This document shows, in pieces, positions 1-64,000 of a DNA stretch of 64,000 bases (the stretch's first letter is position 1; each line of letters begins with the position of its first letter). Position numbers and translations under genes: made by a program. The notes beneath the pieces are model-generated. The model searched no databases. It was not told the origin of the DNA and worked only from the letters and a program-made list of their open reading frames with translations. Source of the stretch: Gemmatimonadota bacterium (lineage in GTDB: Bacteria > Gemmatimonadota > Gemmatimonadetes > Longimicrobiales > Gaopeijiaceae); NCBI GenBank assembly GCA_022823225.1, contig JAJDXM010000026.1, positions 1 through 64,000 of the forward strand, written 5' to 3'.

Positions 1-146
1 CACAGCTAGAAGCCTCAAGTAGCGGGAACCATCCAGAGGGAATCAGACCCCGCCACGCATGCAACCGCAACCACCACAACGAGATGCGAAACTGTCGGCC
101 TCTGCCGGGCTGGCAAGGCGCGACGAAAGGGCTGGGGCCACCCAAT

Positions 147-632
147 GTGAATACACTCATCACACCGAGAAGCTGGGCTGTCTTCCTGGCCCGCGTGATC
201 CTCGGCCTGATCTTCTTCGCGGCCGGGTTCTGGAAGGTCTTCAGGCTGGGGGCGGTCGAGCACGCCCGCGACCTGTTCGTTCTGCCGTACGAATCGGGGC
301 CACTGCCCGAATGGTCGCTCTGGTTCACCGGCGTTGCAGTCCCCTATGTGGAGCTGCTCGGCGGCGCCCTGATGCTTGCCGGCTGGAAGCGCTTCCCGGC
401 GGCGGTGGGACTCGGCGCCGTATTAATGCTCGTCACTTTCGGGCACCTGCTGGCGGAGCCGCTGTACGCCTTCAACACCCACGTCGTCCCGCGCGCCGTC
501 CTGCTGATTGTGGTGCTCGCCATGTTCGAAGAGGACCGGTTGAGCCTGGACGCGTGGCTCGCGTGGAGGCGCGAGCATTCTGCCAGCTACCGCATTTCTT
601 CCGACTCCACCGCCACGCGAGGACATGAATGA
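147..632 (+). CDS. DoxX-family membrane protein
   Basis: A 161-residue integral membrane protein of the DoxX/MauE type. Hydrophobic helices are visible near residues 12-30, 60-80, 88-108 and 115-135, with the family-like N-terminal run LARVILGLIFFAAGFWKV and a glycine-rich helix containing ELLGGALMLAGW. The chosen start is GTG at 147, just before the first helix; an in-frame ATG at 84 would add 21 poorly conserved-looking residues. DoxX proteins are small membrane partners of oxidoreductases, but no substrate can be read here. The stop codon overlaps the ATG of the next gene (ATGA), so the two are probably translationally coupled. Confidence 0.75.
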   Translation: MNTLITPRSWAVFLARVILGLIFFAAGFWKVFRLGAVEHARDLFVLPYESGPLPEWSLWFTGVAVPYVELLGGALMLAGWKRFPAAVGLGAVLMLVTFGHLLAEPLYAFNTHVVPRAVLLIVVLAMFEEDRLSLDAWLAWRREHSASYRISSDSTATRGHE

Positions 633-3600
633 GGTACTCTACACATGCATCGGCAATCGCCCTTGCGATCGCTTCCGCGGCCTCCGGCTTCGCCCCTCTC
701 GCCGCCCAGTCCGGCGGCGACCCCCAACCCCCCGCCATCACCACCGGCTTTCTCTCCGCGCTCGAGCTCCGCGGCATCGGTCCGGCCTTCATGTCCGGCC
801 GCATCGCCGACATTGCCGTCGACCCCGCGAACCGGAGCGTCTGGTACGTCGCCACCTCGTCCTCAAACGTGTGGAAGACCGAGAACCGCGGCACGACCTG
901 GACGCCGATCTTCGACGGCTATCCGTCATACTCGACCGGCGCGATCGCCATCGACCCGACCGACTCGAACGTGATCTGGCTCGGGACCGGCGAGAACACC
1001 AGCCAGCGCAGCGTCGGGTGGGGCGACGGCGTCTACAGGAGCCTGGACGGCGGACGCAGCTGGCGGAACACGGGGCTCGCCACCTCCGAGCACATCGGCA
1101 GGATCCTCATCGACCCTCGCGACCCGGACGTGGTGTACGCGGCCGCGATGGGCGGGCTCTGGGCTCCCGGGGGCGACCGCGGCCTGTTCAAGACGACCGA
1201 CGGCGGCGCCACCTGGACCCCGGTCCTCGAGATCAGCGAGAACACCGGCATCGCCGACGTGCACTTCGACCCTCGCGACCCGGACGTGCTCTACGCGGTG
1301 GCGTACCAGCGGCGCCGTCACGTGGGGATCCTCGTCGCGGGCGGCCCCGAGTCCGGGGTGTGGAAGAGCACCGACGGCGGCGAGAGCTGGCGCGACATTA
1401 CCGGCGGGCTGCCGGGCGGCGACCTCGGGCGGATCGGCCTCGCCGTCTCCCCGATCGATCCCGATGTCCTCTACGCCAACGCCGCCGCCACCGAGGACAG
1501 GAGCGGGTTCTACCGCTCGCCGGACCGGGGCGAAACCTGGGTGCGCATGTCCGACTACATCGTCGTCGACCCGCAGTACTACGGGGAGCTGTACCCGGAT
1601 CCGCACCGGATGGACCGGGTCTACGCGGTGGACGTGTTCATTCACGTGACCGAGGACGGGGGCCGTACCTTCGAGCGGGTCAACTCGCGCTTCCGGCACG
1701 TCGACAACCACGCGATCGTCTTCGACCCCGACGACCCCGACTACATGCTGGTCGGCACCGACGGCGGGCTGTACGAGACCTTCGACCGCACGCAGACGTG
1801 GCACTACCTGTCGGGCAACATGCCGCTGATGCAGTTCTACCGCGTCGGCATCGACAACAAGGCGCCCTTCTATACGGTGTACGGGGGCACGCAGGACAAC
1901 TCGTCGGTCGGCGGGCCGTCGCGCACCGACAACGTGCACGGGATCCGCAACAGCGACTGGTTCATCACCCACGGGGGGGACGGCTTCCAGGCGCGCGTCG
2001 ACCCGGAGGACCCGAATATCGTGTACACGCAGTCCCAGTATGCGGGGATCGTGCGGTACGACCGGGCGAGCGGGGAGGAACTGGACATCCAGCCGCAACC
2101 GGAGGCGGGGGAGGGGGCGCTGCGCTGGCACTGGGATTCGCCGCTGATCATCAGCCCGCACAATTCGCGGCGGATCTACTTCGCGGCCCAGAAGCTGTTT
2201 CGGTCCGACGACCGGGCCGAGACGTGGACGGCCGTGAGCGGCGACCTGAGCCGGGGGCTGGACCGCAACCAGCGGCCGGTGATGGGGCGGATCTGGCCGC
2301 CCGAGGCCGTGTGGAAGAACGTGTTCACGTCGCCGTACGGGACGATCGTGGCGCTCGACGAGTCGCCGCTGGTCGAGGGACTGCTGTACGTGGGGACGGA
2401 CGACGGGCTCGTGCAGGTGAGCGAGGACGGGGGAGGGGAGTGGCGGCGGCAGGAGGAGTTTGCCGGGGTGCCGGCGATGGCGTACGTGGCCGACGTGGTG
2501 GCTTCGCGGCACGACCCGGACCGGGTCTACGCCGTCTTCAACAACCACAAGGAGGGGGACTTCCGGCCGTACGTGGTGCGGAGCGACGACCGGGGCGCGA
2601 GCTGGACGAACATCACCGGGGACGTGCCGGACGGGCAGTCGAGCTGGACGCTGGTGGAGGACCACGTCGAGGAGGACCTGCTCTTCCTCGGGACGGAGTT
2701 CGGGCTCTTCGCGACGATGGACGGGGGCGGGTCGTGGGTGCGTCTGCGCGGCGGGCTGCCGACGATCGCGGTGCGCGACCTTGAGATCCAGCGCCGCGAG
2801 AACGATCTGGTGCTGGCGACCTTCGGCCGCGGGTTCTACATCCTGGACGACTACTCGCCGCTGCGAACGATGGGGGAGGCGGTGGCGGCGGGGGCGGCCG
2901 GCGGGCAGGGAATGGCGGGCGCGCAGGGGGCGGAAGGCGGGCAGGCGGCGCCGGGGGCGGCCCATCTCTTTCCCGTGAAGGACCCGTGGGCATACATCCC
3001 CGCGCGGCCGATGGGCGGGGCGCAGAAGGGGACGATGGGCGACGCCTTCTTCACCGCGCCGAACCCGCCCTTCGGGGCCGTCTTCACCTACTACCTGCCG
3101 GGCGGCTACGAGTCGCTGAGGGAGCGGCGGCAGCGTCTGGAGCGGGAGGCGCTCGCCCGGGGAGACGACATCGCCTACCCCGACCGGGCCGCGCTGACCG
3201 CCGAGGACATGGAGCGGCCGCCCGAGGTGTTCGTCGTCGTGGCGGACGGCGCGGGCGACGTGGTGCGGCGCGTCCCCGCCCCCCGCCGCGCGGGTCTCCA
3301 CCGGATCGCGTGGGACTTGCGCTACGCGTCCCTGGAGCCCCCGTCGCCCGGCGGCGGCGAGGCCGACGGCCCCATGGTGGCGCCCGGGGAGTATTCGGCC
3401 CGGGTCGTCCTCGTCACCGGCGATGGCCACGAGGACCTGACGGCGCCCGAGTCCTTCACTGTGAAGCCCCTCGGCACGGCCACCCTGGCCGCCGCCGACC
3501 GCGACGCGCTGCTCGCCTTCCAGCGCGAGGTCGCCGCCCTGCAGCGGGTCGCCATCGCCACCGACCGAGCCGCCCGCGAGACCTCGGAACGGCTCGCGCT

Positions 3601-3976
3601 CCTGCGCCGTGCGGTGCGCGCCGCCCCCGGGCTGGACGCGCCCCCGTACGAGAACCGCATCGGCGCCTTCGAGGATCGCCTTTTCGAGATCCAGCGGGTC
3701 CTGTCCCGGGACCGCACCGCGCTTGACCGGGCCGAATTGGCGCCGCCCTCGGTGATGCAGCGCATCTCGCGCATCGTGGGCGCGCAGTTCCGGTCGACGT
3801 CGGCGCCCACCACCACGCAGCGCGAGAGCCATGCGGTGGCGTCGGCGCAGCTGGCGGAGATGTCGGAGATGCTGCGGCAGCTTGTCGAGGCCGACCTTGC
3901 CGCACTCGGCGCCGAACTCGAAGCCGTCGGGGTCCCCTGGACACCGGGGCGGCCGATTCCGCGCTGGCCAATGTAA
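629..3976 (+). CDS. Secreted VPS10/BNR-repeat beta-propeller protein
   Basis: A 1,115-residue exported protein. Residues 1-26 form a signal peptide ending in PLAAQ. Most of the protein (about 45-840) is made of sialidase-type Asp-box (BNR) repeats, seen as SLDGGRSW, TTDGGATW, STDGGESW, SPDRGETW, TEDGGRTF, SEDGGGEW and SDDRGASW, giving one or two sortilin-like beta-propellers. A Gly/Ala-rich linker follows (about 750-780), then a C-terminal region with a coiled-coil-like segment near 950-1000. Such proteins are often annotated as glycosyl hydrolases, but no sialidase active-site arginine triad could be recognised, so enzymatic activity is not claimed. This architecture and size are typical of Gemmatimonadota and related soil bacteria. 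It is coupled to doxX by an ATGA overlap. Confidence 0.85.
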   Translation: MRYSTHASAIALAIASAASGFAPLAAQSGGDPQPPAITTGFLSALELRGIGPAFMSGRIADIAVDPANRSVWYVATSSSNVWKTENRGTTWTPIFDGYPSYSTGAIAIDPTDSNVIWLGTGENTSQRSVGWGDGVYRSLDGGRSWRNTGLATSEHIGRILIDPRDPDVVYAAAMGGLWAPGGDRGLFKTTDGGATWTPVLEISENTGIADVHFDPRDPDVLYAVAYQRRRHVGILVAGGPESGVWKSTDGGESWRDITGGLPGGDLGRIGLAVSPIDPDVLYANAAATEDRSGFYRSPDRGETWVRMSDYIVVDPQYYGELYPDPHRMDRVYAVDVFIHVTEDGGRTFERVNSRFRHVDNHAIVFDPDDPDYMLVGTDGGLYETFDRTQTWHYLSGNMPLMQFYRVGIDNKAPFYTVYGGTQDNSSVGGPSRTDNVHGIRNSDWFITHGGDGFQARVDPEDPNIVYTQSQYAGIVRYDRASGEELDIQPQPEAGEGALRWHWDSPLIISPHNSRRIYFAAQKLFRSDDRAETWTAVSGDLSRGLDRNQRPVMGRIWPPEAVWKNVFTSPYGTIVALDESPLVEGLLYVGTDDGLVQVSEDGGGEWRRQEEFAGVPAMAYVADVVASRHDPDRVYAVFNNHKEGDFRPYVVRSDDRGASWTNITGDVPDGQSSWTLVEDHVEEDLLFLGTEFGLFATMDGGGSWVRLRGGLPTIAVRDLEIQRRENDLVLATFGRGFYILDDYSPLRTMGEAVAAGAAGGQGMAGAQGAEGGQAAPGAAHLFPVKDPWAYIPARPMGGAQKGTMGDAFFTAPNPPFGAVFTYYLPGGYESLRERRQRLEREALARGDDIAYPDRAALTAEDMERPPEVFVVVADGAGDVVRRVPAPRRAGLHRIAWDLRYASLEPPSPGGGEADGPMVAPGEYSARVVLVTGDGHEDLTAPESFTVKPLGTATLAAADRDALLAFQREVAALQRVAIATDRAARETSERLALLRRAVRAAPGLDAPPYENRIGAFEDRLFEIQRVLSRDRTALDRAELAPPSVMQRISRIVGAQFRSTSAPTTTQRESHAVASAQLAEMSEMLRQLVEADLAALGAELEAVGVPWTPGRPIPRWPM

Positions 3977-3989
3977 AGCAAGCATTACA
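3972..3989. promoter_or_regulatory. TGTAA-N8-TTACA inverted repeat (site A)
   Basis: An AT-rich dyad with 5-bp arms and an 8-nt centre. It overlaps the stop codon of the BNR gene and ends two bases before the ATG of the propeller lipoprotein gene at 3992. The same dyad with the same spacing recurs at 21217 and 34205. It could be an operator or paired -10-like elements; the function is inferred only from recurrence and location. Confidence 0.4.
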
Positions 3990-3991
3990 AA

Positions 3992-5263
3992 ATGTCACGT
4001 TTACCATACTTTTCCGGTGTGCTGACCGCACTCCTCCCCACCTTCGCAGCCTGCGACACCGAACCGACTCCCGCCGGCACGCTCCACACCGACTCGGCCG
4101 GCGTTCCCGTCGCCACCGCCGTCACCCCCCTCTGGGACCCGGGCGAAGGCTGGACCGTCGCGGACCGACCGGAAGTCGAAATCGGCAGTGTCGACGGGCT
4201 TCCCGAATACCAGTTCGCCGACGTGGTCGCCGCTGTGCGCCTCGACAACAGCGACATCGTGGTCGCCGACCGCGGTGCGTCCGAACTGCGCAGCTACGAT
4301 TCCGACGGCAACTTTCAATGGCGGGTTGGCAGGGAAGGGGAGGGCCCCGGCGAATTCCTGCGCCTGGACTTCCTGGGCCGGATGGCCGGCGATTCGCTTG
4401 TCGCCTACGACGGCCGACTGTTGCGCGTACAGGTCTTCGATCCCGCCGGCGGGGTGGTGCGAACGCTCCCGGCCCTTGCGCCCGAATTGGCGACGACCGC
4501 CGGTTCGGCACCCGACAAGGCGGTCGGGGTTCTCGATGGCCGCCTCATCGTGCGCTTCATCGACCTGGGCGTCGGGACTCCCTCGGGGATCGTACGATGG
4601 CCGAATGAGCGGTTGGTGGCGCTTGACCTCGCGAGCGGCGCGGCCACCTCCCTTCTGCTGGTTCCGGGTCCCGAGGCGACGGTGGAGTGGCGCGCGGAAG
4701 ACCACTATACCCATGGCAGCTATGTGTTCGGCAAGAGGCCCGAGTACGGGGCCGCCGCGGGGCGGCTCGCGCTGATCGATACCGAAGCCCATGCCGTGCG
4801 CATCGTCTCCCCGGCCGACGGATCGCTCATGGGCATCGTGCAGCGGGATGTACAGCCGATCGAGGCGACCGAGGAGGTCTTTCAGAGTCTGCTGGACGGC
4901 GTCGTCGAGCACGTCTTCGGGAATCCCGACGAGGCTCCCTCGGAGCAGGTGGACCTCCTCACGCGGATGTGGACGGACAGGCCCAGGGCTCCCTACCTGC
5001 CGGTACTGCGCTCCGTGCACGTGGACGCAACGGGGAGCCTCTGGGTCACGCCCCACTACCTGGCGGGAGCGGATCCTCCGCCCTTCGAGGTCTTCGCGGC
5101 GGACGGCGTGTGGCTGGGAAGGGTCTCCTTGCCCCCGGGACTCGACCGGGGGTTCATCCAGTACGGCGCGCCCGAACTGGAGATCGGAACCGACTACGTC
5201 CTCGGCGTCTGGACCGACGAACTCGACGTGCAGTACGTGCGGATGTACCGGCTGGACCGCTGA
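3992..5263 (+). CDS. 6-bladed beta-propeller lipoprotein
   Basis: A 423-residue exported protein. The N-terminus carries a hydrophobic stretch followed by TFAAC, a plausible lipobox with Cys21, so lipid anchoring is likely. The rest reads as NHL/6-bladed propeller blades, for example DIVVADRGASELRSYD and the characteristic GREGEGPGEF turn that is shared with the protein at 33026-34204. The binding partner or ligand is unknown. It follows the BNR gene by only 15 nt, within which lies a TGTAA-N8-TTACA dyad; no Shine-Dalgarno sequence is evident before the ATG, which makes the start slightly uncertain. Confidence 0.75.
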   Translation: MSRLPYFSGVLTALLPTFAACDTEPTPAGTLHTDSAGVPVATAVTPLWDPGEGWTVADRPEVEIGSVDGLPEYQFADVVAAVRLDNSDIVVADRGASELRSYDSDGNFQWRVGREGEGPGEFLRLDFLGRMAGDSLVAYDGRLLRVQVFDPAGGVVRTLPALAPELATTAGSAPDKAVGVLDGRLIVRFIDLGVGTPSGIVRWPNERLVALDLASGAATSLLLVPGPEATVEWRAEDHYTHGSYVFGKRPEYGAAAGRLALIDTEAHAVRIVSPADGSLMGIVQRDVQPIEATEEVFQSLLDGVVEHVFGNPDEAPSEQVDLLTRMWTDRPRAPYLPVLRSVHVDATGSLWVTPHYLAGADPPPFEVFAADGVWLGRVSLPPGLDRGFIQYGAPELEIGTDYVLGVWTDELDVQYVRMYRLDR

Positions 5264-5282
5264 CGGACTGCCTTCGGTCGCC

Positions 5283-5843
5283 TCAACCCGACCCGCTGCC
5301 GCCCGGCGGCCCGATCCGGGTCGCGCGGCCCGTGTCGGTACCCAGCCGGATCACCTGGCTGCGGATCTGCCAGTTCCGTCCCTTGCGGGTCAGCACCGTG
5401 AGGTGGAGTCCGGTCATGGTCCGGGAACCGGTCCGGCCCTGCATCTCGAAGGTCAGCAGGCCCGAGATCATGCCCATGCGCCCGCTGGCGTCGAAATCGC
5501 CGATCGAGACCTGGACTTCCCCCGTCTGCTGCAGGAGCGCGGCCAGCTTTTCCCGGATCGCTTCGCGTCCCCGGGCCGGCTCGTCCTGCTCAAAGATGAT
5601 GACGGCGTCCTCCGTGTAGAGTTCCAGCAGCTCGTCCGCGTCGTCCGCCGCCCAGGCCGTGCGCCACTGTTTCAGCACATTGTCGGTATGCTCCATCACG
5701 TCGGCGTAGAACTCGGCCATGTTCAGTGCGGCCGAAAAGCCGTCTCCCCCGGGGGTTCCCGGTCGCCGTTGGGCGAGCGCGCCCGAGGAGGACAGCACGA
5801 CCATCGCTGCGATCATGGTGGTTAAAAGCACCGGTCTGTTCAT
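5283..5843 (-). CDS. SnoaL/DUF4440-like (NTF2 fold) secreted protein
   Basis: A 186-residue protein with a signal peptide (residues 1-22, ending SSSGALAQ). The mature part resembles the SnoaL/DUF4440 branch of the NTF2-like fold: a helix with TDNVLKQWRTAWAADDADEL, then LYTEDAVIIFEQDEPARGRE and a C-terminal beta-sheet. Members bind small ligands or are ketosteroid-isomerase-like; no catalytic assignment is possible. The ATG at 5843 is chosen because it follows a gaaagg ribosome-binding site and begins a good signal peptide; the reading frame stays open much further upstream but that part overlaps the divergent regulator gene. A TTACAAT element lies about 40 nt upstream and may be its -10. Confidence 0.7.
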   Translation of the reverse strand: MNRPVLLTTMIAAMVVLSSSGALAQRRPGTPGGDGFSAALNMAEFYADVMEHTDNVLKQWRTAWAADDADELLELYTEDAVIIFEQDEPARGREAIREKLAALLQQTGEVQVSIGDFDASGRMGMISGLLTFEMQGRTGSRTMTGLHLTVLTRKGRNWQIRSQVIRLGTDTGRATRIGPPGGSGSG

Positions 5844-5937
5844 GATATGACCTTTCGGGGGACTTGCTGGGGACGGCATTGTAACGTATCGCGCCCATCT
5901 GTCCGCGGCGACCGGCAGGCCCCCCTTGCTCCAAGGT

Positions 5938-5951
5938 TTAGGCTTGCCTAA
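5938..5951. promoter_or_regulatory. DtxR-like iron box (TTAGGC-N2-GCCTAA)
   Basis: A perfect 6-bp inverted repeat around a 2-nt centre, TTAGGCTTGCCTAA, 13 nt before the ATG of the DtxR-FeoA gene. The half-sites resemble the TTAGG/CCTAA halves of known DtxR/IdeR/MntR operators. Its position supports iron-dependent autoregulation of the regulator-feoB operon and possibly of the divergent SnoaL-like gene. Confidence 0.6.
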
Positions 5952-5964
5952 CTTTTCTTGCATC

Positions 5965-6999
5965 ATGTCCGATCCGCTATTCGCCCTCCTGATCTTCTTC
6001 GCCGTCGTGGCACTTGCCGCCGCTGTCCTGTGGCCGGCGAGCGGAATCCTGGCCCGGCTGAAGCGCCTGGCCCGGCTCACCGAGCGCGTCCGCATGGAGG
6101 ATGTCCTCAAGCAGCTGTACAAACTCGAGTACGACCGCCTCCCGGCGACGACCGAGAGCGTGGCCGGCGGCGTGCAGATTCCGCAGAGCCATGCCGTCCG
6201 CCTGCTGCAGCGGTTGGAAGAGAAGAGTCTGGTGAGCGGGGCGGGCGAACGCTTTCGGCTGACCGACGCCGGCCGGGCCCAGGCTCTGCACATCGTGAGA
6301 ACCCACCGTCTCTGGGAGAGGTTCCTCGCCGACCGCACCGGGACCGCGCCCGAGGAGTGGCACGAGCAGGCGGAGGAGCGCGAGCACCTCATATCGGCTT
6401 CGGAGGCGGACGACCTCGCCGCGGCGCTCGGCCACCCCGTGTACGACCCGCACGGCGACCCGATCCCGACCGCCAGCGGCGACATGCCGGTCCGTACGGG
6501 GATCCCGCTGACGTCGCTGGAGCCGGGCGAGCGCGGGCTGATCACGCACCTGGAGGACGAACCGGAGGAGATCTATCGGGAACTCGTCGGACTGGGGCTC
6601 GGCCTGATGGCGCCGGTGGAGAGGCTGAAGGGCGAAGCGGGGCGCGTGCACTTCCGCACCGGGGAGCGGCGCTACGAGGTATCCAGCGCGCTGGCGCGCA
6701 ACATCACCGTGGAGCCTGCCCCCGACGTGGCCGATCCGGGATGGTCCCGGACGCTGGCTGACGTGCCGCCGGGAGAGTCGGCGACGGTGGCGGCGATCTC
6801 ACCGGTGTGCCGGGGTCCGGCCAGGCGCCGCCTTCTCGATCTGGGGGTGGTGCCCGGGACCGAGGTGCATGCCCGGATGCAGAGCGCCGCGGGCGACCCC
6901 GTTGCGTACGACATCAGGGGGGCGTTGATCGCGCTGCGCCGGGAGCAGGCGGCCCACATCCTGGTGAACGGAGTCCCGGTCGGAGGACGAGCTTCGTGA
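5965..6999 (+). CDS. Membrane-anchored DtxR-family regulator fused to FeoA domains
   Basis: A 344-residue fusion. Residues 5-29 form a single membrane helix ([18 protein letters not shown]). Residues about 40-110 are a winged helix of the DtxR/MntR type, followed by a metal-binding/dimerisation-like segment containing [12 protein letters not shown] and a His/Glu-rich stretch ([10 protein letters not shown]). Two SH3/FeoA-like domains follow, about 170-250 and 258-338, the second with [14 protein letters not shown]. The regulator likely senses Fe2+ and also supplies FeoA function to the FeoB encoded just downstream (ATG/GTG overlap region, GTGA). A DtxR-type palindrome lies just upstream. The membrane helix on a DNA-binding regulator is unusual. 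The ATG at 5965 is chosen; an upstream TTG would place the operator inside the gene. Confidence 0.8.
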
Positions 7000-9260
7000 G
7001 GGCCGCCGTCCGGTCCGCTCGGCACCCTGGGCGGGTCCCCCAGCGGGCGCGGAACCTCGTGCGCCTCGGACTGAGCCCGCATCGCTGGGACCATCTGATC
7101 GCGCTCGCCGGCAACCCCAACGTCGGCAAGACGACGGTCTTCAACGCACTCACCGGGCTGCGCCAGCATACGGGGAACTGGCCCGGCAAGACCGTCGTGC
7201 GGGCCGAGGGCGCCTTCCTGCACGATGGCCGCCGCGTGAAGGTGGTCGATCTGCCCGGGACCTATTCTCTGCACGCCGGCAGCGCGGACGAGGAGGTGGC
7301 ACGGGATTTCGTCCTTTTCGGGCAGCCGGAAGTCACGGTGGTCGTGGTCGACGCGATGCGCATCGAGCGCAACCTCAACCTGGTTCTTCAGATCCTGGAG
7401 ATCACCGACCGGGTGGTCGTCTGTCTCAACCTGGTCGACGAGGCCCGGCGGCACGGGATCACCGTCGACGCGAAACGGCTCGAGCGCGAACTCGGCGTCC
7501 CCGTGGTGCCGACCGTCGCGCGCCGCAACGAGGGAATCGATGCGCTCCTACGTGCGGCGACGGAGGTCGCGACGGGGGCTCGGAGGAACGAGCCGCACCG
7601 GATCGGGTCCCAGCCGGCCGCCGTCGAGGAGGCGGTGGACGCCATTGAGCCGCTGGTCGCGGCCGAATTCCCCGAGCTGTCCAACGCCCGCTGGGTGGCG
7701 CTGCGGCTTCTGAACGCCGACGAGCGCGTCACCGAGGCCGTGCGGTCGGGCGAGATCGGCCGCCTGGTCGGCAGCGCGGGGACCTCCCCGGGCGCCGAGT
7801 CGGCGAACTTCGCACCCGCCCCCGCGCCCGACACCGACATCCCGGAGGGCCGCACACGGATTCTCAAGGCGGCGACCCGTCACCGCTGGACCCTTCGGCC
7901 CGGCTTCCACGACGCGCTGGCCGAGAACCTCTACCACGAGGCCGCGCGGATCGCCGGGGCCAGCGTGCACAAGGGAAGCGTCCGGGCGGGGGCGAGGCTC
8001 GACCGCACGCTGGACCGGTGGCTTACCAGCCGGGTCTTCGGCTTCCCGCTCATGCTCGGCATCCTGGCCGCCGTGTTCTGGCTCACCATCGCGGGCGCCA
8101 ACGTCCCGTCCGCGATGCTCGCCACCCTTCTCATCGACAACCTGCACCCCGCGCTGCTGTCCTTGGGGGAGTCGGCGGGGATGCCCTGGTGGCTGAGCGG
8201 CTTCCTCTTCGACGGGGTCTACCTCGCGACCGCCTGGGTGGTGAGCGTCATGCTGCCCCCGATGGCGATCTTCTTCCCCCTCTTCACCCTGCTGGAGGAC
8301 TTCGGCTACCTGCCGCGCGTCGCCTTCAACCTGGACGCGCTCTTCCGCCGGGCGGGCGCGCACGGCAAGCAGGCGCTGACGATGAGCATGGGCTTCGGCT
8401 GCAACGCCGCCGGGGTGGTGGCCACCCGGGTCATCGACAGTCCGCGCGAGCGCCTCATCGCCGTGATCACCAACAACTTCTCGCTGTGCAACGGACGCTG
8501 GCCGACCCAGATCCTCATCGCGACGATCTTCATCGGCGCGCTGGTCCCGCCCCACCTCGCAGGCGTGGTTTCGGCCGGAGCGGTTGTGTCGATCGCCCTG
8601 CTGGGCATCGCCTTCATGTTCCTCACCTCATGGGGACTGTCCAGAACGGTGCTGAAGGGCGAGGCCACGACCTTCTCGCTGGAACTCCCCCCCTACCGCC
8701 CACCCCGAGTCCTGCAGACGCTGTACACGTCGGTGATCGATCGCACGCTGATCATCCTGTGGCGGGCGGTCCTGTTCGCGGTCCCGGCCGGCGCGGTCAT
8801 CTGGCTGCTCTCGAACATCAGCGTGGGCGGGGTGTCGCTCGCCGAACACGGGATCTCGCTGCTGGACCCCTTCGGCCTGCTGCTCGGCCTCAACGGGGTC
8901 ATCCTGCTGGCATACGTGATCGCGATCCCCGCCAACGAGATCGTCATCCCGACCGTGCTGATGCTCACGGTGCTGAGTCTCGGAAGCCCCGAGCTCGGCG
9001 CCGGCGCGGGCGTCATGTTCGAGAGCGAATCGGTCGGCGAAATGGAGGGGTTGCTGCGCGCCGGCGGCTGGACGCTGCTGACCGGAATCAACCTCATGCT
9101 CTTCAGCCTGCTCCATAACCCCTGTTCCACGACGATCTACACGATCTACAAGGAAACGAGGAGCCGCCGCTGGACCGCACTGTCCGCGCTGCTGCCGCTT
9201 GTAATGGGGTTCGTGGTGTGCTTTCTGGTGGCGCAGGTGTGGAGGCTGGCGGGGGGGTAG
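6996..9260 (+). CDS. feoB: Ferrous iron transporter B
   Basis: A 754-residue Fe2+ transporter. The cytoplasmic G domain is N-terminal, with G1 [10 protein letters not shown]3 DLPGTYSL and G4 NLVD. A helical spacer with an inserted low-complexity segment rich in Ala and Pro (about 265-285) precedes the membrane domain. The membrane domain has two nucleoside-recognition gate repeats, the conserved cysteine motif GFGCNAAG and roughly eight to ten transmembrane helices. The GTG start at 6996 overlaps the upstream stop codon (GTGA) and follows a GGAGGACGA ribosome-binding site. With the FeoA domain carried by the upstream regulator, the two genes form a compact feo operon under an apparent iron box. 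Confidence 0.95.
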
Positions 9261-9266
9261 GTCGCC

Positions 9267-10637
9267 TTACATGCCAGCCACATCCAGCATCTCCGCCACG
9301 CTGCACAGCTTGACCCGCGGCCTGCCCTGGTCCTTCCCGCGGGCGGTTTCGTGCGCGTCCAGGCGCATCCAGCCCTCCTCGTCGACCCACTCCACCCCCC
9401 GCGCCCGCAGCAGCGCGCCGACATCGGCCTTGTCTTCCCCGGGGTTCGGTCCCCCCCCGCCCCCCGCCACGAAGTCCTCGCGCATCAGCGCGACGGTCGC
9501 GGCGGCGTCAGCCTTGTTCGTGCCGATCACGCCCGATGGCCCGCGCTTGGCCCATCCGACCACGTATTCGCCCGGCACCACCTCACCCCCCGCCACCACC
9601 CGTCCCCCCTCGTTCGGCACGATCCCGCGCCCCTCGTCGAAGGGCACGCCCGGCACCGGCGCGCCCCGGTACCCCACCGAGCGCACCACCATCCCGCACG
9701 GAACGACCTCCGTCTCGCCGGTGCCCACTGCGCGCATGTAGCCGTCCTCCCGGGCGACCAGGCGGTTCCGCTCGATTCGCACCCCGGTGACCCGCCCACC
9801 CTCGCCCATGATCTCCACCGGCGAGACCAGGAAGCGGAACCGCACCACGCGGTCGCCCTCCCGGGGCGCGCGCTCGGCATATCCGCGCAAAGTCGCCATG
9901 TTGCGCGTCTTCACGGCGTCGTCCTCGATCGCGGCCTCGCTCGCCGCGTCCAGCTCGAGCTGGCTCGCGTCCGCCACCGCCGAGACCCCCTCCAGGCGCC
10001 CGAACTCACGCAGTTCGGGGTTGGTGAAGGACGCCTGCGCGGGGCCCCGCCGACCCAGGAGCGTGACCCGCCTCACCCGGCTCCGGCGCAGGTCGGCGAG
10101 CGCGTGGTCCGCGATGTCCGTCGTGGCCAGCCTGTCGCGCGACAGCACCAGGATCCGCGCCACGTCGATCGCGACGTTGCCGTTTCCGATCACCACCACG
10201 TCCTCGCAGCCAAGGTCGAATTCAGCGTCGCGGAAATCGGGGTGGGCGTTGTACCACGCCACGAAGTGGAATGCCGCGTGACTCCCCGCCAGATCCTCGC
10301 CGGGGATGCCCAGGCGGCGGTCGCTCTGCGCCCCCACCGCATAGACGATCTGGTCGTAGCGCGCCCGCAGCTGGTCCACGGTGATGTCCTCGCCGAGCGT
10401 GACGTTGCCGAAGTACCGCACCTCGTCGCGCGCGAGGATCTTTGCGAACACGCGCGCCACGGACTTGATCGCCTGGTGGTCGGGCGCCACCCCGTCGCGT
10501 ACGAGGCCGTAGGGCGCGGGCAAGCGGTTGATCAGATCGATCGCGACCGGATCTCCGCCTTTCAGGAGCGCCTCGGCCGCGAAGAAGCCTGCCGGTCCGG
10601 CGCCGACGATCGCGACGCGCGCAGCGCGAGTGGCCAT
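9267..10637 (-). CDS. FprA/adrenodoxin-reductase-type ferredoxin-NADP reductase
   Basis: A 456-residue FAD- and NADPH-dependent reductase that passes electrons between NADPH and ferredoxin. The N-terminal FAD site VAIVGAGPAGFFAAEAL (residues 8-24) and the following PAPYGLVRDGVAPDH are hallmarks of the adrenodoxin reductase/FprA family, as is the central dinucleotide fold VVVIGNGNVAIDVARIL near residue 150. The C-terminal GWAKRGPSGVIGTNKADA motif closes the FAD site. It lies tail-to-tail with feoB with only six bases between. It may feed reductant to iron-sulfur or heme enzymes, but no partner ferredoxin is encoded nearby. Confidence 0.92.
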   Translation of the reverse strand: MATRAARVAIVGAGPAGFFAAEALLKGGDPVAIDLINRLPAPYGLVRDGVAPDHQAIKSVARVFAKILARDEVRYFGNVTLGEDITVDQLRARYDQIVYAVGAQSDRRLGIPGEDLAGSHAAFHFVAWYNAHPDFRDAEFDLGCEDVVVIGNGNVAIDVARILVLSRDRLATTDIADHALADLRRSRVRRVTLLGRRGPAQASFTNPELREFGRLEGVSAVADASQLELDAASEAAIEDDAVKTRNMATLRGYAERAPREGDRVVRFRFLVSPVEIMGEGGRVTGVRIERNRLVAREDGYMRAVGTGETEVVPCGMVVRSVGYRGAPVPGVPFDEGRGIVPNEGGRVVAGGEVVPGEYVVGWAKRGPSGVIGTNKADAAATVALMREDFVAGGGGGPNPGEDKADVGALLRARGVEWVDEEGWMRLDAHETARGKDQGRPRVKLCSVAEMLDVAGM

Positions 10638-10740
10638 CAGGCCTGGGCTACCCGCCGCGACCGCCGCCGCTTCACGCGGTTGACCGTCCTAGCGTTCATG
10701 GGCGACTTTTCCGGGATCGAAATCAGGAACCGACCAGTGC

Positions 10741-11259
10741 ATGGAGTCCATCACACGAATGAAGATAATGGCGACTACAAGTGACAGGTCCCCGCCGCAT
10801 GCGGCGCCCGTGGCAATTGCCGCGCTCGCGCTCCTCATGGTCCTGACGGCCTGCGGCGGCGACTCGGCCGGCTCGTCCGGAGCTGCAAGCGAGGCCTCCA
10901 CGGAAGAGGTTGCCGAAGCCGCGCCCGTGGAGTTCACCGTCGACCTGGCGCAGTTGCCCGAAGGCGTCACGGTGGAGATGGTCATGGAAGGCCGGGAACT
11001 CTTCAACGGCGGCGGAATCTGCTACACCTGCCACACCGTGGCGGCGACCGGTGGCCCGCTCGCCCCCGACCTGACCGACGACGTCTGGCTGAACGTGGAC
11101 GGCGAGTACGAATCGATCATCGAGTTGATCAAGACCGGCGTGGCCCAGCCGGTGGAGCACGCGGGCGCCATGCTCCCGCGCGCCGGCATGCCGCTGACCG
11201 ACGAACAGGTGGAAAAGCTCGCCGCATACAGCTACATGCTCAGCCGGACTTCGGGCTAA
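10741..11259 (+). CDS. Mono-heme c-type cytochrome lipoprotein
   Basis: A 172-residue exported cytochrome. A signal peptide ends at the lipobox LTACGG, followed by a Ser/Ala/Glu-rich linker and a class I cytochrome c domain with heme site CYTCH and a distal methionine probably in GAMLPRAGMP. The protein is probably attached to the periplasmic face of the inner membrane or to the outer membrane and shuttles electrons. The start is uncertain: ATG at 10741 has a distant AGGAA, while ATGs at 10759 and 10768 are alternatives. The 3' end overlaps the convergent radical SAM gene by 20 bp. Confidence 0.85.
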   Translation: MESITRMKIMATTSDRSPPHAAPVAIAALALLMVLTACGGDSAGSSGAASEASTEEVAEAAPVEFTVDLAQLPEGVTVEMVMEGRELFNGGGICYTCHTVAATGGPLAPDLTDDVWLNVDGEYESIIELIKTGVAQPVEHAGAMLPRAGMPLTDEQVEKLAAYSYMLSRTSG

Positions 11260-12331
11260 CTCTGTCCACGGACTGGAACAGATCGCCCTGCAACCCTCCG
11301 CCGCGTCGAAACGCCTCGGTTGAGAGCGGCTCAGGCCGCCGGTCCAGCCCGACCTTCCGCGCACACGCCCGGAACAGCGCCGCGATCTGGGCGGCGTACT
11401 CCCCTTCGCCCCGAAAGCGGCCGTGGAATGACGGGTCGTTGAGCCGGCCGCCGCGTGCCTCCCGGATCCGCGCGAGGACCTTCTCCTTGCGGTCGGGGAA
11501 GTGCACCTCCAGCCAGTTGACGAAATGGTCGGCCACCGGCCCCGGCAGCCGCAGAAGCATGAAAGAGGCGTGGCGCGCACCCGCGTCGGCGGCGGCGTTG
11601 AGGATCGCGGGGATCTCCTCGTCGTTCAGCGCGGGGATCACCGGCGCAACGAACACGCCGACCGGAACCCCCGCCTCGGACAGCCTCCGCACCGGGTCCA
11701 GGCGCCGGGCCGGAATGGAAGTTCGCGGCTCCATCACGCGGCGCAGTCCGTTGCGGAGCGTGGTCACCGAGACGGTGACGTGCGCGCACCCGTGGACGGC
11801 CATCTCGCGCAGGATGTCGATGTCCCGGGTGACGAGGTGGTTCTTGGTGACGATCGTGACCGGATTCATGAAGTCGCGCAGCACTCCGAGGCAGCGGCGC
11901 GTGATCTCCAGGCGGCGCTCGATGGGCTGGTAGGCGTCGGTGACCCCCGAGATGGCCAGCACCCTCGGCTCCCACGAGGGTCTCGAGAGCGCCGCCCTCA
12001 GCAGTTCCGGCGCGCGCCGCTTCACCAGGATCCTGCGCTCGAAGTCCAGCCCGGAGGAGAAACCCAGGTATTCGTGAGTGGGACGGGCGTAGCAATAGAC
12101 GCAGCCATGCTCGCAGCCGCGGTACGGGTTCAGCGAGGCATCGAAGCCGAGGTCCGGACTCCGGTTCTTCGCCACGATCGAACGGCTGGCGTCCGCAATG
12201 AACTCGGTCCGGGGCTTTTCGTCGCCCCGGTGGCCCGGTTCCATTTCGACGCTGACCGTTTCGAAACGGTTCGGAGGGTCGTAAGGTACTCCACGGCCCT
12301 TCAGCGGGTCGTGCAAGGGAAGGCTGCGCAT
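11240..12331 (-). CDS. Radical SAM protein, PA0069/SPL-like family
   Basis: A 363-residue radical SAM protein. The 4Fe-4S cluster site is CEHGCVYCYAR (CxxxCxYC with the typical aromatic), preceded by SLNPYRGCEHG, which is diagnostic of the PA0069-like group distantly related to spore photoproduct lyase. Other family features are SGVTDAYQPIERR and VTIVTKNHLVTRDIDIL. The biochemical function of this family is not established, so none is assigned. It overlaps the convergent cytochrome gene by 20 bp and is divergent from sufE with about 50 nt between the start codons. Confidence 0.88.
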   Translation of the reverse strand: MRSLPLHDPLKGRGVPYDPPNRFETVSVEMEPGHRGDEKPRTEFIADASRSIVAKNRSPDLGFDASLNPYRGCEHGCVYCYARPTHEYLGFSSGLDFERRILVKRRAPELLRAALSRPSWEPRVLAISGVTDAYQPIERRLEITRRCLGVLRDFMNPVTIVTKNHLVTRDIDILREMAVHGCAHVTVSVTTLRNGLRRVMEPRTSIPARRLDPVRRLSEAGVPVGVFVAPVIPALNDEEIPAILNAAADAGARHASFMLLRLPGPVADHFVNWLEVHFPDRKEKVLARIREARGGRLNDPSFHGRFRGEGEYAAQIAALFRACARKVGLDRRPEPLSTEAFRRGGGLQGDLFQSVDRVSPKSG

Positions 12332-12381
12332 TCCCCAACTTCGGTATTTGTTCGGATTCGCGCAAGAGGACGCGCAACCAG

Positions 12382-12792
12382 GTGACGATCGAACAGCTGG
12401 AAAAGAGGCTCAACGCGCTGGCGGACCGGACGCTCCGCTACCACTACATCATTCAGCTCGGCCGGCGCCTGCCGCCCATGGATCCCGCGCTGAAGACCGA
12501 GGAGACGCAGGTCCGCGGCTGCATGAGCCCCGCCTGGCTGGCCGGATGGCTGGAAGACGGGGAACCTCCCACGCTCCGCTTCGTGGGCGACTCGGAGTCC
12601 ATCATCGTGAAGGGACTCTTCGCGATTCTCGCCGAGGTCTACAACGGTCAGTCGCCCGACAAGGCGCTGGCGGTGGACCTGTCGGACATCTTCGAGCGGC
12701 TGAAACTGGGGGAGGCGCTCAGCCCGAACCGTCGCAACGGCTTCTACTCGATGGTGGAGAAAATCCGGCGCGTAGCGGCTTCGCTGGCGTAG
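12382..12792 (+). CDS. sufE: SufE-family cysteine desulfurase activator
   Basis: A 136-residue protein of normal SufE length. It accepts sulfur from a SufS-type cysteine desulfurase and passes it to Fe-S cluster assembly. The acceptor cysteine is Cys47 in TQVRGCMSPAWL, which corresponds to the V-x-G-C-x-S-x-V-W-L motif of the family. The C-terminal half matches the family, with an LSPNRRNGFYSMVEKIR-like segment. The GTG start at 12382 follows an AAGAGGA sequence. No sufS or sufBCD genes are present nearby, so it acts with genes encoded elsewhere. Confidence 0.9.
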   Translation: MTIEQLEKRLNALADRTLRYHYIIQLGRRLPPMDPALKTEETQVRGCMSPAWLAGWLEDGEPPTLRFVGDSESIIVKGLFAILAEVYNGQSPDKALAVDLSDIFERLKLGEALSPNRRNGFYSMVEKIRRVAASLA

Positions 12793-12805
12793 CCCGGCCC
12801 CGGGC

Positions 12806-13246
12806 TCAGACCGCCTCGATCTCGTATCCGACCCGCCAGTTGGACATGTTCTCCGGGTCGTCCGAGCCCTCGTCCCCCGGCTGAATCATCCGCAGGTAGT
12901 CCGTGATCGGGCCGCTGAAGGTGCGGTGGTAGAACTCCAGCTCGTCGTTGGCCGACAGCTGGTCCAGCTCTTCGCCCCGGAGCTGGATTTCGAGGTGGTC
13001 GGACACCTCGCCCTCGAAGAGCACCTTGTCGAGGTCGTTGAGCCTGTTCCAGCGCGGATGGTCCGATATCGGGTAGTGGCCCTTGCGGGGCATGCGGGTC
13101 TCCTGAACCTTGCCGCCCGCGTTGTCGGTCCAGACCTTCGCCCAGAACACGAACTCGCCCTTGTCCTTGAAGAACGGCTCCAGGTCGTCGAGGATCTGCA
13201 ACCAGCGCAGTGTGACCCTGATCCGTGTTCCGCCCTGTCCAGTCAT
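12806..13246 (-). CDS. Conserved hypothetical protein, soluble
   Basis: A 146-residue acidic protein with no signal peptide or membrane helix. The N-terminus reads RIRVTLRWLQILDD and the middle carries short beta-like segments such as EFVFWAKVWTDN and EIQLRGEELDQL. The function is not recognised. An excellent ribosome-binding site (taaggag, 8 nt before the ATG) supports the start. It is the last gene of a minus-strand run beginning with plsC and lies tail-to-tail with sufE, 13 nt apart. Confidence 0.6.
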   Translation of the reverse strand: MTGQGGTRIRVTLRWLQILDDLEPFFKDKGEFVFWAKVWTDNAGGKVQETRMPRKGHYPISDHPRWNRLNDLDKVLFEGEVSDHLEIQLRGEELDQLSANDELEFYHRTFSGPITDYLRMIQPGDEGSDDPENMSNWRVGYEIEAV

Positions 13247-13270
13247 TCACTCAGCTCCTTAGACGTTGCG

Positions 13271-13287
13271 CCCCCGGTGGCCGGGGG
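13271..13287. terminator. Perfect GC hairpin, possible terminator
   Basis: A 7-bp perfect stem (CCCCCGG/CCGGGGG) with a 3-nt loop lies between two minus-strand genes, 24 nt after the stop codon at 13311. There is no T tract, so it may be an attenuating hairpin or a Rho-assisted stop, not a classical terminator. Confidence 0.35.
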
Positions 13288-13310
13288 ATCCGATGCGCCG
13301 CAAAGTACCG

Positions 13311-14156
13311 TCAACGGGCATCGCTGTCCAGTGTGCCGCTGGCGCTGCCGTCCCTGTAGAGGAGAACGAAGAGACTGTCGCCGTAATCATCCTCGACGGC
13401 CAGGACCGAGAGCCGGCTGTTTCCGGCGATCAGCGAAATGTGACCGTCGCGACGCGGCTCCGACTCGTCGCCCGTGGCCCTGTTGGTGGTAAAGGAGGTG
13501 ACACCGAGCAGGTCGACCCCCTCGTCGTCGTACCACTCGAGCACCTCGGTCGCGCCTGCATCGGCGATGAACACCGCGCCCCCGAGCACGAAGTCCTCCA
13601 GATCGAAGTGGAAGGCCGCGTCACGCCGGGCACCGGGGAAGATCCTGGCCCATTCGGGCAGTCCGTCGTCCGCACCGGCCACCTCGCCGGCCTCCCTACC
13701 CACGTCCGCGAAACGGATCTCGCCGCGCTCCATCCGGTCCAGAGTCTCCGCAACCGAGACGAAGTCCATTTCCAGCCGCGGCGTCCCTCCCGGCAGATCG
13801 ATCCGGAACGCCACGCCGGAACCCTCCTCGCCCGCCGCGACGCCGATGCCGTCCTCCATCGCCACCATCGCGTTCAGAACTGCGACGACGGCCGTGCTCA
13901 GGTCCGATCTGATTGCACCGGCTGTCGTGACCCTCGCCACCTCCATCTCGGCTTCCACCATCTCGCCGACCTCTCCCACCACCTCCATGATCTCCGGGAA
14001 TTCTTCCGCGATCCTGCCGGCGGCCCAGATTCCGACCCCGATCAGCGCCAGCACCATTGTTACGACCACGCCGCCGCCAATTAGCAGCACCTTCGCCAAA
14101 GTGGACATGCCCTTGCGCTCAGGCGCACCCTGTTGATCGGAACCGTCCGGCATCAT
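13311..14156 (-). CDS. Single-pass membrane protein with C-terminal YPGA/WY domain
   Basis: A 281-residue protein. After a polar N-terminus (about 20 residues) there is one membrane helix, about 22-44 (VLLIGGGVVVTMVLALIGVG). An acidic, Glu/Val-rich helical segment follows. The last 110 residues match the C-terminal domain of the lipoprotein at 15837-16658: LPEWARIFPGA, a GGAVFIADAG-like strand and EVLEWYDDEG. This pattern recalls a widespread lipoprotein module of the form LP-x-PxPxGA ... GxxxF ... WYxxxL. The function is unknown. The start is one of two adjacent ATGs (14156 or 14153) behind AAGGAGAG. Confidence 0.6.
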   Translation of the reverse strand: MMPDGSDQQGAPERKGMSTLAKVLLIGGGVVVTMVLALIGVGIWAAGRIAEEFPEIMEVVGEVGEMVEAEMEVARVTTAGAIRSDLSTAVVAVLNAMVAMEDGIGVAAGEEGSGVAFRIDLPGGTPRLEMDFVSVAETLDRMERGEIRFADVGREAGEVAGADDGLPEWARIFPGARRDAAFHFDLEDFVLGGAVFIADAGATEVLEWYDDEGVDLLGVTSFTTNRATGDESEPRRDGHISLIAGNSRLSVLAVEDDYGDSLFVLLYRDGSASGTLDSDAR

Positions 14157-14231
14157 TCTCTCCTTTTCGCACTTGTGCGTTCCGGAGCCGCGATGATAGA
14201 TGCGCGGCACGCACCTGGCAAGCGGCCGAGG

Positions 14232-14813
14232 CTATCGTCTGCCCCATTCATCGATGAAGGTTTCGCTCTCCACCCCGAGACCGTCGGCGACCCGGGTGAT
14301 GTAGTTGAAGAAGGCGGCCACCTGCGTCGCGTCGTGGATGGCGCGGTCGTCCAGACCGGCTCTGCGAAGCGCCTCGAGGTCCCGGGGCTTCATCTCCTCT
14401 TCCTTACGCGTCAGCTTGACGGAATGTTCGCAGATCGCCCTGTCCGAGGGCGAAAGCGCCGCCTTCCGCCAGTCGGCGACGACCTGGTGGACGAAGGCGT
14501 CGCCGGCCTCCTCGTCCATCCCGGCTTTCCTGACCTCTTCCCGGAGGTCGTGCGCGTGCGCCCGGGTTCAGTAGAAGCAGTCCAGTTCGGCCGATACGAC
14601 CGTGGCGATCAACTCCCGCTGCACCCGCGACAGCGGCGAGGGCCCGAACATGATGGCGATGTACTGTTCCATCGTGGCCTTGAGGACCGGCGCGTTGAGG
14701 CTCATCACCTGAACGATGTTCCACACGCGGCCCGAGCGCTTCACCGAGGCCTCAAGTTCACGGCGCAGGAGCCCTGTCGACTTCTCAAGCGGTATCTCGC
14801 TGATCCAGGCCAC
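14232..14813 (-). CDS. AhpD-like peroxidase-related selenoprotein (Sec82, CxxU)
   Basis: A 193-residue protein of the carboxymuconolactone decarboxylase/AhpD superfamily (peroxidase-related group), interrupted in frame by one TGA at 14568-14570. The frame is open on both sides and the two halves join into a family-length protein. The TGA replaces the second cysteine of the redox motif: residues 79-86 read C-F-Y-U-T-R-A-H, matching the family CxxCxxxH. A hairpin fitting bacterial SECIS rules lies just after it (14532-14549). The likely role is reduction of peroxides or another thiol-dependent redox reaction in the cytoplasm. GTG at 14813 is the best start (GAGGAG 8 nt upstream). It lies 41 nt after plsC on the same strand. 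A second UGA selenoprotein at 36049 supports selenocysteine use. Confidence 0.82.
14532..14549 (-). promoter_or_regulatory. Candidate bacterial SECIS hairpin of the AhpD-like gene
   Basis: In the mRNA a perfect 6-bp stem GACCUC/GAGGUC encloses the loop CGGGAA. The loop begins 24 nt after the UGA and has a G within its first two bases. Those features fit published rules for bacterial SECIS elements (short distance from UGA, G early in the apical loop). The hairpin would be read by SelB to insert selenocysteine. Confidence 0.6.
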
Positions 14814-14854
14814 TACTCGCTCCTCTGCGTGATGAAATCCGGCACGGCCTTCCC

Positions 14855-15664
14855 TCACCCTGCCACGGGTTCGAAATCTTGCAGCATTGCCGTGCGGAGC
14901 GCGACTGCCAGTGCCTTCCGGTCCCGCGACCGTAGCGGCGCATCCCCGAAGCGCACCGTGCATTCGATCCGCCTGAGGGCCAGGAGCCCGGCGCAGTGCC
15001 TGGGAAACGGCACGTCGTTCCACCAGCAGACCCGGTCACGGGCGGATGGCGACCCCTTGGGCGTGCGGTACGACACGGTCAGCCGGTGCACCGGGGATTC
15101 CCTCTTCGCGGCGGTCGCCAGAAGGGACGGCTTGAAGGGCAGCATCGAGGAGCCGTCGCTGGTGGTCGCTTCGGGGAAGAGCACCACGCCGTCGCCGCGC
15201 CCGAGCGCACGCTCGATCCCGGCCAGCGCGCCGACCACGTCCCGCCGCTTCGAGCGGTCGATGTAGACGGTGCCGCCGATCGCCGACGCAAGGCCCCAGT
15301 AGGGCCAGCGTCGCAGTCCCGCCCCGGCCACGAACACGACCGGCAGCAGCGACGACAGCACCAGGATGTCCAGGTAGCTCACGTGATTGGATACGATCAG
15401 GGCGCCGTTGGGCGGGGGCGTCCCCAGCGCGCAGACCCGGACCCCGATCACGCGGACGGCAACGCATCCCCACAGCCGCGAGTACCACCTCCGGATCCGT
15501 GCCCTGCCGGCCGGGCCGGAGCGCCGCCGCAGAAGTGAGGGCAGCCACGAGATCCCGAGCAGCATGATGAGCAGCGTGGTCCAGACACCGATGGCCGCCG
15601 CCTTGAGAGCCGCGCGAATCCGGTCGCGGGCTCCGAGGTGCAGCGGGGAAGGGGTTCCGGTCAC
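14855..15664 (-). CDS. 1-acyl-sn-glycerol-3-phosphate acyltransferase (PlsC-like)
   Basis: A 269-residue membrane-associated acyltransferase of the lysophosphatidate acyltransferase family. The catalytic NHxxxxD motif is NHVSYLD, and the substrate-binding block is FPEATTSDG, a variant of FPEGTRS in which Gly is Ala and Arg is Thr. An N-terminal hydrophobic segment (about 15-40, AAIGVWTTLLIMLLGISWLP) anchors it. The reaction expected is acylation of lysophosphatidate or a related lysolipid. The GTG at 15664 is a plausible start but has no clear ribosome-binding site; the reading frame continues further upstream. It leads the run plsC, AhpD-like selenoprotein, membrane protein. Confidence 0.82.
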   Translation of the reverse strand: MTGTPSPLHLGARDRIRAALKAAAIGVWTTLLIMLLGISWLPSLLRRRSGPAGRARIRRWYSRLWGCVAVRVIGVRVCALGTPPPNGALIVSNHVSYLDILVLSSLLPVVFVAGAGLRRWPYWGLASAIGGTVYIDRSKRRDVVGALAGIERALGRGDGVVLFPEATTSDGSSMLPFKPSLLATAAKRESPVHRLTVSYRTPKGSPSARDRVCWWNDVPFPRHCAGLLALRRIECTVRFGDAPLRSRDRKALAVALRTAMLQDFEPVAG

Positions 15665-15836
15665 TGTTTGGCGCGGGCTCCGGGGGTGGGCGATTTCCGG
15701 GCTGGCGATCGCCGGGCAGGTCAATGTATCCGGGGCGCGGCCGGCGGTGAAACCCCGGCGCCCGGAATCCGTAGGGCAGGTGCGGGCGGCGGCTTCGCCG
15801 CGTCGAAACCGGTTTACCAAAGAACGGAGAAGAAAG

Positions 15837-16658
15837 ATGTCGCATTCGTACCGGAAACCAGCCCCGAGCGGCAAAACCGCCATTGTGCTCCTTGCCATCC
15901 TGGCTTCGGCCGCCACGCTGGCGTGCGACGAACTGGCGCAGGAGCTGGACGGGATCGCCGCGCCGAACTTCGGCGATGACCCCGGGCAGGTCTTCGAGGG
16001 CATGGCCGAGAACGTCTTCGGCGACGTGAAGGTCGAGCCCATGGAGGAGGAGGGCCATCTTGCGCTCAGGCTCGGAGAGGACGGGGAGCGGGTCGAGGTC
16101 GACTTCTCGGACCTGGAGGATTGGGTCGACCAGGGCGTCTCGGTGCTCCGGGAGAGCATGAGCGGCGGTATCCAGTTTGACGGCGAGACCGGCGACGAGG
16201 GCTTCCGCGTGCGGCTGCGCTCACCCGATGGCTCGGCGGTGCTGGAGGCGAAGATCGACGATGAGGGTGGCCTGCTCAGGATCTCCGACGAAGCGCGCGA
16301 GGCGTTCCTGGGTGTTGGCGAGGAGGCCGTTCGCCTGCCCCGCTGGGTGCCGGTGTATCCCCGCGCCGAGGTGCACAAGAAGCTCTTTTCGTACAACACG
16401 GGAGACGTGGCCAGCGGCGGCATCGTCCTGTCGTCCGAGGATGCCGGCGAGGAGATCCGTGAGTGGTATGAGGAGCAGCTCGGCGAGGGCAGCGCGGTCA
16501 AGGTGTCGACGGCTTCCTCGCGCGGGAACGGTGAGCGCTACCGCGCCAGGATCGTGGGCGACGATGGCGAAGACGGGGGCAGCAGGATCTCGATCGTGGT
16601 CTCGCAGGACGGCGACGAAAACGCGCTGATCATGGTAGTCTACAAGGCGGCCGAGTAG
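15837..16658 (+). CDS. Exported protein with YPRA/WY domain, paralogue of 13311-14156
   Basis: A 273-residue exported protein. The N-terminus has a hydrophobic stretch ending TLACDELAQ, a weak lipobox with Cys at about residue 31. The middle is acidic with beta-rich segments (HLALRLGEDGERVEVDFSDL). The C-terminal ~110 residues contain LPRWVPVYPRAEV, GGIVLSSEDAGEEI and WYEEQL, aligning with the membrane protein at 13311-14156 on the other strand. The function is unknown. The ATG at 15837 follows GGAGAAGAAAG. Confidence 0.6.
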   Translation: MSHSYRKPAPSGKTAIVLLAILASAATLACDELAQELDGIAAPNFGDDPGQVFEGMAENVFGDVKVEPMEEEGHLALRLGEDGERVEVDFSDLEDWVDQGVSVLRESMSGGIQFDGETGDEGFRVRLRSPDGSAVLEAKIDDEGGLLRISDEAREAFLGVGEEAVRLPRWVPVYPRAEVHKKLFSYNTGDVASGGIVLSSEDAGEEIREWYEEQLGEGSAVKVSTASSRGNGERYRARIVGDDGEDGGSRISIVVSQDGDENALIMVVYKAAE

Positions 16659-16767
16659 CCGTCGGCGGCTCGGGCCGCCGCCGGTGTTGTTGCCGGCAGC
16701 CCGTGGCGGAGCCCCCGGACCGGCATCCGGTGCGGCGGTTCCCGCCACGGGCTGCTATACTTGGCAC

Positions 16768-17988
16768 ATGTCCGAACCAATGCCCGGCACATTGACGCGG
16801 CTGGCCGCGCTCGCGATCGGCCTGTCCTTCGCACTGGCGGCGTGCGGGCCGGAGAGGGAGGGTGGTGGTGCAGCGATGACCGGGGCCGCGCCAACCCTCG
16901 ACTTCGAGGCCATCTCTGCGATGCTGATCGGGCGAATGGACCTGCAGCCCGGTGAGCGGGTCCTCCTGGTGGGACAGCCCGGCAGTCGCTGGGATGCGAT
17001 TGTGCCGCTGCTGCGGGAACGGGTGGCCGCGGCGGGCGCCGTCGATCTGGGCGCTGTGGACGTGACCGGAGAAGTGCTCCCGGGGACGGGGCCCTCGGAG
17101 TTCGCAGCCGCGCTGGGGACGGCGCCCGAGGGGTGGGTGGAGCCGCTCGCCACCGTCGACGTGGCGGTCAAGCTGCCAGGGGCGGTGCCGTCGCCGGAGT
17201 TGCCCGCCGATGTCTACCGCGCGCTGCAGGACGTGCTGCGGGGTGGCAGCGGGCGGACCGTCCACTTCCACTGGGCCGGCGCCACCTCCTTCGGAATGGA
17301 GGAGCTGCCGGCGGACGGTCGCGTGGATGCGCTCTATCAGGCGGCGGTCCTCGACACCGACTACGAGGCGCTTACCGGGTTGCTCGCGGCGTTCGAGGCG
17401 GCGCTCCGGAGTGGCCCGGTGCGCGTGACCACCCCCGCCGGAACCGACATCAGCTTCGAGGTGGGCGACCGCCCGGTGACGCGCCAGGACGGAGACGCGT
17501 CGGCCATGCGCGCCGCGCTGGCCCGCAACCTGATCGACCGCGAGGTCGAGTTGCCCGCGGGCGCGGTCAGGGTCTCGCCCCTTCTGGAGACGGTCGAGGG
17601 AAGGATCGCCTTTCCGCCCGCCGAGTGGGGAGGCGAGCGCGCCGAGGGGCTGGTGCTGCGCTTCGAGGGCGGACGGGTGGTCGACGTGGAGGCCGATGCC
17701 GGCCGAGGTGGGGTGATTGGCGAGATGGAGGCGGCCGGGGAGGCAGGGCGGACCTTTCGCGAACTGGCGGTGGGGTTCAACTCGCTGCTGGCGATCCCCG
17801 CAGGCGAGCAGTGGATCCCGTACTACGGCTACGGGGACGCCGTTGTCCGGCTGTCGCTTGGCGACAACACCGAGTTGGGCGGGTCGGTCGGGGGAGGCTA
17901 TGTGCGCTGGAACTTCTTCACCGACGCGACCGTCTCCGTGGGGGGCGAGGTCTGGGTGGAGGGGGGCCGGCTGATCGGGGAGCGCTAG
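16768..17988 (+). CDS. Lipoprotein related to M29-type aminopeptidases, probably lacking metal ligands
   Basis: A 406-residue exported protein with lipobox LAACG (Cys29). The body resembles the M29/leucyl aminopeptidase (thermophilic metalloprotease) fold: an N-terminal GERVLLVGQPGS segment and a C-terminal LSLGDNTELGGSVGGGYVRW block that parallels the family pattern H-x-A-L-G-x-N ... G-G ... H-x-D. Here the expected histidines appear as Arg (VVRLSLGDN, YVRWN) and the Asp as Asn. The usual enzyme is cytosolic and metal dependent; this version is a lipoprotein and may have lost catalysis. The assignment rests on pattern recall and is moderate. Confidence 0.5.
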   Translation: MSEPMPGTLTRLAALAIGLSFALAACGPEREGGGAAMTGAAPTLDFEAISAMLIGRMDLQPGERVLLVGQPGSRWDAIVPLLRERVAAAGAVDLGAVDVTGEVLPGTGPSEFAAALGTAPEGWVEPLATVDVAVKLPGAVPSPELPADVYRALQDVLRGGSGRTVHFHWAGATSFGMEELPADGRVDALYQAAVLDTDYEALTGLLAAFEAALRSGPVRVTTPAGTDISFEVGDRPVTRQDGDASAMRAALARNLIDREVELPAGAVRVSPLLETVEGRIAFPPAEWGGERAEGLVLRFEGGRVVDVEADAGRGGVIGEMEAAGEAGRTFRELAVGFNSLLAIPAGEQWIPYYGYGDAVVRLSLGDNTELGGSVGGGYVRWNFFTDATVSVGGEVWVEGGRLIGER

Positions 17989-18001
17989 CAGTCCCCGGCG
18001 G

Positions 18002-19480
18002 TCAGCGCCGCTCGGCCGCGAAGAGACGGTCCAGCTCGGCTGATTCATGGCTCGGCGTGAACCTTGCGATCAGGTAGTACGCCGCAAAGGAAAGCGCCAC
18101 CGCGGGGAAGACCTTGTGCATCGCGGCGCCCCAGGGGAGAAAGTCCCATGCCAGCAGGACCAGCAGCCCGGTCGCGAATGACGCGATGGTCGCGGTGCCG
18201 TTGCCCTTGCGCCAGTGCAGCCCCATCAGCAGCGCGGGACCGAAGCAGGCCCCGTAGATCGCGCCGGAGAGCGCCGTCAGCACCACGATCCGGTCGGGAG
18301 GGTTGAGCGCAATGATGGCGGTGATCAGTGCAAACAGCGCCACATACAGCCGCGTCGCGGCGAGGACGGACCGTTCGGTCCCGGACGGGCGCAGCATCCC
18401 GACGATGTCGCGCTGGGCCGTCGAGGCCATGACGAGGAGCACGCTGTCCAGCGACGACATCGCCGCCGCCACCATGGCCAGCAGCAGAAAGGCGCTGACG
18501 CCCGCCGGGAACACCCCGGGCGTGGTGAGCAGGTTGGGCACGACCATGTCCGTATCGGCCAGACCCCCCGGCAGGATGTTGCGCGCGTAGAGTCCCACCG
18601 GGATCAGCAGACTGTAGACCAGCACGAACGCGAGCGTCGAGACCCACACGCCCCGGCGGATCGCGGCGCGGCTCTCGAGCGCGTAGAAGCGCGACAGCTG
18701 ACGCGGCTCCACGGCGAACTTGACGGTGCCTGCGAAGACGACCCCGAGCGCGACCGCCACGCTGACGCCGCCTCCCCAGCGCAGCAGCGGCTCGGTCGAG
18801 GGGTCGTTCGCCAGCGCGGCGGCCGAGTCCAGTCCCCCGGCGGCCGCCACCACGCCCCGGAAGAGGAGGATCGCGGCGACGACCATCACCAGCCCCTGCA
18901 CGGCATCGGTCTTCACCACGGAGATGAAGCCGCCGGCGACGGTGTAGAGCATCACGATGAAGAACACGATGATGATCGCCGCGCGGTAGGGGATGTCCAG
19001 GAAAACCTCCAGGAGGTTGCCGATCCCCTTGAAGACCGCGGTCATGTAGAAGAACGAGGCGAAGATCACGATCACCGCGGCCAGCATCCGCGCGGCCGGG
19101 CTGCCGAAGCGGAACCCGATGAAGTCGGGGATCGTGAGCGACCCCAGCGACTCGGTGAAGGTGCGCAGGCGGGGCGCCACCCCGATCCACGCAAAGAGCG
19201 ACAGCGCAACCACGAACGGGACCAGAAGGAACCAGGTCACCCCCCAGTCGTAGGCCTGCCCGGAGAACCCGACGAACGAGTTGGTGCTGGAGTAGGTGGC
19301 GAAGAAGGAGAGTCCGATCGCGATAGGGCCCATCGCGCGCCCCCCGACGAAGTAGTCGGCCACGCCCTTCGTCCTGCGGTTTCCGGTCCACGCGTGGTAC
19401 GCGAGCAGGCAGGTGTACAGGAGGAGGAGAAGGTGGACGATCCAGTAGGTGCGCAGGTTGTCGAGGATTGCCTGTATCAA
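18002..19480 (-). CDS. Sodium:solute symporter (SSS family)
   Basis: A 492-residue membrane transporter with about 13 helices. Family signatures include ADYFVGGRAMGPIAIGLSFFATY at the end of helix 1 (a cation-binding region), FIGFRFGSP and YTVAGGFISVVKTDAVQG. It imports an organic solute with Na+. The substrate cannot be read from sequence. The TTG start overlaps the stop of the upstream acyl-CoA ligase (TTGA), suggesting that the substrate could be the acid activated by that ligase; this is inference. Confidence 0.88.
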   Translation of the reverse strand: MIQAILDNLRTYWIVHLLLLLYTCLLAYHAWTGNRRTKGVADYFVGGRAMGPIAIGLSFFATYSSTNSFVGFSGQAYDWGVTWFLLVPFVVALSLFAWIGVAPRLRTFTESLGSLTIPDFIGFRFGSPAARMLAAVIVIFASFFYMTAVFKGIGNLLEVFLDIPYRAAIIIVFFIVMLYTVAGGFISVVKTDAVQGLVMVVAAILLFRGVVAAAGGLDSAAALANDPSTEPLLRWGGGVSVAVALGVVFAGTVKFAVEPRQLSRFYALESRAAIRRGVWVSTLAFVLVYSLLIPVGLYARNILPGGLADTDMVVPNLLTTPGVFPAGVSAFLLLAMVAAAMSSLDSVLLVMASTAQRDIVGMLRPSGTERSVLAATRLYVALFALITAIIALNPPDRIVVLTALSGAIYGACFGPALLMGLHWRKGNGTATIASFATGLLVLLAWDFLPWGAAMHKVFPAVALSFAAYYLIARFTPSHESAELDRLFAAERR

Positions 19481-21114
19481 CGGTGGTCTCGCGGGTGGGG
19501 ATCCGAACGGGCCGCGGGCCCCACCAACATGTGGCGCAGGGTCGCTTTCTGCACCTTCCCCATCGCGTTGCGCGGGAGCTCGGGCACCGCCGCGAATTCA
19601 TGGGGAACCTTGTAGGGGGCCAGCCGCTCCTTGCCCCAGGCGCGCAGCTCCGCGGTGCCCGGGGCGGTCGCGGTCCGGCCTCTGCCGGTGTCTTCCGGAA
19701 CCCACGCCGCGCGCAGCTGCGCTCCCCATTCGCGGTGATCCACGCCCACGACCGCGATGTCCCGGACCGCGGGGTGGGTGCGGTACAGCGCCTCCACCTC
19801 CAGCGCCGACACCTTGTGGCCCCCGGTCTTGACGATGTCGACGCTCCGGCGCCCCAGAATCCGGTAGTAGCCGTCCCGGGCTCGGCAGGCCTCGTCGCCG
19901 GTGCGGAACCAGCCGTCCCGAAAGGCGGCCGCTGTCTCCTCAGGGCGGCCCCAGTATCCCTGGAAGACCTGCGGCCCGCGGACCTCGATCTCGCCGGAGT
20001 CGCCGGTCGGCACGCCGGCTTCGTCGACGAGCCTCAACGTGACGCCGGGCAGAGGGAGGCCCACATGACCCGCTCGGCGCTCGCCGTCGAGCGGATTGGA
20101 AAGCGCCATGCCGATTTCGGTCATGCCGTACCGCTCGAGGAGGGTCTGGCCGGTGATTTCGCGCCACCGCTCGAGGGTCGGGGCGGGGAGCGCCGCCGAG
20201 CCCGAGACCATCAGGCGCAAGGCGGCGGCCCCGCGCGACCAGCGCTCCCGCGTCGCCGGAGCCGCATCTCTCCACGCGCGGATCAGGCGGGTGTAGACGG
20301 TGGGGACGGACATGAAAACCGTGATTTCGCCCGAAGCGAGCCGGTCCCAGGCGGGGGCCGGCGCGGACGGGCCGAACTCGACGGAGGCCCCGGACCAGAG
20401 CGCGCAGGCGAGCGCGTTGATCAGGCCGTGGATGTGGTGCAGCGGAAGGGTATGGAGGATGCGGTCGTGCGTTGTCCAGGCCCAGGCGCGGGTCAGCGCG
20501 GTGATCTGGGCCGTGATGTTCGCGTGCGTGGTGAGGACGCCCCTGGGCCGGCCGGTCGTGCCGCTGGTGTAGATGAGCAGGGCGGGGTCGGTGGGGTGGG
20601 GGAGGGGAGGGGTGGTGGCCGGTACGGTGTGGTGGTGCGCGGCGTCCGGGGCGAGGACCGTGGCCGACTGCGCGATTGCGGCCGCCGCGAGGGGGTGGGC
20701 GGGGTCGGCCACGACGACGCGCGGGCGGGCGTCCGCGATGACGTGTTCCAGTTCGGGGAGGGGGTGCGAGACCGCGAGGGGGACGGCGACGCCCCGGGCG
20801 AGCCAGATGCCCAGCTGGACGGCCACGTTGCGGGGGGTGGGGGGGATGAGGTAGGCGACCCGGTCGCCGGGCGAAAAGGTGTCCATGGTCAGAAGGATGT
20901 TCCGCCATGCCGACGCTTCTGCCAGCAGCTGCGCATAGCTGCGGCGACCGTGCCCGCCGCTCAGCGCGATTTGGTCCGCGCGGGCGGGCTGTGCGATGCG
21001 GGCCAGGAGGCTGTCGCCGGTGCCGTTGATGTTACGTGGCTCCTTGCCGGGGCAAACAGATCCCCGCGCACAAAGCGGGGTTCGGCGGGGAGGAAGGTGT
21101 GGCCGGTCCTCCAT
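19477..21114 (-). CDS. Acyl-CoA synthetase, malonyl-CoA synthetase-like (MatB/ACSF3)
   Basis: An AMP-forming ligase of about 545 residues. The phosphate-binding loop is YTSGTTGRPRG, and the A5 motif region ERYGMTEIGMALSNPLDGE followed by RRAGHVGLPLPGV closely resembles malonyl-CoA synthetases of the MatB/ACSF3 type. The C-terminal hinge (GDEACRARDGYYRILGR) and the catalytic lysine region PRNAMGKVQK are intact. The reaction would be malonate (or a related short acid) + ATP + CoA to acyl-CoA. The start is uncertain: ATG at 21114 is used, but an AAGGAG lies further in, near 21040, with no standard start codon behind it. The gene is coupled to the Na+ symporter. Confidence 0.78.
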   Translation of the reverse strand: MEDRPHLPPRRTPLCARGSVCPGKEPRNINGTGDSLLARIAQPARADQIALSGGHGRRSYAQLLAEASAWRNILLTMDTFSPGDRVAYLIPPTPRNVAVQLGIWLARGVAVPLAVSHPLPELEHVIADARPRVVVADPAHPLAAAAIAQSATVLAPDAAHHHTVPATTPPLPHPTDPALLIYTSGTTGRPRGVLTTHANITAQITALTRAWAWTTHDRILHTLPLHHIHGLINALACALWSGASVEFGPSAPAPAWDRLASGEITVFMSVPTVYTRLIRAWRDAAPATRERWSRGAAALRLMVSGSAALPAPTLERWREITGQTLLERYGMTEIGMALSNPLDGERRAGHVGLPLPGVTLRLVDEAGVPTGDSGEIEVRGPQVFQGYWGRPEETAAAFRDGWFRTGDEACRARDGYYRILGRRSVDIVKTGGHKVSALEVEALYRTHPAVRDIAVVGVDHREWGAQLRAAWVPEDTGRGRTATAPGTAELRAWGKERLAPYKVPHEFAAVPELPRNAMGKVQKATLRHMLVGPAARSDPHPRDHR

Positions 21115-21216
21115 CCGCGACAGTGCAGACTTGGCGCGCAGCCGCAGCTGGTCGCATCTTAGGCCAGTGCATGGCGCAGCCCGGGAGACACAGTGTGTAT
21201 CGAAAACATGACATAT

Positions 21217-21234
21217 TGTAACGTCCTCTTTACA
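21217..21234. promoter_or_regulatory. TGTAA-N8-TTACA inverted repeat (site B)
   Basis: This second copy lies in the divergent gap between the acyl-CoA ligase (minus) and the Yip1-like gene (plus). On each strand it also presents a -10-like element (TACAAT on minus, TACATT on plus), so it might be an overlapping divergent promoter, an operator, or both. Confidence 0.45.
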
Positions 21235-21272
21235 TTTTGGGCCTTGAGGGGCGAGTATGGGGAATCGTCCCC

Positions 21273-21839
21273 GTGACCGTGAATTCAGCGCGCGCCGCTG
21301 GCGCCACCCCCCGTGGCCTGCTGGCCCGAATGCTCGGCGCGTGCCTGTGCCGGGCGACCGTGTACCGGGAGTTGGCGGAGCGGACTCCGATCGGCCAGGC
21401 CGCGATCGTGGTCGTGCTCGTCTCCGGCGTAGCCACGGTCCATGACTACGGTCTCGGCTGGTTTCCGATGTTCACGAGGGGTGCGGTCAATCTGTTGCAA
21501 TGGCCGGTGTGGGTCGCGATCGGGTATGTGGTGGCGGGCCGCCGCGGGGGCGGGGGCGAAGGCCGTCCCGAAGCCGCTCCCGGTCCGCCTGCGGGCAACG
21601 GGCCGACCACCGATTGGCGACGGCTGCTGGCTGTCCTCGGTTTCGCGCGAATGCCAGGCATCCTCGTCGCCCTCGCGCCGGTCATCGGGGGAATACAATT
21701 CGCGGCGCACGTCTGGATGCTGGCAGCGGGCGTGATCGGGATCCGGGAGGGGCTGGGCGTCGGCACCGTGCGCGCCGTCCTCGCGGCGTTGCTAGGAATG
21801 ATCCCATACTGGATCGTGCTTGTCTTCTACCTACACTGA
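21273..21839 (+). CDS. Yip1-like membrane protein
   Basis: A protein of about 188 residues with four or more hydrophobic helices (AAIVVVLVSGVATV, WPVWVAIGYVVAG, LVALAPVIGGIQFAAHVWMLAAGVIGIREGL, VLAALLGMIPYWIVLVF). The layout and the LGFARMPGILVALAPV segment resemble bacterial Yip1-domain proteins, whose function is poorly known. The start is unclear: TTG at 21237, GTG at 21273 and ATG at 21327 are all in frame and none has a good ribosome-binding site. It is 13 nt upstream of the tetraheme cytochrome gene. Confidence 0.6.
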   Translation: MTVNSARAAGATPRGLLARMLGACLCRATVYRELAERTPIGQAAIVVVLVSGVATVHDYGLGWFPMFTRGAVNLLQWPVWVAIGYVVAGRRGGGGEGRPEAAPGPPAGNGPTTDWRRLLAVLGFARMPGILVALAPVIGGIQFAAHVWMLAAGVIGIREGLGVGTVRAVLAALLGMIPYWIVLVFYLH

Positions 21840-21852
21840 CGGATCGGACGAA

Positions 21853-23409
21853 ATGGCAGGAATGGGCTCGCGGCGCGCCAACGACTCCTCCGGGTCGCCT
21901 GCGCTGGCCGCAGCAACGCTGTTGTTGGCCGTGGCCGGTCTGGCGGTCTGGGCCGCGACGCACCGTGACGTCCCCGGCGCCGAAGCTGCCGATGTCGCGT
22001 TCCTGGACCCCCCCGGGGCCGCGGCGGCCGATTTGGCTACCTCGGCGCCGTCGCACCAGGAGGTTCCCGAAGGAGCCGTGCTGATGAAGGAGCTCGGGTG
22101 CGGCGCCTGCCATACCGGGGTGCCGGAAGGCGATGCGATCCGCGAAGTCGCCCCGCCTTTCGGTGAAGGCGCCGCACCTCTGGCGCCCGCGTACATCTAC
22201 CACTACCTGGCCGATCCGCAGACCGTGCGGCCCGATATCGCGCCGGCACGGATGCCGCGCTACGAACTGAGCGAGCGAGAGCGCGTCGCCCTTGCTCTCT
22301 TCATCACCAACGAACGGGAGCTTCGCGGCGTGGACGACGCGCTGCGCGAGGCGATGGCCCGCCACCCGGAAGCCGGCCGGGCGGAAGGCAGCGCTGTCTT
22401 CGAGTCCCTGAACTGCGGCAACTGCCACCTTCACCCGGACTTCGAGGCGCGCGCCAGTGCCCCGGACCTCGGGGCGACGGGGCTGCGCGTGCGCGAAGAC
22501 TGGCTCGCGGGGTACCTTGCCCGCCCGGTCGCGATCCGCCCGGCCGGCACCCTGCCCGGTCGTGGGGACCGAATGCCCGACTTCCGCCTCAGCCCGGCGG
22601 AGGTTGCCTCGATCACCGACTACCTCCTCGCCCTTGAGACGCCCTCGCCCGGTGCGTCGCCCGAGCCACGGTCCCCGCAGATTCAGCCGTGGGAACCCCT
22701 CGCGCTCTCCCCCTTCTCGATGCGCAAGGCGGAGACGCTGCTGCGGGACCGCTGGAGCTGCCTGGGCTGTCACCAGCTCGGCGACGATGGCGGACGGATC
22801 GGTCCGCGCCTCGACGGAATCGCGGCGCGGCTGCGTCCGGAGTACGTCCGCCACCTGGTCCAATACCCCGAACACCTCACACCGGGTTCGATCATGCCGG
22901 CGTCGCTGGAGCAGCCCGGCCGGATGGATCTCATCGCCTCCTATCTGCTGCTGCGAGAAGGCGAATGGGCGGGTAGCGAGCGAATCCCGGACATGCCGGC
23001 CCTTGGGCGCGGGTCCGCGCGCGATGCAGGATTGGCGGCGGTCGCCGGCGACCCCGGCGCCCGTCTGGACGCGGGCGGGGGCGCCGATCCGGACCTGGGC
23101 GCCCGCCTCTACGCCACCCACTGCGCGGCCTGCCACGGCGTGCGGGGGGGAGGGGACGGGTTCAATGCCTCGTTCCTGCCCGTCGTCCCCACGGTTCACG
23201 CCGATTCGGCGGCGATGTCGCTTCGTGCCGACGACACCCTGTATGACGGAATCCACGGAGGCGGTTGGATCCTCGGCAAGAGCCATCGGATGCCGGCATA
23301 CGGAGCCTCGCTGGATGACGCCCGGAAGCGGGCCCTTGTCGCCCACATGCGCGCCCTGTGCCGCTGTCTGGGCCCCCAATGGTCACGCGACGGGCGACGA
23401 GGCCGGTGA
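21853..23409 (+). CDS. Tetraheme c-type cytochrome, membrane-anchored
   Basis: A 518-residue protein with one N-terminal membrane anchor (about 19-36, ALAAATLLLAVAGLAVW) and four heme-binding motifs: CGACH, CGNCH, CLGCH and CAACH. The domains appear to be four successive class I cytochrome folds, the last of the type found in cytochrome oxidase or quinol dehydrogenase chains (THCAACHGVRGGGDGF). Each fold has candidate distal methionines (ARMPRYELS, DRMPDFRLS, GSIMPASL, HRMPAYGAS). It probably carries electrons across the periplasm. It overlaps the next cytochrome gene by four bases (GTGA), so the pair is made together. Confidence 0.85.
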   Translation: MAGMGSRRANDSSGSPALAAATLLLAVAGLAVWAATHRDVPGAEAADVAFLDPPGAAAADLATSAPSHQEVPEGAVLMKELGCGACHTGVPEGDAIREVAPPFGEGAAPLAPAYIYHYLADPQTVRPDIAPARMPRYELSERERVALALFITNERELRGVDDALREAMARHPEAGRAEGSAVFESLNCGNCHLHPDFEARASAPDLGATGLRVREDWLAGYLARPVAIRPAGTLPGRGDRMPDFRLSPAEVASITDYLLALETPSPGASPEPRSPQIQPWEPLALSPFSMRKAETLLRDRWSCLGCHQLGDDGGRIGPRLDGIAARLRPEYVRHLVQYPEHLTPGSIMPASLEQPGRMDLIASYLLLREGEWAGSERIPDMPALGRGSARDAGLAAVAGDPGARLDAGGGADPDLGARLYATHCAACHGVRGGGDGFNASFLPVVPTVHADSAAMSLRADDTLYDGIHGGGWILGKSHRMPAYGASLDDARKRALVAHMRALCRCLGPQWSRDGRRGR

Positions 23410-25769
23410 CGCTGGACTCGCGGTGGAGATTGCCGCGCCTTGCCGGCGCGTCGGCATTGGCCCTGCTCGTCGCGTGCGACGACGGTGCGGAGTCGTCCGC
23501 TGGCCGCGGCGCCGAGGTGTCGTCCGTCAACGCCGAGGACTTCGCGGGCTCCGCGGCGTGCGCCGGCTGTCACGAGGCGCAGTACGGCGCATGGGCTGCG
23601 TCGACCCACGGACGGGCGGGCGGCGAACCCGGCCCGGAGTCGGTCATCGCCCCCTTTGACGGCACCCCTATCGTGTTTCGCGACGGCACGGTGCTGCCGC
23701 TCGTCGATTCCGCCGGGCGGCACGTATTCGTCGTTCGCCAGGAAGGGCGTCCCGAGCAGGAGATCCGCGTGCACGGGGTGATCGGGGGCGGTCACATGCT
23801 CGGTGGGGGCACCCAGGGATTCGTGACCCGCGTGCCCGACGGTACCGTGCGCTTCCTTCCCTTCGACTACTCGCGGCAGCTGGACGCCTGGTTCTGCAAC
23901 ACCGCGACCCGTGCGGAGCTGGGATGGCAACCGGTTACCCCGGAGATGTCCCTGGGAGACTGCGGGGACTGGCCCCCGGTGCGGATCCTGGGCACGATGT
24001 CACGCTTTGCGAACTGCCAGTCGTGTCATGGCAGCCAGATCACCGCCATCCTGGAACCGGGGACGGGCGTCGCCACCGCCTGGAACTCGCTCGACATCAA
24101 TTGCGAGTCCTGCCACGGTCCGGCCCGGCGCCACGTGGAAATGATGGCGGAAGTCGGGAGCGGAGACGGTGCTTCGTCGGCGGAGGGCGTCTTGCCGGCG
24201 GACCGGGGCTCGGCGGGCACCATCGCGGACGCCATCGACATCGGCCTCACCAGCCGGGTCACCGACGGTGTGGAGCAATCGCTGAACGTCTGCTTCCACT
24301 GTCATTCTCTCAAGGATGTGGCACGGGAGGGCTACCTCTCCGGGGCGGAGCTTACCGACTACTACGCGCTTCTCCTCCCGGCGCTGGGAGACGAACCCCA
24401 CCTCGCGGACGGACGCGTCCGCACCTTCGCCTACCAGGGTGCGCACCTGTCGTCGTCCTGCTACGTGGACGGCAGCATGACCTGCGTGAGCTGCCACGAA
24501 CCCCACGGCCTGGGCTACTGGGACGTGAACCGGCTGCCCCTCGCCAGCGAGATCGACGACGGCCAATGCACGTCGTGTCACGCTTCCAAGGCCGCCGATC
24601 CGGAGGCGCACACCTTCCACCCGCCCGAGTCGCCCGGCGCCAGATGCGTGTCCTGCCACATGCCCTATCTGCAACACCCCAGCATCGGCGACGCGGTGCC
24701 CTTTGCCCGCTCCGACCATTCGATTCCCGTGCCCAGGCCGCAACTCGATGGCCGACTTGGCCTGGTGAGTGCCTGTCGTGGGTGCCACACCGACCAGAGC
24801 GAGCTGAGACTCCAGGCGTGGGTGGACGAACGGTGGGGCGAGACCAGGCCCCAGGATCCGGTCACGGCTGGGCTGCTGACCGTGACCGACGCCATGGGGG
24901 GCGATCTCGCCGCGCGTCTCCTGCTCCGTCCGGGTGAGGGGGGCGCGATGGACCAGGCCAGGGGACTGGGCCGTTACATCATGGGCTGGGTGCGACTTGG
25001 GGAGGGGCTGGGCCGGGACGGGGCCGAACGCATGGCCCTGCTCGCCGAATCCGAAGACCCCGATCTGCGGGCGATGGCGCTGGTGGCGCTGCACGTCGCC
25101 GCTCCGGCACGGGGCGCCGGCACCGGAGCCACCCCGGACGCAGACGCCGTGGCGGCCTCCGCCCGGGACGAGTCCGACGGAGTGCGCCGCCGCTGGGTCA
25201 TGGTGTTGGGCTTTCTGGCGGAAGAGGCCCGCGCCATCGAGGACTGGGCCACCGCCACGGAGCTGTTGCAGCGCGCGCTCGCGGTGTCGCCGGAGGAGCC
25301 GGGCGTACTTCTCACGCTCGGGCTCGTGCGCAGCGCCGCAGGCGACCCGGCGGGAGCGATCGATGCGTTGTCGCGCAGCCTCGACGCGGATCCGAACCAG
25401 CCGGTCGCGCGGGTGAACCTCGGGATCGTGCTGGCCGCGGGTGGTGACGACGAGGGTGCGGTGCGCGAGTACGAGGCCGCGATCGCCCTGAACCCGTACG
25501 AGGCCATGGCCTACGTCAACCTCGGCAACCTCTACCTGCGCCGCGGGAACACCGCCCAGGCGATCAGCGTCTACGAGGAGGCCGTGGCCGCCGGCCCCGA
25601 AATCGCCGCCGCCCACCGCAATCTCGCTGTGGCGCTGGGGCGGGCCGGCCGCTTCGACGAGGCGATTCCCCACGCCCGCCGAGCCGTCGAGTTCGCCCCC
25701 GGAGACCAGGCGGCGCGCGACATTCTGCGGCAGCTGGAAGAGGCGGCCGGCGGCGGGGCGCAGCCTTGA
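23406..25769 (+). CDS. Octaheme cytochrome c lipoprotein with TPR domain
   Basis: A 787-residue exported protein. A lipoprotein signal ends LLVACDD. Eight CxxCH heme motifs are visible: CAGCH, CQSCH, CESCH, CFHCH, CVSCH, CTSCH, CVSCH and CRGCH, arranged like cytochrome c554/nitrite-reductase-related multiheme proteins. The C-terminal third (about 600-780) contains tetratricopeptide repeats (ALNPYEAMAYVNLGNLYLRRG and similar). Such multiheme-TPR fusions occur in surface electron-transfer and sulfur/nitrogen metabolism contexts, but no substrate can be assigned. The GTG at 23406 is preferred because of the GTGA overlap and GAGG upstream; an ATG at 23379 is the alternative. Confidence 0.85.
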   Translation: MTLDSRWRLPRLAGASALALLVACDDGAESSAGRGAEVSSVNAEDFAGSAACAGCHEAQYGAWAASTHGRAGGEPGPESVIAPFDGTPIVFRDGTVLPLVDSAGRHVFVVRQEGRPEQEIRVHGVIGGGHMLGGGTQGFVTRVPDGTVRFLPFDYSRQLDAWFCNTATRAELGWQPVTPEMSLGDCGDWPPVRILGTMSRFANCQSCHGSQITAILEPGTGVATAWNSLDINCESCHGPARRHVEMMAEVGSGDGASSAEGVLPADRGSAGTIADAIDIGLTSRVTDGVEQSLNVCFHCHSLKDVAREGYLSGAELTDYYALLLPALGDEPHLADGRVRTFAYQGAHLSSSCYVDGSMTCVSCHEPHGLGYWDVNRLPLASEIDDGQCTSCHASKAADPEAHTFHPPESPGARCVSCHMPYLQHPSIGDAVPFARSDHSIPVPRPQLDGRLGLVSACRGCHTDQSELRLQAWVDERWGETRPQDPVTAGLLTVTDAMGGDLAARLLLRPGEGGAMDQARGLGRYIMGWVRLGEGLGRDGAERMALLAESEDPDLRAMALVALHVAAPARGAGTGATPDADAVAASARDESDGVRRRWVMVLGFLAEEARAIEDWATATELLQRALAVSPEEPGVLLTLGLVRSAAGDPAGAIDALSRSLDADPNQPVARVNLGIVLAAGGDDEGAVREYEAAIALNPYEAMAYVNLGNLYLRRGNTAQAISVYEEAVAAGPEIAAAHRNLAVALGRAGRFDEAIPHARRAVEFAPGDQAARDILRQLEEAAGGGAQP

Positions 25770-25835
25770 GCGCGCTGGTGCTCGCGCAGTACGTTTCGAC
25801 GCGGGAAACGCCGGTCGCGGGACCGCTCCTGATCG

Positions 25836-25964
25836 GTGGGGGCGCAGCCGTGGCTGGCGGTGGGCGCTGCGGTGATTCTGGTGGGATTGGGGGTGGCGGG
25901 GGTGGTGACGGCGAGATATGCGAGGGCCGGGTCCGCCAGGTCCGCCGAGTTCATCGACTGGTAA
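25836..25964 (+). CDS. Possible 42-residue membrane micro-protein
   Basis: A short frame starting GTG and ending TAA between the octaheme cytochrome and the PspB-like gene. It encodes one plausible membrane helix (WLAVGAAVILVGLGVAGVV) with a basic flank (ARYARAGSARS), which fits the inside-positive rule. There is no clear ribosome-binding site, so it could be chance in GC-rich DNA. If real it may be a small subunit tied to the cytochromes. Confidence 0.35.
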   Translation: MGAQPWLAVGAAVILVGLGVAGVVTARYARAGSARSAEFIDW

Positions 25965-25989
25965 CCAGCCATTTGAGGAGACGTTAACT

Positions 25990-26292
25990 GTGGTCCCGAT
26001 TCTGTTCTTTATGCTGGTGTTCTTTGGTGGTTTCGCGGTCGCGGGCACCATCATCTGGCTGCTCGCTCAAAGGTCGCTTGGTGGCTCCGACTGGCGGAAC
26101 CGGCTGAGCCGCCTGGAAGCCGACGTGAAACGGCTGGGGGACGGTGGAACCCGGGCGGACCTCGAAGACGAAGTCCGCCGCCTCGACGAGAAGGTGGAGT
26201 TCCTGGAGAACCTGCTGGCCGACCGTCCCGGGACTGGTGCGCTTCCGCCGGGAGGCGAGAACGATCCCCGCCCTTCGCCGCGAAAGCCCTGA
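25990..26292 (+). CDS. PspB-like small membrane protein with coiled coil
   Basis: A 100-residue protein with one N-terminal membrane helix (residues 3-25, ILFFMLVFFGGFAVAGTIIWLL) and a charged coiled coil (about 33-76) ending EKVEFLENLLADRPG. The layout and the end of the coiled coil resemble PspB, an inner-membrane component of the phage-shock response, although PspB is usually 70-75 residues and no pspA or pspC is nearby. The GTG start follows GAGGAG 9 nt upstream. A generic membrane scaffold is the alternative. Confidence 0.55.
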   Translation: MVPILFFMLVFFGGFAVAGTIIWLLAQRSLGGSDWRNRLSRLEADVKRLGDGGTRADLEDEVRRLDEKVEFLENLLADRPGTGALPPGGENDPRPSPRKP

Positions 26293-26340
26293 GAAGCCGC
26301 GCGACGGTACGCGGTGGGCGAAAGCGCTTATGCCAGGCCC

Positions 26341-27138
26341 TCAGAACTGCCACACCCCCAGCAACTGGACGATGCTCTCCGTCACGTCGGTCCCCAGCTT
26401 GTTGCTCCAGTACTGATACTCGATGCCGACGTGCACGTTGCCGCCGCCGACGTTCCACCTGAACTGCGGCTGGGCGAGGATTGACGAGGGGACGTCGTTG
26501 CCGAGTTCGTCGGAGGTGGCGACGGCGTATTCGGCGTGACCGGTGATCGAGAACGACTGTCCGCCGACGCTGAACGGATAGAGGCCGTTCACGTCCAGGA
26601 TGAAGCGGTTGTCGAGCTCCGGAGGACTCCCGCCGGCCAGCCCGCGGCCGCCGTCGATCCCCAGCGCCAGGTCCGTGTTCAGGAAGATGAACCCGGGTAG
26701 ATCCCACGCGACTCGCCCCCCCGGCAGCCACTGCCGGACGTTGGCATCGGTACCAAGCGCGGCCCCCATGAAGAGGCCGAAGTCGGCGATGGGTCCCGCC
26801 GAGAGGTCCTGCCCCGTCAGCTTGCCCAGGCTGAAGTTCGAGTACCATTCGCCGTAGGCGTCCATCTCGTTGAAGCCGTCGTTGCCACCGTCGTCAATCA
26901 GGTCGATGAAGTAGAAGTTGTCGCCGAACTTCCACTGGGACGCGTGCTGCATGGTCAGCACGGTGGTGCCGTTCGACACTTCGGTGAACGGGTTGGTCTG
27001 GCTCCCGTACTGGTAGTGGACTTCGGTCTGGGCGTTTGCGGCGAAGGGGGTGGCAGCCGCCACGGCGATGCAGAGGGCGGCGGCGAAGGAACGGCGGGCG
27101 CCGCCGCTCGTCTCGCACGCGTGCGTCTCGGGTCTCAT
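26341..27138 (-). CDS. Tsx-like outer-membrane channel protein
   Basis: A 265-residue outer-membrane beta-barrel candidate. Residues 1-36 are a signal peptide ending FAANAQ. The mature protein alternates polar and hydrophobic residues and has the Tsx/DUF5020-like block NFYFIDLIDDGGNDGFNEMDAYGEW, and it ends in an aromatic residue (LLGVWQF), as barrels do. Tsx channels pass nucleosides; here it is encoded four bases into the end of a symporter gene, so it may admit the symporter's substrate across the outer membrane. The substrate itself is not known. Confidence 0.75.
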   Translation of the reverse strand: MRPETHACETSGGARRSFAAALCIAVAAATPFAANAQTEVHYQYGSQTNPFTEVSNGTTVLTMQHASQWKFGDNFYFIDLIDDGGNDGFNEMDAYGEWYSNFSLGKLTGQDLSAGPIADFGLFMGAALGTDANVRQWLPGGRVAWDLPGFIFLNTDLALGIDGGRGLAGGSPPELDNRFILDVNGLYPFSVGGQSFSITGHAEYAVATSDELGNDVPSSILAQPQFRWNVGGGNVHVGIEYQYWSNKLGTDVTESIVQLLGVWQF

Positions 27139-28826
27139 CCCTGGCCTCCCTGCCCCGCACCTCCGGGCACCCGGATCCGCTCGACCAGCTCACGCACGCT
27201 GGCCGGCGGCGACGGCGTAAACTTCGACACCGTCAGCGCGACCGCGAAATTCAGCAGCATCCCCAGCGTCCCGATTCCTTCCGGCGAGATTCCGAACCAC
27301 CAGTTCTCCGGCGAGTCGGCGGCCGGGTTGACGAAGCGGAAGTAGATGATGTACGCCGCGGTGAAGGTGATGCCCGACACCATCCCGGCGATCGCGCCCT
27401 CGCGGTTCATCGTGCGCGTGAAGGTGCCAAGAATGATCACGGGAAAGAACGACGAGGCCGCGAGGCCGAAAGCGAACGCCACTGTCTGCGCCACGAAACC
27501 CGGCGGGTTGATCCCCAGCAGCCCCGCCACCGACACGGCGAAGAACGCGCTGAGCCGCGCGGCAATGAGCTCGCCGCGCTCCGAGATGTCGGGCCTCAGC
27601 GCCCGTTTCAGCAGGTCGTGGCTGATCGCCGACGAGATGACCAGCAACAGCCCGGCCGCGGTCGACAGCGCCGCCGCCAGCCCGCCCGCCGCCACCAGGC
27701 CCACCACCCAGTTCGGCAAGCGGGAGATCTCGGGGTTGGCGAGCACCATGATGTCGCGGTCGATCGTCAGCTCGTTGGCGTCCGGGTCGGCGACGTACCG
27801 GATGTTGCCGTCCCCGTTCTTGTCGTCGAAGGTGATGAGCCCCGTGTCCTCCCACTTGCTGAACCACTCGGGCATGGCGTCGTAGGGCTGCCCCGCCACC
27901 GTGTCCAGCAGGTTGGCGCGGGCGAAGACGGCCACGGCGGGCGCGGTCGTGTAGAGGATCGCGATGAAGAGGAGCGCCCAGCCGACGGAAATGCGCGCGT
28001 CCCGCACCTTCGGCACCGTGTAGAAGCGGATGATGACGTGCGGCAGACCCGCCGTGCCGACCATGAGCGCCGCCGTGATGAAGAACACGTCGATCATCGA
28101 CTTGGTGCCGTCGGTGTAGGCGGTGAAGCCCAGTTCCCGGTGCAGCCCGTCCAGCTTGTCGAGGAGGAAGACGCCGCTCTCTGGGTCCGCGCCGCCGAAA
28201 CCGAGCTGCGGGATGAATGTTCCCGACAGCATGACCGCCAGGAAGAACGCCGGCACCATGTAGGCGAAGATCAGCACGCAGTACTGCGCCACCTGCGTGT
28301 AGGTGATGCCCTTCATCCCCCCGAGCACTGCGTAGAAGAGCACGATCCCCATCCCGATGATCACCCCCACCGTCACGTCCACCTCGAGGAAGCGGCTGAA
28401 GACGATGCCCACGCCCCGCATCTGCCCGCTCACGTAGGTGAACGACACGAAGATCGCGCACGCCACCGCCACCACGCGCGCCACCTGCGAGTAGTACCGC
28501 TGCCCCACGAACTCCGGCACCGTGTACGCCCCGAACTTGCGCAGGTAGGGCGCCAGCAGGAGCGCGAGCAGAACGTAGCCGCCCGTCCATCCCATCAGGT
28601 ACACCGACCCGTCGTACCCCATGAACGAGATCAGCCCGGCCATCGAGATGAACGACGCCGCCGACATCCAGTCGGCCGCCGTGGCCATCCCGTTGGCGAG
28701 GGGCGACACCCCGGTGCCGGCTACGTAGAACTCCTTGGTGGAGCTGGCCCGCGACCAGATCGCCACCCCGATGTAGAGGGCGAAGGAGAGCCCGACGAGC
28801 ACAAAGGTCCAGAGGCGGACGTCCAT
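27135..28826 (-). CDS. Cation/acetate-type symporter (SSS family, ActP-like)
   Basis: A 563-residue transporter of the ActP/VC_2705 branch of sodium:solute symporters, with about 13-14 helices. Signatures include STKEFYVAGTGVSPLANGMA, ATAADWMSAASFISMAGLI and SFTYVSGQMRGVGIVFSRFL. This branch moves acetate and other short carboxylates. The adjacent small DUF4212 gene, three bases upstream, encodes its usual partner subunit. An insertion of about 60 polar residues near 300-360 contains ITFDDKNGDGN, an unusual EF-hand-like Asp-rich loop. It overlaps the Tsx-like gene by ATGA. Confidence 0.88.
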   Translation of the reverse strand: MDVRLWTFVLVGLSFALYIGVAIWSRASSTKEFYVAGTGVSPLANGMATAADWMSAASFISMAGLISFMGYDGSVYLMGWTGGYVLLALLLAPYLRKFGAYTVPEFVGQRYYSQVARVVAVACAIFVSFTYVSGQMRGVGIVFSRFLEVDVTVGVIIGMGIVLFYAVLGGMKGITYTQVAQYCVLIFAYMVPAFFLAVMLSGTFIPQLGFGGADPESGVFLLDKLDGLHRELGFTAYTDGTKSMIDVFFITAALMVGTAGLPHVIIRFYTVPKVRDARISVGWALLFIAILYTTAPAVAVFARANLLDTVAGQPYDAMPEWFSKWEDTGLITFDDKNGDGNIRYVADPDANELTIDRDIMVLANPEISRLPNWVVGLVAAGGLAAALSTAAGLLLVISSAISHDLLKRALRPDISERGELIAARLSAFFAVSVAGLLGINPPGFVAQTVAFAFGLAASSFFPVIILGTFTRTMNREGAIAGMVSGITFTAAYIIYFRFVNPAADSPENWWFGISPEGIGTLGMLLNFAVALTVSKFTPSPPASVRELVERIRVPGGAGQGGQG

Positions 28827-28829
28827 GGG

Positions 28830-29087
28830 CTAGTCTTCCGCCACCCCGTACTCCCGGTCCAGCCGGTTCATCAGGCGTGCATACACGAAGATCAGCACCA
28901 CGAAGACGTAGATCGACCCCTGCTGCGCGAACCAGAAGCCGAGCTTGAACCCGGTGCCCGGGATGCGGATGGCGTTGAAGGCATCCGCCAGGAGGATCCC
29001 GAAGCCGAAGGACACGGCGAACCAGATCGCGAGCAGGATCCAGAGGTAGCGGAGGTTGCGGGCCCAGTAGGCGGCGGCGTCGGGCAT
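28830..29087 (-). CDS. DUF4212 small symporter subunit
   Basis: An 85-residue protein with two membrane helices (YLWILLAIWFAVSFGFGILLA and IYVFVVLIFVYARLM) separated by a loop with GFKLGFWFAQQGS, the signature of DUF4212 proteins, which pair with ActP-like symporters. The ATG at 29087 begins the conserved region; the frame is open to 29237 but that part has no family resemblance. Three bases separate it from the symporter gene. Confidence 0.85.
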   Translation of the reverse strand: MPDAAAYWARNLRYLWILLAIWFAVSFGFGILLADAFNAIRIPGTGFKLGFWFAQQGSIYVFVVLIFVYARLMNRLDREYGVAED

Positions 29088-29263
29088 GGCTTGGGCGGGG
29101 TAGGGGATGACAAGGGTGGAATCGGTGCGGTCGCAATATTGGGCCGGGGCGGTGCGGTTCGCCAGTACGGGTAGCGTAGTACGGTCACCGGGCCAAGCCG
29201 GCATAATGCTGTCATTTCCATTACATTTTGCGTTCACCGTTCGAGCACGGAGGTATAGGACCG

Positions 29264-29653
29264 ATGGGTGTACTCACGATCAGGAACGTGGACGACGAGG
29301 TCATCGCCCTGCTCAAGGCGCGAGCCAAGGCGAATCACCGCTCGCTGGAGGGTGAACTTCGCCATCTCCTGAGCCGCCATGCCGCCCCGAACCCGGGCCT
29401 CGGACTGATGCGCGAGCGGGCCCGGGCCGCCTACGGACCGGCTCCGGCGGTTCCGGACCACCCGACCGATTCCCCATCCGAGCCGACCGGTCCGTGTCCG
29501 GACGCTGAGGCCGAACCTGTGGAATGGCTGGGGGCCATGCGAGACATGGGCGAGATCACGGGCGACATCATCTCTCCCGTATCCGAGCTGTCCGACTGGG
29601 ACGTGTACCGTTCGGACGCCATGTCCGGCGAAGAAGGTGGCGAGGCAACGTGA
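29264..29653 (+). CDS. FitA/StbC-like ribbon-helix-helix antitoxin
   Basis: A 129-residue protein. Residues 1-42 form a ribbon-helix-helix DNA-binding domain (MGVLTIRNVDDEVIALLKAR, with NHRSLEGELRHLL), typical of FitA/StbC antitoxins, which repress their own operon and neutralise a PIN toxin. The remaining ~85 residues are Pro/Glu-rich and longer than the usual antitoxin tail. The ATG follows GGAGGTATAGGA. A TTACATT element lies about 45 nt upstream and may be the -10. It overlaps the toxin gene by GTGA. Confidence 0.82.
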   Translation: MGVLTIRNVDDEVIALLKARAKANHRSLEGELRHLLSRHAAPNPGLGLMRERARAAYGPAPAVPDHPTDSPSEPTGPCPDAEAEPVEWLGAMRDMGEITGDIISPVSELSDWDVYRSDAMSGEEGGEAT

Positions 29654-30045
29654 CCTTGCTGCTGGACACACACGTCTGGCTGTGGAGCCTATTGGAGCCG
29701 CAACGGCTGTCCGCCCGGGCACGCGATGCAATGACCGACCCGGCCAGCGTGCTCGCCCTTTCCCCCGTGAGCATCTGGGAGACGCTCTTGCTGGCGGATC
29801 GGAGCCGCGTTGACCTTGCCCCCGATCCCTGGAGGTGGATCCGCACGGCTCTCGCAACCAGAGCGATGCGCGAGTTTCCGTTGACGCACGAGATCGCGCT
29901 CCGCAGCCGCAGTGTCCGCCTTCCCCATGACGATCCGGCCGACCGCTTCATCGCGGCAACCGCGATGGTTCACAAGCTCACGCTGGTAACGGCCGACAGG
30001 TCGCTGCTCGAATGCCCCGACATCAGAGTGTTGCCGGGCGGCTGA
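29650..30045 (+). CDS. PIN-domain toxin (VapC/FitB-like)
   Basis: A 131-residue PIN-domain ribonuclease toxin. Acidic active-site residues are seen as LLLDTHVWLW (Asp6), SIWETLLL (Glu44), DDPADRFIAATA (Asp98 region) and VTADRSL (Asp near 117). The expected action is Mg2+-dependent RNA cleavage that halts translation until neutralised by the overlapping RHH antitoxin. The start is the GTG at 29650, inside the antitoxin stop codon. Confidence 0.88.
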   Translation: MTLLLDTHVWLWSLLEPQRLSARARDAMTDPASVLALSPVSIWETLLLADRSRVDLAPDPWRWIRTALATRAMREFPLTHEIALRSRSVRLPHDDPADRFIAATAMVHKLTLVTADRSLLECPDIRVLPGG

Positions 30046-30085
30046 CCGTCCCGACGGCCTGCGTCCCGCCTGCCTTCCGCCGCCT

Positions 30086-31753
30086 TTACATCAGCCCCCC
30101 GATCACCCCGTCCCCGTCGATCGTCATGTTGAGCGCGGCCGGCTTCGCCGCCAGGCCCGGCATCGTCATGATCGACCCGGTCTTCACGACCACGAACCCC
30201 GCGCCGGCCGAGGGGGTGACTTCCCGCACCGTGATGCGGAAGCCGCGGGGACGGCCCAGCAGGGTGGGGTCGTCCGAGAAGGAGTACTGGGTCTTGGCGA
30301 TGCACACCGGGGCGTCCGCCATCCCGAAGGACTCGAGGCGCTCGAGCTCGGCGGTGACTCCGGGCTGGAAGTCGACGCCTTCCGCGCCGTAGATCTTCGT
30401 CGCTACGGTCTCGATCTTCTCCTTGAGGGAGAGGTGGTCGGGGTAGAGGGGCCGGAAGGCGGCCTCGCCGCTGTTGGCGATCTCCCAGACCGCGTCGGCG
30501 AGGTCGAGGCACCCCGCCCCCCCGCCCCCGTGCGGGTCCGCCTCGACGGCGCGAATCCCGCGCGCCGCGCAGCCATCGAGCACGGTGGCGACCTCCTCGC
30601 CGGTGTCGCTCGCAAATCGGTTCAGCGCCACCACGGCCGGGACCCCGAACCGCGCCACGTTCTCCACGTGCCCGTACAGGTTCTCCATGCCGCGGCCGAG
30701 CGCGCCCACGTCCTCGGTCGCGAGCGAGTCCTTCGAGGCGCCGCCGTTCATCTTCAGCGCGCGGATCGTCGCAACGATTGCGACCGCGTCCGGGCTGAGC
30801 CCGCCCAGCCGGCACTTGATGTCGAAGAACTTTTCGGCCCCCAGGTCGGCGCCGAAGCCCGCCTCGGTCACCACGATGTCGCCCAGCTTGAGCCCGGCCC
30901 GGGTCGCGATCAGCGAGTTGCAGCCGTGCGCGATGTTGGCGAAGGGGCCTCCGTGGATGAAGGCGGGCGTCCCGCCCAGCGTCTGCACCAGGTTCGGGTC
31001 GAGCGCGTCCCGCATCAGGATCGTCATCGCCTGCTCGGCGCCGATGTCGCGGCAGCGCACCGGGTCGCGGCTGCGCGTGTACCCGATGATGATGTTGCCG
31101 AGGCGCTCCTCCAGGTCGGCCAGGTCGCGCGCCAGGCAGAAGATCGCCATGACCTCGGACGCCGCGGTGATCATGAAGCCGTCCTGGCGAGGGATCCCGC
31201 CGAAGGGCCCGCCCAGCCCCACGATCACGTTGCGCAGCGCCCGGTCGTTCATGTCAACCGCCCGTCCCCAGGTGATGCGCCGATGGTCGAGACCGGTGCT
31301 GTTGGGCCGAAAGAGGTGGTTGTCGAGCATCGCCGACAGCAGCGCGTGCGCCGACGTGATCGCGTGGAAGTCGCCGGTGAAGTGCAGGTTGATGTCCTCC
31401 ATCGGCACGACCTGCGAGTAGCCGCCGCCGGCCGCGCCTCCCTTGATCCCGAAGACCGGCCCCAGAGACGCCTCGCGGATGCAGAGCACGGGATTGCGCT
31501 CGCGCAGGTTGAGCGCGTCGGCGAGCCCGACCGAAGTGGTCGACTTGCCTTCCCCCGCGGCCGTCGGGCTGCATCCGGTTACCAGCACCAGCCGGGCGGC
31601 CCGGTGCGGGCGCGCCTTCACCACGTCGAGCGGCACCTTCGCCTTGTGGTGTCCGTACTGAAGGATTTCGTCTTCACCGAGGCCGACCCTGGCTGCGATC
31701 TCGGAGATCGGCTTCATCTCGTGGGCTTGCGCGATTTCGATGTCTGAGAGCAT
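30086..31753 (-). CDS. fhs: Formate-tetrahydrofolate ligase
   Basis: A 555-residue enzyme of normal family length that joins formate to tetrahydrofolate using ATP to make 10-formyl-THF. The nucleotide-binding loop is [23 protein letters not shown], slightly different from the usual TPTPAGEGKTTTT. Other blocks are [37 protein letters not shown] and [12 protein letters not shown]. It belongs to the formate locus with the formate dehydrogenase at 36049-40514, so formate can either be oxidised or enter one-carbon metabolism. The ATG at 31753 is the conserved start. Confidence 0.96.
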
Positions 31754-31887
31754 GGGTGTCCTGTGCGAGAGCTGGAATCCGTAACGTGGGACCGCGAAGA
31801 AACGGCCTGCGAAGTCTGGCGCGAAACCGCCCTGGGGGGCAACCCGGGAGTTCTCGCGGGAGCGCGTCCGCAGCAAAGGGGGTGACC

Positions 31888-32658
31888 ATGTGGGGCGCCA
31901 TCATCGGCGACATCGTCGGTTCCGTGTACGAATGGGACCGGATCAAGACGAAGGACTTCGAGTTCTTCAACCCCGGGGGCCACTTCACGGACGACGCAGT
32001 CTGCACGGCCGCGGTGGCGGATGTCTTGCTGCACGACTTGCCCGCGTCCCCGACGCTGCAGCGCTGGTGCCGCCGCTACCCCGGCGTGTCGTACGGCGGC
32101 TGGTTCCGGCAGTGGATCCGGCACGAGTCGCCTGAGTCCTACAACAGCTTCGGCAACGGCGCGGCCATGCGCGTCTCGCCCGCCGCCTTCCTCAACCGGG
32201 ACGACCTCGCCGCCGCCCTCGCCGCCTCCGACCGCGTCACCGCCATAACCCACGATCACCCCGAGGGGATGAAGGGCGCGCGGGCCACCGTCCACGCGAT
32301 CTGGCTGGCGCTGAACCGCGCCGGCCCCGCCGACATCCGCACGACAATCACCGCCGAGTACGCCTACGACCTCTCCCGCACGGTCGACGAAATCCGTCCC
32401 GGCTACGCCTTCAACGAGACCTGCCAGCGGACCGTCCCCGAGTCGATCACCTGCGCGCTGGAGTCGGCGTCGTTCGAGGACGCGATCCGCAACGCGGTCT
32501 CACTCGGCGGCGATTCGGACACGGTGGCCGCCATCGCCGGCCCCATCGCGGAGGCGCTGCACGGGATTCCGCGCGCGGTCGAGGCCGAGGCGCGGGAGCG
32601 CTACCTTGCCGACGCGCCGGACATCGTGGCCGTGATGGGGGAGATGTACGGGGGGTGA
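31888..32658 (+). CDS. ADP-ribosylglycohydrolase (DraG-like)
   Basis: A 256-residue enzyme that removes ADP-ribose from modified proteins or other targets using two Mg2+ ions. Key motifs are [13 protein letters not shown] at the N-terminus, [17 protein letters not shown] (the paired-Asp metal site), [11 protein letters not shown] and [14 protein letters not shown] (the C-terminal GGDSDT metal site). The ATG at 31888 follows AAAGGGGGTGACC. It is divergent from fhs. No ADP-ribosyltransferase is encoded nearby, so the target is unknown. A 66-bp duplicate of part of this gene is present at 32883. Confidence 0.92.
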
Positions 32659-33025
32659 GGGGGTGCTGCGTGGGCATATTCTCCAAAATGAAATACCCAT
32701 CAAGAAAACAAGTCCTTGTTATTCAATGACTTACGGGATTTCAACGCGATTCGGCGGGTTTCCAGTCAAATAAACTCGGGGTGAATCACGGCGTGGCGAG
32801 GGGGAGGCGGGCGGCCGCTCGCTCCGACGGAAGGTCGAGTTGGCGTGCAGCCGACGAGAAACGTCAACTGGCCCGGCGACACGCAGAGGTGGTGCCGCCT
32901 CTATCCCGGCGTGTCCTACGGCAGCTGGTTCCGGCAGTGGATCCGGCAACCACAGACCTCGGCCGGGGCATCACAGTCGTGGTGATCAGTTGGGTATGCT
33001 TACCTTGAAGGAGCGCTGGGGAGAA
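32659..33025. other. Gene-free gap with AT-rich stretch and duplicated fragment
   Basis: This 367-bp gap holds a locally AT-rich segment (about 32675-32775) unlike the neighbouring DNA, then GC-rich sequence that includes the ADP-ribosylglycohydrolase fragment at 32883-32948. No convincing gene or terminator was found in it. It may contain the promoter of the propeller gene at 33026. Confidence 0.5.
32883..32948 (+). pseudogene. Fragment duplicated from the ADP-ribosylglycohydrolase gene
   Basis: By hand alignment 60 of 66 bases match positions 32058-32123 of the intact gene. In frame it encodes RWCRLYPGVSYGSWFRQWIR, against [20 protein letters not shown] in the intact copy, and then runs to a TGA about 40 nt later. 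The sequence before and after does not match, so it is a remnant of a partial duplication or of a decayed paralogue. Confidence 0.75.
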
Positions 33026-34204
33026 ATGAAGGGACACCGCATGAATGTCGCAATCCGCAACCCCGGTATGCCGGCCATGGTCGCAGGGGCGCTGCTCGCA
33101 GCCACAGCTGTCCGGGCCGATGCCCAGGAACGCAGCGCAGTCGTGGATACCCTGGAGAGCGGTAGGATCGTCGTATCAAACCCGGATACTCCGCAGACGG
33201 GTCCGCAAGGAGTGCCGATGCTCGTCGAGGCACTTCGAATCGGGTCGGTCGCGGGCACCTGCGATGCCTTCGGCGACGTGAATTCGATCGCGGTGGACGG
33301 TGACGGCCGGATCTACGTGGCCGACCGGCAGCTGAACGAAATCAGCGTGTTCTCCGCGCAGGGAGAGTGTGTCAGAACCATTGGGCGATCCGGCGAGGGA
33401 CCCGGGGAGTTCGGCTGGCTTGCGGGAATCATCTGGCAACCCTCCGGCCATCTGTGGACGATCGACGCGACGATGAATCGCTTCACGGTCTTCGACTCGC
33501 TCGGAAACGTCCACGCCACACACCCGTCACCGGTGGTTCGGGCCGCGGCCCTGCCCTGGCCGCTGTGGGGCGATTCCGGAGGCAATCTGCATTTCTACCA
33601 CCCGAGCTTCAGGGGCATCGTGAAGTACGCGCCCGGCCCTGGACTCGACTCCCTGGGGAGCTTCCTGCTGCCGGAGTTTCCGCGGAATACGCGGAACACA
33701 TACACACAGGAAGTGAGTGGCGCGAACGTCCGCATAGCCAACCGGTCCCGGATTCCGTATACACCGAGATACCGGTGGACCGTGAACCCGGATGGGAACA
33801 TCTGGGTGGCCAACACCTCGGTCTTCGCCATCCATGAGTTGACGTACGCCGGCGACACGCTGCGAACCGTCCGGCTGGACCGCGAGGCACCGAGGCTGGA
33901 AGGAAGCGAGCGAGACAGCATCGCGTCCGCCGCCGGAATCCCGGAGCGCCGGCTTCCGGCGCGCAAATACGCCATCGAGCGGATCCGGACGAGCCCAGAC
34001 GGCTGGGTCTGGATCGAGACGGAACGCAGAGCGACCCGGGCTTGGGACGTATTCGACGAACTGGGCGTCTACGTCGGCCGAGTGGCCTCGCCCGTCCCGA
34101 TCGAGAAGGAGCCCTTTCCGGTGTTTGGGGCGGGTACGCTGACGGGCGTCACATTGGGAGAAATGGACGTACCCTACGTGGTCCAGCTGCGGATTGTCCG
34201 ATAA
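33026..34204 (+). CDS. Exported 6-bladed beta-propeller protein
   Basis: A 392-residue exported protein. A signal peptide (roughly residues 12-32, MVAGALLAATAVRADAQ) precedes a propeller with blades such as SIAVDGDGRIYVADRQLNEI, the turn TIGRSGEGPGEF, and NPDGNIWVANTSVFAIHEL. It is the second such protein in the window (compare 3992-5263) and shares the GEGPGEF turn. The function is unknown. Starts at 33026 (after GGGGAG) and 33041 (after AAGGGA) are both possible. Its base composition is less GC-rich than most neighbours. Confidence 0.7.
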   Translation: MKGHRMNVAIRNPGMPAMVAGALLAATAVRADAQERSAVVDTLESGRIVVSNPDTPQTGPQGVPMLVEALRIGSVAGTCDAFGDVNSIAVDGDGRIYVADRQLNEISVFSAQGECVRTIGRSGEGPGEFGWLAGIIWQPSGHLWTIDATMNRFTVFDSLGNVHATHPSPVVRAAALPWPLWGDSGGNLHFYHPSFRGIVKYAPGPGLDSLGSFLLPEFPRNTRNTYTQEVSGANVRIANRSRIPYTPRYRWTVNPDGNIWVANTSVFAIHELTYAGDTLRTVRLDREAPRLEGSERDSIASAAGIPERRLPARKYAIERIRTSPDGWVWIETERRATRAWDVFDELGVYVGRVASPVPIEKEPFPVFGAGTLTGVTLGEMDVPYVVQLRIVR

Positions 34205-34222
34205 TGTAATCTCTGCTTTACA
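34205..34222. promoter_or_regulatory. TGTAA-N8-TTACA inverted repeat (site C)
   Basis: This is the most symmetric copy: the arms extend to 7 bp (AATGTAA/TTACATT) and it begins directly at the stop codon of the propeller gene. It sits between convergent genes, so here it cannot simply be the promoter of a flanking gene; a hairpin or protein-binding site is possible. Confidence 0.4.
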
Positions 34223-34255
34223 TTAAGTAAGGTTTGATTTACAGAGCTGGGTGGT

Positions 34256-34831
34256 TCATCCTGAGAGCATTGACTTGACGTCCCTCCACAACTTGTCGAA
34301 TGAAGGAGCCGATCGGGCGGCGTCGTGGTCGAAGACCGCACTCAGCGCGGCTTGGTCAAGAGTCTCGCTGTAGGGCTGGTCTCGCATGTGCCTTCTCAAC
34401 CATCCCTTCGGACTCCCGATCGACTCTGGATCGTCCGGGGGAGTGGCGGATGGATCGATACCTCGCTTGCCCGCGATAGACCTGGCGGCCGCCAGGAACC
34501 AGGCTTCGTACTCGGTCTTGGCCAGTACGACCCGGATTTCACGGTCCGGGCGGGCATCCGTGGCCCGGCGAAGCAGTTGCGGTGCCAGTTCCTCGGGACA
34601 GTCACTGTCAGCGTCGAGAAGGACAAGGATGGATCCATCCGCCCTTGCTTGGCGGGCGGCCAATTCAACGGCACGCTCCAGTTCTCCGGGTTTGACGACC
34701 TTGTGTCGCTTCACACGGATCGGCCGGGGGGTGTGAACGGCGGACCCCAGGGCAGCGGCGATCCGGCGAAGAAGCAGTGGAAGTGCCTCGATTTCCCCAT
34801 GACCCTCGACTATGGTTGAAATCGTGCGCAC
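34256..34831 (-). CDS. DUF4276 (TOPRIM-like) protein, partner of the AAA ATPase
   Basis: A 191-residue protein resembling DUF4276, a TOPRIM-like fold. The acidic motifs expected for a TOPRIM nuclease are present: an N-terminal glutamate in IVEGHGEIEALPLLL, the DxD-type LVLLDADSDCPEEL, and the family block AKTEYEAWFLAA. It begins at GTG 34831, three bases after the AAA ATPase stop, so the two are one transcription unit. By analogy with PARIS (ATPase plus TOPRIM effector) and OLD proteins, it may be a nuclease effector released or activated by the ATPase on infection. That role is inference. Confidence 0.75.
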   Translation of the reverse strand: MRTISTIVEGHGEIEALPLLLRRIAAALGSAVHTPRPIRVKRHKVVKPGELERAVELAARQARADGSILVLLDADSDCPEELAPQLLRRATDARPDREIRVVLAKTEYEAWFLAAARSIAGKRGIDPSATPPDDPESIGSPKGWLRRHMRDQPYSETLDQAALSAVFDHDAARSAPSFDKLWRDVKSMLSG

Positions 34832-34834
34832 AAC

Positions 34835-36046
34835 TCAGGGTGTCGGGCCGAACAGCTTGAGCTGATTCGGGTCCAGCCGGGAGAGGTTCGGATCTGGATC
34901 CAGTTGGTTCATCCGCAAGAGTTCTCCGGCTGTGTAAAGATGATCGCGAAGTACCGATCGTCCGACATCATCCAGTGGACCCATGCGGGTTTCACCGTGT
35001 TCGGACAATACAGCGATGATCCCGTCGACACAGATCCCTTCATCATCTAGAAGGTCTGTACTGTGACTCGTGACGATCACCTGCGCATGCTCCGCTGCGT
35101 CCCGAAGACCATCTACCAGGACTGAGGCAGCGGCTGGGTGGAGAGCTGCTTCGGGCTCCTCGATCCCTACAAGCCATCGTTCCGAACCGGAGTTGCCAGC
35201 CCTTTGGAACAGGGAAAGCAAGACGCCACATGCACGGAGGGTTCCGTCCGACATGCTGCTCGCATAGAAGCGCCAGGGATGCTTGGCTCCGCGCACCTCC
35301 TGGAGAAACTCGAGCGTCTCGCGCGGCCCGGCTGACACCCGATTAACACCGGATACCCCTGGAACGATATTGGCAAGGTACTCTTCGATACGTCGCTTGA
35401 TGGAGGGCGCGCGCTTCGCCAGGCTGGCCAGCACGCTCGCGATATTGCTCCCGTCCCGGTTGAGTAGCTCTCCGGGGTCAGGGGGCTGCACAGCCCTTAT
35501 CGCCTCCGGGCGCAGATTGTAGAATCCGGTGCCGGACAGCGCTTCGTACACAGGACGGAAACCGGCGATGCCGGAAGCACTCACAAGGTACAAGCGGTCT
35601 CTGGCCGGCACGGGTCCACTCGACATGGTGCTCTTCCCCAGGTGCCCGCTTTCCACTCTGTAGAACTGAGGTGTGCCTCCGTCGCGGGGAACTACACAAC
35701 ACTCCTCGCGTCGAATCTGGTGTCCCCCTCCGGGTTCCGCTCCCACGCTGAACGTGTAGTAACCGGAACACTGGCCCAGGTCATAATCCAATCGGATTGC
35801 GAAGTGGTTCGGATGGCCACCAGACCGCCGACGCACTTCATTGATTCCACCTCGGTCTCGCAACGCGTGCTCTATCGAAAAGCGGAGGGAATCGGCGACG
35901 AATCTCAACGCGTCAAGGAAATTGCTCTTTCCGGAACCATTGGGACCGACCAGGAACGTCAGCTGAGCCGGCGAGACATCACACGCAGCGATGCTCTTGT
36001 AATTTCGCAACACGACGCGTCTGATGAGCCTCTTGTCTTCCGACAC
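34835..36046 (-). CDS. AAA/ABC-type ATPase (AAA_21, OLD/AriA-like)
   Basis: A 403-residue SMC/RecF-like ATPase. It starts VVLRNYKSIAACDVSP, then Walker A LVGPNGSGKSNFLDALRF, a middle dimerisation/helical region, the ABC signature-like SMSDGTLRACGVLLSLF, Walker B WLVGIEEPEAALHP and the switch VIVTSHSTDLLDD. It has no C-terminal TOPRIM domain, unlike OLD proteins; a separate TOPRIM protein (DUF4276) follows. GTG at 36046 is preceded by AGAGGA and lies two bases beyond the formate dehydrogenase stop. Its base composition is less GC-rich than the dehydrogenase, suggesting recent acquisition. The longer frame running upstream into the dehydrogenase gene is not used. Confidence 0.82.
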   Translation of the reverse strand: MSEDKRLIRRVVLRNYKSIAACDVSPAQLTFLVGPNGSGKSNFLDALRFVADSLRFSIEHALRDRGGINEVRRRSGGHPNHFAIRLDYDLGQCSGYYTFSVGAEPGGGHQIRREECCVVPRDGGTPQFYRVESGHLGKSTMSSGPVPARDRLYLVSASGIAGFRPVYEALSGTGFYNLRPEAIRAVQPPDPGELLNRDGSNIASVLASLAKRAPSIKRRIEEYLANIVPGVSGVNRVSAGPRETLEFLQEVRGAKHPWRFYASSMSDGTLRACGVLLSLFQRAGNSGSERWLVGIEEPEAALHPAAASVLVDGLRDAAEHAQVIVTSHSTDLLDDEGICVDGIIAVLSEHGETRMGPLDDVGRSVLRDHLYTAGELLRMNQLDPDPNLSRLDPNQLKLFGPTP

Positions 36047-36048
36047 GG

Positions 36049-38832
36049 CTAGAATCCTCTGGCCCCCACCCCCACCTGCCCCAGCGCCAGCGGCGGCCCC
36101 ACCGGCTTCAGCGCCACCGGACACGCCTTCAGCGCCGCCGTCTGCGTCACCGGATCGTACCCGCCCCCGGTCAGCACGTTCACCGGCACGTCCTCGAAGG
36201 CGAACGACGCGAACACCGTGCCCTTGGGCGATTTGGCGGTCGCTCGAACCTTCACGTGCAGGCAGCCACGCGGGTTGCTCAGCTCGGCCCAGCCGCCGTC
36301 CACCAGCCCCAGCCGCGCGATGTCGTCCGGGTGCACCTCCAGCGTCTCCTCCGACAGCAGGTAGTCGATCCCCCCTGACCGCCCGGTCTGGGTGCGCGTG
36401 TGGTACTGGGGCAGCCGGCGGCCGGTGGTCAGCCACATCGGGTATTCGTCGGAGAGCGTCTCCTCGGGGTCGCGGTACTCGAGCATCTTGAAGATTCCGC
36501 GGCCGTTCTCGAAGCCCTCCTCGTGGAGGCGCGGCGTGCCGGGGTGATCGCGTGTGGGCACCGGCCACTGGTACTCGCCACGGTCGATCCGGTCCCAGTC
36601 CAATCCCGCATACAGGGGTGACAGGGAGCAGAGCTCGTTGAAGACCTCCTTGGCGGACTCGAACTCGAATCCCTTCCAGCCCATCCGCTGAGCGAGGCGG
36701 GAGACGATCCACCAATCGGGCTTCGCCTCGCCCGGGGGCGGCACCGCGGCGCGCAGCCGTTGGACGCGGCGCTCGGTGTTGGTGCAGACCCCGTCGGTCT
36801 CGGCCCAGGCGGTCGCGGGAAAGACCACGTCGGCGACCTTCGCCGTGTCCGTCATGAAGATGTCGATCACGACCAGGCAGTCGAGGCTCTTCAGCGCGTG
36901 TTCGCAGTGGTGTCGGTCCGGGTCGGTGACCAGCGTGTTCTCGCCATTGATGATCATCGCGTGGATGCCGTCGCCGCAGAGGTCCAGGGCGGTGACCTTG
37001 GTCATCCCCGTCGCGAGGTCGACCTTGCGCCCGTACGCCTCGTGGAACTTCTCCTGGTGCGCCGGGACGGTGACGGCCTGGAAGCCGGGGTAGTTGTTCG
37101 GCAGCGCGCCCGCGTCGCCGGCGCCCTGGATGTTGTTCTGGCCGCGCATCGGGTTCACGCCCGTGCCCTCGCGGCCCAGGTTGCCGGTCATCAGCGCCAG
37201 GTTGCAGAGGCTCTGGACGTTGTCGACGCCGCAGATGTGCTCGGTGATGCCGACCGTGTAGTAGATCGCGCCCCGGTCGGCACCGCCGTAGAGCAGCGCC
37301 GCCTTCTCGATGTCCGCCGGGTCGCACTCGCAGATCTCGGCCGCCCACTCCGGCGTGTACTGCGCGACGTGCTCCATGAAGTCCTCGCCCTGGGTGGTGC
37401 GCGCGTCGATGAAGGCCTGGTCCATCAGCCCCTCGCGGGCGATCACATGCGCCATGGCCAGCAGCAGCGAGACATCGGACCCCACGCGCAGCGGCAGATG
37501 GACGTCCGCGATCTCGGCCAGCCCGATGCGCCGCGGGTCCGCCACGATCATCTTCGCGCCCCGCGCGAGCGCCCGCTTGAGCCGCGTGGCCGCCACCGGG
37601 TGGCACTCGGTCATGTTCGTCCCGATGCAGAAGATCACATCGGGCTTGTCCATGTCCGCGAGCGGGTTCGACATCGCCCCTCTTCCGATTGTTGCCGCCA
37701 GACCGGCGACTGTGGGGGCGTGTCAGGCACGGCTGCAGTTGTCGATGTGATTCGTCCCCAGTCCCGCCCGGATGAAGCGCTGCATCATGTAGGCGGCTTC
37801 GTGGGGCGCGCGGCCGGAGGCGATTCCGTAGATGGCGCGGCGCCCGTGGTCCTTCACCACCTTGCGCAGCTTGCCGGCCGCGAAGTCCAGCGCTTCGTCC
37901 CACGAGGCCGGTCGAAGCTGTCCCGACTTCTCCTCGCGGATGAATGGGGTGGCCAGGCGGTCCGGGTGTCCGACGAAGTCGAAGGCGAACTGGCCCTTCA
38001 CGCAGAGCGCGCCCTCGTTCGCCGGGCCGTCCATCGCGGGGAGGACGCCGACGATCTTCTCGCCGCGCGTCATGACGTCGACCGTGCAGCCGACGCCGCA
38101 GTACGGGCAGATCGTGCGGGTCGTCTCCGTTTCGCCGGGAACGTCCTTGTTGGCCAGCGCCTTGAGGTCGCCGAGCGCGCCGGTGGGGCAGGTCTGGATG
38201 CACTGGCCGCAGAAGGTGCACGCCGAGTCCTTCAGCAGGCCGCCGAACTCGGTGGTGATCTGGGTGTGGAAGCCCCGGTTCATCACGCTGATCGCGTAGT
38301 CGCCCTCCTGCTCGGCGCAGACGCGCACGCAGCGGTAGCACGAGATGCAGTTCTCGTAGTCGCGCTTGATGAAGGGGTTGTCGTCGTCGGGGCGGCTCTC
38401 TCCCGACAGCGCGCCCTCGAAGCGGCCGGTACGCGCGTCGTAGCGGTCGAGCAGCTCGGCCATCTCCTGCGACGCATAGCCGTGCATGGGGTCGACGTCG
38501 GTGTCGCGGTTCTCGGACGCCACCATCTCCATGAGGATGCGGCGCTGGACCTCGAGGGCGGCCGTGCGGGTGCGGACTCGCATCCCGGGCTCCGCCTTCA
38601 TCGTGCACGATGCCACCGGGTTGCGCGCGCCCTCAAGCTCTACGATGCAGAGCCGGCAGCCCCCGAAGGGCTCCAGGCGCGGGTCGTAGCAGAGGGTCGG
38701 GATCTCCTTTTGGTGCCGTTCCGCGACCTCGTAGACCGTCTCGCCGCGCGTGAACGCCACCTTCTCTCCGTCCAGCGTCATGGTCAGCTGGACGCCCTTG
38801 CCGTTCGTCGACGGGGTTCCGTTCCGCTTCAT
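36049..38832 (-). CDS. Selenocysteine formate dehydrogenase, catalytic subunit (Sec370)
   Basis: A 927-residue molybdenum or tungsten formate dehydrogenase alpha subunit, read through one in-frame TGA at 37723-37725. Domains: [2Fe-2S] ferredoxin fold (Cys48, 59, 62, 76), NuoG-type His/Cys cluster region, two 4Fe-4S sites (Cys162/165/168/172 and Cys205/208/211/215), the molybdopterin-domain 4Fe-4S (Cys242/245/249/277) and the bis-MGD catalytic domain. The TGA lies in NHIDNCSRA-U-HAPTVAG, exactly where formate dehydrogenases have Sec or Cys. A SECIS hairpin with loop GGUCU follows. With the NuoE-NuoF subunit five bases upstream it should oxidise formate to CO2 and reduce NAD+. The ATG at 38832 is the start. 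Confidence 0.95.
37694..37710 (-). promoter_or_regulatory. SECIS hairpin of the formate dehydrogenase mRNA
   Basis: In the mRNA a stem of CGCC/GGCG, extended by a U-G and a G-C pair, closes the loop GGUCU. The loop begins 18 nt after the UGA. Both the loop sequence and this distance are the same as I recall for Escherichia coli fdhF, the best-studied SECIS, where SelB binds the GGUCU loop. Confidence 0.85.
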
Positions 38833-38837
38833 CGCCG

Positions 38838-40514
38838 TCAGCCTTTCTCCACGTGCGCCCGAACCCGGTCCGGAAAGTACCGGATCAGGCTCTCGGTCAA
38901 AAGTGGGGCGGCCTGACCCAATCCGCACGCGCTCGTCTTCTTCATGACTTCATTCAGGTCCACCACTTCGTCCACCCAGGCGTCCACCGCGCGGGGGCCC
39001 TGGCCCTCCAGCCGCTCCACCAGCCGCTGGGTCCCGATCCGGCACGGGAAGCACTTCCCGCAGGACTCCTCCGCGAAGAACTCCATCGACTCGCGCGTCA
39101 CGCGAATCATGTCGCGGGAGTCGTCGAAGACCATGATGCCGCCCGCGCCCAGGAAGCTCCCCTTCGACCGGATCGAGGGCTCGTCCAGGGTGACGTCCAG
39201 GTCCGCGCCGGCCAGGAAGCCGCCGGACAGGCCCGCCATCGTCACGGCCTGGACGGCGCGCCCGCCCGGCGGACCTCCCGCCCAGCCGTGCAGCAGTTCG
39301 CGGAGCGGCAGCCCGATGGGGACCTCGTAGTTGCCCGGCCGCGCGATGTCGCCGGACAGGCTGATCACCTTGGTGCCCGCGTGGTCGGCGCGCCCGAGTC
39401 CGCGGTACCACTCCGCCCCGTGGACCAGGATCGGCGGTGCGGAGGCCAGCGTCTCCACGTTGTTCACGACGGTGGGCAGGTTCTCGTAGCCATGCGTGAC
39501 GGGGAAGGGGGGGCGGTTCCTCGGGAACGGGTGCCCCCCTTCCAGCGAATTGAGCAGGGAGGTCTCCTCGCCGCAGATGTAGGCGCCGGCGCCGCGGCGC
39601 ACCATTAGGTCGAAGCGGAAGTCCGTCCCCAGGATCCCGTCCCCCAGCAACCCCGCCGCCGCCGCCGCCGCGATCGCGCCTTCGAGGATGTCGCACGTCT
39701 CCGGGTACTCGTAGCGCAGGTAGATGAACCCCCGCACGGCTCCCGTCGCGTACGCGGCCAGCGCCATCCCCTCGATCGTGCCGTGGGGATCGTGATCCAT
39801 CAGCACCCGGTCCTTGAAGCAGCCGGGCTCGCCCTCGTCGGCGTTGCACACGATCGTCTTCGGCTCCCCCGGCGCATCCGCCACCGCCCGCCACTTCCGC
39901 CCCGTGGGAAACCCCGCCCCCCCGCGCCCCGCCAGCCCGCTGGCGTCGATCACGTCGACCACCTCGGCCGGCGTCATTCCGGTCACGGCCTGCTCCAGCG
40001 CCTCGTAGCCGCCCTGGCTGCGGTACCCGGCGAGGGTGGGGCGGCCGGGCGCGCGGATCCCCGCAAAGACGCATTCCTCCACGCCGTCCGGGGGCACGGG
40101 CGGCAGCGGCGACGGCCCGCTCACCAGCGTCCCCGCGGTGCGGCCGGTCAGCACGGTGCCGCGGTGGATCACCGGCACCGGCTCGTCGCAGCGGCCCGGA
40201 CACGGCATCGTCATCGGGTCGTGACCCGCCGCGCGGAGGCTCGCCAGGAGAACCTCCGCGCCCCGCATGCTGCAGACGGGGCCGTTGCAGACGCGCGGCC
40301 GGTCGAGCCCGGCGGCGTCCCGCGAGAAGTGGTGGTAGAATGTGACCGTGCCGAAAAGGTCGGCGATGGGAATACGAAGGCCCCGCGAGACGGCGCGCAG
40401 CGCTTCCTCCGAGAGGTAGCCGTCTCGCTCGTGAAAGGCGTGGAGAAGGGGAAGGAGGGGTGCCGGCTCGTCCTTCCAGTGCTCCACGAGTGTGTCGTTG
40501 CCTGGCTCTGCCAT
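38838..40514 (-). CDS. NuoE-NuoF fusion, NAD-reducing subunit of formate dehydrogenase
   Basis: A 558-residue diaphorase subunit. Residues about 1-150 are a NuoE-like thioredoxin-fold [2Fe-2S] domain (cysteines in RVCNGPVCSMRG and PCPGRCDEP). Residues about 190-558 are NuoF-like: FMN/NADH site GRGGAGFPTGRKW, CNADEGEPGCFKDR, CGEETSLLNSLEG and the 4Fe-4S site ESCGKCFPCRIGTQR with a later CGLG. It passes electrons from the formate-oxidising subunit to NAD+, or in reverse from NADH to CO2. ATG at 40514 is the start. NuoE and NuoF fused in one chain is known for some dehydrogenase modules. Confidence 0.92.
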   Translation of the reverse strand: MAEPGNDTLVEHWKDEPAPLLPLLHAFHERDGYLSEEALRAVSRGLRIPIADLFGTVTFYHHFSRDAAGLDRPRVCNGPVCSMRGAEVLLASLRAAGHDPMTMPCPGRCDEPVPVIHRGTVLTGRTAGTLVSGPSPLPPVPPDGVEECVFAGIRAPGRPTLAGYRSQGGYEALEQAVTGMTPAEVVDVIDASGLAGRGGAGFPTGRKWRAVADAPGEPKTIVCNADEGEPGCFKDRVLMDHDPHGTIEGMALAAYATGAVRGFIYLRYEYPETCDILEGAIAAAAAAGLLGDGILGTDFRFDLMVRRGAGAYICGEETSLLNSLEGGHPFPRNRPPFPVTHGYENLPTVVNNVETLASAPPILVHGAEWYRGLGRADHAGTKVISLSGDIARPGNYEVPIGLPLRELLHGWAGGPPGGRAVQAVTMAGLSGGFLAGADLDVTLDEPSIRSKGSFLGAGGIMVFDDSRDMIRVTRESMEFFAEESCGKCFPCRIGTQRLVERLEGQGPRAVDAWVDEVVDLNEVMKKTSACGLGQAAPLLTESLIRYFPDRVRAHVEKG

Positions 40515-40583
40515 GGGGAAGGGTTTGAGAAGGAATGCGGGGGACAATAGATATAGACATTGCAAACATTTGGCGAGACCGGG

Positions 40584-40640
40584 ACGGTCAGGGCGACCTC
40601 CGAGACGGTCTGGGCGACCCCGCAACGGTCAGGGAGGACC
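40584..40640 (+). repeat. Three direct repeats of about 15 bp upstream of fdhD
   Basis: Imperfect repeats ACGGTCAGGGCGACC (40584), ACGGTCTGGGCGACC (40605) and ACGGTCAGGGAGGACC (40625) recur every 20-21 bp, that is on one face of the helix. They lie in the divergent gap between the formate dehydrogenase operon and fdhD; the last one contains the GGAGG ribosome-binding site proposed for fdhD. They may be operator sites. If the start at 40535 were used they would instead be coding. Confidence 0.5.
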
Positions 40641-40645
40641 TCACA

Positions 40646-41515
40646 TTGGCGACTCCATCCCGCCGCAGGGCGGCGCGGGTCCGTGTCGGGCGCATGCGTC
40701 GCGGATGGTTCACGGCCAGGAGCGACAGCGTCGCCGTCGAAGAGCCCATGGAGGTGCGGCTCGAGGTCCCCGGCGAGGATGGCCCGCGCGAGCATCCGGT
40801 TTCGGTCACGATGAGGACGCCGGGCGACGACTTCGAACTCGCCGCGGGGTTCCTCTTCACGGAGGGCGTGGTGACCGACCCGAACGCGCTCGGCGATGTC
40901 CGCTACTGCCGCAACGTGGATCCCCAGGAATACAACGTCGTCACCGCCGCGCTGCGCGACCCGGCCGCATTCGATGCCGCCAGCCTGACCCGCAACTTCT
41001 ACGTCACGTCCTCCTGCGGTGTCTGTGGCAAGGCGTCGCTCGAATCGGTCGAGGTGATGGGCTGCCGGCCGGTTGCCGACGGCACGCTGCGTGTCGCCGA
41101 CGAGGAGGTGCGCCGGGTCCCGGAACGGCTGCGGGCCTCCCAGCAGGTGTTCGACCGGACCGGCGGAATTCACGCGGCGGGACTCTTCGATGCGGCCGGG
41201 CGGATCGCGCTCGTGCGCGAGGACGTGGGCCGCCACAACGCGGTCGACAAGGTCGTCGGGGCGCTGGTCCTGTCCCGCTCGCTCCCCGGATCGGAACTCG
41301 GGCTCGTGGTGTCGGGCCGCTCCTCGTTCGAGATCCTGCAGAAGGCCGCCATGGCGGGGTTCCCGATGGTCGTGGCGGTGGGCGCGCCGTCGAGCCTGGC
41401 GGTGACCTTCGCCCGCCGCTTCAACATGACCCTGGTGGGGTTCGCCAAGCCGGACGGGTACAACGTCTATTCCGGCGACGACCGAATCAGGGGACTGAAG
41501 GGGGACGCGGGATGA
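40646..41515 (+). CDS. fdhD: Formate dehydrogenase sulfurtransferase FdhD
   Basis: A 289-residue protein from the TTG at 40646. FdhD transfers sulfur from a cysteine desulfurase to the molybdenum cofactor, which formate dehydrogenases require. The essential cysteine motif is SSCGVCGK (CxxC). Other family blocks are MRTPGDDFELAAGFLFTEG, TGGIHAAGLF, EDVGRHNAVDKVVG and VSGRSSFEILQKAAMAG. The start is debatable: ATG at 40535 would add 37 residues with repeated sequence and has AAGGA directly abutting it; TTG at 40646 has GGAGG 8 nt upstream. It is divergent from the dehydrogenase operon and coupled to mobAB by ATGA. Confidence 0.93.
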   Translation: MATPSRRRAARVRVGRMRRGWFTARSDSVAVEEPMEVRLEVPGEDGPREHPVSVTMRTPGDDFELAAGFLFTEGVVTDPNALGDVRYCRNVDPQEYNVVTAALRDPAAFDAASLTRNFYVTSSCGVCGKASLESVEVMGCRPVADGTLRVADEEVRRVPERLRASQQVFDRTGGIHAAGLFDAAGRIALVREDVGRHNAVDKVVGALVLSRSLPGSELGLVVSGRSSFEILQKAAMAGFPMVVAVGAPSSLAVTFARRFNMTLVGFAKPDGYNVYSGDDRIRGLKGDAG

Positions 41516-42588
41516 GCCTGCTGGGTGCGATCCTGGCAGGGGGCGGCAGCCGCCGCTTCGGGTCTCCCAAGACGCTGGCCCGGCTGCACGGCAGACCGCT
41601 CTGGCAGGTGGCCGCCGAACGGCTCGGCGCGGTATGCGACGAGGTCGTGGCGATCGTCAACCACCCCCAGGTCGCGCACCAGGTGGAGGTGGAGACGCTG
41701 CCCGACCGCCGGCCCCTGATGGGTCCCCTCGGGGGAATCGATGCCGCGCTGGGACGCGCCCTGCAGAGCGGGCACGAGGCGGTGCTGGTGCTCGCGGTGG
41801 ACATGCCGTGGGTGGGTGCCGGGGCGCTCCAGCGCCTGGTCGAGGGATGGCGCCGGCAAGCTGGCGTCACGCTGCCGCGCGCCGGACCGCCCTGGGGATT
41901 TCACCCCCTGTGCGGGATCTACCCCCTGAACGTCCTGGTGCCGCTGACCGATGCGCTCAACGAGAGGCGGCTGGAGTCGGGCGCCTTCGCGGGTTCGCTC
42001 GATCCGGTGGTCGTCGACACGGGACTCGCGCCGGCGGACTTCCGCAGCGTGAACCGTCGCGCCGACCTGCCGCCGCCGGCCCTGGCGATCATCGGCAACA
42101 AGAAGTCCGGGAAGACGACCCTCGCCGTCTCCGTGATCGCGGAGCTGGCGCGGCGGGGGCGCCTAGTGATGTCGGTGAAGCACGGCCACCACTTCCAGCT
42201 CGACACCCCCGGGACCGATTCCTGGCGCCACCGGCACGAAGGCCATGCCGAACGCGTCCTTCTGGCCGGGCCGGACGAATTCTCCCTCATGGGGAACTGG
42301 GGGGCCGCGGGGGAGCCTTCGCTGGACCGGTTGCTCGTCAGCCACCTTGGGGAAGCCGAGATCGTGGTGGTGGAGGGGTTCCGGCGCGCGGCGGTTCCCA
42401 AGGTCGAAATCTTCCGGGCCGAAGCGCAGCCGGAGCCCGTCGTGCCGCCGGAGGAAGCCCGCAAGAGGGGTGTCCTGGCCGTTGTCACGGACCGCCCCGG
42501 CCTGCCCTGGTCGGTACCGGTGATCGCCGCCGACGGCCGCGGGGTGGCCGGCCGGGTGGCGGACATCGCCGAGGAGCACATGCTGTGA
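41512..42588 (+). CDS. MobA-MobB fusion protein (molybdenum cofactor nucleotidylation)
   Basis: A 358-residue fusion. Residues 1-180 are MobA, the guanylyltransferase that makes the guanine dinucleotide cofactor, with AILAGGGSRRFGSPKTL and a conserved PLMGPLGGIDAAL-like block. Residues about 190-358 are MobB, a P-loop GTP-binding accessory protein with IIGNKKSGKTTLA and a later HHFQLDTPGTDSWRH segment. The product is bis-MGD, needed by the formate dehydrogenase encoded divergently. It overlaps fdhD (ATGA) upstream and the membrane gene (GTGA) downstream, so all three are one operon. Confidence 0.92.
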   Translation: MSLLGAILAGGGSRRFGSPKTLARLHGRPLWQVAAERLGAVCDEVVAIVNHPQVAHQVEVETLPDRRPLMGPLGGIDAALGRALQSGHEAVLVLAVDMPWVGAGALQRLVEGWRRQAGVTLPRAGPPWGFHPLCGIYPLNVLVPLTDALNERRLESGAFAGSLDPVVVDTGLAPADFRSVNRRADLPPPALAIIGNKKSGKTTLAVSVIAELARRGRLVMSVKHGHHFQLDTPGTDSWRHRHEGHAERVLLAGPDEFSLMGNWGAAGEPSLDRLLVSHLGEAEIVVVEGFRRAAVPKVEIFRAEAQPEPVVPPEEARKRGVLAVVTDRPGLPWSVPVIAADGRGVAGRVADIAEEHML

Positions 42589-43727
42589 GCGCACACCTCC
42601 CGCCCTCCGCCCGCCCCGCCCGCCTCGCATCGCTGGACGCCTTTCGCGGCCTGGCGATCGCGGGCATGATCCTCGTCAACAATCCGGGCAGCTGGGCGCA
42701 CGTGTACCCGCCCCTGCGCCACGCCGTCTGGCACGGCGCCACGCCCACCGACCTCGTCTTCCCCTTCTTCCTCTTCGGGATCGGCGTGGCGATGTCCTTT
42801 TCCTTCGCGGCGCGCGCTTCCCGGGGCGACTCCCGCGGCCGCCTCTGGCGCCATGTCCTGGTCCGAGCCCTCATTCTCTACGGGCTCGGCTTCCTCATGG
42901 TCGCCATTCCCCGTTTCGACTTCGCCACGGTGCGCCTCGTCGGGGTCCTCGCGCGCATCGCGATGGTCTATCTCGCGGCCGGGACCCTGGTGCTGTTCCT
43001 GAGCAGGCGCGCGGTCCTTGCGGCGATGCTGGCCTTCCTCGCGGTCTACTGGGCGCTGATGGCCTGGGCGCCGGTTCCCGGTTTCGGCGCGGGGGACCTC
43101 TCGCCCGAAGGCAACCTGGCTGCCTGGCTCGACCGGATCATCCTCGGGCCGCACATGTGGAGCGGTGGTGGAGGCGTCTACGACCCGGAGGGTCTCCTCA
43201 GCACGATGCCCGCGGTATCGAGCACGCTGGCGGGGCTCTTTGCCGGTGACCTTCTGCGAACCGCCGGAAGGGGCCGGTGGCCGGCGAGCGCCCGGCTTGT
43301 GGTGCTCGGTGCCCTGCTCGTCGGCGTGGGCCACCTGTGGGACCTGGCCTTTCCCATCAACAAGCCGATCTGGACCAGCTCATACGTGGCCTACACGACC
43401 GGCTGGGCCTTGCTTGTGCTGGGTTCGCTGCACTGGGTGATCGACGTGCGGGGCTGGCGCCGGTGGGCCCGTCCGCTCGAAATCTACGGGGTCAACGCGA
43501 TCACGATGTTCGTGGCTTCCGGCATGCTCGCAAAGACGCTGATTCTCTGGCGCGTTCCGGTCGAGCCGGAGGGCACGACTTCGGCATACGCGCTGATCTA
43601 CCAGTCCGCCTTCGTTCGCTGGGCCGGGCCCCTGAACGGTTCCCTTGCCTTCGCGGTCGCCACGGTCCTTTTCTGGCTCGGCGTTGCGTGGGTCATGCAC
43701 GCCCGCCGCATCTTTATCAAGGTATAG
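42585..43727 (+). CDS. Heparan-alpha-glucosaminide N-acetyltransferase-like membrane protein
   Basis: A 380-residue membrane protein with about ten helices. The N-terminus RLASLDAFRGLAIAGMILVNNPG is the signature of the DUF5009/HGSNAT-like acyltransferase group; other blocks are TPTDLVFPFFLFGIGVAM and AGLFAGDLL. These proteins transfer acetyl groups across membranes to sugars, though the bacterial substrates are mostly unknown. The start is GTG at 42585 overlapping the mobAB stop; the link to molybdenum cofactor genes may be only positional. Confidence 0.8.
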   Translation: MSAHLPPSARPARLASLDAFRGLAIAGMILVNNPGSWAHVYPPLRHAVWHGATPTDLVFPFFLFGIGVAMSFSFAARASRGDSRGRLWRHVLVRALILYGLGFLMVAIPRFDFATVRLVGVLARIAMVYLAAGTLVLFLSRRAVLAAMLAFLAVYWALMAWAPVPGFGAGDLSPEGNLAAWLDRIILGPHMWSGGGGVYDPEGLLSTMPAVSSTLAGLFAGDLLRTAGRGRWPASARLVVLGALLVGVGHLWDLAFPINKPIWTSSYVAYTTGWALLVLGSLHWVIDVRGWRRWARPLEIYGVNAITMFVASGMLAKTLILWRVPVEPEGTTSAYALIYQSAFVRWAGPLNGSLAFAVATVLFWLGVAWVMHARRIFIKV

Positions 43728-43782
43728 GAGCCGGTCGCAGGGGCCGCGCCCGAGCGGCGCAGCGCCCCGGCCCGCCGGCTCC
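43727..43782. terminator. Long GC-rich hairpin between convergent genes
   Basis: Perfect 8-bp arms GGAGCCGG and CCGGCTCC enclose a 40-nt GC-rich loop that can fold further. It lies just after the stop of the acyltransferase-like gene and before the convergent DUF2911 gene. No T tract is present, so it is only a possible bidirectional terminator. Confidence 0.35.
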
Positions 43783-43794
43783 CCGGTCCGCCCC

Positions 43795-44361
43795 TTACCG
43801 GCGCATGACCGGGATGTCCACCCGGTAGCTCTCCCAGCGAAGGACCAGCGTAGCCCCGGTGTCGGAGGCGTTCTCGAAGGTCATAGTCATCCGCTCGACG
43901 TGTTCGTTGTCCGACGCGGGCACCGTTCCGGAGCCGACATTGGCTTCCATCACGGTAGCATTGACGGGAATGCCCCAGCGCTCGGCATTGCCGTTGACGA
44001 AGATCTCCCACTCGTCCGCTCCGGGCACCGCGTACAGCGAGTAGGACCCCGCGGAAACCTCCACCCCCGCCACCGACCCAGCGAACGGAAGGTGAATCGC
44101 CGTCGCCTCATTGGCGCCCAGGCGCCAGGGGCGGCCAAAGGGGTGAGGGTCGCCTCCCACGAGTTCCCGTCCCCTTGCGGACGGTGCCCCGTAGCAGACC
44201 TTCACCTCCTCGCCGCCGATGCTCACGGTGGCGGAGTCGAGTGGACTGGGGCGGTCGGCAGGGTTGCCGCTCCTCACAAAGCAGTTCTGCGCCGCGAGCG
44301 TGGCCGGGGCCAGGGCCAGGGCGGCAACGAGCGCGGTTGCACCAACGGTCCAGTTTCTCAT
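43795..44361 (-). CDS. DUF2911 exported protein
   Basis: A 188-residue exported protein. Residues 1-24 are a signal peptide ending ATLAAQ. The mature part matches DUF2911: SIGGEEVKVCYGAPSARGR, RPWRLGANEATAIHLPF, AGSYSLYAVPGADEWEIFVN and a C-terminal LVLRWESYRVDIPV. DUF2911 proteins are common in Bacteroidota and Gemmatimonadota; their function is unknown. The ATG follows AGAGGGAGAAATCG. Confidence 0.85.
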   Translation of the reverse strand: MRNWTVGATALVAALALAPATLAAQNCFVRSGNPADRPSPLDSATVSIGGEEVKVCYGAPSARGRELVGGDPHPFGRPWRLGANEATAIHLPFAGSVAGVEVSAGSYSLYAVPGADEWEIFVNGNAERWGIPVNATVMEANVGSGTVPASDNEHVERMTMTFENASDTGATLVLRWESYRVDIPVMRR

Positions 44362-44500
44362 CGATTTCTCCCTCTTGCGGAGTTGGGTCGCACGGCCTCA
44401 CGTGGGATGCGCGGGCCGGTACGGCCGGTTGCGGACCGAAGGGAACCTTTCCCCGGTCACGATGGTAATGTGTTGATGGGTTGGTATTCGGTCCAGCCTG

Positions 44501-44530
44501 TTGACCGTCCCGGACCACGCTTCATAAGTT
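44501..44530 (+). promoter_or_regulatory. Possible promoter of the TPR gene
   Basis: TTGACC at 44501 is followed 17-18 nt later by ATAAGT/TAAGTT and then TATACA. This is a weak sigma-70-like match about 60 nt before the ATG of the TPR gene, in an otherwise gene-free 227-bp gap. Confidence 0.25.
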
Positions 44531-44588
44531 ATACAGCTTCGCGCCATCAGTTTGCAGAGCCACGTCTACGAACGGAGAAGACAGGACA

Positions 44589-46388
44589 ATGAGGAGTTGG
44601 TTACGCATCGGAATCACCGGGTTGGGGGTGCTTTCCCTCTTGAGCACGTTCTTCCTGCCGGCACGGTCGAGTGCCCAGGTCGCTGACGCGCACAGGGTCA
44701 TGATCCTGTGGCTTCAGCCGCTGGACGGTGCAGGCGACCGGTTCGGGCGGGACGTGGCGAACGCATTGAGGGATGTGCTCAGGCTGTTCCCTGCGCACGA
44801 GCCGATCGACGAACGGGAGATCCGGGACGCTGCCAGGCAGTACGATCTGGATCACCGGAGGCTCGGCTGCGTTCAGGGCCAGCAGCTGGCGACCCGCCTC
44901 GATGTCTCGATGCTCTTCTGCGGCGAGTACAGGGAGAACGCGGAGGATCAGACGTTCACGACCATAGGGGTGATGTTCGCCGCCCCGGGCGGAACCAAGC
45001 TCGACATCGAGGACGCCACTTGGGGCAGGCGCGACGCAAGGCCCGCCGCGGAGCATTTCTCGGAGCAGCTTTCGGACTTCACGGAGCAGCAGAACCGGGC
45101 CAATTACTGCGGGGTATACTACGACGCCAAGGATTGGTCCGGCGCGGAGGAGAACTGCCGGATCGCCCTGGAGCTGGACCCCTCCAACACCACGGTCCGG
45201 TACGTCTATTCGCATGTGAAGCAGGAACAGGGCCAGTACGACGAAGCGTACGCGCTGCTCCTCGCGGTGATCGAACAGGACCGCCTGCACGAGGACGCGC
45301 TCCTTTCCGCCGGCTACCTGGCCGCCACGGAAATGCAGGACAAGGAGGCGGCCCGGAGGCACTACGAAGCCTATCTCGAACTGAACCCGGGCAATGCGCA
45401 GGTGCGGATGAACGTCGCCTACGAACTGCTACAGGCGGGCGACGCGGAAGGCGCGATGCTCCTGACCGAGGAGGGCCTCGAGATCGAGCCCGACAACGTC
45501 GACCTGCTCGAGATGTACGGCTCGTTCGCAACCATAGCGGCGCGGGACGCCATGGAGGCGCTCGGCCCCAACCAGCCGATGTCGATGGAGGCGGGCGGAT
45601 TCTTCAGCAAGGCCGCGGACGCCTATCGGAAGGCGTACGAGATCAAGGGCGCCGAGATGGAGTCCGGCCACCTGCGCAACCTGGTCGCAACGCTCTACCA
45701 GCTCGAGCAGCTCGAGGAAGCGGTCGATATCTCGGAACAGGTTCTGGAGACCCACGGCGACGAGGGCCAGTTCTGGTCGCTCTACGCCGACATCCTCAAC
45801 AAGCTCGGCCGGGTCGACGACGCCCTGGCCGCTCTGGAGAGCCTCGTGGCGCTCGACCCCAACTACCAGAACGCAAGGGCGCGCCAGGGCTCCTGGCTGA
45901 TCCAGGCTGGCCGGGAAGACGAAGCGCTCCCCTATCTGCAGCAGGCGGTGGCAGCCGGAGAGCAGTCTGCCGACCAGGTGGCCAACATCATCTTTGCGAC
46001 CGGATACCAGCAGGGCGTCGCCCTGGCGCAGCAGGCGGCCGAGGCCGGAGGCAACGCGGTCGAGCACTGGGACTTCGCGATCAAGCTCTTCGGGATGGCG
46101 AAGACCTTCGATGAGCAGCTTTCGGAACAGAGGTCGGGCCAGGTCGATTTCTGGTACGGCTACGCCCTCTACCAGAAGTCGGTCGTGCTCGAAGAGCCCC
46201 AGACCCTTCAGACCGCCGAGCTGACGAAGCCGATGTTCGAGCAGGTCAAGGAGATCCTCGCCCAGGAGAAGGTGGCCGGCTACGCCGCCGCGGCCGGCCT
46301 GGCCGGGAATCTGGCCGAGGTGCGGGACGCAACGGAACGCTTCATCGAGATCCAGGAGGCGGTGATCGAGCGCGGAAGGCGCGGCTAG
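44589..46388 (+). CDS. Exported TPR-repeat protein
   Basis: A 599-residue exported protein. A signal peptide (about 1-29, ending ARSSAQ) is followed by a 150-residue domain (VADAHRVMILWLQPLDGAGD, reminiscent of lipoprotein-type nucleotide- or metal-independent sensor domains but not recognised), then many tetratricopeptide repeats from about residue 160 to 450, for example WSGAEENCRIALELDPSNTT and KEAARRHYEAYLELNPGNAQ. It probably forms a protein-protein interaction scaffold in the periplasm. It stands alone, with a strong terminator 25 nt downstream. Confidence 0.8.
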   Translation: MRSWLRIGITGLGVLSLLSTFFLPARSSAQVADAHRVMILWLQPLDGAGDRFGRDVANALRDVLRLFPAHEPIDEREIRDAARQYDLDHRRLGCVQGQQLATRLDVSMLFCGEYRENAEDQTFTTIGVMFAAPGGTKLDIEDATWGRRDARPAAEHFSEQLSDFTEQQNRANYCGVYYDAKDWSGAEENCRIALELDPSNTTVRYVYSHVKQEQGQYDEAYALLLAVIEQDRLHEDALLSAGYLAATEMQDKEAARRHYEAYLELNPGNAQVRMNVAYELLQAGDAEGAMLLTEEGLEIEPDNVDLLEMYGSFATIAARDAMEALGPNQPMSMEAGGFFSKAADAYRKAYEIKGAEMESGHLRNLVATLYQLEQLEEAVDISEQVLETHGDEGQFWSLYADILNKLGRVDDALAALESLVALDPNYQNARARQGSWLIQAGREDEALPYLQQAVAAGEQSADQVANIIFATGYQQGVALAQQAAEAGGNAVEHWDFAIKLFGMAKTFDEQLSEQRSGQVDFWYGYALYQKSVVLEEPQTLQTAELTKPMFEQVKEILAQEKVAGYAAAAGLAGNLAEVRDATERFIEIQEAVIERGRRG

Positions 46389-46412
46389 CGGGTAGGATCG
46401 AGACCGCCCCAA

Positions 46413-46457
46413 GGGGGCGCCGCGGGACGATCAGAGCCTGCGGCGCCCCCTTTTTTT
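46413..46457 (+). terminator. Rho-independent terminator
   Basis: An 11-bp perfect stem GGGGGCGCCGC/GCGGCGCCCCC with a 16-nt loop is followed by seven T residues. It ends the TPR gene transcript and insulates the downstream division operon. Confidence 0.95.
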
Positions 46458-46467
46458 CCGTCGATGG

Positions 46468-46492
46468 TGGGATAAAGTGGTTGCTAGTGGGA
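46468..46492 (+). promoter_or_regulatory. MraZ operator (three TGGGN-type boxes)
   Basis: TGGGA (46468), TGGTT (46478) and TGGGA (46488) are spaced exactly 10 bp apart, matching the known MraZ target of TGGGN repeats with 5-bp spacers. A fourth TGGGA is at 46519, out of register. The array lies 50-75 nt before the mraZ ATG, so MraZ probably represses its own operon. Confidence 0.75.
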
Positions 46493-46542
46493 CAAAAACC
46501 CATTAATGTGAGAGTCCGTGGGATGAACAGGAACAAACCACC

Positions 46543-46974
46543 ATGTCCGGACTACTTGGCCGTCACGAGTTTCAGATCGACGCGAAGGGGCGGGTCAGCC
46601 TGCCCTCAGCGTTCCGCCGAGCTGTGTCCGCTGAGCCGATGGTTCTCCTGCAGTGGCAGCCCACGCACCTCGAACTCTTCCCTTGCGAGACCTGGACCGA
46701 AATTCAGAAGAACCTGCTGACCCACCGCAGGGCGAAGAAGGACGGCGGGGCATATCTGAGGCGGGTCACGGCCAGCGCCATCGAGGTCGAACCCGACGCG
46801 CACGGCCGCATCCGCATCCCCGGCTGGCTCAGGGAGCAGGCGGGCCTCGGTGACAGCGTGCTGTTCATCGGCGCGCTGGACCGGATCGAGCTGTGGCACC
46901 CGGATCGCTTCGAGGAGCAGCTGCGCACCGGGCAGGAGGACGATGACGACTTCGCAGCGCAGATCTTCGGGTAG
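46543..46974 (+). CDS. mraZ: Transcriptional regulator MraZ
   Basis: A 143-residue protein with two AbrB-like half domains, the normal MraZ size. The N-terminal block LLGRHEFQIDAKGRVSLPSAFR and the second half with EVEPDAHGRIRIPGWLREQAGL are conserved; each contains the DxKGR or DxHGR motif that binds DNA. MraZ forms rings, binds TGGGN repeats and represses the dcw operon. The matching operator lies upstream. It is the first gene of the operon. ATG at 46543 has AGGAA upstream. Confidence 0.97.
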   Translation: MSGLLGRHEFQIDAKGRVSLPSAFRRAVSAEPMVLLQWQPTHLELFPCETWTEIQKNLLTHRRAKKDGGAYLRRVTASAIEVEPDAHGRIRIPGWLREQAGLGDSVLFIGALDRIELWHPDRFEEQLRTGQEDDDDFAAQIFG

Positions 46975-46984
46975 CGGACACCGT

Positions 46985-47911
46985 GTGCCCGCGTACGAAT
47001 ACCACGCCCCGGTGCTTGTGGAGCAGGCCATGAGCTACCTGATCGAGCGCGACGGACTCTACCTCGACGGAACCGTCGGCGGTGGGGGACACGCCGAGGC
47101 GATTCTCGCCCGGTGTGCCCGCTGCCGGGTGCTGGCCGTCGACCGCGACCGGGAGGCGCTCGATGCGGCGCGGGACAGGCTGTCTTCCGGTGCCGACCGG
47201 GTGGCGTTCGCGCGAATGTCGTTCCGGGAGGCCCCGCGCCACCCCCTGGTGCGCGAGGAGAAGCTGGCCGGGGCCCTTCTCGACCTGGGCGTAAGCTCGC
47301 ACCAGCTGGACCACCGGCGCCGCGGATTCACCTTCCGGCGCGGTGCCCGGCTCGACATGCGGATGGACCAGAGTTCGCCGCTGAGCGCTGCCGACTTCCT
47401 GGCGGATGCGACCCGGGAGGAGCTCGTGCGGGTGCTGCGGGAGGGGCAGGCCCCCCGGCCGGCCGCACTGGCGGCGAGGATCGTTCGCAGGAGGGGGTCG
47501 AGGCCGCTCGCCACGAGCGACGACCTGGTCGCCGTTCTGGAGGCGGTGCTCCGGCGCCGTGCCGGCCACGCCGAAAAGGCGCGGCTGTTCCAGGCGCTCC
47601 GCATCGGCGTGAATGACGAGATCGGCGCGCTGACCGACGGCCTTCCCGCCATCCGCGACGCCCTTCGCCCGGGCGGGGTCCTCGTCGTCATCTCCTACCA
47701 CTCCGTCGAGGACGCGATCGTGAAGCGGGCGTTCCGCGACTGGAGCGACCCGTCGCACGGATTGCCCCCCCGCCTTCCGGTCCGCGCCGCCGACCTGGAG
47801 CCGCTGGGACGCGTCCTGACGAAGAAGCCGGTCACCGCCCCTCCCGGCGAGACGGAAGTCAACCGGCGTGCACGGCCCGCGAGGCTCAGAGCCTGGAGAA
47901 AGGCCGCATGA
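46985..47911 (+). CDS. rsmH: 16S rRNA (cytosine-1402-N4)-methyltransferase
   Basis: A 308-residue S-adenosylmethionine-dependent methyltransferase that modifies C1402 of 16S rRNA. The start region YEYHAPVLVEQ and the SAM site DGTVGGGGHAEAIL are family signatures, as are ALLDLGVSSHQLD, RLDMRMDQ and VISYHSVEDAIVK. GTG at 46985 gives the usual N-terminus but has a weak ribosome-binding site; an in-frame ATG at 46943 inside mraZ has GGAGGA upstream and would add 14 residues. It overlaps ftsL by ATGA. Confidence 0.96.
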   Translation: MPAYEYHAPVLVEQAMSYLIERDGLYLDGTVGGGGHAEAILARCARCRVLAVDRDREALDAARDRLSSGADRVAFARMSFREAPRHPLVREEKLAGALLDLGVSSHQLDHRRRGFTFRRGARLDMRMDQSSPLSAADFLADATREELVRVLREGQAPRPAALAARIVRRRGSRPLATSDDLVAVLEAVLRRRAGHAEKARLFQALRIGVNDEIGALTDGLPAIRDALRPGGVLVVISYHSVEDAIVKRAFRDWSDPSHGLPPRLPVRAADLEPLGRVLTKKPVTAPPGETEVNRRARPARLRAWRKAA

Positions 47912-48186
47912 GCCGCCGCCGCGCCCCGGCGGTCGTCTTCGCGCTGGCCGCGATCGTGGCCGCGCTGGCTGCGGTGGCGTGGCGCCAGTCCGCGACCCGG
48001 GAGACGATGCAGGAACTCGCGCGCGTCGAGCGGGACCTGGCGGTGGCGCTTGACGAGCGCGAGGGGGTGGCCCGCGAAGTGGTCGCCCTCGAGAGCCGCT
48101 GGGTGACTGCCGAGGCCGCCAGGAGACTGGGGCTGCGTCCACCCGCCGAGAGCGAAATCGTGATCACCTCCGGAGCTGCCCGGTGA
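47908..48186 (+). CDS. ftsL: Cell division protein FtsL-like
   Basis: A 92-residue bitopic protein with one membrane helix (about 7-25, AVVFALAAIVAALAAVAW) and a periplasmic coiled coil (RETMQELARVERDLAVALDE onward), then an AAARRLGLRPPAESE tail typical of FtsL. FtsL sits in the FtsQLB complex that activates FtsWI. Sequence conservation in this family is low; the assignment rests on size, layout and position between rsmH and ftsI. Both ends overlap neighbouring genes by four bases. Confidence 0.85.
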   Translation: MSRRRAPAVVFALAAIVAALAAVAWRQSATRETMQELARVERDLAVALDEREGVAREVVALESRWVTAEAARRLGLRPPAESEIVITSGAAR

Positions 48187-50180
48187 GCCGCGCCGGCGGT
48201 GGTGGCGGCGGCGCCCATGAGGTGCGTGCCCGGCGCCGGCTGCTTTTGCTGGCTTGGGTCTGCCTGGCAATCGTGATGATCGCCCGCGCGGCCGAGGTCC
48301 AGATCGTGGAGCGGACCGCCTGGGCTCGCGACGCGCTCGGACAGCACCAGAAGAGCAGGGCCGTTCCCGCCGCGCGCGGGCGCATTCTGGACCGCGCCGG
48401 CGGAGAGCTTGCGGTCAGCCACTGGCGAGCCACGGTCGGCGTCGCGACGAACGAAATCCGCGATCGGGCAGAGGTGGAAGCGGCTCTTGTCGACGAATTG
48501 GGGGTGCGCGCACAGACGGCCGCCCGCGTGTCCGATCCTACACAATCGTGGAGCGTTGTCCCGGGCCGCTATTCCAGCACACAGGTGGCCGAGCTCCGCG
48601 GGGTGCCCGGAATCCACATCGACGGCGAACTCAAACGCCTGTATCCGCGTGCGGACCTGGCCCGCGGCTTGCTTGGTACGGTTCTGGACGGAGCCGGAGC
48701 AGGAGGAATCGAGCAGGCCATGGATACGGTGTTGGCGGGGCATGCGGGCAGGGACGTGGTGGCGCGCGACAACCGCGGTCAGGAGATACCGGGGCAGGTG
48801 GTGACGGTGGAACCGCCCGTGCCGGGCCGCGATATCGTTCTGACAATCGACCAGGATCTGCAGGAGGTCGCGGAGGAGATGCTGGCCACGGCCCTCGACT
48901 CAACCGGTGCGCGCGGCGGCGACATCGTCATCACCGACCCCATGACCGGCGAGATCCTGGCCATGGCCTCGATGGCGGAGGGCGCGGCCGCACCGCTCTC
49001 GGCCGTCAACACCACCTTCGAGCCGGGCTCCACCATCAAGCCGTTCATCACGCTGGCGCTGCTGCGCCACGGTCTGGCGTCGTTCACCGATTCGGTGGAC
49101 ACCGAGGGGGGACGCTGGGAGGTGAACGGCCGGGTGATCACGGACATCCAGCGGGGTGGCTGGCTGACCCTGAGCGAGGTGATCAGGGAGTCGTCCAACG
49201 TGGGGATGGCCAAGTTCGCGAGCCGCCTGACGGAGGGGCAGCAGTACACGGCGCTGCGGGATTTCGGCTTCGGGACGCCCACGGGGATCGCGCTGCCGGC
49301 GGAGGCGTCGGGGGTCCTTCGGCGCCCCGAACTCTGGAGCCCGCAGTCCACGCATTCGCTGGCGATCGGCTACGAGTTGTCGGTGACGCCGGTGCAGATG
49401 GCGATGGCCTACGGGGCGATCGCGAACGGAGGCCTGCTGATGGAGCCCCGCCTTATCAAGGAGATCAGGGACGCCGACGGCAGGCTGGTCCGTTTCGGGC
49501 GCCCCCGGGTCATCCGCCGGGTGGTGCCCGAGCACCTCACCCGGGCACTCACCCCCGTGTTGGTGGATGTGGTCGACAACGGTACCGGGACCAGGGCGCG
49601 CATGTCCTACTTCATGGTCGCGGGCAAGAGCGGGACCGCCCGCGCCACCGGCGGGGACGGCCGCTACGAGGAGTCGGCGTACCACGCCTCCTTTGGTGCC
49701 CATTTCCCGGCGGAGGACCCGCAGATCCTCTTCTTCGTGAAGCTCGACCGGCCATCGGGCACCTACTACGGTGGCGCAACCGCGGCCCCGGTGACCCTGG
49801 CCACCCTGGAAAGGCTGCTGTCGGCCCGCCAGTCACCGTTCGATCGCAGGGCGCTCGCGCGCGCGCAACGCGAGGACTTCGAGCCGCCCGCCACCACCCC
49901 GGTCGTTCGCTTTGCCGTCGCGACGGACCAGGGGGAGGCGGACACGTGGACGGAATCGACGACATCGGGCGAAGCCGGCGCCGCAAACGTGCCGCCGGGG
50001 CCGGGGATGATCGTGCCGGAGCTGGAAGGCGCCTCCCTGCGGGTCGCGCTGCGCCGCCTGCACAAGATGGGGCTGAGGATCGAACTGCGGGGCAGCGGAA
50101 CGGTCTCGGCGACCGTGCCCGCCGCCGGCCTCCCGATTGCCGCGGGGGATACGATCGTGGTCATGGGGGGGGGGAGGTGA
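48183..50180 (+). CDS. ftsI: Division transpeptidase (penicillin-binding protein 3) with PASTA domain
   Basis: A 665-residue class B penicillin-binding protein that cross-links septal peptidoglycan. A membrane helix lies near residues 18-37, followed by the dimerisation domain (AARGRILDRAGGELAVS) and the transpeptidase domain with catalytic serine in EPGSTIKPF (SxxK), ESSNVG (SxN) and AGKSGTARA (KSG). The last ~65 residues form one PASTA domain (MIVPELEGASLRVALRRLHK). A Ser/Thr/Glu-rich linker joins the two. The GTG start overlaps the ftsL stop. Confidence 0.95.
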   Translation: MSRAGGGGGGAHEVRARRRLLLLAWVCLAIVMIARAAEVQIVERTAWARDALGQHQKSRAVPAARGRILDRAGGELAVSHWRATVGVATNEIRDRAEVEAALVDELGVRAQTAARVSDPTQSWSVVPGRYSSTQVAELRGVPGIHIDGELKRLYPRADLARGLLGTVLDGAGAGGIEQAMDTVLAGHAGRDVVARDNRGQEIPGQVVTVEPPVPGRDIVLTIDQDLQEVAEEMLATALDSTGARGGDIVITDPMTGEILAMASMAEGAAAPLSAVNTTFEPGSTIKPFITLALLRHGLASFTDSVDTEGGRWEVNGRVITDIQRGGWLTLSEVIRESSNVGMAKFASRLTEGQQYTALRDFGFGTPTGIALPAEASGVLRRPELWSPQSTHSLAIGYELSVTPVQMAMAYGAIANGGLLMEPRLIKEIRDADGRLVRFGRPRVIRRVVPEHLTRALTPVLVDVVDNGTGTRARMSYFMVAGKSGTARATGGDGRYEESAYHASFGAHFPAEDPQILFFVKLDRPSGTYYGGATAAPVTLATLERLLSARQSPFDRRALARAQREDFEPPATTPVVRFAVATDQGEADTWTESTTSGEAGAANVPPGPGMIVPELEGASLRVALRRLHKMGLRIELRGSGTVSATVPAAGLPIAAGDTIVVMGGGR

Positions 50181-51658
50181 CCGTGCCCGTTTCACGGATC
50201 GTGACCGCCCTCGAAGACGCTGGAGTCACCGTCCGCGGCGTGTTCCCGGAGGGCGCGGACGTCGACGACGTCATGGTCGACGGCGTCCAGCAGGATTCCC
50301 GCGCGATCCGCGACGGGGATCTCTTCGTGGCCTGGTCGGGGGCCGCGGCGGACGCGCACGACCACCTGGGGGCGGCGGCGGCCGCGGGGGCGCCCGCCGC
50401 GATCGTGGAGCGGCCCGTTCCCGGCGCGGGAATCCCCCTGGTGCGGGTGGACAACGCGCGCCTGGCCGCGGCGGTGGCGGCCGGATTCGTTGCCGGCTCA
50501 CCGTCCATGAAGCTCCGCACCGCGGGCGTCACCGGGACGAACGGCAAGACGACCACCGCGCTCCTGCTGCGGCACCTGATGGGACGCGAGAGCCCCGCCG
50601 CGGCGATCGGCACGCTGGGGGTCGTCGGTCCCGACGGCGGCATCGGGGGCGACACCGGGCTCACCACCCCCGGACCCGTCCGGATGACGGAACTCCTGTC
50701 GGAACTCGTCGGCCTCGGGCTGGCCAATGTGGTGGTGGAGACCTCATCGCACGCGCTGGACCAGTTCCGCCTCCACGGCGTCCGCTTCGACGTCATGGCC
50801 TTCACCAACCTGACCCGGGACCACCTTGACTACCACGGCACGCTGGACCGCTACTTCGCGTCCAAGGCCCGCCTCCTCGACCTCGGCAAGGACGGCGCGA
50901 CCGCGGTGATCAACGCCGACGATCCCGCCTGGGCGAAGCTGCGGCCCCGGGGACCGGTCCTCACCTACGGAACGGGCCGGGGCGCGGAGGTCCGCGCGCT
51001 TGGGCTCCGTCTGTCGGCGCGCGGGTCGCGGTTCGAACTCGCCGCGCGGGGCGGCCGGGCTCCCGTATCGCTGCCGCTGCCGGGCGGCTTCAACGTGTAC
51101 AACGCGCTTTGCGCCGGCGCGTGCGCGCTCGCGATGGGCCAGCCGCTGGAAGCCGTCGCGGCGGGACTCGGCGACGCCTCGCCCGTGCCGGGAAGGCTGG
51201 AGCGCATCGTGCGCGGCCCCTTCGACGTGCTGGTCGATTTCGCCCACACGCCCGATGCCCTCGACAAGGTCTCCGGAACCCTGAAGCCGCTCATCGACGG
51301 GAAGCTCATCGTTGTCTTCGGCGCCGGAGGCGATCGCGACGCGACCAAGCGACCCGAAATGGGCGCCGCGGTGGCGCGCCACGCCGACATCGCCGTGGTC
51401 ACATCCGACAACCCCCGCACCGAGGACCCGGAGTCCATCGTGGCGCAGGTGGCCGCGGGGGTCTCCGGCTGCGAGTCGGTTCGCATCGTGGACCGGCTCC
51501 AGGCGATCCACTGGGCGCTCGATCACGCCGCGCCGGGCGACGCGGTGCTGCTGGCGGGGAAGGGGCACGAGAGCTACCAGGTGGTCGGCACCGAGAAGCT
51601 GCCCTTCGATGAGCGCCGGATCGTCGAGAACCACCTGGGGTTGGGGGGGGACGAATGA
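50177..51658 (+). CDS. murE: UDP-MurNAc-tripeptide ligase, meso-DAP adding
   Basis: A 493-residue Mur ligase. Motifs: ATP site GTNGKTTTALLL, ETSSHALDQFRLHGV, TNLTRDHLDYHGT, GRLERI, and the C-terminal DNPR in SDNPRTEDP, which marks enzymes that add meso-diaminopimelate instead of lysine. The reaction adds the third residue of the peptide stem in the cytoplasm. The GTG start at 50177 overlaps the ftsI stop within AGGTGA. A run of eight G residues (50166-50174, near the ftsI end) precedes it. Confidence 0.96.
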   Translation: MTVPVSRIVTALEDAGVTVRGVFPEGADVDDVMVDGVQQDSRAIRDGDLFVAWSGAAADAHDHLGAAAAAGAPAAIVERPVPGAGIPLVRVDNARLAAAVAAGFVAGSPSMKLRTAGVTGTNGKTTTALLLRHLMGRESPAAAIGTLGVVGPDGGIGGDTGLTTPGPVRMTELLSELVGLGLANVVVETSSHALDQFRLHGVRFDVMAFTNLTRDHLDYHGTLDRYFASKARLLDLGKDGATAVINADDPAWAKLRPRGPVLTYGTGRGAEVRALGLRLSARGSRFELAARGGRAPVSLPLPGGFNVYNALCAGACALAMGQPLEAVAAGLGDASPVPGRLERIVRGPFDVLVDFAHTPDALDKVSGTLKPLIDGKLIVVFGAGGDRDATKRPEMGAAVARHADIAVVTSDNPRTEDPESIVAQVAAGVSGCESVRIVDRLQAIHWALDHAAPGDAVLLAGKGHESYQVVGTEKLPFDERRIVENHLGLGGDE

Positions 51659-53022
51659 TGCCGGCGCCCTTCCACTGGACCGATGCCGCGGTGCGTCGCG
51701 CCCTGGAGCTTCCCGGCGGAGACCCCGAAGCGGGCTATGAAGGGGTCTCGACCGACACGCGCACGCTGAGGCCCGGCGAACTGTTCGTCGCGCTGCGGGG
51801 CGACCGCTTCGACGGCCACGACTTCATCGGGGAGGCGGTCGCGGCCGGTTGCGGAGGGGTCGTCGCCGACCGGAGTCCCGACGACTGCGAGGTTCCCCTC
51901 TACCGCGTCCCCGATACTCTGAAGGCACTCGGAAATCTCGCGCTTCACAGGCGGCTTCAGACCTCCGTCCCGGTCGTGGGCGTCACCGGCTCCTCGGGGA
52001 AGACCACGGTGAAGGACCTGATCCTCGGCGCGCTTGAGGGCTCGCACCGCGCCCACGGGACCCGCGCCAACCAGAACAACCGGGTCGGCACCCCGCTGAC
52101 CATCCTGTCGATGCCCCGGACCGCCACCGCCCTGATACTGGAGATGGGGACCAGCGAGCCCGGCGAGATCGCCGAACTGGCCCGCATGGCGCGCCCGACG
52201 GTCGGGGTCGTCACGACCGTCTCCGAGACCCATGTCGAGCGGCTGGGCGACCTGGACGGCGTGCTGGCGGAAAAACTCGATCTGCTGCGGTCGCTCGGCG
52301 GCGCGGGGACGGCGGTTGTGGGCGACGAGCCGGATGTGCTGGCGAGCGAGGCCCGTCACGTCCACCCGCGGCTCCAGGTGGCCGGCTGGTCGCCGCGGGC
52401 GGACCGCGACCTCCGTCCAGGTGGCGCGCGCCGCCACTCCGATGGAAGCTGGAGCTTCACCTGGATGGGCCACCCGGTCGGGCTTGGGATCCTCGGCGCG
52501 CACAGCGTTTACAACGCGCTCATGGCGCTCGCGGTGGCTCGCCTGCTGAACGTGCCGTCCGCCCGCGCGGCAGCCGGTGTCTCGCGGGTCGGCCCCGGCC
52601 CCCTGCGCGGCGAGGTGCGCAGGGCCGGTGGACTTACGCTGCTGGTCGACTGCTACAACGCCAACGCGGCCGGCGTGGCCGCCGCCGTCACCACCCTCGA
52701 GGGCATGACCGCCCGAGGACGCCGCGTCGCCGTGCTCGGAACGATGCTGGAACTCGGCGCCCGTTCCGAGATGATCCACGCCGAGGCGCTCGCCCGGGCG
52801 CTGCGCGCGGGAATCGACCGGTATGTGCTGACCGGCGCCTTCGCGAACGCCGCCCGCCAGGTCTCCGACGTTCGCATCCACCTCGTGGACGATGTGGCCT
52901 CGCTGGCCGACCGGCTGCCGGAGCTCGTCGGCCCCACCGACACGGTTCTGCTGAAGGCGTCGCGAGGCGTGCGGCTGGAGCGCGCCATCCCGGTGCTGGA
53001 GTCGCTTGGGGGAGAGGGGTAG
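51655..53022 (+). CDS. murF: UDP-MurNAc-tripeptide:D-Ala-D-Ala ligase
   Basis: A 455-residue Mur ligase that adds D-Ala-D-Ala to the muramyl tripeptide. Motifs: STDTRTLRPGELFVALRG, ATP site VGVTGSSGKTTVKDL, RANQNNRVGTPLT, EMGTSEPGEI and DCYNANAAGV. It starts with ATGATG overlapping the murE stop. The D-Ala-D-Ala ligase gene (ddl) that makes its substrate is not in this window. Confidence 0.96.
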   Translation: MMPAPFHWTDAAVRRALELPGGDPEAGYEGVSTDTRTLRPGELFVALRGDRFDGHDFIGEAVAAGCGGVVADRSPDDCEVPLYRVPDTLKALGNLALHRRLQTSVPVVGVTGSSGKTTVKDLILGALEGSHRAHGTRANQNNRVGTPLTILSMPRTATALILEMGTSEPGEIAELARMARPTVGVVTTVSETHVERLGDLDGVLAEKLDLLRSLGGAGTAVVGDEPDVLASEARHVHPRLQVAGWSPRADRDLRPGGARRHSDGSWSFTWMGHPVGLGILGAHSVYNALMALAVARLLNVPSARAAAGVSRVGPGPLRGEVRRAGGLTLLVDCYNANAAGVAAAVTTLEGMTARGRRVAVLGTMLELGARSEMIHAEALARALRAGIDRYVLTGAFANAARQVSDVRIHLVDDVASLADRLPELVGPTDTVLLKASRGVRLERAIPVLESLGGEG

Positions 53023-53024
53023 CC

Positions 53025-54131
53025 ATGTTCTACCATCTCCTGCCCCGGCTCGAAGACATCCATATCGTCTTCAACCTCTTCAACTACCTCACCGTGCGCA
53101 GCGCGGGCGCGATGGCCACCGGGCTGATCCTGACACTGATCCTCGGGCGCCCGGCGATCGCGTGGCTGAAGCGGCGGGGGATCGTCGACGTGCCCAGAAA
53201 CGGCCTGGCCGAGGCCGCGGCCCGCGAGCCGAAGGCGAACATGGGCGGGGTGCTGATCGTCGCGGTCGTGACGCTGACCACGCTACTCTGGGCCGAGCTG
53301 ACGAACCACTACACCCTGGCCGCGCTTGTCGTCATGCTGTGGATGGGGGGGATCGGCTTCCTTGACGACTACCTCAAGGTGGTCCGGGGGACGCCCCGGG
53401 GACTGGTCCAGGCCTACAAATGGGCCGGTTCGGTAATCCTCGGCCTGGGCCTCGCCCTCTACCTGCTGTACTGGGGGCCGTCCTCTCCGGCCGGACCGAC
53501 CACCACGAACCTCCCGATCTTCGACGAGTGGGTCCTCGTTCTCGCACCCTGGGCCTACCTGCTGTGGGTGACGGTGGTCCTGAACGGCGCCACGCACTCC
53601 GTCAACATGACCGACGGGCTGGACGGACTCGCGCCGGGGCTGGTGGCGATCGCGATGGGGACCTTCGGCGTCTTCGCGTACGTGATCGGCCGGGTGGACA
53701 CGTCCGCATACCTGGGGCTGCTCTACCTGCCCGACGCCGGCGAACTGGCGGTCTTCGCGTTCGCCATCACCGGAACCGTGCTGGGGTTCCTTTGGTTCAA
53801 CGCCCAGCCCGCGCGCGTGATCATGGGCGACACGGGATCGCTCGCGCTGGGCGGCGCGATGGGCGGGACGGCGGTCCTCCTCAAGGCCGAGCTGCTTCTG
53901 TTGGCGGTGGGCGGCGTCTTCGTGGCGGAGGCGGCGTCCGTGATCATCCAGACGCGCTACTTCAAGTATACGAAACGACGCTTCGGCGAAGGCCGGCGCG
54001 TCTTCAGGTGTGCTCCGATCCATCATCACTTCCAGATGCTGGGTTGGAGAAACGAACAGATCGTGGTCCGGTTCTGGATCCTGGGAATCCTCTGCGCGAT
54101 GGTCGGCTTCGCCACGCTGAAGCTGCGATGA
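53025..54131 (+). CDS. mraY: Phospho-MurNAc-pentapeptide translocase
   Basis: A 368-residue inner-membrane enzyme with ten predicted helices that makes lipid I from UDP-MurNAc-pentapeptide and undecaprenyl phosphate. Signatures are the paired aspartates in FLDDYLKVVRG, HSVNMTDGLDGLAPG, IMGDTGSLALGG and the histidine motif APIHHHFQM. An insertion near residues 145-175 lengthens one periplasmic loop. It starts two bases after the murF stop. Confidence 0.97.
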   Translation: MFYHLLPRLEDIHIVFNLFNYLTVRSAGAMATGLILTLILGRPAIAWLKRRGIVDVPRNGLAEAAAREPKANMGGVLIVAVVTLTTLLWAELTNHYTLAALVVMLWMGGIGFLDDYLKVVRGTPRGLVQAYKWAGSVILGLGLALYLLYWGPSSPAGPTTTNLPIFDEWVLVLAPWAYLLWVTVVLNGATHSVNMTDGLDGLAPGLVAIAMGTFGVFAYVIGRVDTSAYLGLLYLPDAGELAVFAFAITGTVLGFLWFNAQPARVIMGDTGSLALGGAMGGTAVLLKAELLLLAVGGVFVAEAASVIIQTRYFKYTKRRFGEGRRVFRCAPIHHHFQMLGWRNEQIVVRFWILGILCAMVGFATLKLR

Positions 54132-54135
54132 AGGC

Positions 54136-55524
54136 ATGGGACCGGGAGAACAGGAACGGGTCGCGGTCATCGGCCTGGGGGCCAGCGGAGAGGCCGCTGC
54201 GCGCCTGGCCCTGGCGAAAGGAGCGAGAGTTCATGTCACGGATTCGAAGAGCGAAGACCCAGTTGCAGCTCGTGGAGCCGCTCTCCGGGCACGAGGAGCG
54301 GACGTTCGCCTCGGACGGCACGACATCGAGGGAATCGCCGCGGCCGACACCGTCGTCGTCAGCCCGGGGATCGGGCCCCGCGCGCCGGTGCTCGCCGCCC
54401 TCCGCGCTCGGGGCGTCCGTTGGATATCGGAACCTGAATACGCCAGCCGGTTCATCCAGAGTCCACTGACCGTCGTGACCGGCACCAACGGGAAGACCAC
54501 CACCGCCGCCCTGTGCGCGCACCTTCTCTGCGCGGGCGGGGTCGACGCGGTGCTGGGTGGAAACATCGGCGGTGGTCTGGGCCCGCCCGCGTCCACCCTG
54601 GCGCTGACGCATCCCGCTGCCGATCGCATCGTCCTGGAGCTGTCGTCGTTCCAGCTGGCCGACATCCGCGACCTGACCCCGGATGTGGGGGTGATGACGA
54701 ACCTCGGGGTCGACCACATGGACCGGTACGACACCGTCGAGGAGTATCACCGCGACAAGCGGCGGCTCTTCGAGGCGGGCAGCGGGAACACGGCGTGGGT
54801 GGTGAATGGCGACGACGTGGCGGTCATGGCGATGGCCGGCGGCTTCCCGGGCAGGCATCTGGGATTCTCCCTCGAGCGGCAGCCGAACCCGGGGGCCTTC
54901 GCCACCGGCGGCGGCCTCTTCCTCTCCGAAGGGACGGAAGGGCCGCGGCGGGTGGCCCGCGCGGCCGACCTGCAGCTTCTGGGGCGCCACAACGTGGCCA
55001 ATGCGCTTGCGGCGATCCTGGCCGCGTCGGCGTCCGGAGCGCCGCGGGGACGGGAGGCCGCCGGTCTCGCCGGCTTCGCCCCCCTCCCGCACCGCCTGGA
55101 GCCGGTGGGAACGGTCGACGGCGTGCGCTGGGTGAACGACTCGAAGGCGACCAACGTGGCCGCGGCGGCAAGCGCGCTCGCCAGCCTCGACGGCCCGGTG
55201 GTGCTGCTCGTGGGCGGGACCGACAAGGGCGAGGACTTTCGCGGCCTGCTCCCCGCGATGAGGGACCGGGTGCGCGCGGTGGTGACGTACGGGGCTGCCG
55301 GGCGGAGGGCGGAGGCCGAACTGCGGGGCGGCCCAACGCATCGTGCGTCCCCCGTGACCCGGATCGGGGGCTCCTTCGGGGAAGCCGTGGATGCAGCGCG
55401 TGCGCGGGCGCGCGCGGGGGACACGCTGCTGCTGGCGCCGGCCTGTTCCAGCTTCGACATGTTCGAGAACTACCAGCACCGGGGCGACGCGTTCCGCGCG
55501 CTCGCGAAGGCAGGCGCCCCATGA
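54136..55524 (+). CDS. murD: UDP-MurNAc-L-alanine:D-glutamate ligase
   Basis: A 462-residue Mur ligase that adds D-glutamate. Motifs: N-terminal Rossmann site VAVIGLGASGEAAARL, ATP site TVVTGTNGKTTTAAL, ELSSFQLADI, NLGVDHMDRYDT, and RWVNDSKATNVAA. The C-terminus ends with PACSSFDMFENYQHRGDAF, a conserved MurD block. It lies four bases after mraY and overlaps ftsW by ATGA. Confidence 0.96.
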   Translation: MGPGEQERVAVIGLGASGEAAARLALAKGARVHVTDSKSEDPVAARGAALRARGADVRLGRHDIEGIAAADTVVVSPGIGPRAPVLAALRARGVRWISEPEYASRFIQSPLTVVTGTNGKTTTAALCAHLLCAGGVDAVLGGNIGGGLGPPASTLALTHPAADRIVLELSSFQLADIRDLTPDVGVMTNLGVDHMDRYDTVEEYHRDKRRLFEAGSGNTAWVVNGDDVAVMAMAGGFPGRHLGFSLERQPNPGAFATGGGLFLSEGTEGPRRVARAADLQLLGRHNVANALAAILAASASGAPRGREAAGLAGFAPLPHRLEPVGTVDGVRWVNDSKATNVAAAASALASLDGPVVLLVGGTDKGEDFRGLLPAMRDRVRAVVTYGAAGRRAEAELRGGPTHRASPVTRIGGSFGEAVDAARARARAGDTLLLAPACSSFDMFENYQHRGDAFRALAKAGAP

Positions 55525-56765
55525 GCCGCGCCTTCGCCGGACCCTGGGGCCGGCGCGGCGGCACCGGGCGCGGCGTGTGGGCGGTCGACGTGGCCAACCA
55601 CGTCCACCGCTCGCTCCCCGAGACCGGGCTGGGGCGGGGCTGGGAAGGCGCCATGATCATGGCGCTCACCGCGACCCTCCTCCTCTTCGGACTGCTCACC
55701 CTGCACAGCGCCAGTGCGGTCATGGCCGAACGCGGGGACCTTCCGCACTACCACTACGTCCTGCGCCAGGGCGCCGGAGTGATCCTCGGCCTGGCGGTCA
55801 TGCTGGTGTGCGCCCGCATCCCCACCGAGTGGTGGAGGCGGCTGTCGCCGCACCTGATGCTCGGTTCCGTCCTCCTCCTTGTCGTCGTCATCCTGCCCTT
55901 CACGCACGCGATCGCGCCCGAGGTGAACGGTGCGCGCCGGTGGATCCGCCTTCCGGGAGTGACCGTCCAGCCCTCGGACGTGGCCAAGATCGCGGTCCTG
56001 GTGTGGACTGCGGCGCTCGCGGTGCGCAAACGTCATCTGCTGCAGAAGCTGCGCCGGGGTCTCGCTCCGTTCCTCGTGGGGTGGGCGGTGATCCTGGTGC
56101 CGATCATCTTGGAGCCCGATGTCTCGACCGCGTGTCTGATCGCGGCGCTTGGCGCAATCATCGTCTTTGCCGCGGGCGCGCGCGTCGGCCACTTCGTTCT
56201 GCTGGGCGTGCTCGCGCTTCCGGTCGCGGCGCCCGTGCTGATGGCCGGCTACCGGGGCGCCCGCTGGAAATCGCTCCTGCTCGACCCGGGCGGCCCGGTG
56301 GAAGGGACTTCCTTTCAGAGCTACCAGAGCCTGCTGGCGATCGGGTCGGGTGGCGTGACGGGCGTGGGGTTCGGGGCCGGGCGACAGAAGTTCGGCTTCC
56401 TTCCCGAGGCCCACAACGACTTCATCTTCGCGATGATCGGCGAAGAGTGGGGATTCGTCGGGGCGCTCGCGGTGATCATCTGCTACCTGGCGCTGATCGC
56501 CATCGCCTTCCGGGTCGCCCGCCGCGCGAGGGACCTGTTCGGGGAGCTGCTGGCGGTGGGGGTCGCGTCGCTGATCGGTCTGCAGGCGTTCCTGCACATC
56601 GGGGTCGGACTCGGCGTCTTCCCGGCGACGGGGCTGTCGCTCCCGTTCGTGTCCTTTGGCCGCACCAACGTGATCGCGATGCTGGCCGCGGTGGGGATCC
56701 TGCTGGCCGTCGCCCGCGAGGCACCGGAAGGACGACTCGAACGCGCCGCAGCGGAGGGAGGGTAG
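55521..56765 (+). CDS. ftsW: Division glycosyltransferase FtsW
   Basis: A 414-residue SEDS-family membrane glycosyltransferase with ten helices that polymerises lipid II at the septum with FtsI. Signatures: GARRWIRLPG, VQPSDVAKIAVLVW, EPDVSTACLI, a catalytic aspartate loop with PEAHNDFIFAMIGEEWG and FVSFGRTNVIAML. An N-terminal cytoplasmic extension of about 40 residues is rich in Gly and Arg. ATG at 55521 overlaps the murD stop. Confidence 0.95.
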   Translation: MSRAFAGPWGRRGGTGRGVWAVDVANHVHRSLPETGLGRGWEGAMIMALTATLLLFGLLTLHSASAVMAERGDLPHYHYVLRQGAGVILGLAVMLVCARIPTEWWRRLSPHLMLGSVLLLVVVILPFTHAIAPEVNGARRWIRLPGVTVQPSDVAKIAVLVWTAALAVRKRHLLQKLRRGLAPFLVGWAVILVPIILEPDVSTACLIAALGAIIVFAAGARVGHFVLLGVLALPVAAPVLMAGYRGARWKSLLLDPGGPVEGTSFQSYQSLLAIGSGGVTGVGFGAGRQKFGFLPEAHNDFIFAMIGEEWGFVGALAVIICYLALIAIAFRVARRARDLFGELLAVGVASLIGLQAFLHIGVGLGVFPATGLSLPFVSFGRTNVIAMLAAVGILLAVAREAPEGRLERAAAEGG

Positions 56766-56766
56766 C

Positions 56767-57912
56767 GTGGTGGTGGTCTTTTCGGGCGGCGGAACCGCGG
56801 GGCATTTCCACCCGGCGAGGAACATCGCCGAAGCGCTTGCCGGGTCGTCGCCGCGCGTGGAGCCCTATTTCGTGGGAACCCATGGGCGGATCGAGGCGCT
56901 GGAACTGCCGCGCCTCGGCTACAGCTACAGGCTGGTGCGGGTGGAGGGGTTGCGCGGCCTCCGAGGCGGGCGGATTGCCGGCATGGCCGCGAACGCCCGG
57001 GCCCTCTGGCTGCTTCTGCTCGCGGTCCTGCGGCTCATGCCCGACTTCCGCAGGCGCGAAGCGGCGGCCGTGGTCCTCACGGGCGGCTACGTCTGCGCGC
57101 CGGCCGGAATCGCGGCCCGGATTCTGGGAATCCCGCTGGTGCTCCAGGAACAGAACCGGCATCCCGGCAAGACCACCCGCCTGCTCTCGCGCTGGGCGCG
57201 GCAGATCCACCTCGCGTATCCCGAAGCGGGCGCCGCGCTCCCGCGCCGCGCCCGCTCCCGGATCCGCGATTCCGGCAACCCGATCCGCCCCTTGCCCCCC
57301 GCGGCCGAGCGCGGCCGCGCTGCCGCCCGGACCGCGCTCGGCCTGCCCGCCGACGCCTCCGTGGTCCTCGTTGTCGGGGGCAGCCAGGGTGCACGCAAGA
57401 TGAATTCCCGTTTGATCGAGATCTTGCAAGACGATCTGCCGAGCAAACGCGAATTCGTCTTATGGATCACCGGACGAGCCCACTACGAGGACGCCGTCCG
57501 AGCGCTGGGCCGCGCCCGTGGGGACCACTTCGCGGTAGTCCCGTACCTGGAGCCCGAGGAGATGTACCGGGCGCTGGCCGCGTCGAATCTCGCCGTCTCG
57601 CGCTCGGGCGCGATGGCCACCTCCGAGTTCCTCGCGTGGGGCCTCCCGGCGATTCTGGTGCCGCTCCCCACCGCCGCCGCCGACCACCAGAGCGCGAATG
57701 CCCGCGCCCTGGAGGCCGCCGGCGCCGCCCTCCACCTCCCCGAGGCGGCCCCGGACGGAACCGCGCTCACCGGAGCGCGGCTCTGGGAGGAGGTCGCGCG
57801 GGTGCTTGGCACCCCCGGGCTCCTAGCGGAGATGTCCCGCGCCGCGAAGGCCCGGGCCCGCCCCGACGCCGCGCGCGAGGTGGCCGCCGCGATCACGGAG
57901 GTGATCGGGTGA
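56767..57912 (+). CDS. murG: Lipid II synthase (GlcNAc transferase)
   Basis: A 381-residue glycosyltransferase (GT28) that adds GlcNAc to lipid I. Motifs: N-terminal FSGGGTAGHFHPA, LQEQNRHPGKTTR, GGSQGARKMN, SRSGAMATSEFLAWGLPA and PLPTAAADHQSANA. It starts with GTG at 56767, one base after the ftsW stop, and overlaps murC by GTGA. Confidence 0.96.
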   Translation: MVVVFSGGGTAGHFHPARNIAEALAGSSPRVEPYFVGTHGRIEALELPRLGYSYRLVRVEGLRGLRGGRIAGMAANARALWLLLLAVLRLMPDFRRREAAAVVLTGGYVCAPAGIAARILGIPLVLQEQNRHPGKTTRLLSRWARQIHLAYPEAGAALPRRARSRIRDSGNPIRPLPPAAERGRAAARTALGLPADASVVLVVGGSQGARKMNSRLIEILQDDLPSKREFVLWITGRAHYEDAVRALGRARGDHFAVVPYLEPEEMYRALAASNLAVSRSGAMATSEFLAWGLPAILVPLPTAAADHQSANARALEAAGAALHLPEAAPDGTALTGARLWEEVARVLGTPGLLAEMSRAAKARARPDAAREVAAAITEVIG

Positions 57913-59306
57913 GCGCCCCGGGTCTGCGCGAGCTGGCCGCCCGGGGCCCGGTCCACTTCATGGGCGTGGGGGGGGCCGGGATGTCGCCGCTTGCCGAGAT
58001 GGTGCTTCGCAGCGGCGGGAAGGTGACCGGGTGCGATCTGGTGGGCGGCGCCGGTCCGGAGGCGCTCACCCGGCTGGGCATGCACTTTGCCGCGGCCCAC
58101 GATCCCGCGCACGTCGCGGGCGCCGCCGCCCTCGTGGTGACTTCGGCGATCCCGTCCGGCCACCCCGAAGTCGAGGCGGCGCGGGCGGGCGGCGTACCGG
58201 TCATCCGGCGGGCCGACGCGCTCGGGCAGTGGGTGAACGAGGGGCGCGTGGTGGGGATCGCGGGCACCCACGGCAAGACCACGACGACCGCGCTGACCAC
58301 GCATGTGCTGGTCCATGCCGGAATCGATCCGACCGGGGTTGTGGGCGGCCCGGTGACCGAATGGGGCGGCAACCTTCGTGCCGGCGAGTCGGACGTCTTC
58401 GTCGTGGAGGCCGACGAGTACGACCGCTCCTTCCTGGCCCTGCGCCCCCTGGTCGGGGTCGTCACGAACCTCGAGGCGGATCACCTCGACGTGTACCGCG
58501 ACCTCGATGGGGTGCGCGGCGCCTTCGTGCGGTTCGTCGACCGGATCGTCCCCGGGGGAACCCTGTGGATCTGCGGCGACGACCCCGGGGCGGCCCGGGC
58601 CGGCGTGCGGGGCGGCACCCGCACCCGCAGCTACGGTCTCGGCGCGGGTGCGCAGCTGCGCGCCGTCCGGGTGCGCGCGAGCGCCGCGGGGAGCCGCTTC
58701 ACGGTCGTGGAGGACGGCGTGCGCGCCGGCGAATTCACCGTGTCGGCGCCCGGCGTCCACAATGTGCGCAACGCGCTCGCCGCGGCGGGGGTGGGCCGCA
58801 CCTTCGGGGCGGGGTGGGACGAGATCCGTGCCGGCCTGAAGGCCTTCGCGGGGGTGGGGCGCCGCTACGACGTGCTCGGCACCGCGGCCGGCGTCGAGGT
58901 CGTCGACGACTACGCGCACCACCCGACCGAGATCGTGGCGACGCTCGTGGCCGCGCGCCAGGCCAACCCGGGGAAGCGCATCGTCGCCGTCTTCCAGCCC
59001 CACCTCTTCACCCGCACCCGCGACTTCCATCGCGGCTTCGGCCGGGCCCTGGGCGCCGCCGACCGGGTCTGGGTCACCGACGTCTACCCCGCCCGCGAGG
59101 CCCCGATCCCGGGCGTCACCGGCGAACTGGTCGCGCGGGCCGTGACCCCGCCCGCCTCGCGCACGGCCTACCACGCGGACCTCGCCAGCCTGGCGGGCGC
59201 GGTGGCGGAGGACCTCTCGCCCGGCGACGTCTGCATCGTGATGGGCGCCGGATCGATCGAGGCGACGGGGCCCGAGATCCTCGCCCTGCTCGGAGGCGTG
59301 CGATGA
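57909..59306 (+). CDS. murC: UDP-MurNAc:L-alanine ligase
   Basis: A 465-residue Mur ligase that adds L-alanine to UDP-MurNAc. Motifs: HFMGVGGAGMSPLAEM, ATP site IAGTHGKTTTTAL, EADEYDRSFLAL, NLEADHLDVYRD, DDYAHHPTEI and FQPHLFTRTRDF. The GTG start at 57909 overlaps the murG stop. In many bacteria murB and ddl lie between murC and ftsQ; here ftsQ follows directly. Confidence 0.96.
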   Translation: MSAPGLRELAARGPVHFMGVGGAGMSPLAEMVLRSGGKVTGCDLVGGAGPEALTRLGMHFAAAHDPAHVAGAAALVVTSAIPSGHPEVEAARAGGVPVIRRADALGQWVNEGRVVGIAGTHGKTTTTALTTHVLVHAGIDPTGVVGGPVTEWGGNLRAGESDVFVVEADEYDRSFLALRPLVGVVTNLEADHLDVYRDLDGVRGAFVRFVDRIVPGGTLWICGDDPGAARAGVRGGTRTRSYGLGAGAQLRAVRVRASAAGSRFTVVEDGVRAGEFTVSAPGVHNVRNALAAAGVGRTFGAGWDEIRAGLKAFAGVGRRYDVLGTAAGVEVVDDYAHHPTEIVATLVAARQANPGKRIVAVFQPHLFTRTRDFHRGFGRALGAADRVWVTDVYPAREAPIPGVTGELVARAVTPPASRTAYHADLASLAGAVAEDLSPGDVCIVMGAGSIEATGPEILALLGGVR

Positions 59307-60058
59307 AGCGCACCGTCCACCGCGCAGCCCGGGGAATCGCCGGCTTTCTTGCCGCCGTGGCGGTCATCGCGCTGGTCGGCTGGGGCGCGGTGCTGGTTGC
59401 GGGCGCCTCTCCGTACTTCCGGGTGGACCGCGTCGAGGTGACGGGGCTCACGTACCTCACCCGGGACGAGGTGCGCGCCGCCGCCGGCGTGGACGGCGCG
59501 ACCAGCGTGTGGGCGCGCCAGGCGCGGCTGCTCGAGGGCCTGGTGGCGCACCCCATGGTGGAGTCCGCGCGGGTCACCCGCGACCTCCCCAGAACCCTGC
59601 TCTTCGAGATCGAGGAGGCGGAACCGGTCGGACTGGTCGCGCTGCCGCTGGTGCTGGCCGTGGACCGTCACGGCAACGTCCTGGACATCGATCCCGGGGA
59701 GCCGGTTCTCGACCTGCCGGTGCTCCGGGTCGCCACCGAACGGGCGGCGGGGCTGTGGGGTCCGCGCCTGCTCGCCCGGGAGGTGGCCCGCATGGCCGAG
59801 GTCGCTCCGGAGCTCTTCGCCGTGATCTCGGAGGCGCGCCTGGACGACCGCCAGGTCACCCTGCTGCTCGGCGACTCGGCGCTCAGGGTGCGCTACCACC
59901 CGCCGATCACGGAGGAGCGGCTGCGCGACGCGATCGTCGCCATGAACGACGCGGCCGAGCGCTTCCCCGGCGACCAGCTCCGCGAAGTGGACCTCCGCTA
60001 CGCCGACCAGGTGGTCGTGAGGACCGCGGGCGCATTCGCGACCGGGAGCGAATCATGA
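59303..60058 (+). CDS. ftsQ: Cell division protein FtsQ
   Basis: A 251-residue bitopic protein. A membrane helix lies at about 10-35 (GIAGFLAAVAVIALVGWGAVLVAG). The POTRA domain follows (FRVDRVEVTGLTYLTRDEVR), then the beta domain that binds FtsB. It links early and late division proteins. It overlaps murC and ftsA by four bases each. Confidence 0.92.
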   Translation: MKRTVHRAARGIAGFLAAVAVIALVGWGAVLVAGASPYFRVDRVEVTGLTYLTRDEVRAAAGVDGATSVWARQARLLEGLVAHPMVESARVTRDLPRTLLFEIEEAEPVGLVALPLVLAVDRHGNVLDIDPGEPVLDLPVLRVATERAAGLWGPRLLAREVARMAEVAPELFAVISEARLDDRQVTLLLGDSALRVRYHPPITEERLRDAIVAMNDAAERFPGDQLREVDLRYADQVVVRTAGAFATGSES

Positions 60059-61281
60059 GGTCGATCCTGGTCGCCGGTCTCGATGTGGGCTCGACCTGCA
60101 CGCGCGCCGTGGTCGGGGAGCTGCTGGGCAGGCCCCACCATCCGCAGCTCGGGGTGCTGGGGATCGGGCGCAGCCGCACGGTCGGGGTGCGCAAGGACGT
60201 GGTGACCGACCTCGAAGCGGCCACCGAGTGCATCCGCGCGACCCTGCGCGAGGCGGAGGTGATGGCGGGCGTGCGGCTGGACCGCGTATACGTCGGCGTT
60301 TCGGGCGACCACGTGGCCGTGGACCGCTCCTCCGGGGTCGTGGCGGTTGCCGCCGAGGAGATCGTGTCGCGCGACATCGACCGCGTGCACGAGGTTGCCC
60401 AGGCGGTCGCGCTCCCCCAGGACCGCGAACTGCTCCACGCCGTGCCCCGCGACTACTACGTGGACTATCACGGCGGCATCACGGACCCCGTGGGCATGAC
60501 CGGAACCCGCCTCGAAACCGAGCTCTACCTCGTGACGGGATCGTCGGCGGTGGTCGGGAACCTGACGCGCGCGGTGGAAAAGGCCGGCTACAGGGTGCAG
60601 GGGCGCGTCTTCGAGCCCCTGGCGGCGGGGCGCGCGGTGCTCGCCGAGGACGAGAAGGAGCTGGGCGTGGCGATGGTCGATCTGGGCGGCTCGTCGACCG
60701 GGATCTCCGTTCACTACGAAGGAAAGATCCGCGACCTGGCGGTGATGCCCTTCGGCGGCGCCACGATCACCGGCGACCTGATCCGCGGTCTCTCGGTCCC
60801 CTTCGCCGACGCCCGCCGGATCAAGGAGCTCCACGGGGTCGCGTGCGCACGCCTGGTCGACCCCGCCGACGTCGTTCGGCTGCCCGGAGTGAACGGGCGG
60901 GGGCGCTCCGTGCCCGGCACCTATGTCGCCGAGCTCATCGAGCAGCGCCTGGAAAACATGTTTCGGCGGATAAACAGACGATTGCACGAGACGTTTCCGC
61001 AGGGAGCGCTGGGCGCGGGAATCGTGCTTACGGGTGGCGTTGCGGCCACGCACGGCATCTGCCAGCTCGCGCGCACCTGTCTGGAAGCCCCTGTCAGATC
61101 GGGCTTTCCGGCCGAGGGACTGGCGGGCCTTTCGGACATGATCGCGCGGCCCGGCTTCGCGACGGCCGCGGGTCTCGCGCTCCACGGCGCAGACTATTTC
61201 CTGGAAACTGGTGAAGGGGCCTCCACCGTGACCTCCGGATTGGTGACACGCGTGGGCGCCTGGCTCAAGGAGTTTTTTTAA
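60055..61281 (+). CDS. ftsA: Cell division protein FtsA
   Basis: A 408-residue actin-like ATPase that tethers FtsZ filaments to the membrane. Motifs: phosphate 1 GLDVGSTCTRAVVGE, the 1C domain with GVSGDHVAVDRSSG, phosphate 2 MVDLGGSSTGISV, adenosine site IVLTGGVAATHGI and a C-terminal amphipathic helix GAWLKEFF that binds the membrane. It overlaps the ftsQ stop by ATGA; ftsZ follows 36 nt later with a strong ribosome-binding site. Confidence 0.96.
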   Translation: MRSILVAGLDVGSTCTRAVVGELLGRPHHPQLGVLGIGRSRTVGVRKDVVTDLEAATECIRATLREAEVMAGVRLDRVYVGVSGDHVAVDRSSGVVAVAAEEIVSRDIDRVHEVAQAVALPQDRELLHAVPRDYYVDYHGGITDPVGMTGTRLETELYLVTGSSAVVGNLTRAVEKAGYRVQGRVFEPLAAGRAVLAEDEKELGVAMVDLGGSSTGISVHYEGKIRDLAVMPFGGATITGDLIRGLSVPFADARRIKELHGVACARLVDPADVVRLPGVNGRGRSVPGTYVAELIEQRLENMFRRINRRLHETFPQGALGAGIVLTGGVAATHGICQLARTCLEAPVRSGFPAEGLAGLSDMIARPGFATAAGLALHGADYFLETGEGASTVTSGLVTRVGAWLKEFF

Positions 61282-61317
61282 CACACGGTGGTACATTTAA
61301 GCCAAGGAGATGAGACG

Positions 61318-62682
61318 ATGCTGATCGAACTGGAAGACGCACCACGCGCGACCGCGCTCATGCGGGTTATCGGCGTCGGCGGTGCCGGCGGCAACGCCGT
61401 CAACCGGATGATCGAAGAAGAGCTCGAGGGAGTCGACTTCATCTCCGCCAATACGGACGCCCAGGCGCTGAACACGTCCCGGGCGAACCACACCATCCAG
61501 CTGGGCAAGAAGCTCACCCGGGGACTCGGTGCCGGGGCCCGGCCGGGGATCGGACGCCAGGCGGTGGCCGAGGACGCCGAAGAGGTGCGCGGCGCGCTGG
61601 AGGGCGCCGACCTGGTCTTCATCGCCGCCGGCATGGGTGGCGGGACCGGGACCGGCGCGGCTCCGGTCATCGGCGAGATCTCGCGGGAACTCGGTGCGCT
61701 GACCATCGCCGTGGTCACGCGGCCGTTTTCCTTCGAGGGCAAGCGGCGCATGCGCCAGGCGGAACAGGGGCTGGCCGAACTTCGGCGCTCGGTGGATACC
61801 ATGGTCGTTGTTCCCAACGACCGCCTGCTCCCGGTGGTCGGCAAGGGCACGACTTTCCGCGATGCGCTCAAGAAGGCGGACGAGGTGCTCCTGAACGCCA
61901 CACAGGGAATCAGCGATCTCATCCGCGTGAGCGGGGACGTCAACGTCGACTTCGCCGATGTCCGCACGGTCATGTCGTCGTGCGGCGCCGCCCTCATGGG
62001 CAGCGGGCACGGACGCGGTGAGGACCGCGCGGTCACCGCCGCCCAGGACGCGATCACCTCGCCCCTTCTGGACAACATCTCGATTCTCGGCGCCAAGGGG
62101 GTGCTGATCAACATCACCGGCGGCGCGGACCTCACGATCGACGAGGTCACCGACATCTCCACGATGATCCAGGAGGAGGCCGGAGACGAGGCCGAGATCA
62201 TCTTCGGCGCCGTGCAGGACGAGTCCATGGAGGGCGAGGTCCGCGTGACCCTCATCGCGACCGGCTTCGACGAGAACGTCGAGCGGAGGGACTCCGGTCC
62301 CCTCATCCGGCCGAGCTTCACGGGACAGGAGGGCACACGCGCCTTCGAAGACCCTCCGAAGGTGCCCGTCGTCATGCGGAAGGCCGTGGGCGACGATGCG
62401 CGCCCTCCCGCGCAATTCCCGCCGGGCGTGCTCCCTCCGTCCCGCCGCCCGGCCGAGCCGCCCGCCCCGGCCCCACCGGTCCGGACCCCCATGCCCCAAG
62501 CCGCCGCTCGGCCGAAGCCGGCCGACGTTCCGGCACCGGCCCAGCACCCCGTTCCATCCGCGGTGCATCGCCCGACGCCGCACGCCCCCGCCGAGACGCA
62601 CCGGGTCGCGCCATCGGTCGTCATCCGGGCCCGCGGGGGTAGCGTCAGCGAACTGGAGCTTCCTACCTTCATCAGGAGATGA
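61318..62682 (+). CDS. ftsZ: Cell division GTPase FtsZ
   Basis: A 454-residue tubulin-like GTPase that forms the Z ring. Motifs: VIGVGGAGGNAVNRM, SANTDAQAL, the tubulin signature GGGTGTGAAPVI, NDRLL and synergy loop NVDFADVRTVM. A long Pro/Ala-rich linker (about 360-440) joins the GTPase core to the conserved C-terminal peptide LELPTFIRR, which binds FtsA. ATG at 61318 has AAGGAGATGA upstream; an earlier GTG at 61288 lies before this ribosome-binding site and is not used. Confidence 0.97.
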   Translation: MLIELEDAPRATALMRVIGVGGAGGNAVNRMIEEELEGVDFISANTDAQALNTSRANHTIQLGKKLTRGLGAGARPGIGRQAVAEDAEEVRGALEGADLVFIAAGMGGGTGTGAAPVIGEISRELGALTIAVVTRPFSFEGKRRMRQAEQGLAELRRSVDTMVVVPNDRLLPVVGKGTTFRDALKKADEVLLNATQGISDLIRVSGDVNVDFADVRTVMSSCGAALMGSGHGRGEDRAVTAAQDAITSPLLDNISILGAKGVLINITGGADLTIDEVTDISTMIQEEAGDEAEIIFGAVQDESMEGEVRVTLIATGFDENVERRDSGPLIRPSFTGQEGTRAFEDPPKVPVVMRKAVGDDARPPAQFPPGVLPPSRRPAEPPAPAPPVRTPMPQAAARPKPADVPAPAQHPVPSAVHRPTPHAPAETHRVAPSVVIRARGGSVSELELPTFIRR

Positions 62683-63965
62683 GGATCAGCTTCAACAGGG
62701 TTCAGATCACGGCGGGTGCGCTGGCGGCGCTCTGCGGGATGGCCGTCCTCGGCCTGGTGGCTTCGCGCGGGGGAGTCCCGGAGGCCGAGGTCGCGGAAGC
62801 CGTGTACGCCTCGGTGCCCGGCCGGGCCGAAGTGCATGAGATCGCCCGGGGCCGGACCTTCGGCGGGATCCTGCACGACGCCGGGCTCGGTACCGCGGAC
62901 TACCGGCGGGTCCTGGACGCGTTCAGGAAGGAAGCCGATCCCAGGAGGCTGAAGTCCGGCACGAGCGTCAGGATTCAGTGGCTTGAGACCCCCGGCGGCG
63001 AGCGCCTCCACCGGATCGAGGTCGGGCTGAACCGCGACCAGACCGTGTTCGTGGACTGCGGTGGGGGCGGCTGCGGCGCTTCCACGATGACGCTGGCGAC
63101 CTCCATCGACACCGTCTACGCCGCGGGCCGGATCGAGAGCAGCCTCTGGAGCGCGGTGACGAACCTGCCCGAGCTGGCCGCGACCTCCGCGGGCGACCGG
63201 CGCAACTTCGTCCTCAGCCTGGACAGGGTCTTCCAGTGGCAGATCGACTTCTCGCGGCAGATCATGCCCGGCGACACGTACCGGTTCGTGTTCGAGCGCG
63301 AGAAGCGCCCGGAAGGCAGTATGCGGACGGGGCACCTGCTCTCGGCCGAAATCGTGAACAGCGGGAAGGCCTATCACGCCATCTGGTTCGATCCCAACGG
63401 GGACGGCGAGGGCACCTGGTACGACCTGGACGGCCAGTCCGTGCGGCGCGCCTTCCTCATGAAGCCCATCGAACTGAGCCGCATCTCGTCGCGCTTCGGG
63501 ATGAGGCACCACCCGATCCTGAAGGAGTGGCGCAACCACAACGGGGTCGACTACGCGGCATCGCGGGGAACGCCGGTCCAGTCGACCGGGGCCGGCGTGG
63601 TCGTGCGCCGCAACCGCAGCGAGACCTATGGGAACGTCATCGACGTGCGTCACCCCAACGGCTTTCTTACGCGCTATGCCCATCTGAACGGCTTCGAGCG
63701 CGGGATTGCGGTGGGGTCGCGCGTGGGCCAGGGCGAGGTGATCGGGTACGTGGGAATGACCGGGATGGCAACCGGCTACCATCTCCACTACGAGATGCAC
63801 GCGTCCGGCCGTCCGGTCGATCCGCTCGCAATCGAGTTTCCCCCCGAGGATCCGGTTCCGGCCGACGATCGCGCCCGCTGGGAACTGGAGAGCGCCGCGC
63901 GGCTCGCCCTGCTGTTCAGCCTTCCCGGCCCCGATGAACTCCGGGCGGTGCGGGCAGACCAGTAA
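62679..63965 (+). CDS. M23-family peptidoglycan endopeptidase, membrane-anchored
   Basis: A 428-residue protein overlapping ftsZ by ATGA. An N-terminal membrane helix (about 10-29) is followed by a LysM-like/opacity-type domain (EIARGRTFGGILHDAGL), a mixed-fold middle domain and a C-terminal LytM metallopeptidase domain with zinc ligands in HNGVDYAAS (HxxxD) and YHLHYEMH (HxH). The RISSRFGMRHHPILKEW lead-in is typical. All zinc ligands are present, so it should cut peptidoglycan cross-links. Placement directly after ftsZ suggests a role in septal cell-wall processing. Confidence 0.92.
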   Translation: MRISFNRVQITAGALAALCGMAVLGLVASRGGVPEAEVAEAVYASVPGRAEVHEIARGRTFGGILHDAGLGTADYRRVLDAFRKEADPRRLKSGTSVRIQWLETPGGERLHRIEVGLNRDQTVFVDCGGGGCGASTMTLATSIDTVYAAGRIESSLWSAVTNLPELAATSAGDRRNFVLSLDRVFQWQIDFSRQIMPGDTYRFVFEREKRPEGSMRTGHLLSAEIVNSGKAYHAIWFDPNGDGEGTWYDLDGQSVRRAFLMKPIELSRISSRFGMRHHPILKEWRNHNGVDYAASRGTPVQSTGAGVVVRRNRSETYGNVIDVRHPNGFLTRYAHLNGFERGIAVGSRVGQGEVIGYVGMTGMATGYHLHYEMHASGRPVDPLAIEFPPEDPVPADDRARWELESAARLALLFSLPGPDELRAVRADQ

Positions 63966-64000
63966 AGTGTCGCCCGTGGCCGCCGGCACCCCCGCGTGCT

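Follow-up and report, generated by a model that had tools for sequence, protein, structure and literature searches.

We asked whether a TGA codon that interrupts an otherwise intact gene in a Gemmatimonadota genome is decoded as selenocysteine (Sec), or whether it marks an inactivated gene, an error in the sequence or a codon that is read through by some other route. The gene lies in a 64,000-nucleotide stretch of contig JAJDXM010000026.1 (hereafter, the window), and the features considered here are listed in Table 1. The original prediction described, without giving a strand, a 193-codon gene with one in-frame TGA in the context C-F-Y-UGA-T-R-A-H and a GTG start preceded by GAGGAG. When the minus strand was translated with TGA as Sec (U), the product ran for 193 residues to a terminal stop and contained one U, residue 82, in the context ...AELDCFYUTRAHAHDLREEV..., precisely where the AhpD CxxC motif has its second Cys. 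This translation confirmed the description, as did the start region, because the relatives begin at the same codon, mostly with ATG. Reading the same interval on the plus strand gives no gene. At seven places in this GC-rich window, a long frame continues through a TGA that has a CxxU or UxxC motif near it. The bare pattern is thus not rare, and it is comparative evidence that lifts the present locus above chance.

Table 1. Positions of the selenoprotein gene candidate, its elements and two neighbouring genes within the window
Feature	Coordinates	Strand	Basis
Predicted AhpD-like (TIGR01926, peroxidase-related) selenoprotein gene	14232..14813	minus	GTG at 14813, stop codon 14234-14232; translation, TIGR01926, CMD
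In-frame TGA, codon 82, second position of CxxC, predicted to be read as selenocysteine	14568..14570	minus	TGA in same column in 44 loci and 59 near-relative sequences
GAGGAG, a probable ribosome binding site 6 nt upstream of the GTG	14820..14825	minus	sequence
Putative bacterial SECIS hairpin, 6-bp stem GACCUC/GAGGUC, 6-nt loop CGGGAA	14532..14549	minus	covariation, published constraints
plsC-like acyltransferase, immediately upstream of the selenoprotein gene	14855..15670 (start approximate)	minus	Pfam Acyltransferase, 75 bits
Acyl-CoA synthetase (AMP-binding)	19477..21114	minus	near the selenoprotein gene in 9/21 wider loci

The family assignment of the translated protein (P0002) is clear. 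Its score against the TIGR01926 profile was 122.1 bits, above the cut-off of 81.8 and covering model positions 12-174 of 178, and the Pfam CMD domain was recognized with 42.3 bits. Against NF041238 (AhpD_rel_CFYUT), the score was 71.2 bits for a cut-off of 175, with the match confined to the C-terminal half of the 357-residue model; the protein is therefore not a member of that family. Five relatives with solved structures (2pfx, 3c1l, 6k40, 2oyo and 2prr) were matched with E values from 5e-14 to 3e-21, and the Cxx-Cxxx-H site was aligned in these matches; the fold is already defined by such solved relatives. A search of PHROG gave no match.

We then compared the TGA codon among relatives in 98 related genomes and 395 genomes of the phylum. 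Every near-relative, defined as a match above about 195 bits that spans the site, contained exactly one internal stop, and this stop was a TGA; a few fragments without a stop begin beyond the site or close to it and are uninformative. When 44 loci were read singly, the TGA was always found at the codon of residue 82. Matches in the phylum genomes that lacked TGA at the site were all distant (about 110 bits or less), and the six distant homologues checked at this codon all carried TGC, which is the Cys that the original prediction had expected in homologues. A contig scan with the selenoprotein recovered one named relative (L071, from a Gemmatimonadota metagenome-assembled genome, 71% protein identity), a low yield that is probably due to the use of single-sequence patterns, which detect close relatives only, and to the spelling of Sec as Cys in the site-spanning pattern. 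One near-relative gene looks split (L037, G022:C1:140129-143596): the match to residues 1-42 lies about 1.3 kb upstream of that to residues 37-192, a separation that suggests an insertion within the gene.

These comparisons bear on two explanations in which the TGA has no function. A single in-frame stop in an otherwise intact gene resembles a recent nonsense mutation, by which a CxxC peroxidase would have been inactivated, but we consider this very improbable, because 59 distinct near-relative sequences, which share about 50-80% protein identity with the selenoprotein, have the TGA at this codon, because purifying selection acts on both parts of the gene (dN/dS 0.09-0.14 before the TGA and 0.26-0.34 after it, the latter higher yet clearly below 1), and because the RNA hairpin described below is also selected. 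Even less probable is a sequencing or assembly error that made TGA from TGC or TGT; the genome is a draft of 97 contigs, which leaves some room for such errors, but the TGA recurs in dozens of genomes of the phylum that were assembled separately, including the single-contig genomes G001, G022, G151 and G217. On the strength of these comparisons, both a pseudogene and a sequencing error, the latter named in the original prediction as an outcome that would overturn it, can be regarded as excluded in practice.

The genome contains the complete Sec machinery, so that all four genes the original prediction had proposed to look for (selA, selB, selC and selD) were found: a tRNA-Sec with the anticodon UCA (79.6 bits), SelB (306.9 bits), SelA (470 bits) and SelD (381 bits). 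The selD gene itself has one in-frame TGA (L068, G000:C52:13402-14319), and its product is probably also a selenoprotein. Among the 98 related genomes, tRNA-Sec was found in 43 of the 47 with the TGA gene, compared with 21 of the 51 without it (Fisher's test, P = 1.3e-7, uncorrected for kinship), and it was missing from 9 of the 10 genomes that have only a Cys (or stop-free) homologue. Two of the four genomes with the TGA gene that lacked tRNA-Sec have SelB above the cut-off; the other two, G029 and G032, showed neither above the cut-off and are drafts with a completeness of 81-82%.

A UGA codon can in general be leaky when the next base is A. This potential leakiness leaves some space for readthrough that does not involve Sec (with UGA read as Trp, or through near-cognate suppression) or for an 81-residue product that is functional by itself with readthrough being minor. 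We regard this as improbable, though somewhat less so than a pseudogene, since the relatives without UGA that were checked have Cys and never Trp, since the TGA gene co-occurs with tRNA-Sec and is followed by a hairpin that fits the SECIS model, and since the half of the protein after the TGA, including His86, is conserved.

According to a 2026 review, a bacterial SECIS has an apical loop of 3-9 nt, a stem of 4-16 bp, a G in the first two loop positions, a distance of 16-37 nt from the UGA to the loop and a folding energy at or below -7.5 kcal/mol (PMC13188914). The hairpin put forward in the original prediction, with 6 bp, a start 18 nt after the UGA and a G among the first two loop bases, was recovered exactly as described, with the G at loop position 2, and it lies within all of these ranges (6-nt loop, 6 bp, apical loop 24 nt after the UGA, -8.0 kcal/mol). 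Across the 59 near-relative sequences, the energy of the bare hairpin ranged from -6.0 to -8.1 kcal/mol with a median of -8.0, and some relatives thus miss the limit of -7.5. The review also states that a loop pattern N G [G/U] N N, in which the first and last N are paired, holds for most SECIS elements (PMC13188914); all of the loops contain CGG or CGU, and we see no evident closing N1-N2 pair. Compared with shuffled sequences, the stability of the hairpin is unremarkable (z = +0.45 for a 48-nt stretch and z = -1.5 for the bare hairpin). We accordingly dropped single-sequence folding energy, which is not informative for SECIS prediction in GC-rich genomes, and the case for a SECIS element rests on covariation and codon conservation.

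All 354 of the 354 possible stem pairs are formed across the 59 distinct near-relative sequences. The third base of the Asp89 codon and the first base of the codon of residue 94 covary, with GAC..GTY in 47 sequences, GAT..ATC in 12 and mixed combinations in none. On a protein tree built without the hairpin columns, this compensatory pair changed three times, and two or more of the changes fall on well-supported branches; because such events are few, a tree-corrected test has no power. Moreover, Leu90 is encoded by CTC and Glu93 by GAG in 59 of 59 sequences each, whereas the codons for conserved Leu and Glu residues elsewhere in these genes vary; synonymous freedom is thus strongly reduced in the hairpin codons. 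When the stems were slid by up to 9 nt, the best alternative register formed 121 of 180 pairs, compared with 180 of 180 for the actual register, and the six distant Cys homologues form just 3-5 of the 6 pairs at the hairpin positions. Taken with the conserved TGA and the Sec machinery, the covariation of this hairpin supports the CxxU selenoprotein reading of the original prediction. We are thus highly confident that the product would be a single-domain, thiol peroxidase-like enzyme of the AhpD/CMD fold, with selenocysteine inserted at UGA codon 82 through tRNA-Sec, SelB and the downstream SECIS.

The active site is consistent with such an enzyme. A proton relay has been described for Mycobacterium tuberculosis AhpD (Glu118, Cys130, His132, Cys133 and His137) and for PA0269 (Glu36, Cys48, Tyr50, Cys51 and His55) (PMC3141380). 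In our alignment (A1), Glu67, Cys79, Tyr81, Sec/Cys82 and His86 are invariant, and they share the spacing of both relay sites; this matching spacing and invariance place Sec82 at the second active-site Cys, equivalent to Cys133 of M. tuberculosis AhpD. In the mechanism that we propose, tRNA-Sec and SelB would insert Sec at the UGA in vivo under the guidance of the hairpin 18 nt downstream, within the coding sequence, and the five invariant residues would form the proton-relay site. The selenolate of Sec82 would reduce peroxide or another oxidant, a selenenylsulfide would then form between Sec82 and Cys79, and a cellular thiol system would presumably act as its reductant. From general knowledge of AhpD, we take Sec82 to be the peroxide-attacking residue and Cys79 the resolving residue.

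The same genome contains an AhpD-like paralogue on the minus strand (L047, G000:C1:21877-22332), in which the TGA occurs in CFYUINHHG. Outside the near-relative clade, 14 sequences (12 of the L047 type and two intermediate ones, L046 and L053) have a stem ACGGRG...CUCCGU that begins 10 nt past the UGA, and its pairs are formed in 83 of 84 cells. Although few in number, these sequences suggest that the SECIS register differs between the two subfamilies, the hairpin of the paralogue being 8 nt nearer the UGA. If this is the case, it would document the shift of a SECIS hairpin along the coding sequence between paralogues while the Sec codon stayed fixed. The broader proposal, that the near-relative clade is effectively Sec-obligate across Gemmatimonadota (no Cys version was seen) and that the paralogous subfamily, present in these genomes as well, carries its SECIS in a different register over overlapping codons, may hold, and we judge it evenly balanced.

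The original prediction also drew attention to the setting of the gene beside plsC as unusual. The plsC-like neighbour is real, and its best NCBIfam matches are lyso-ornithine lipid O-acyltransferases, which it matches below the cut-off; among 44 loci, only 8 have a plsC-like gene within 1.5 kb of the selenoprotein gene, so that it says little about function and we do not press it as a clue. In a comparison of wider loci, for which we ignored several clusters that are frames overlapping true genes on the other strand, the acyl-CoA synthetase showed a suggestive link to the selenoprotein gene, with variable distance and orientation. Given these neighbouring lipid genes, lipid hydroperoxides are a possible, weakly supported substrate. 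Elsewhere in the surroundings, a sodium:solute symporter adjoins the acyl-CoA synthetase (18002-21114, minus), and a PA0069-family radical SAM protein (11240-12331, minus, 458 bits) is divergent from a SufE-domain protein (12382-12792, plus). Downstream of the selenoprotein gene lies a hypothetical protein (13311-14210, minus) with no Pfam or NCBIfam match, relatives of which flank the gene on either side in several genomes.

Automatic annotation easily loses or splits such genes, and the present finding would correct an annotation of this kind. It also points to an abundance of Sec-dependent AhpD-like enzymes in Gemmatimonadota. Among the papers covered by a text search on Gemmatimonadota and selenocysteine, we found none on the subject. 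Furthermore, SECIS prediction for GC-rich genomes could be improved with the 59 sequences that have a covarying hairpin, together with the paralogues whose hairpin is shifted. The additions to what is known are modest, namely a clade of near-relatives for which only Sec forms were seen and a subfamily of paralogues in which the hairpin appears to be displaced.

As the original prediction noted, AhpD-like selenoproteins are known from metagenomic surveys. Those with CxxU date from 2005, and the proteins of the marine surveys resemble ours in having CxxU in an AhpD/CMD fold with a bacterial SECIS downstream (PMC1088965, PMC2398784). In those surveys, they were assigned to COG2128 and pfam02627 on the basis of metagenomic reads, and the likeness is drawn at the level of motif and fold, not of subfamily. 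The 2026 review lists both an 'AhpD-like protein, TIGR01926, CxxU' and an 'AhpD-related, NF041238, CxxU' among selenoprotein families (PMC13188914). Because the protein passes the TIGR01926 cut-off and this family is already in the review, the gene belongs to a known selenoprotein family, which it matches in protein family, CxxU motif and the single Sec, with no difference in principle. The subfamily described here is widespread in Gemmatimonadota and its SECIS is described by covariation; the protein given as an example in the review may or may not fall within it. NF041238, the 'alkylhydroperoxidase-related (seleno)protein' family, shares the CFYUT string and the AhpD domain, and differs in that the present selenoprotein falls below its cut-off. 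The five proteins of solved structure belong to the same family by sequence, and have Cys where the selenoprotein would have Sec.
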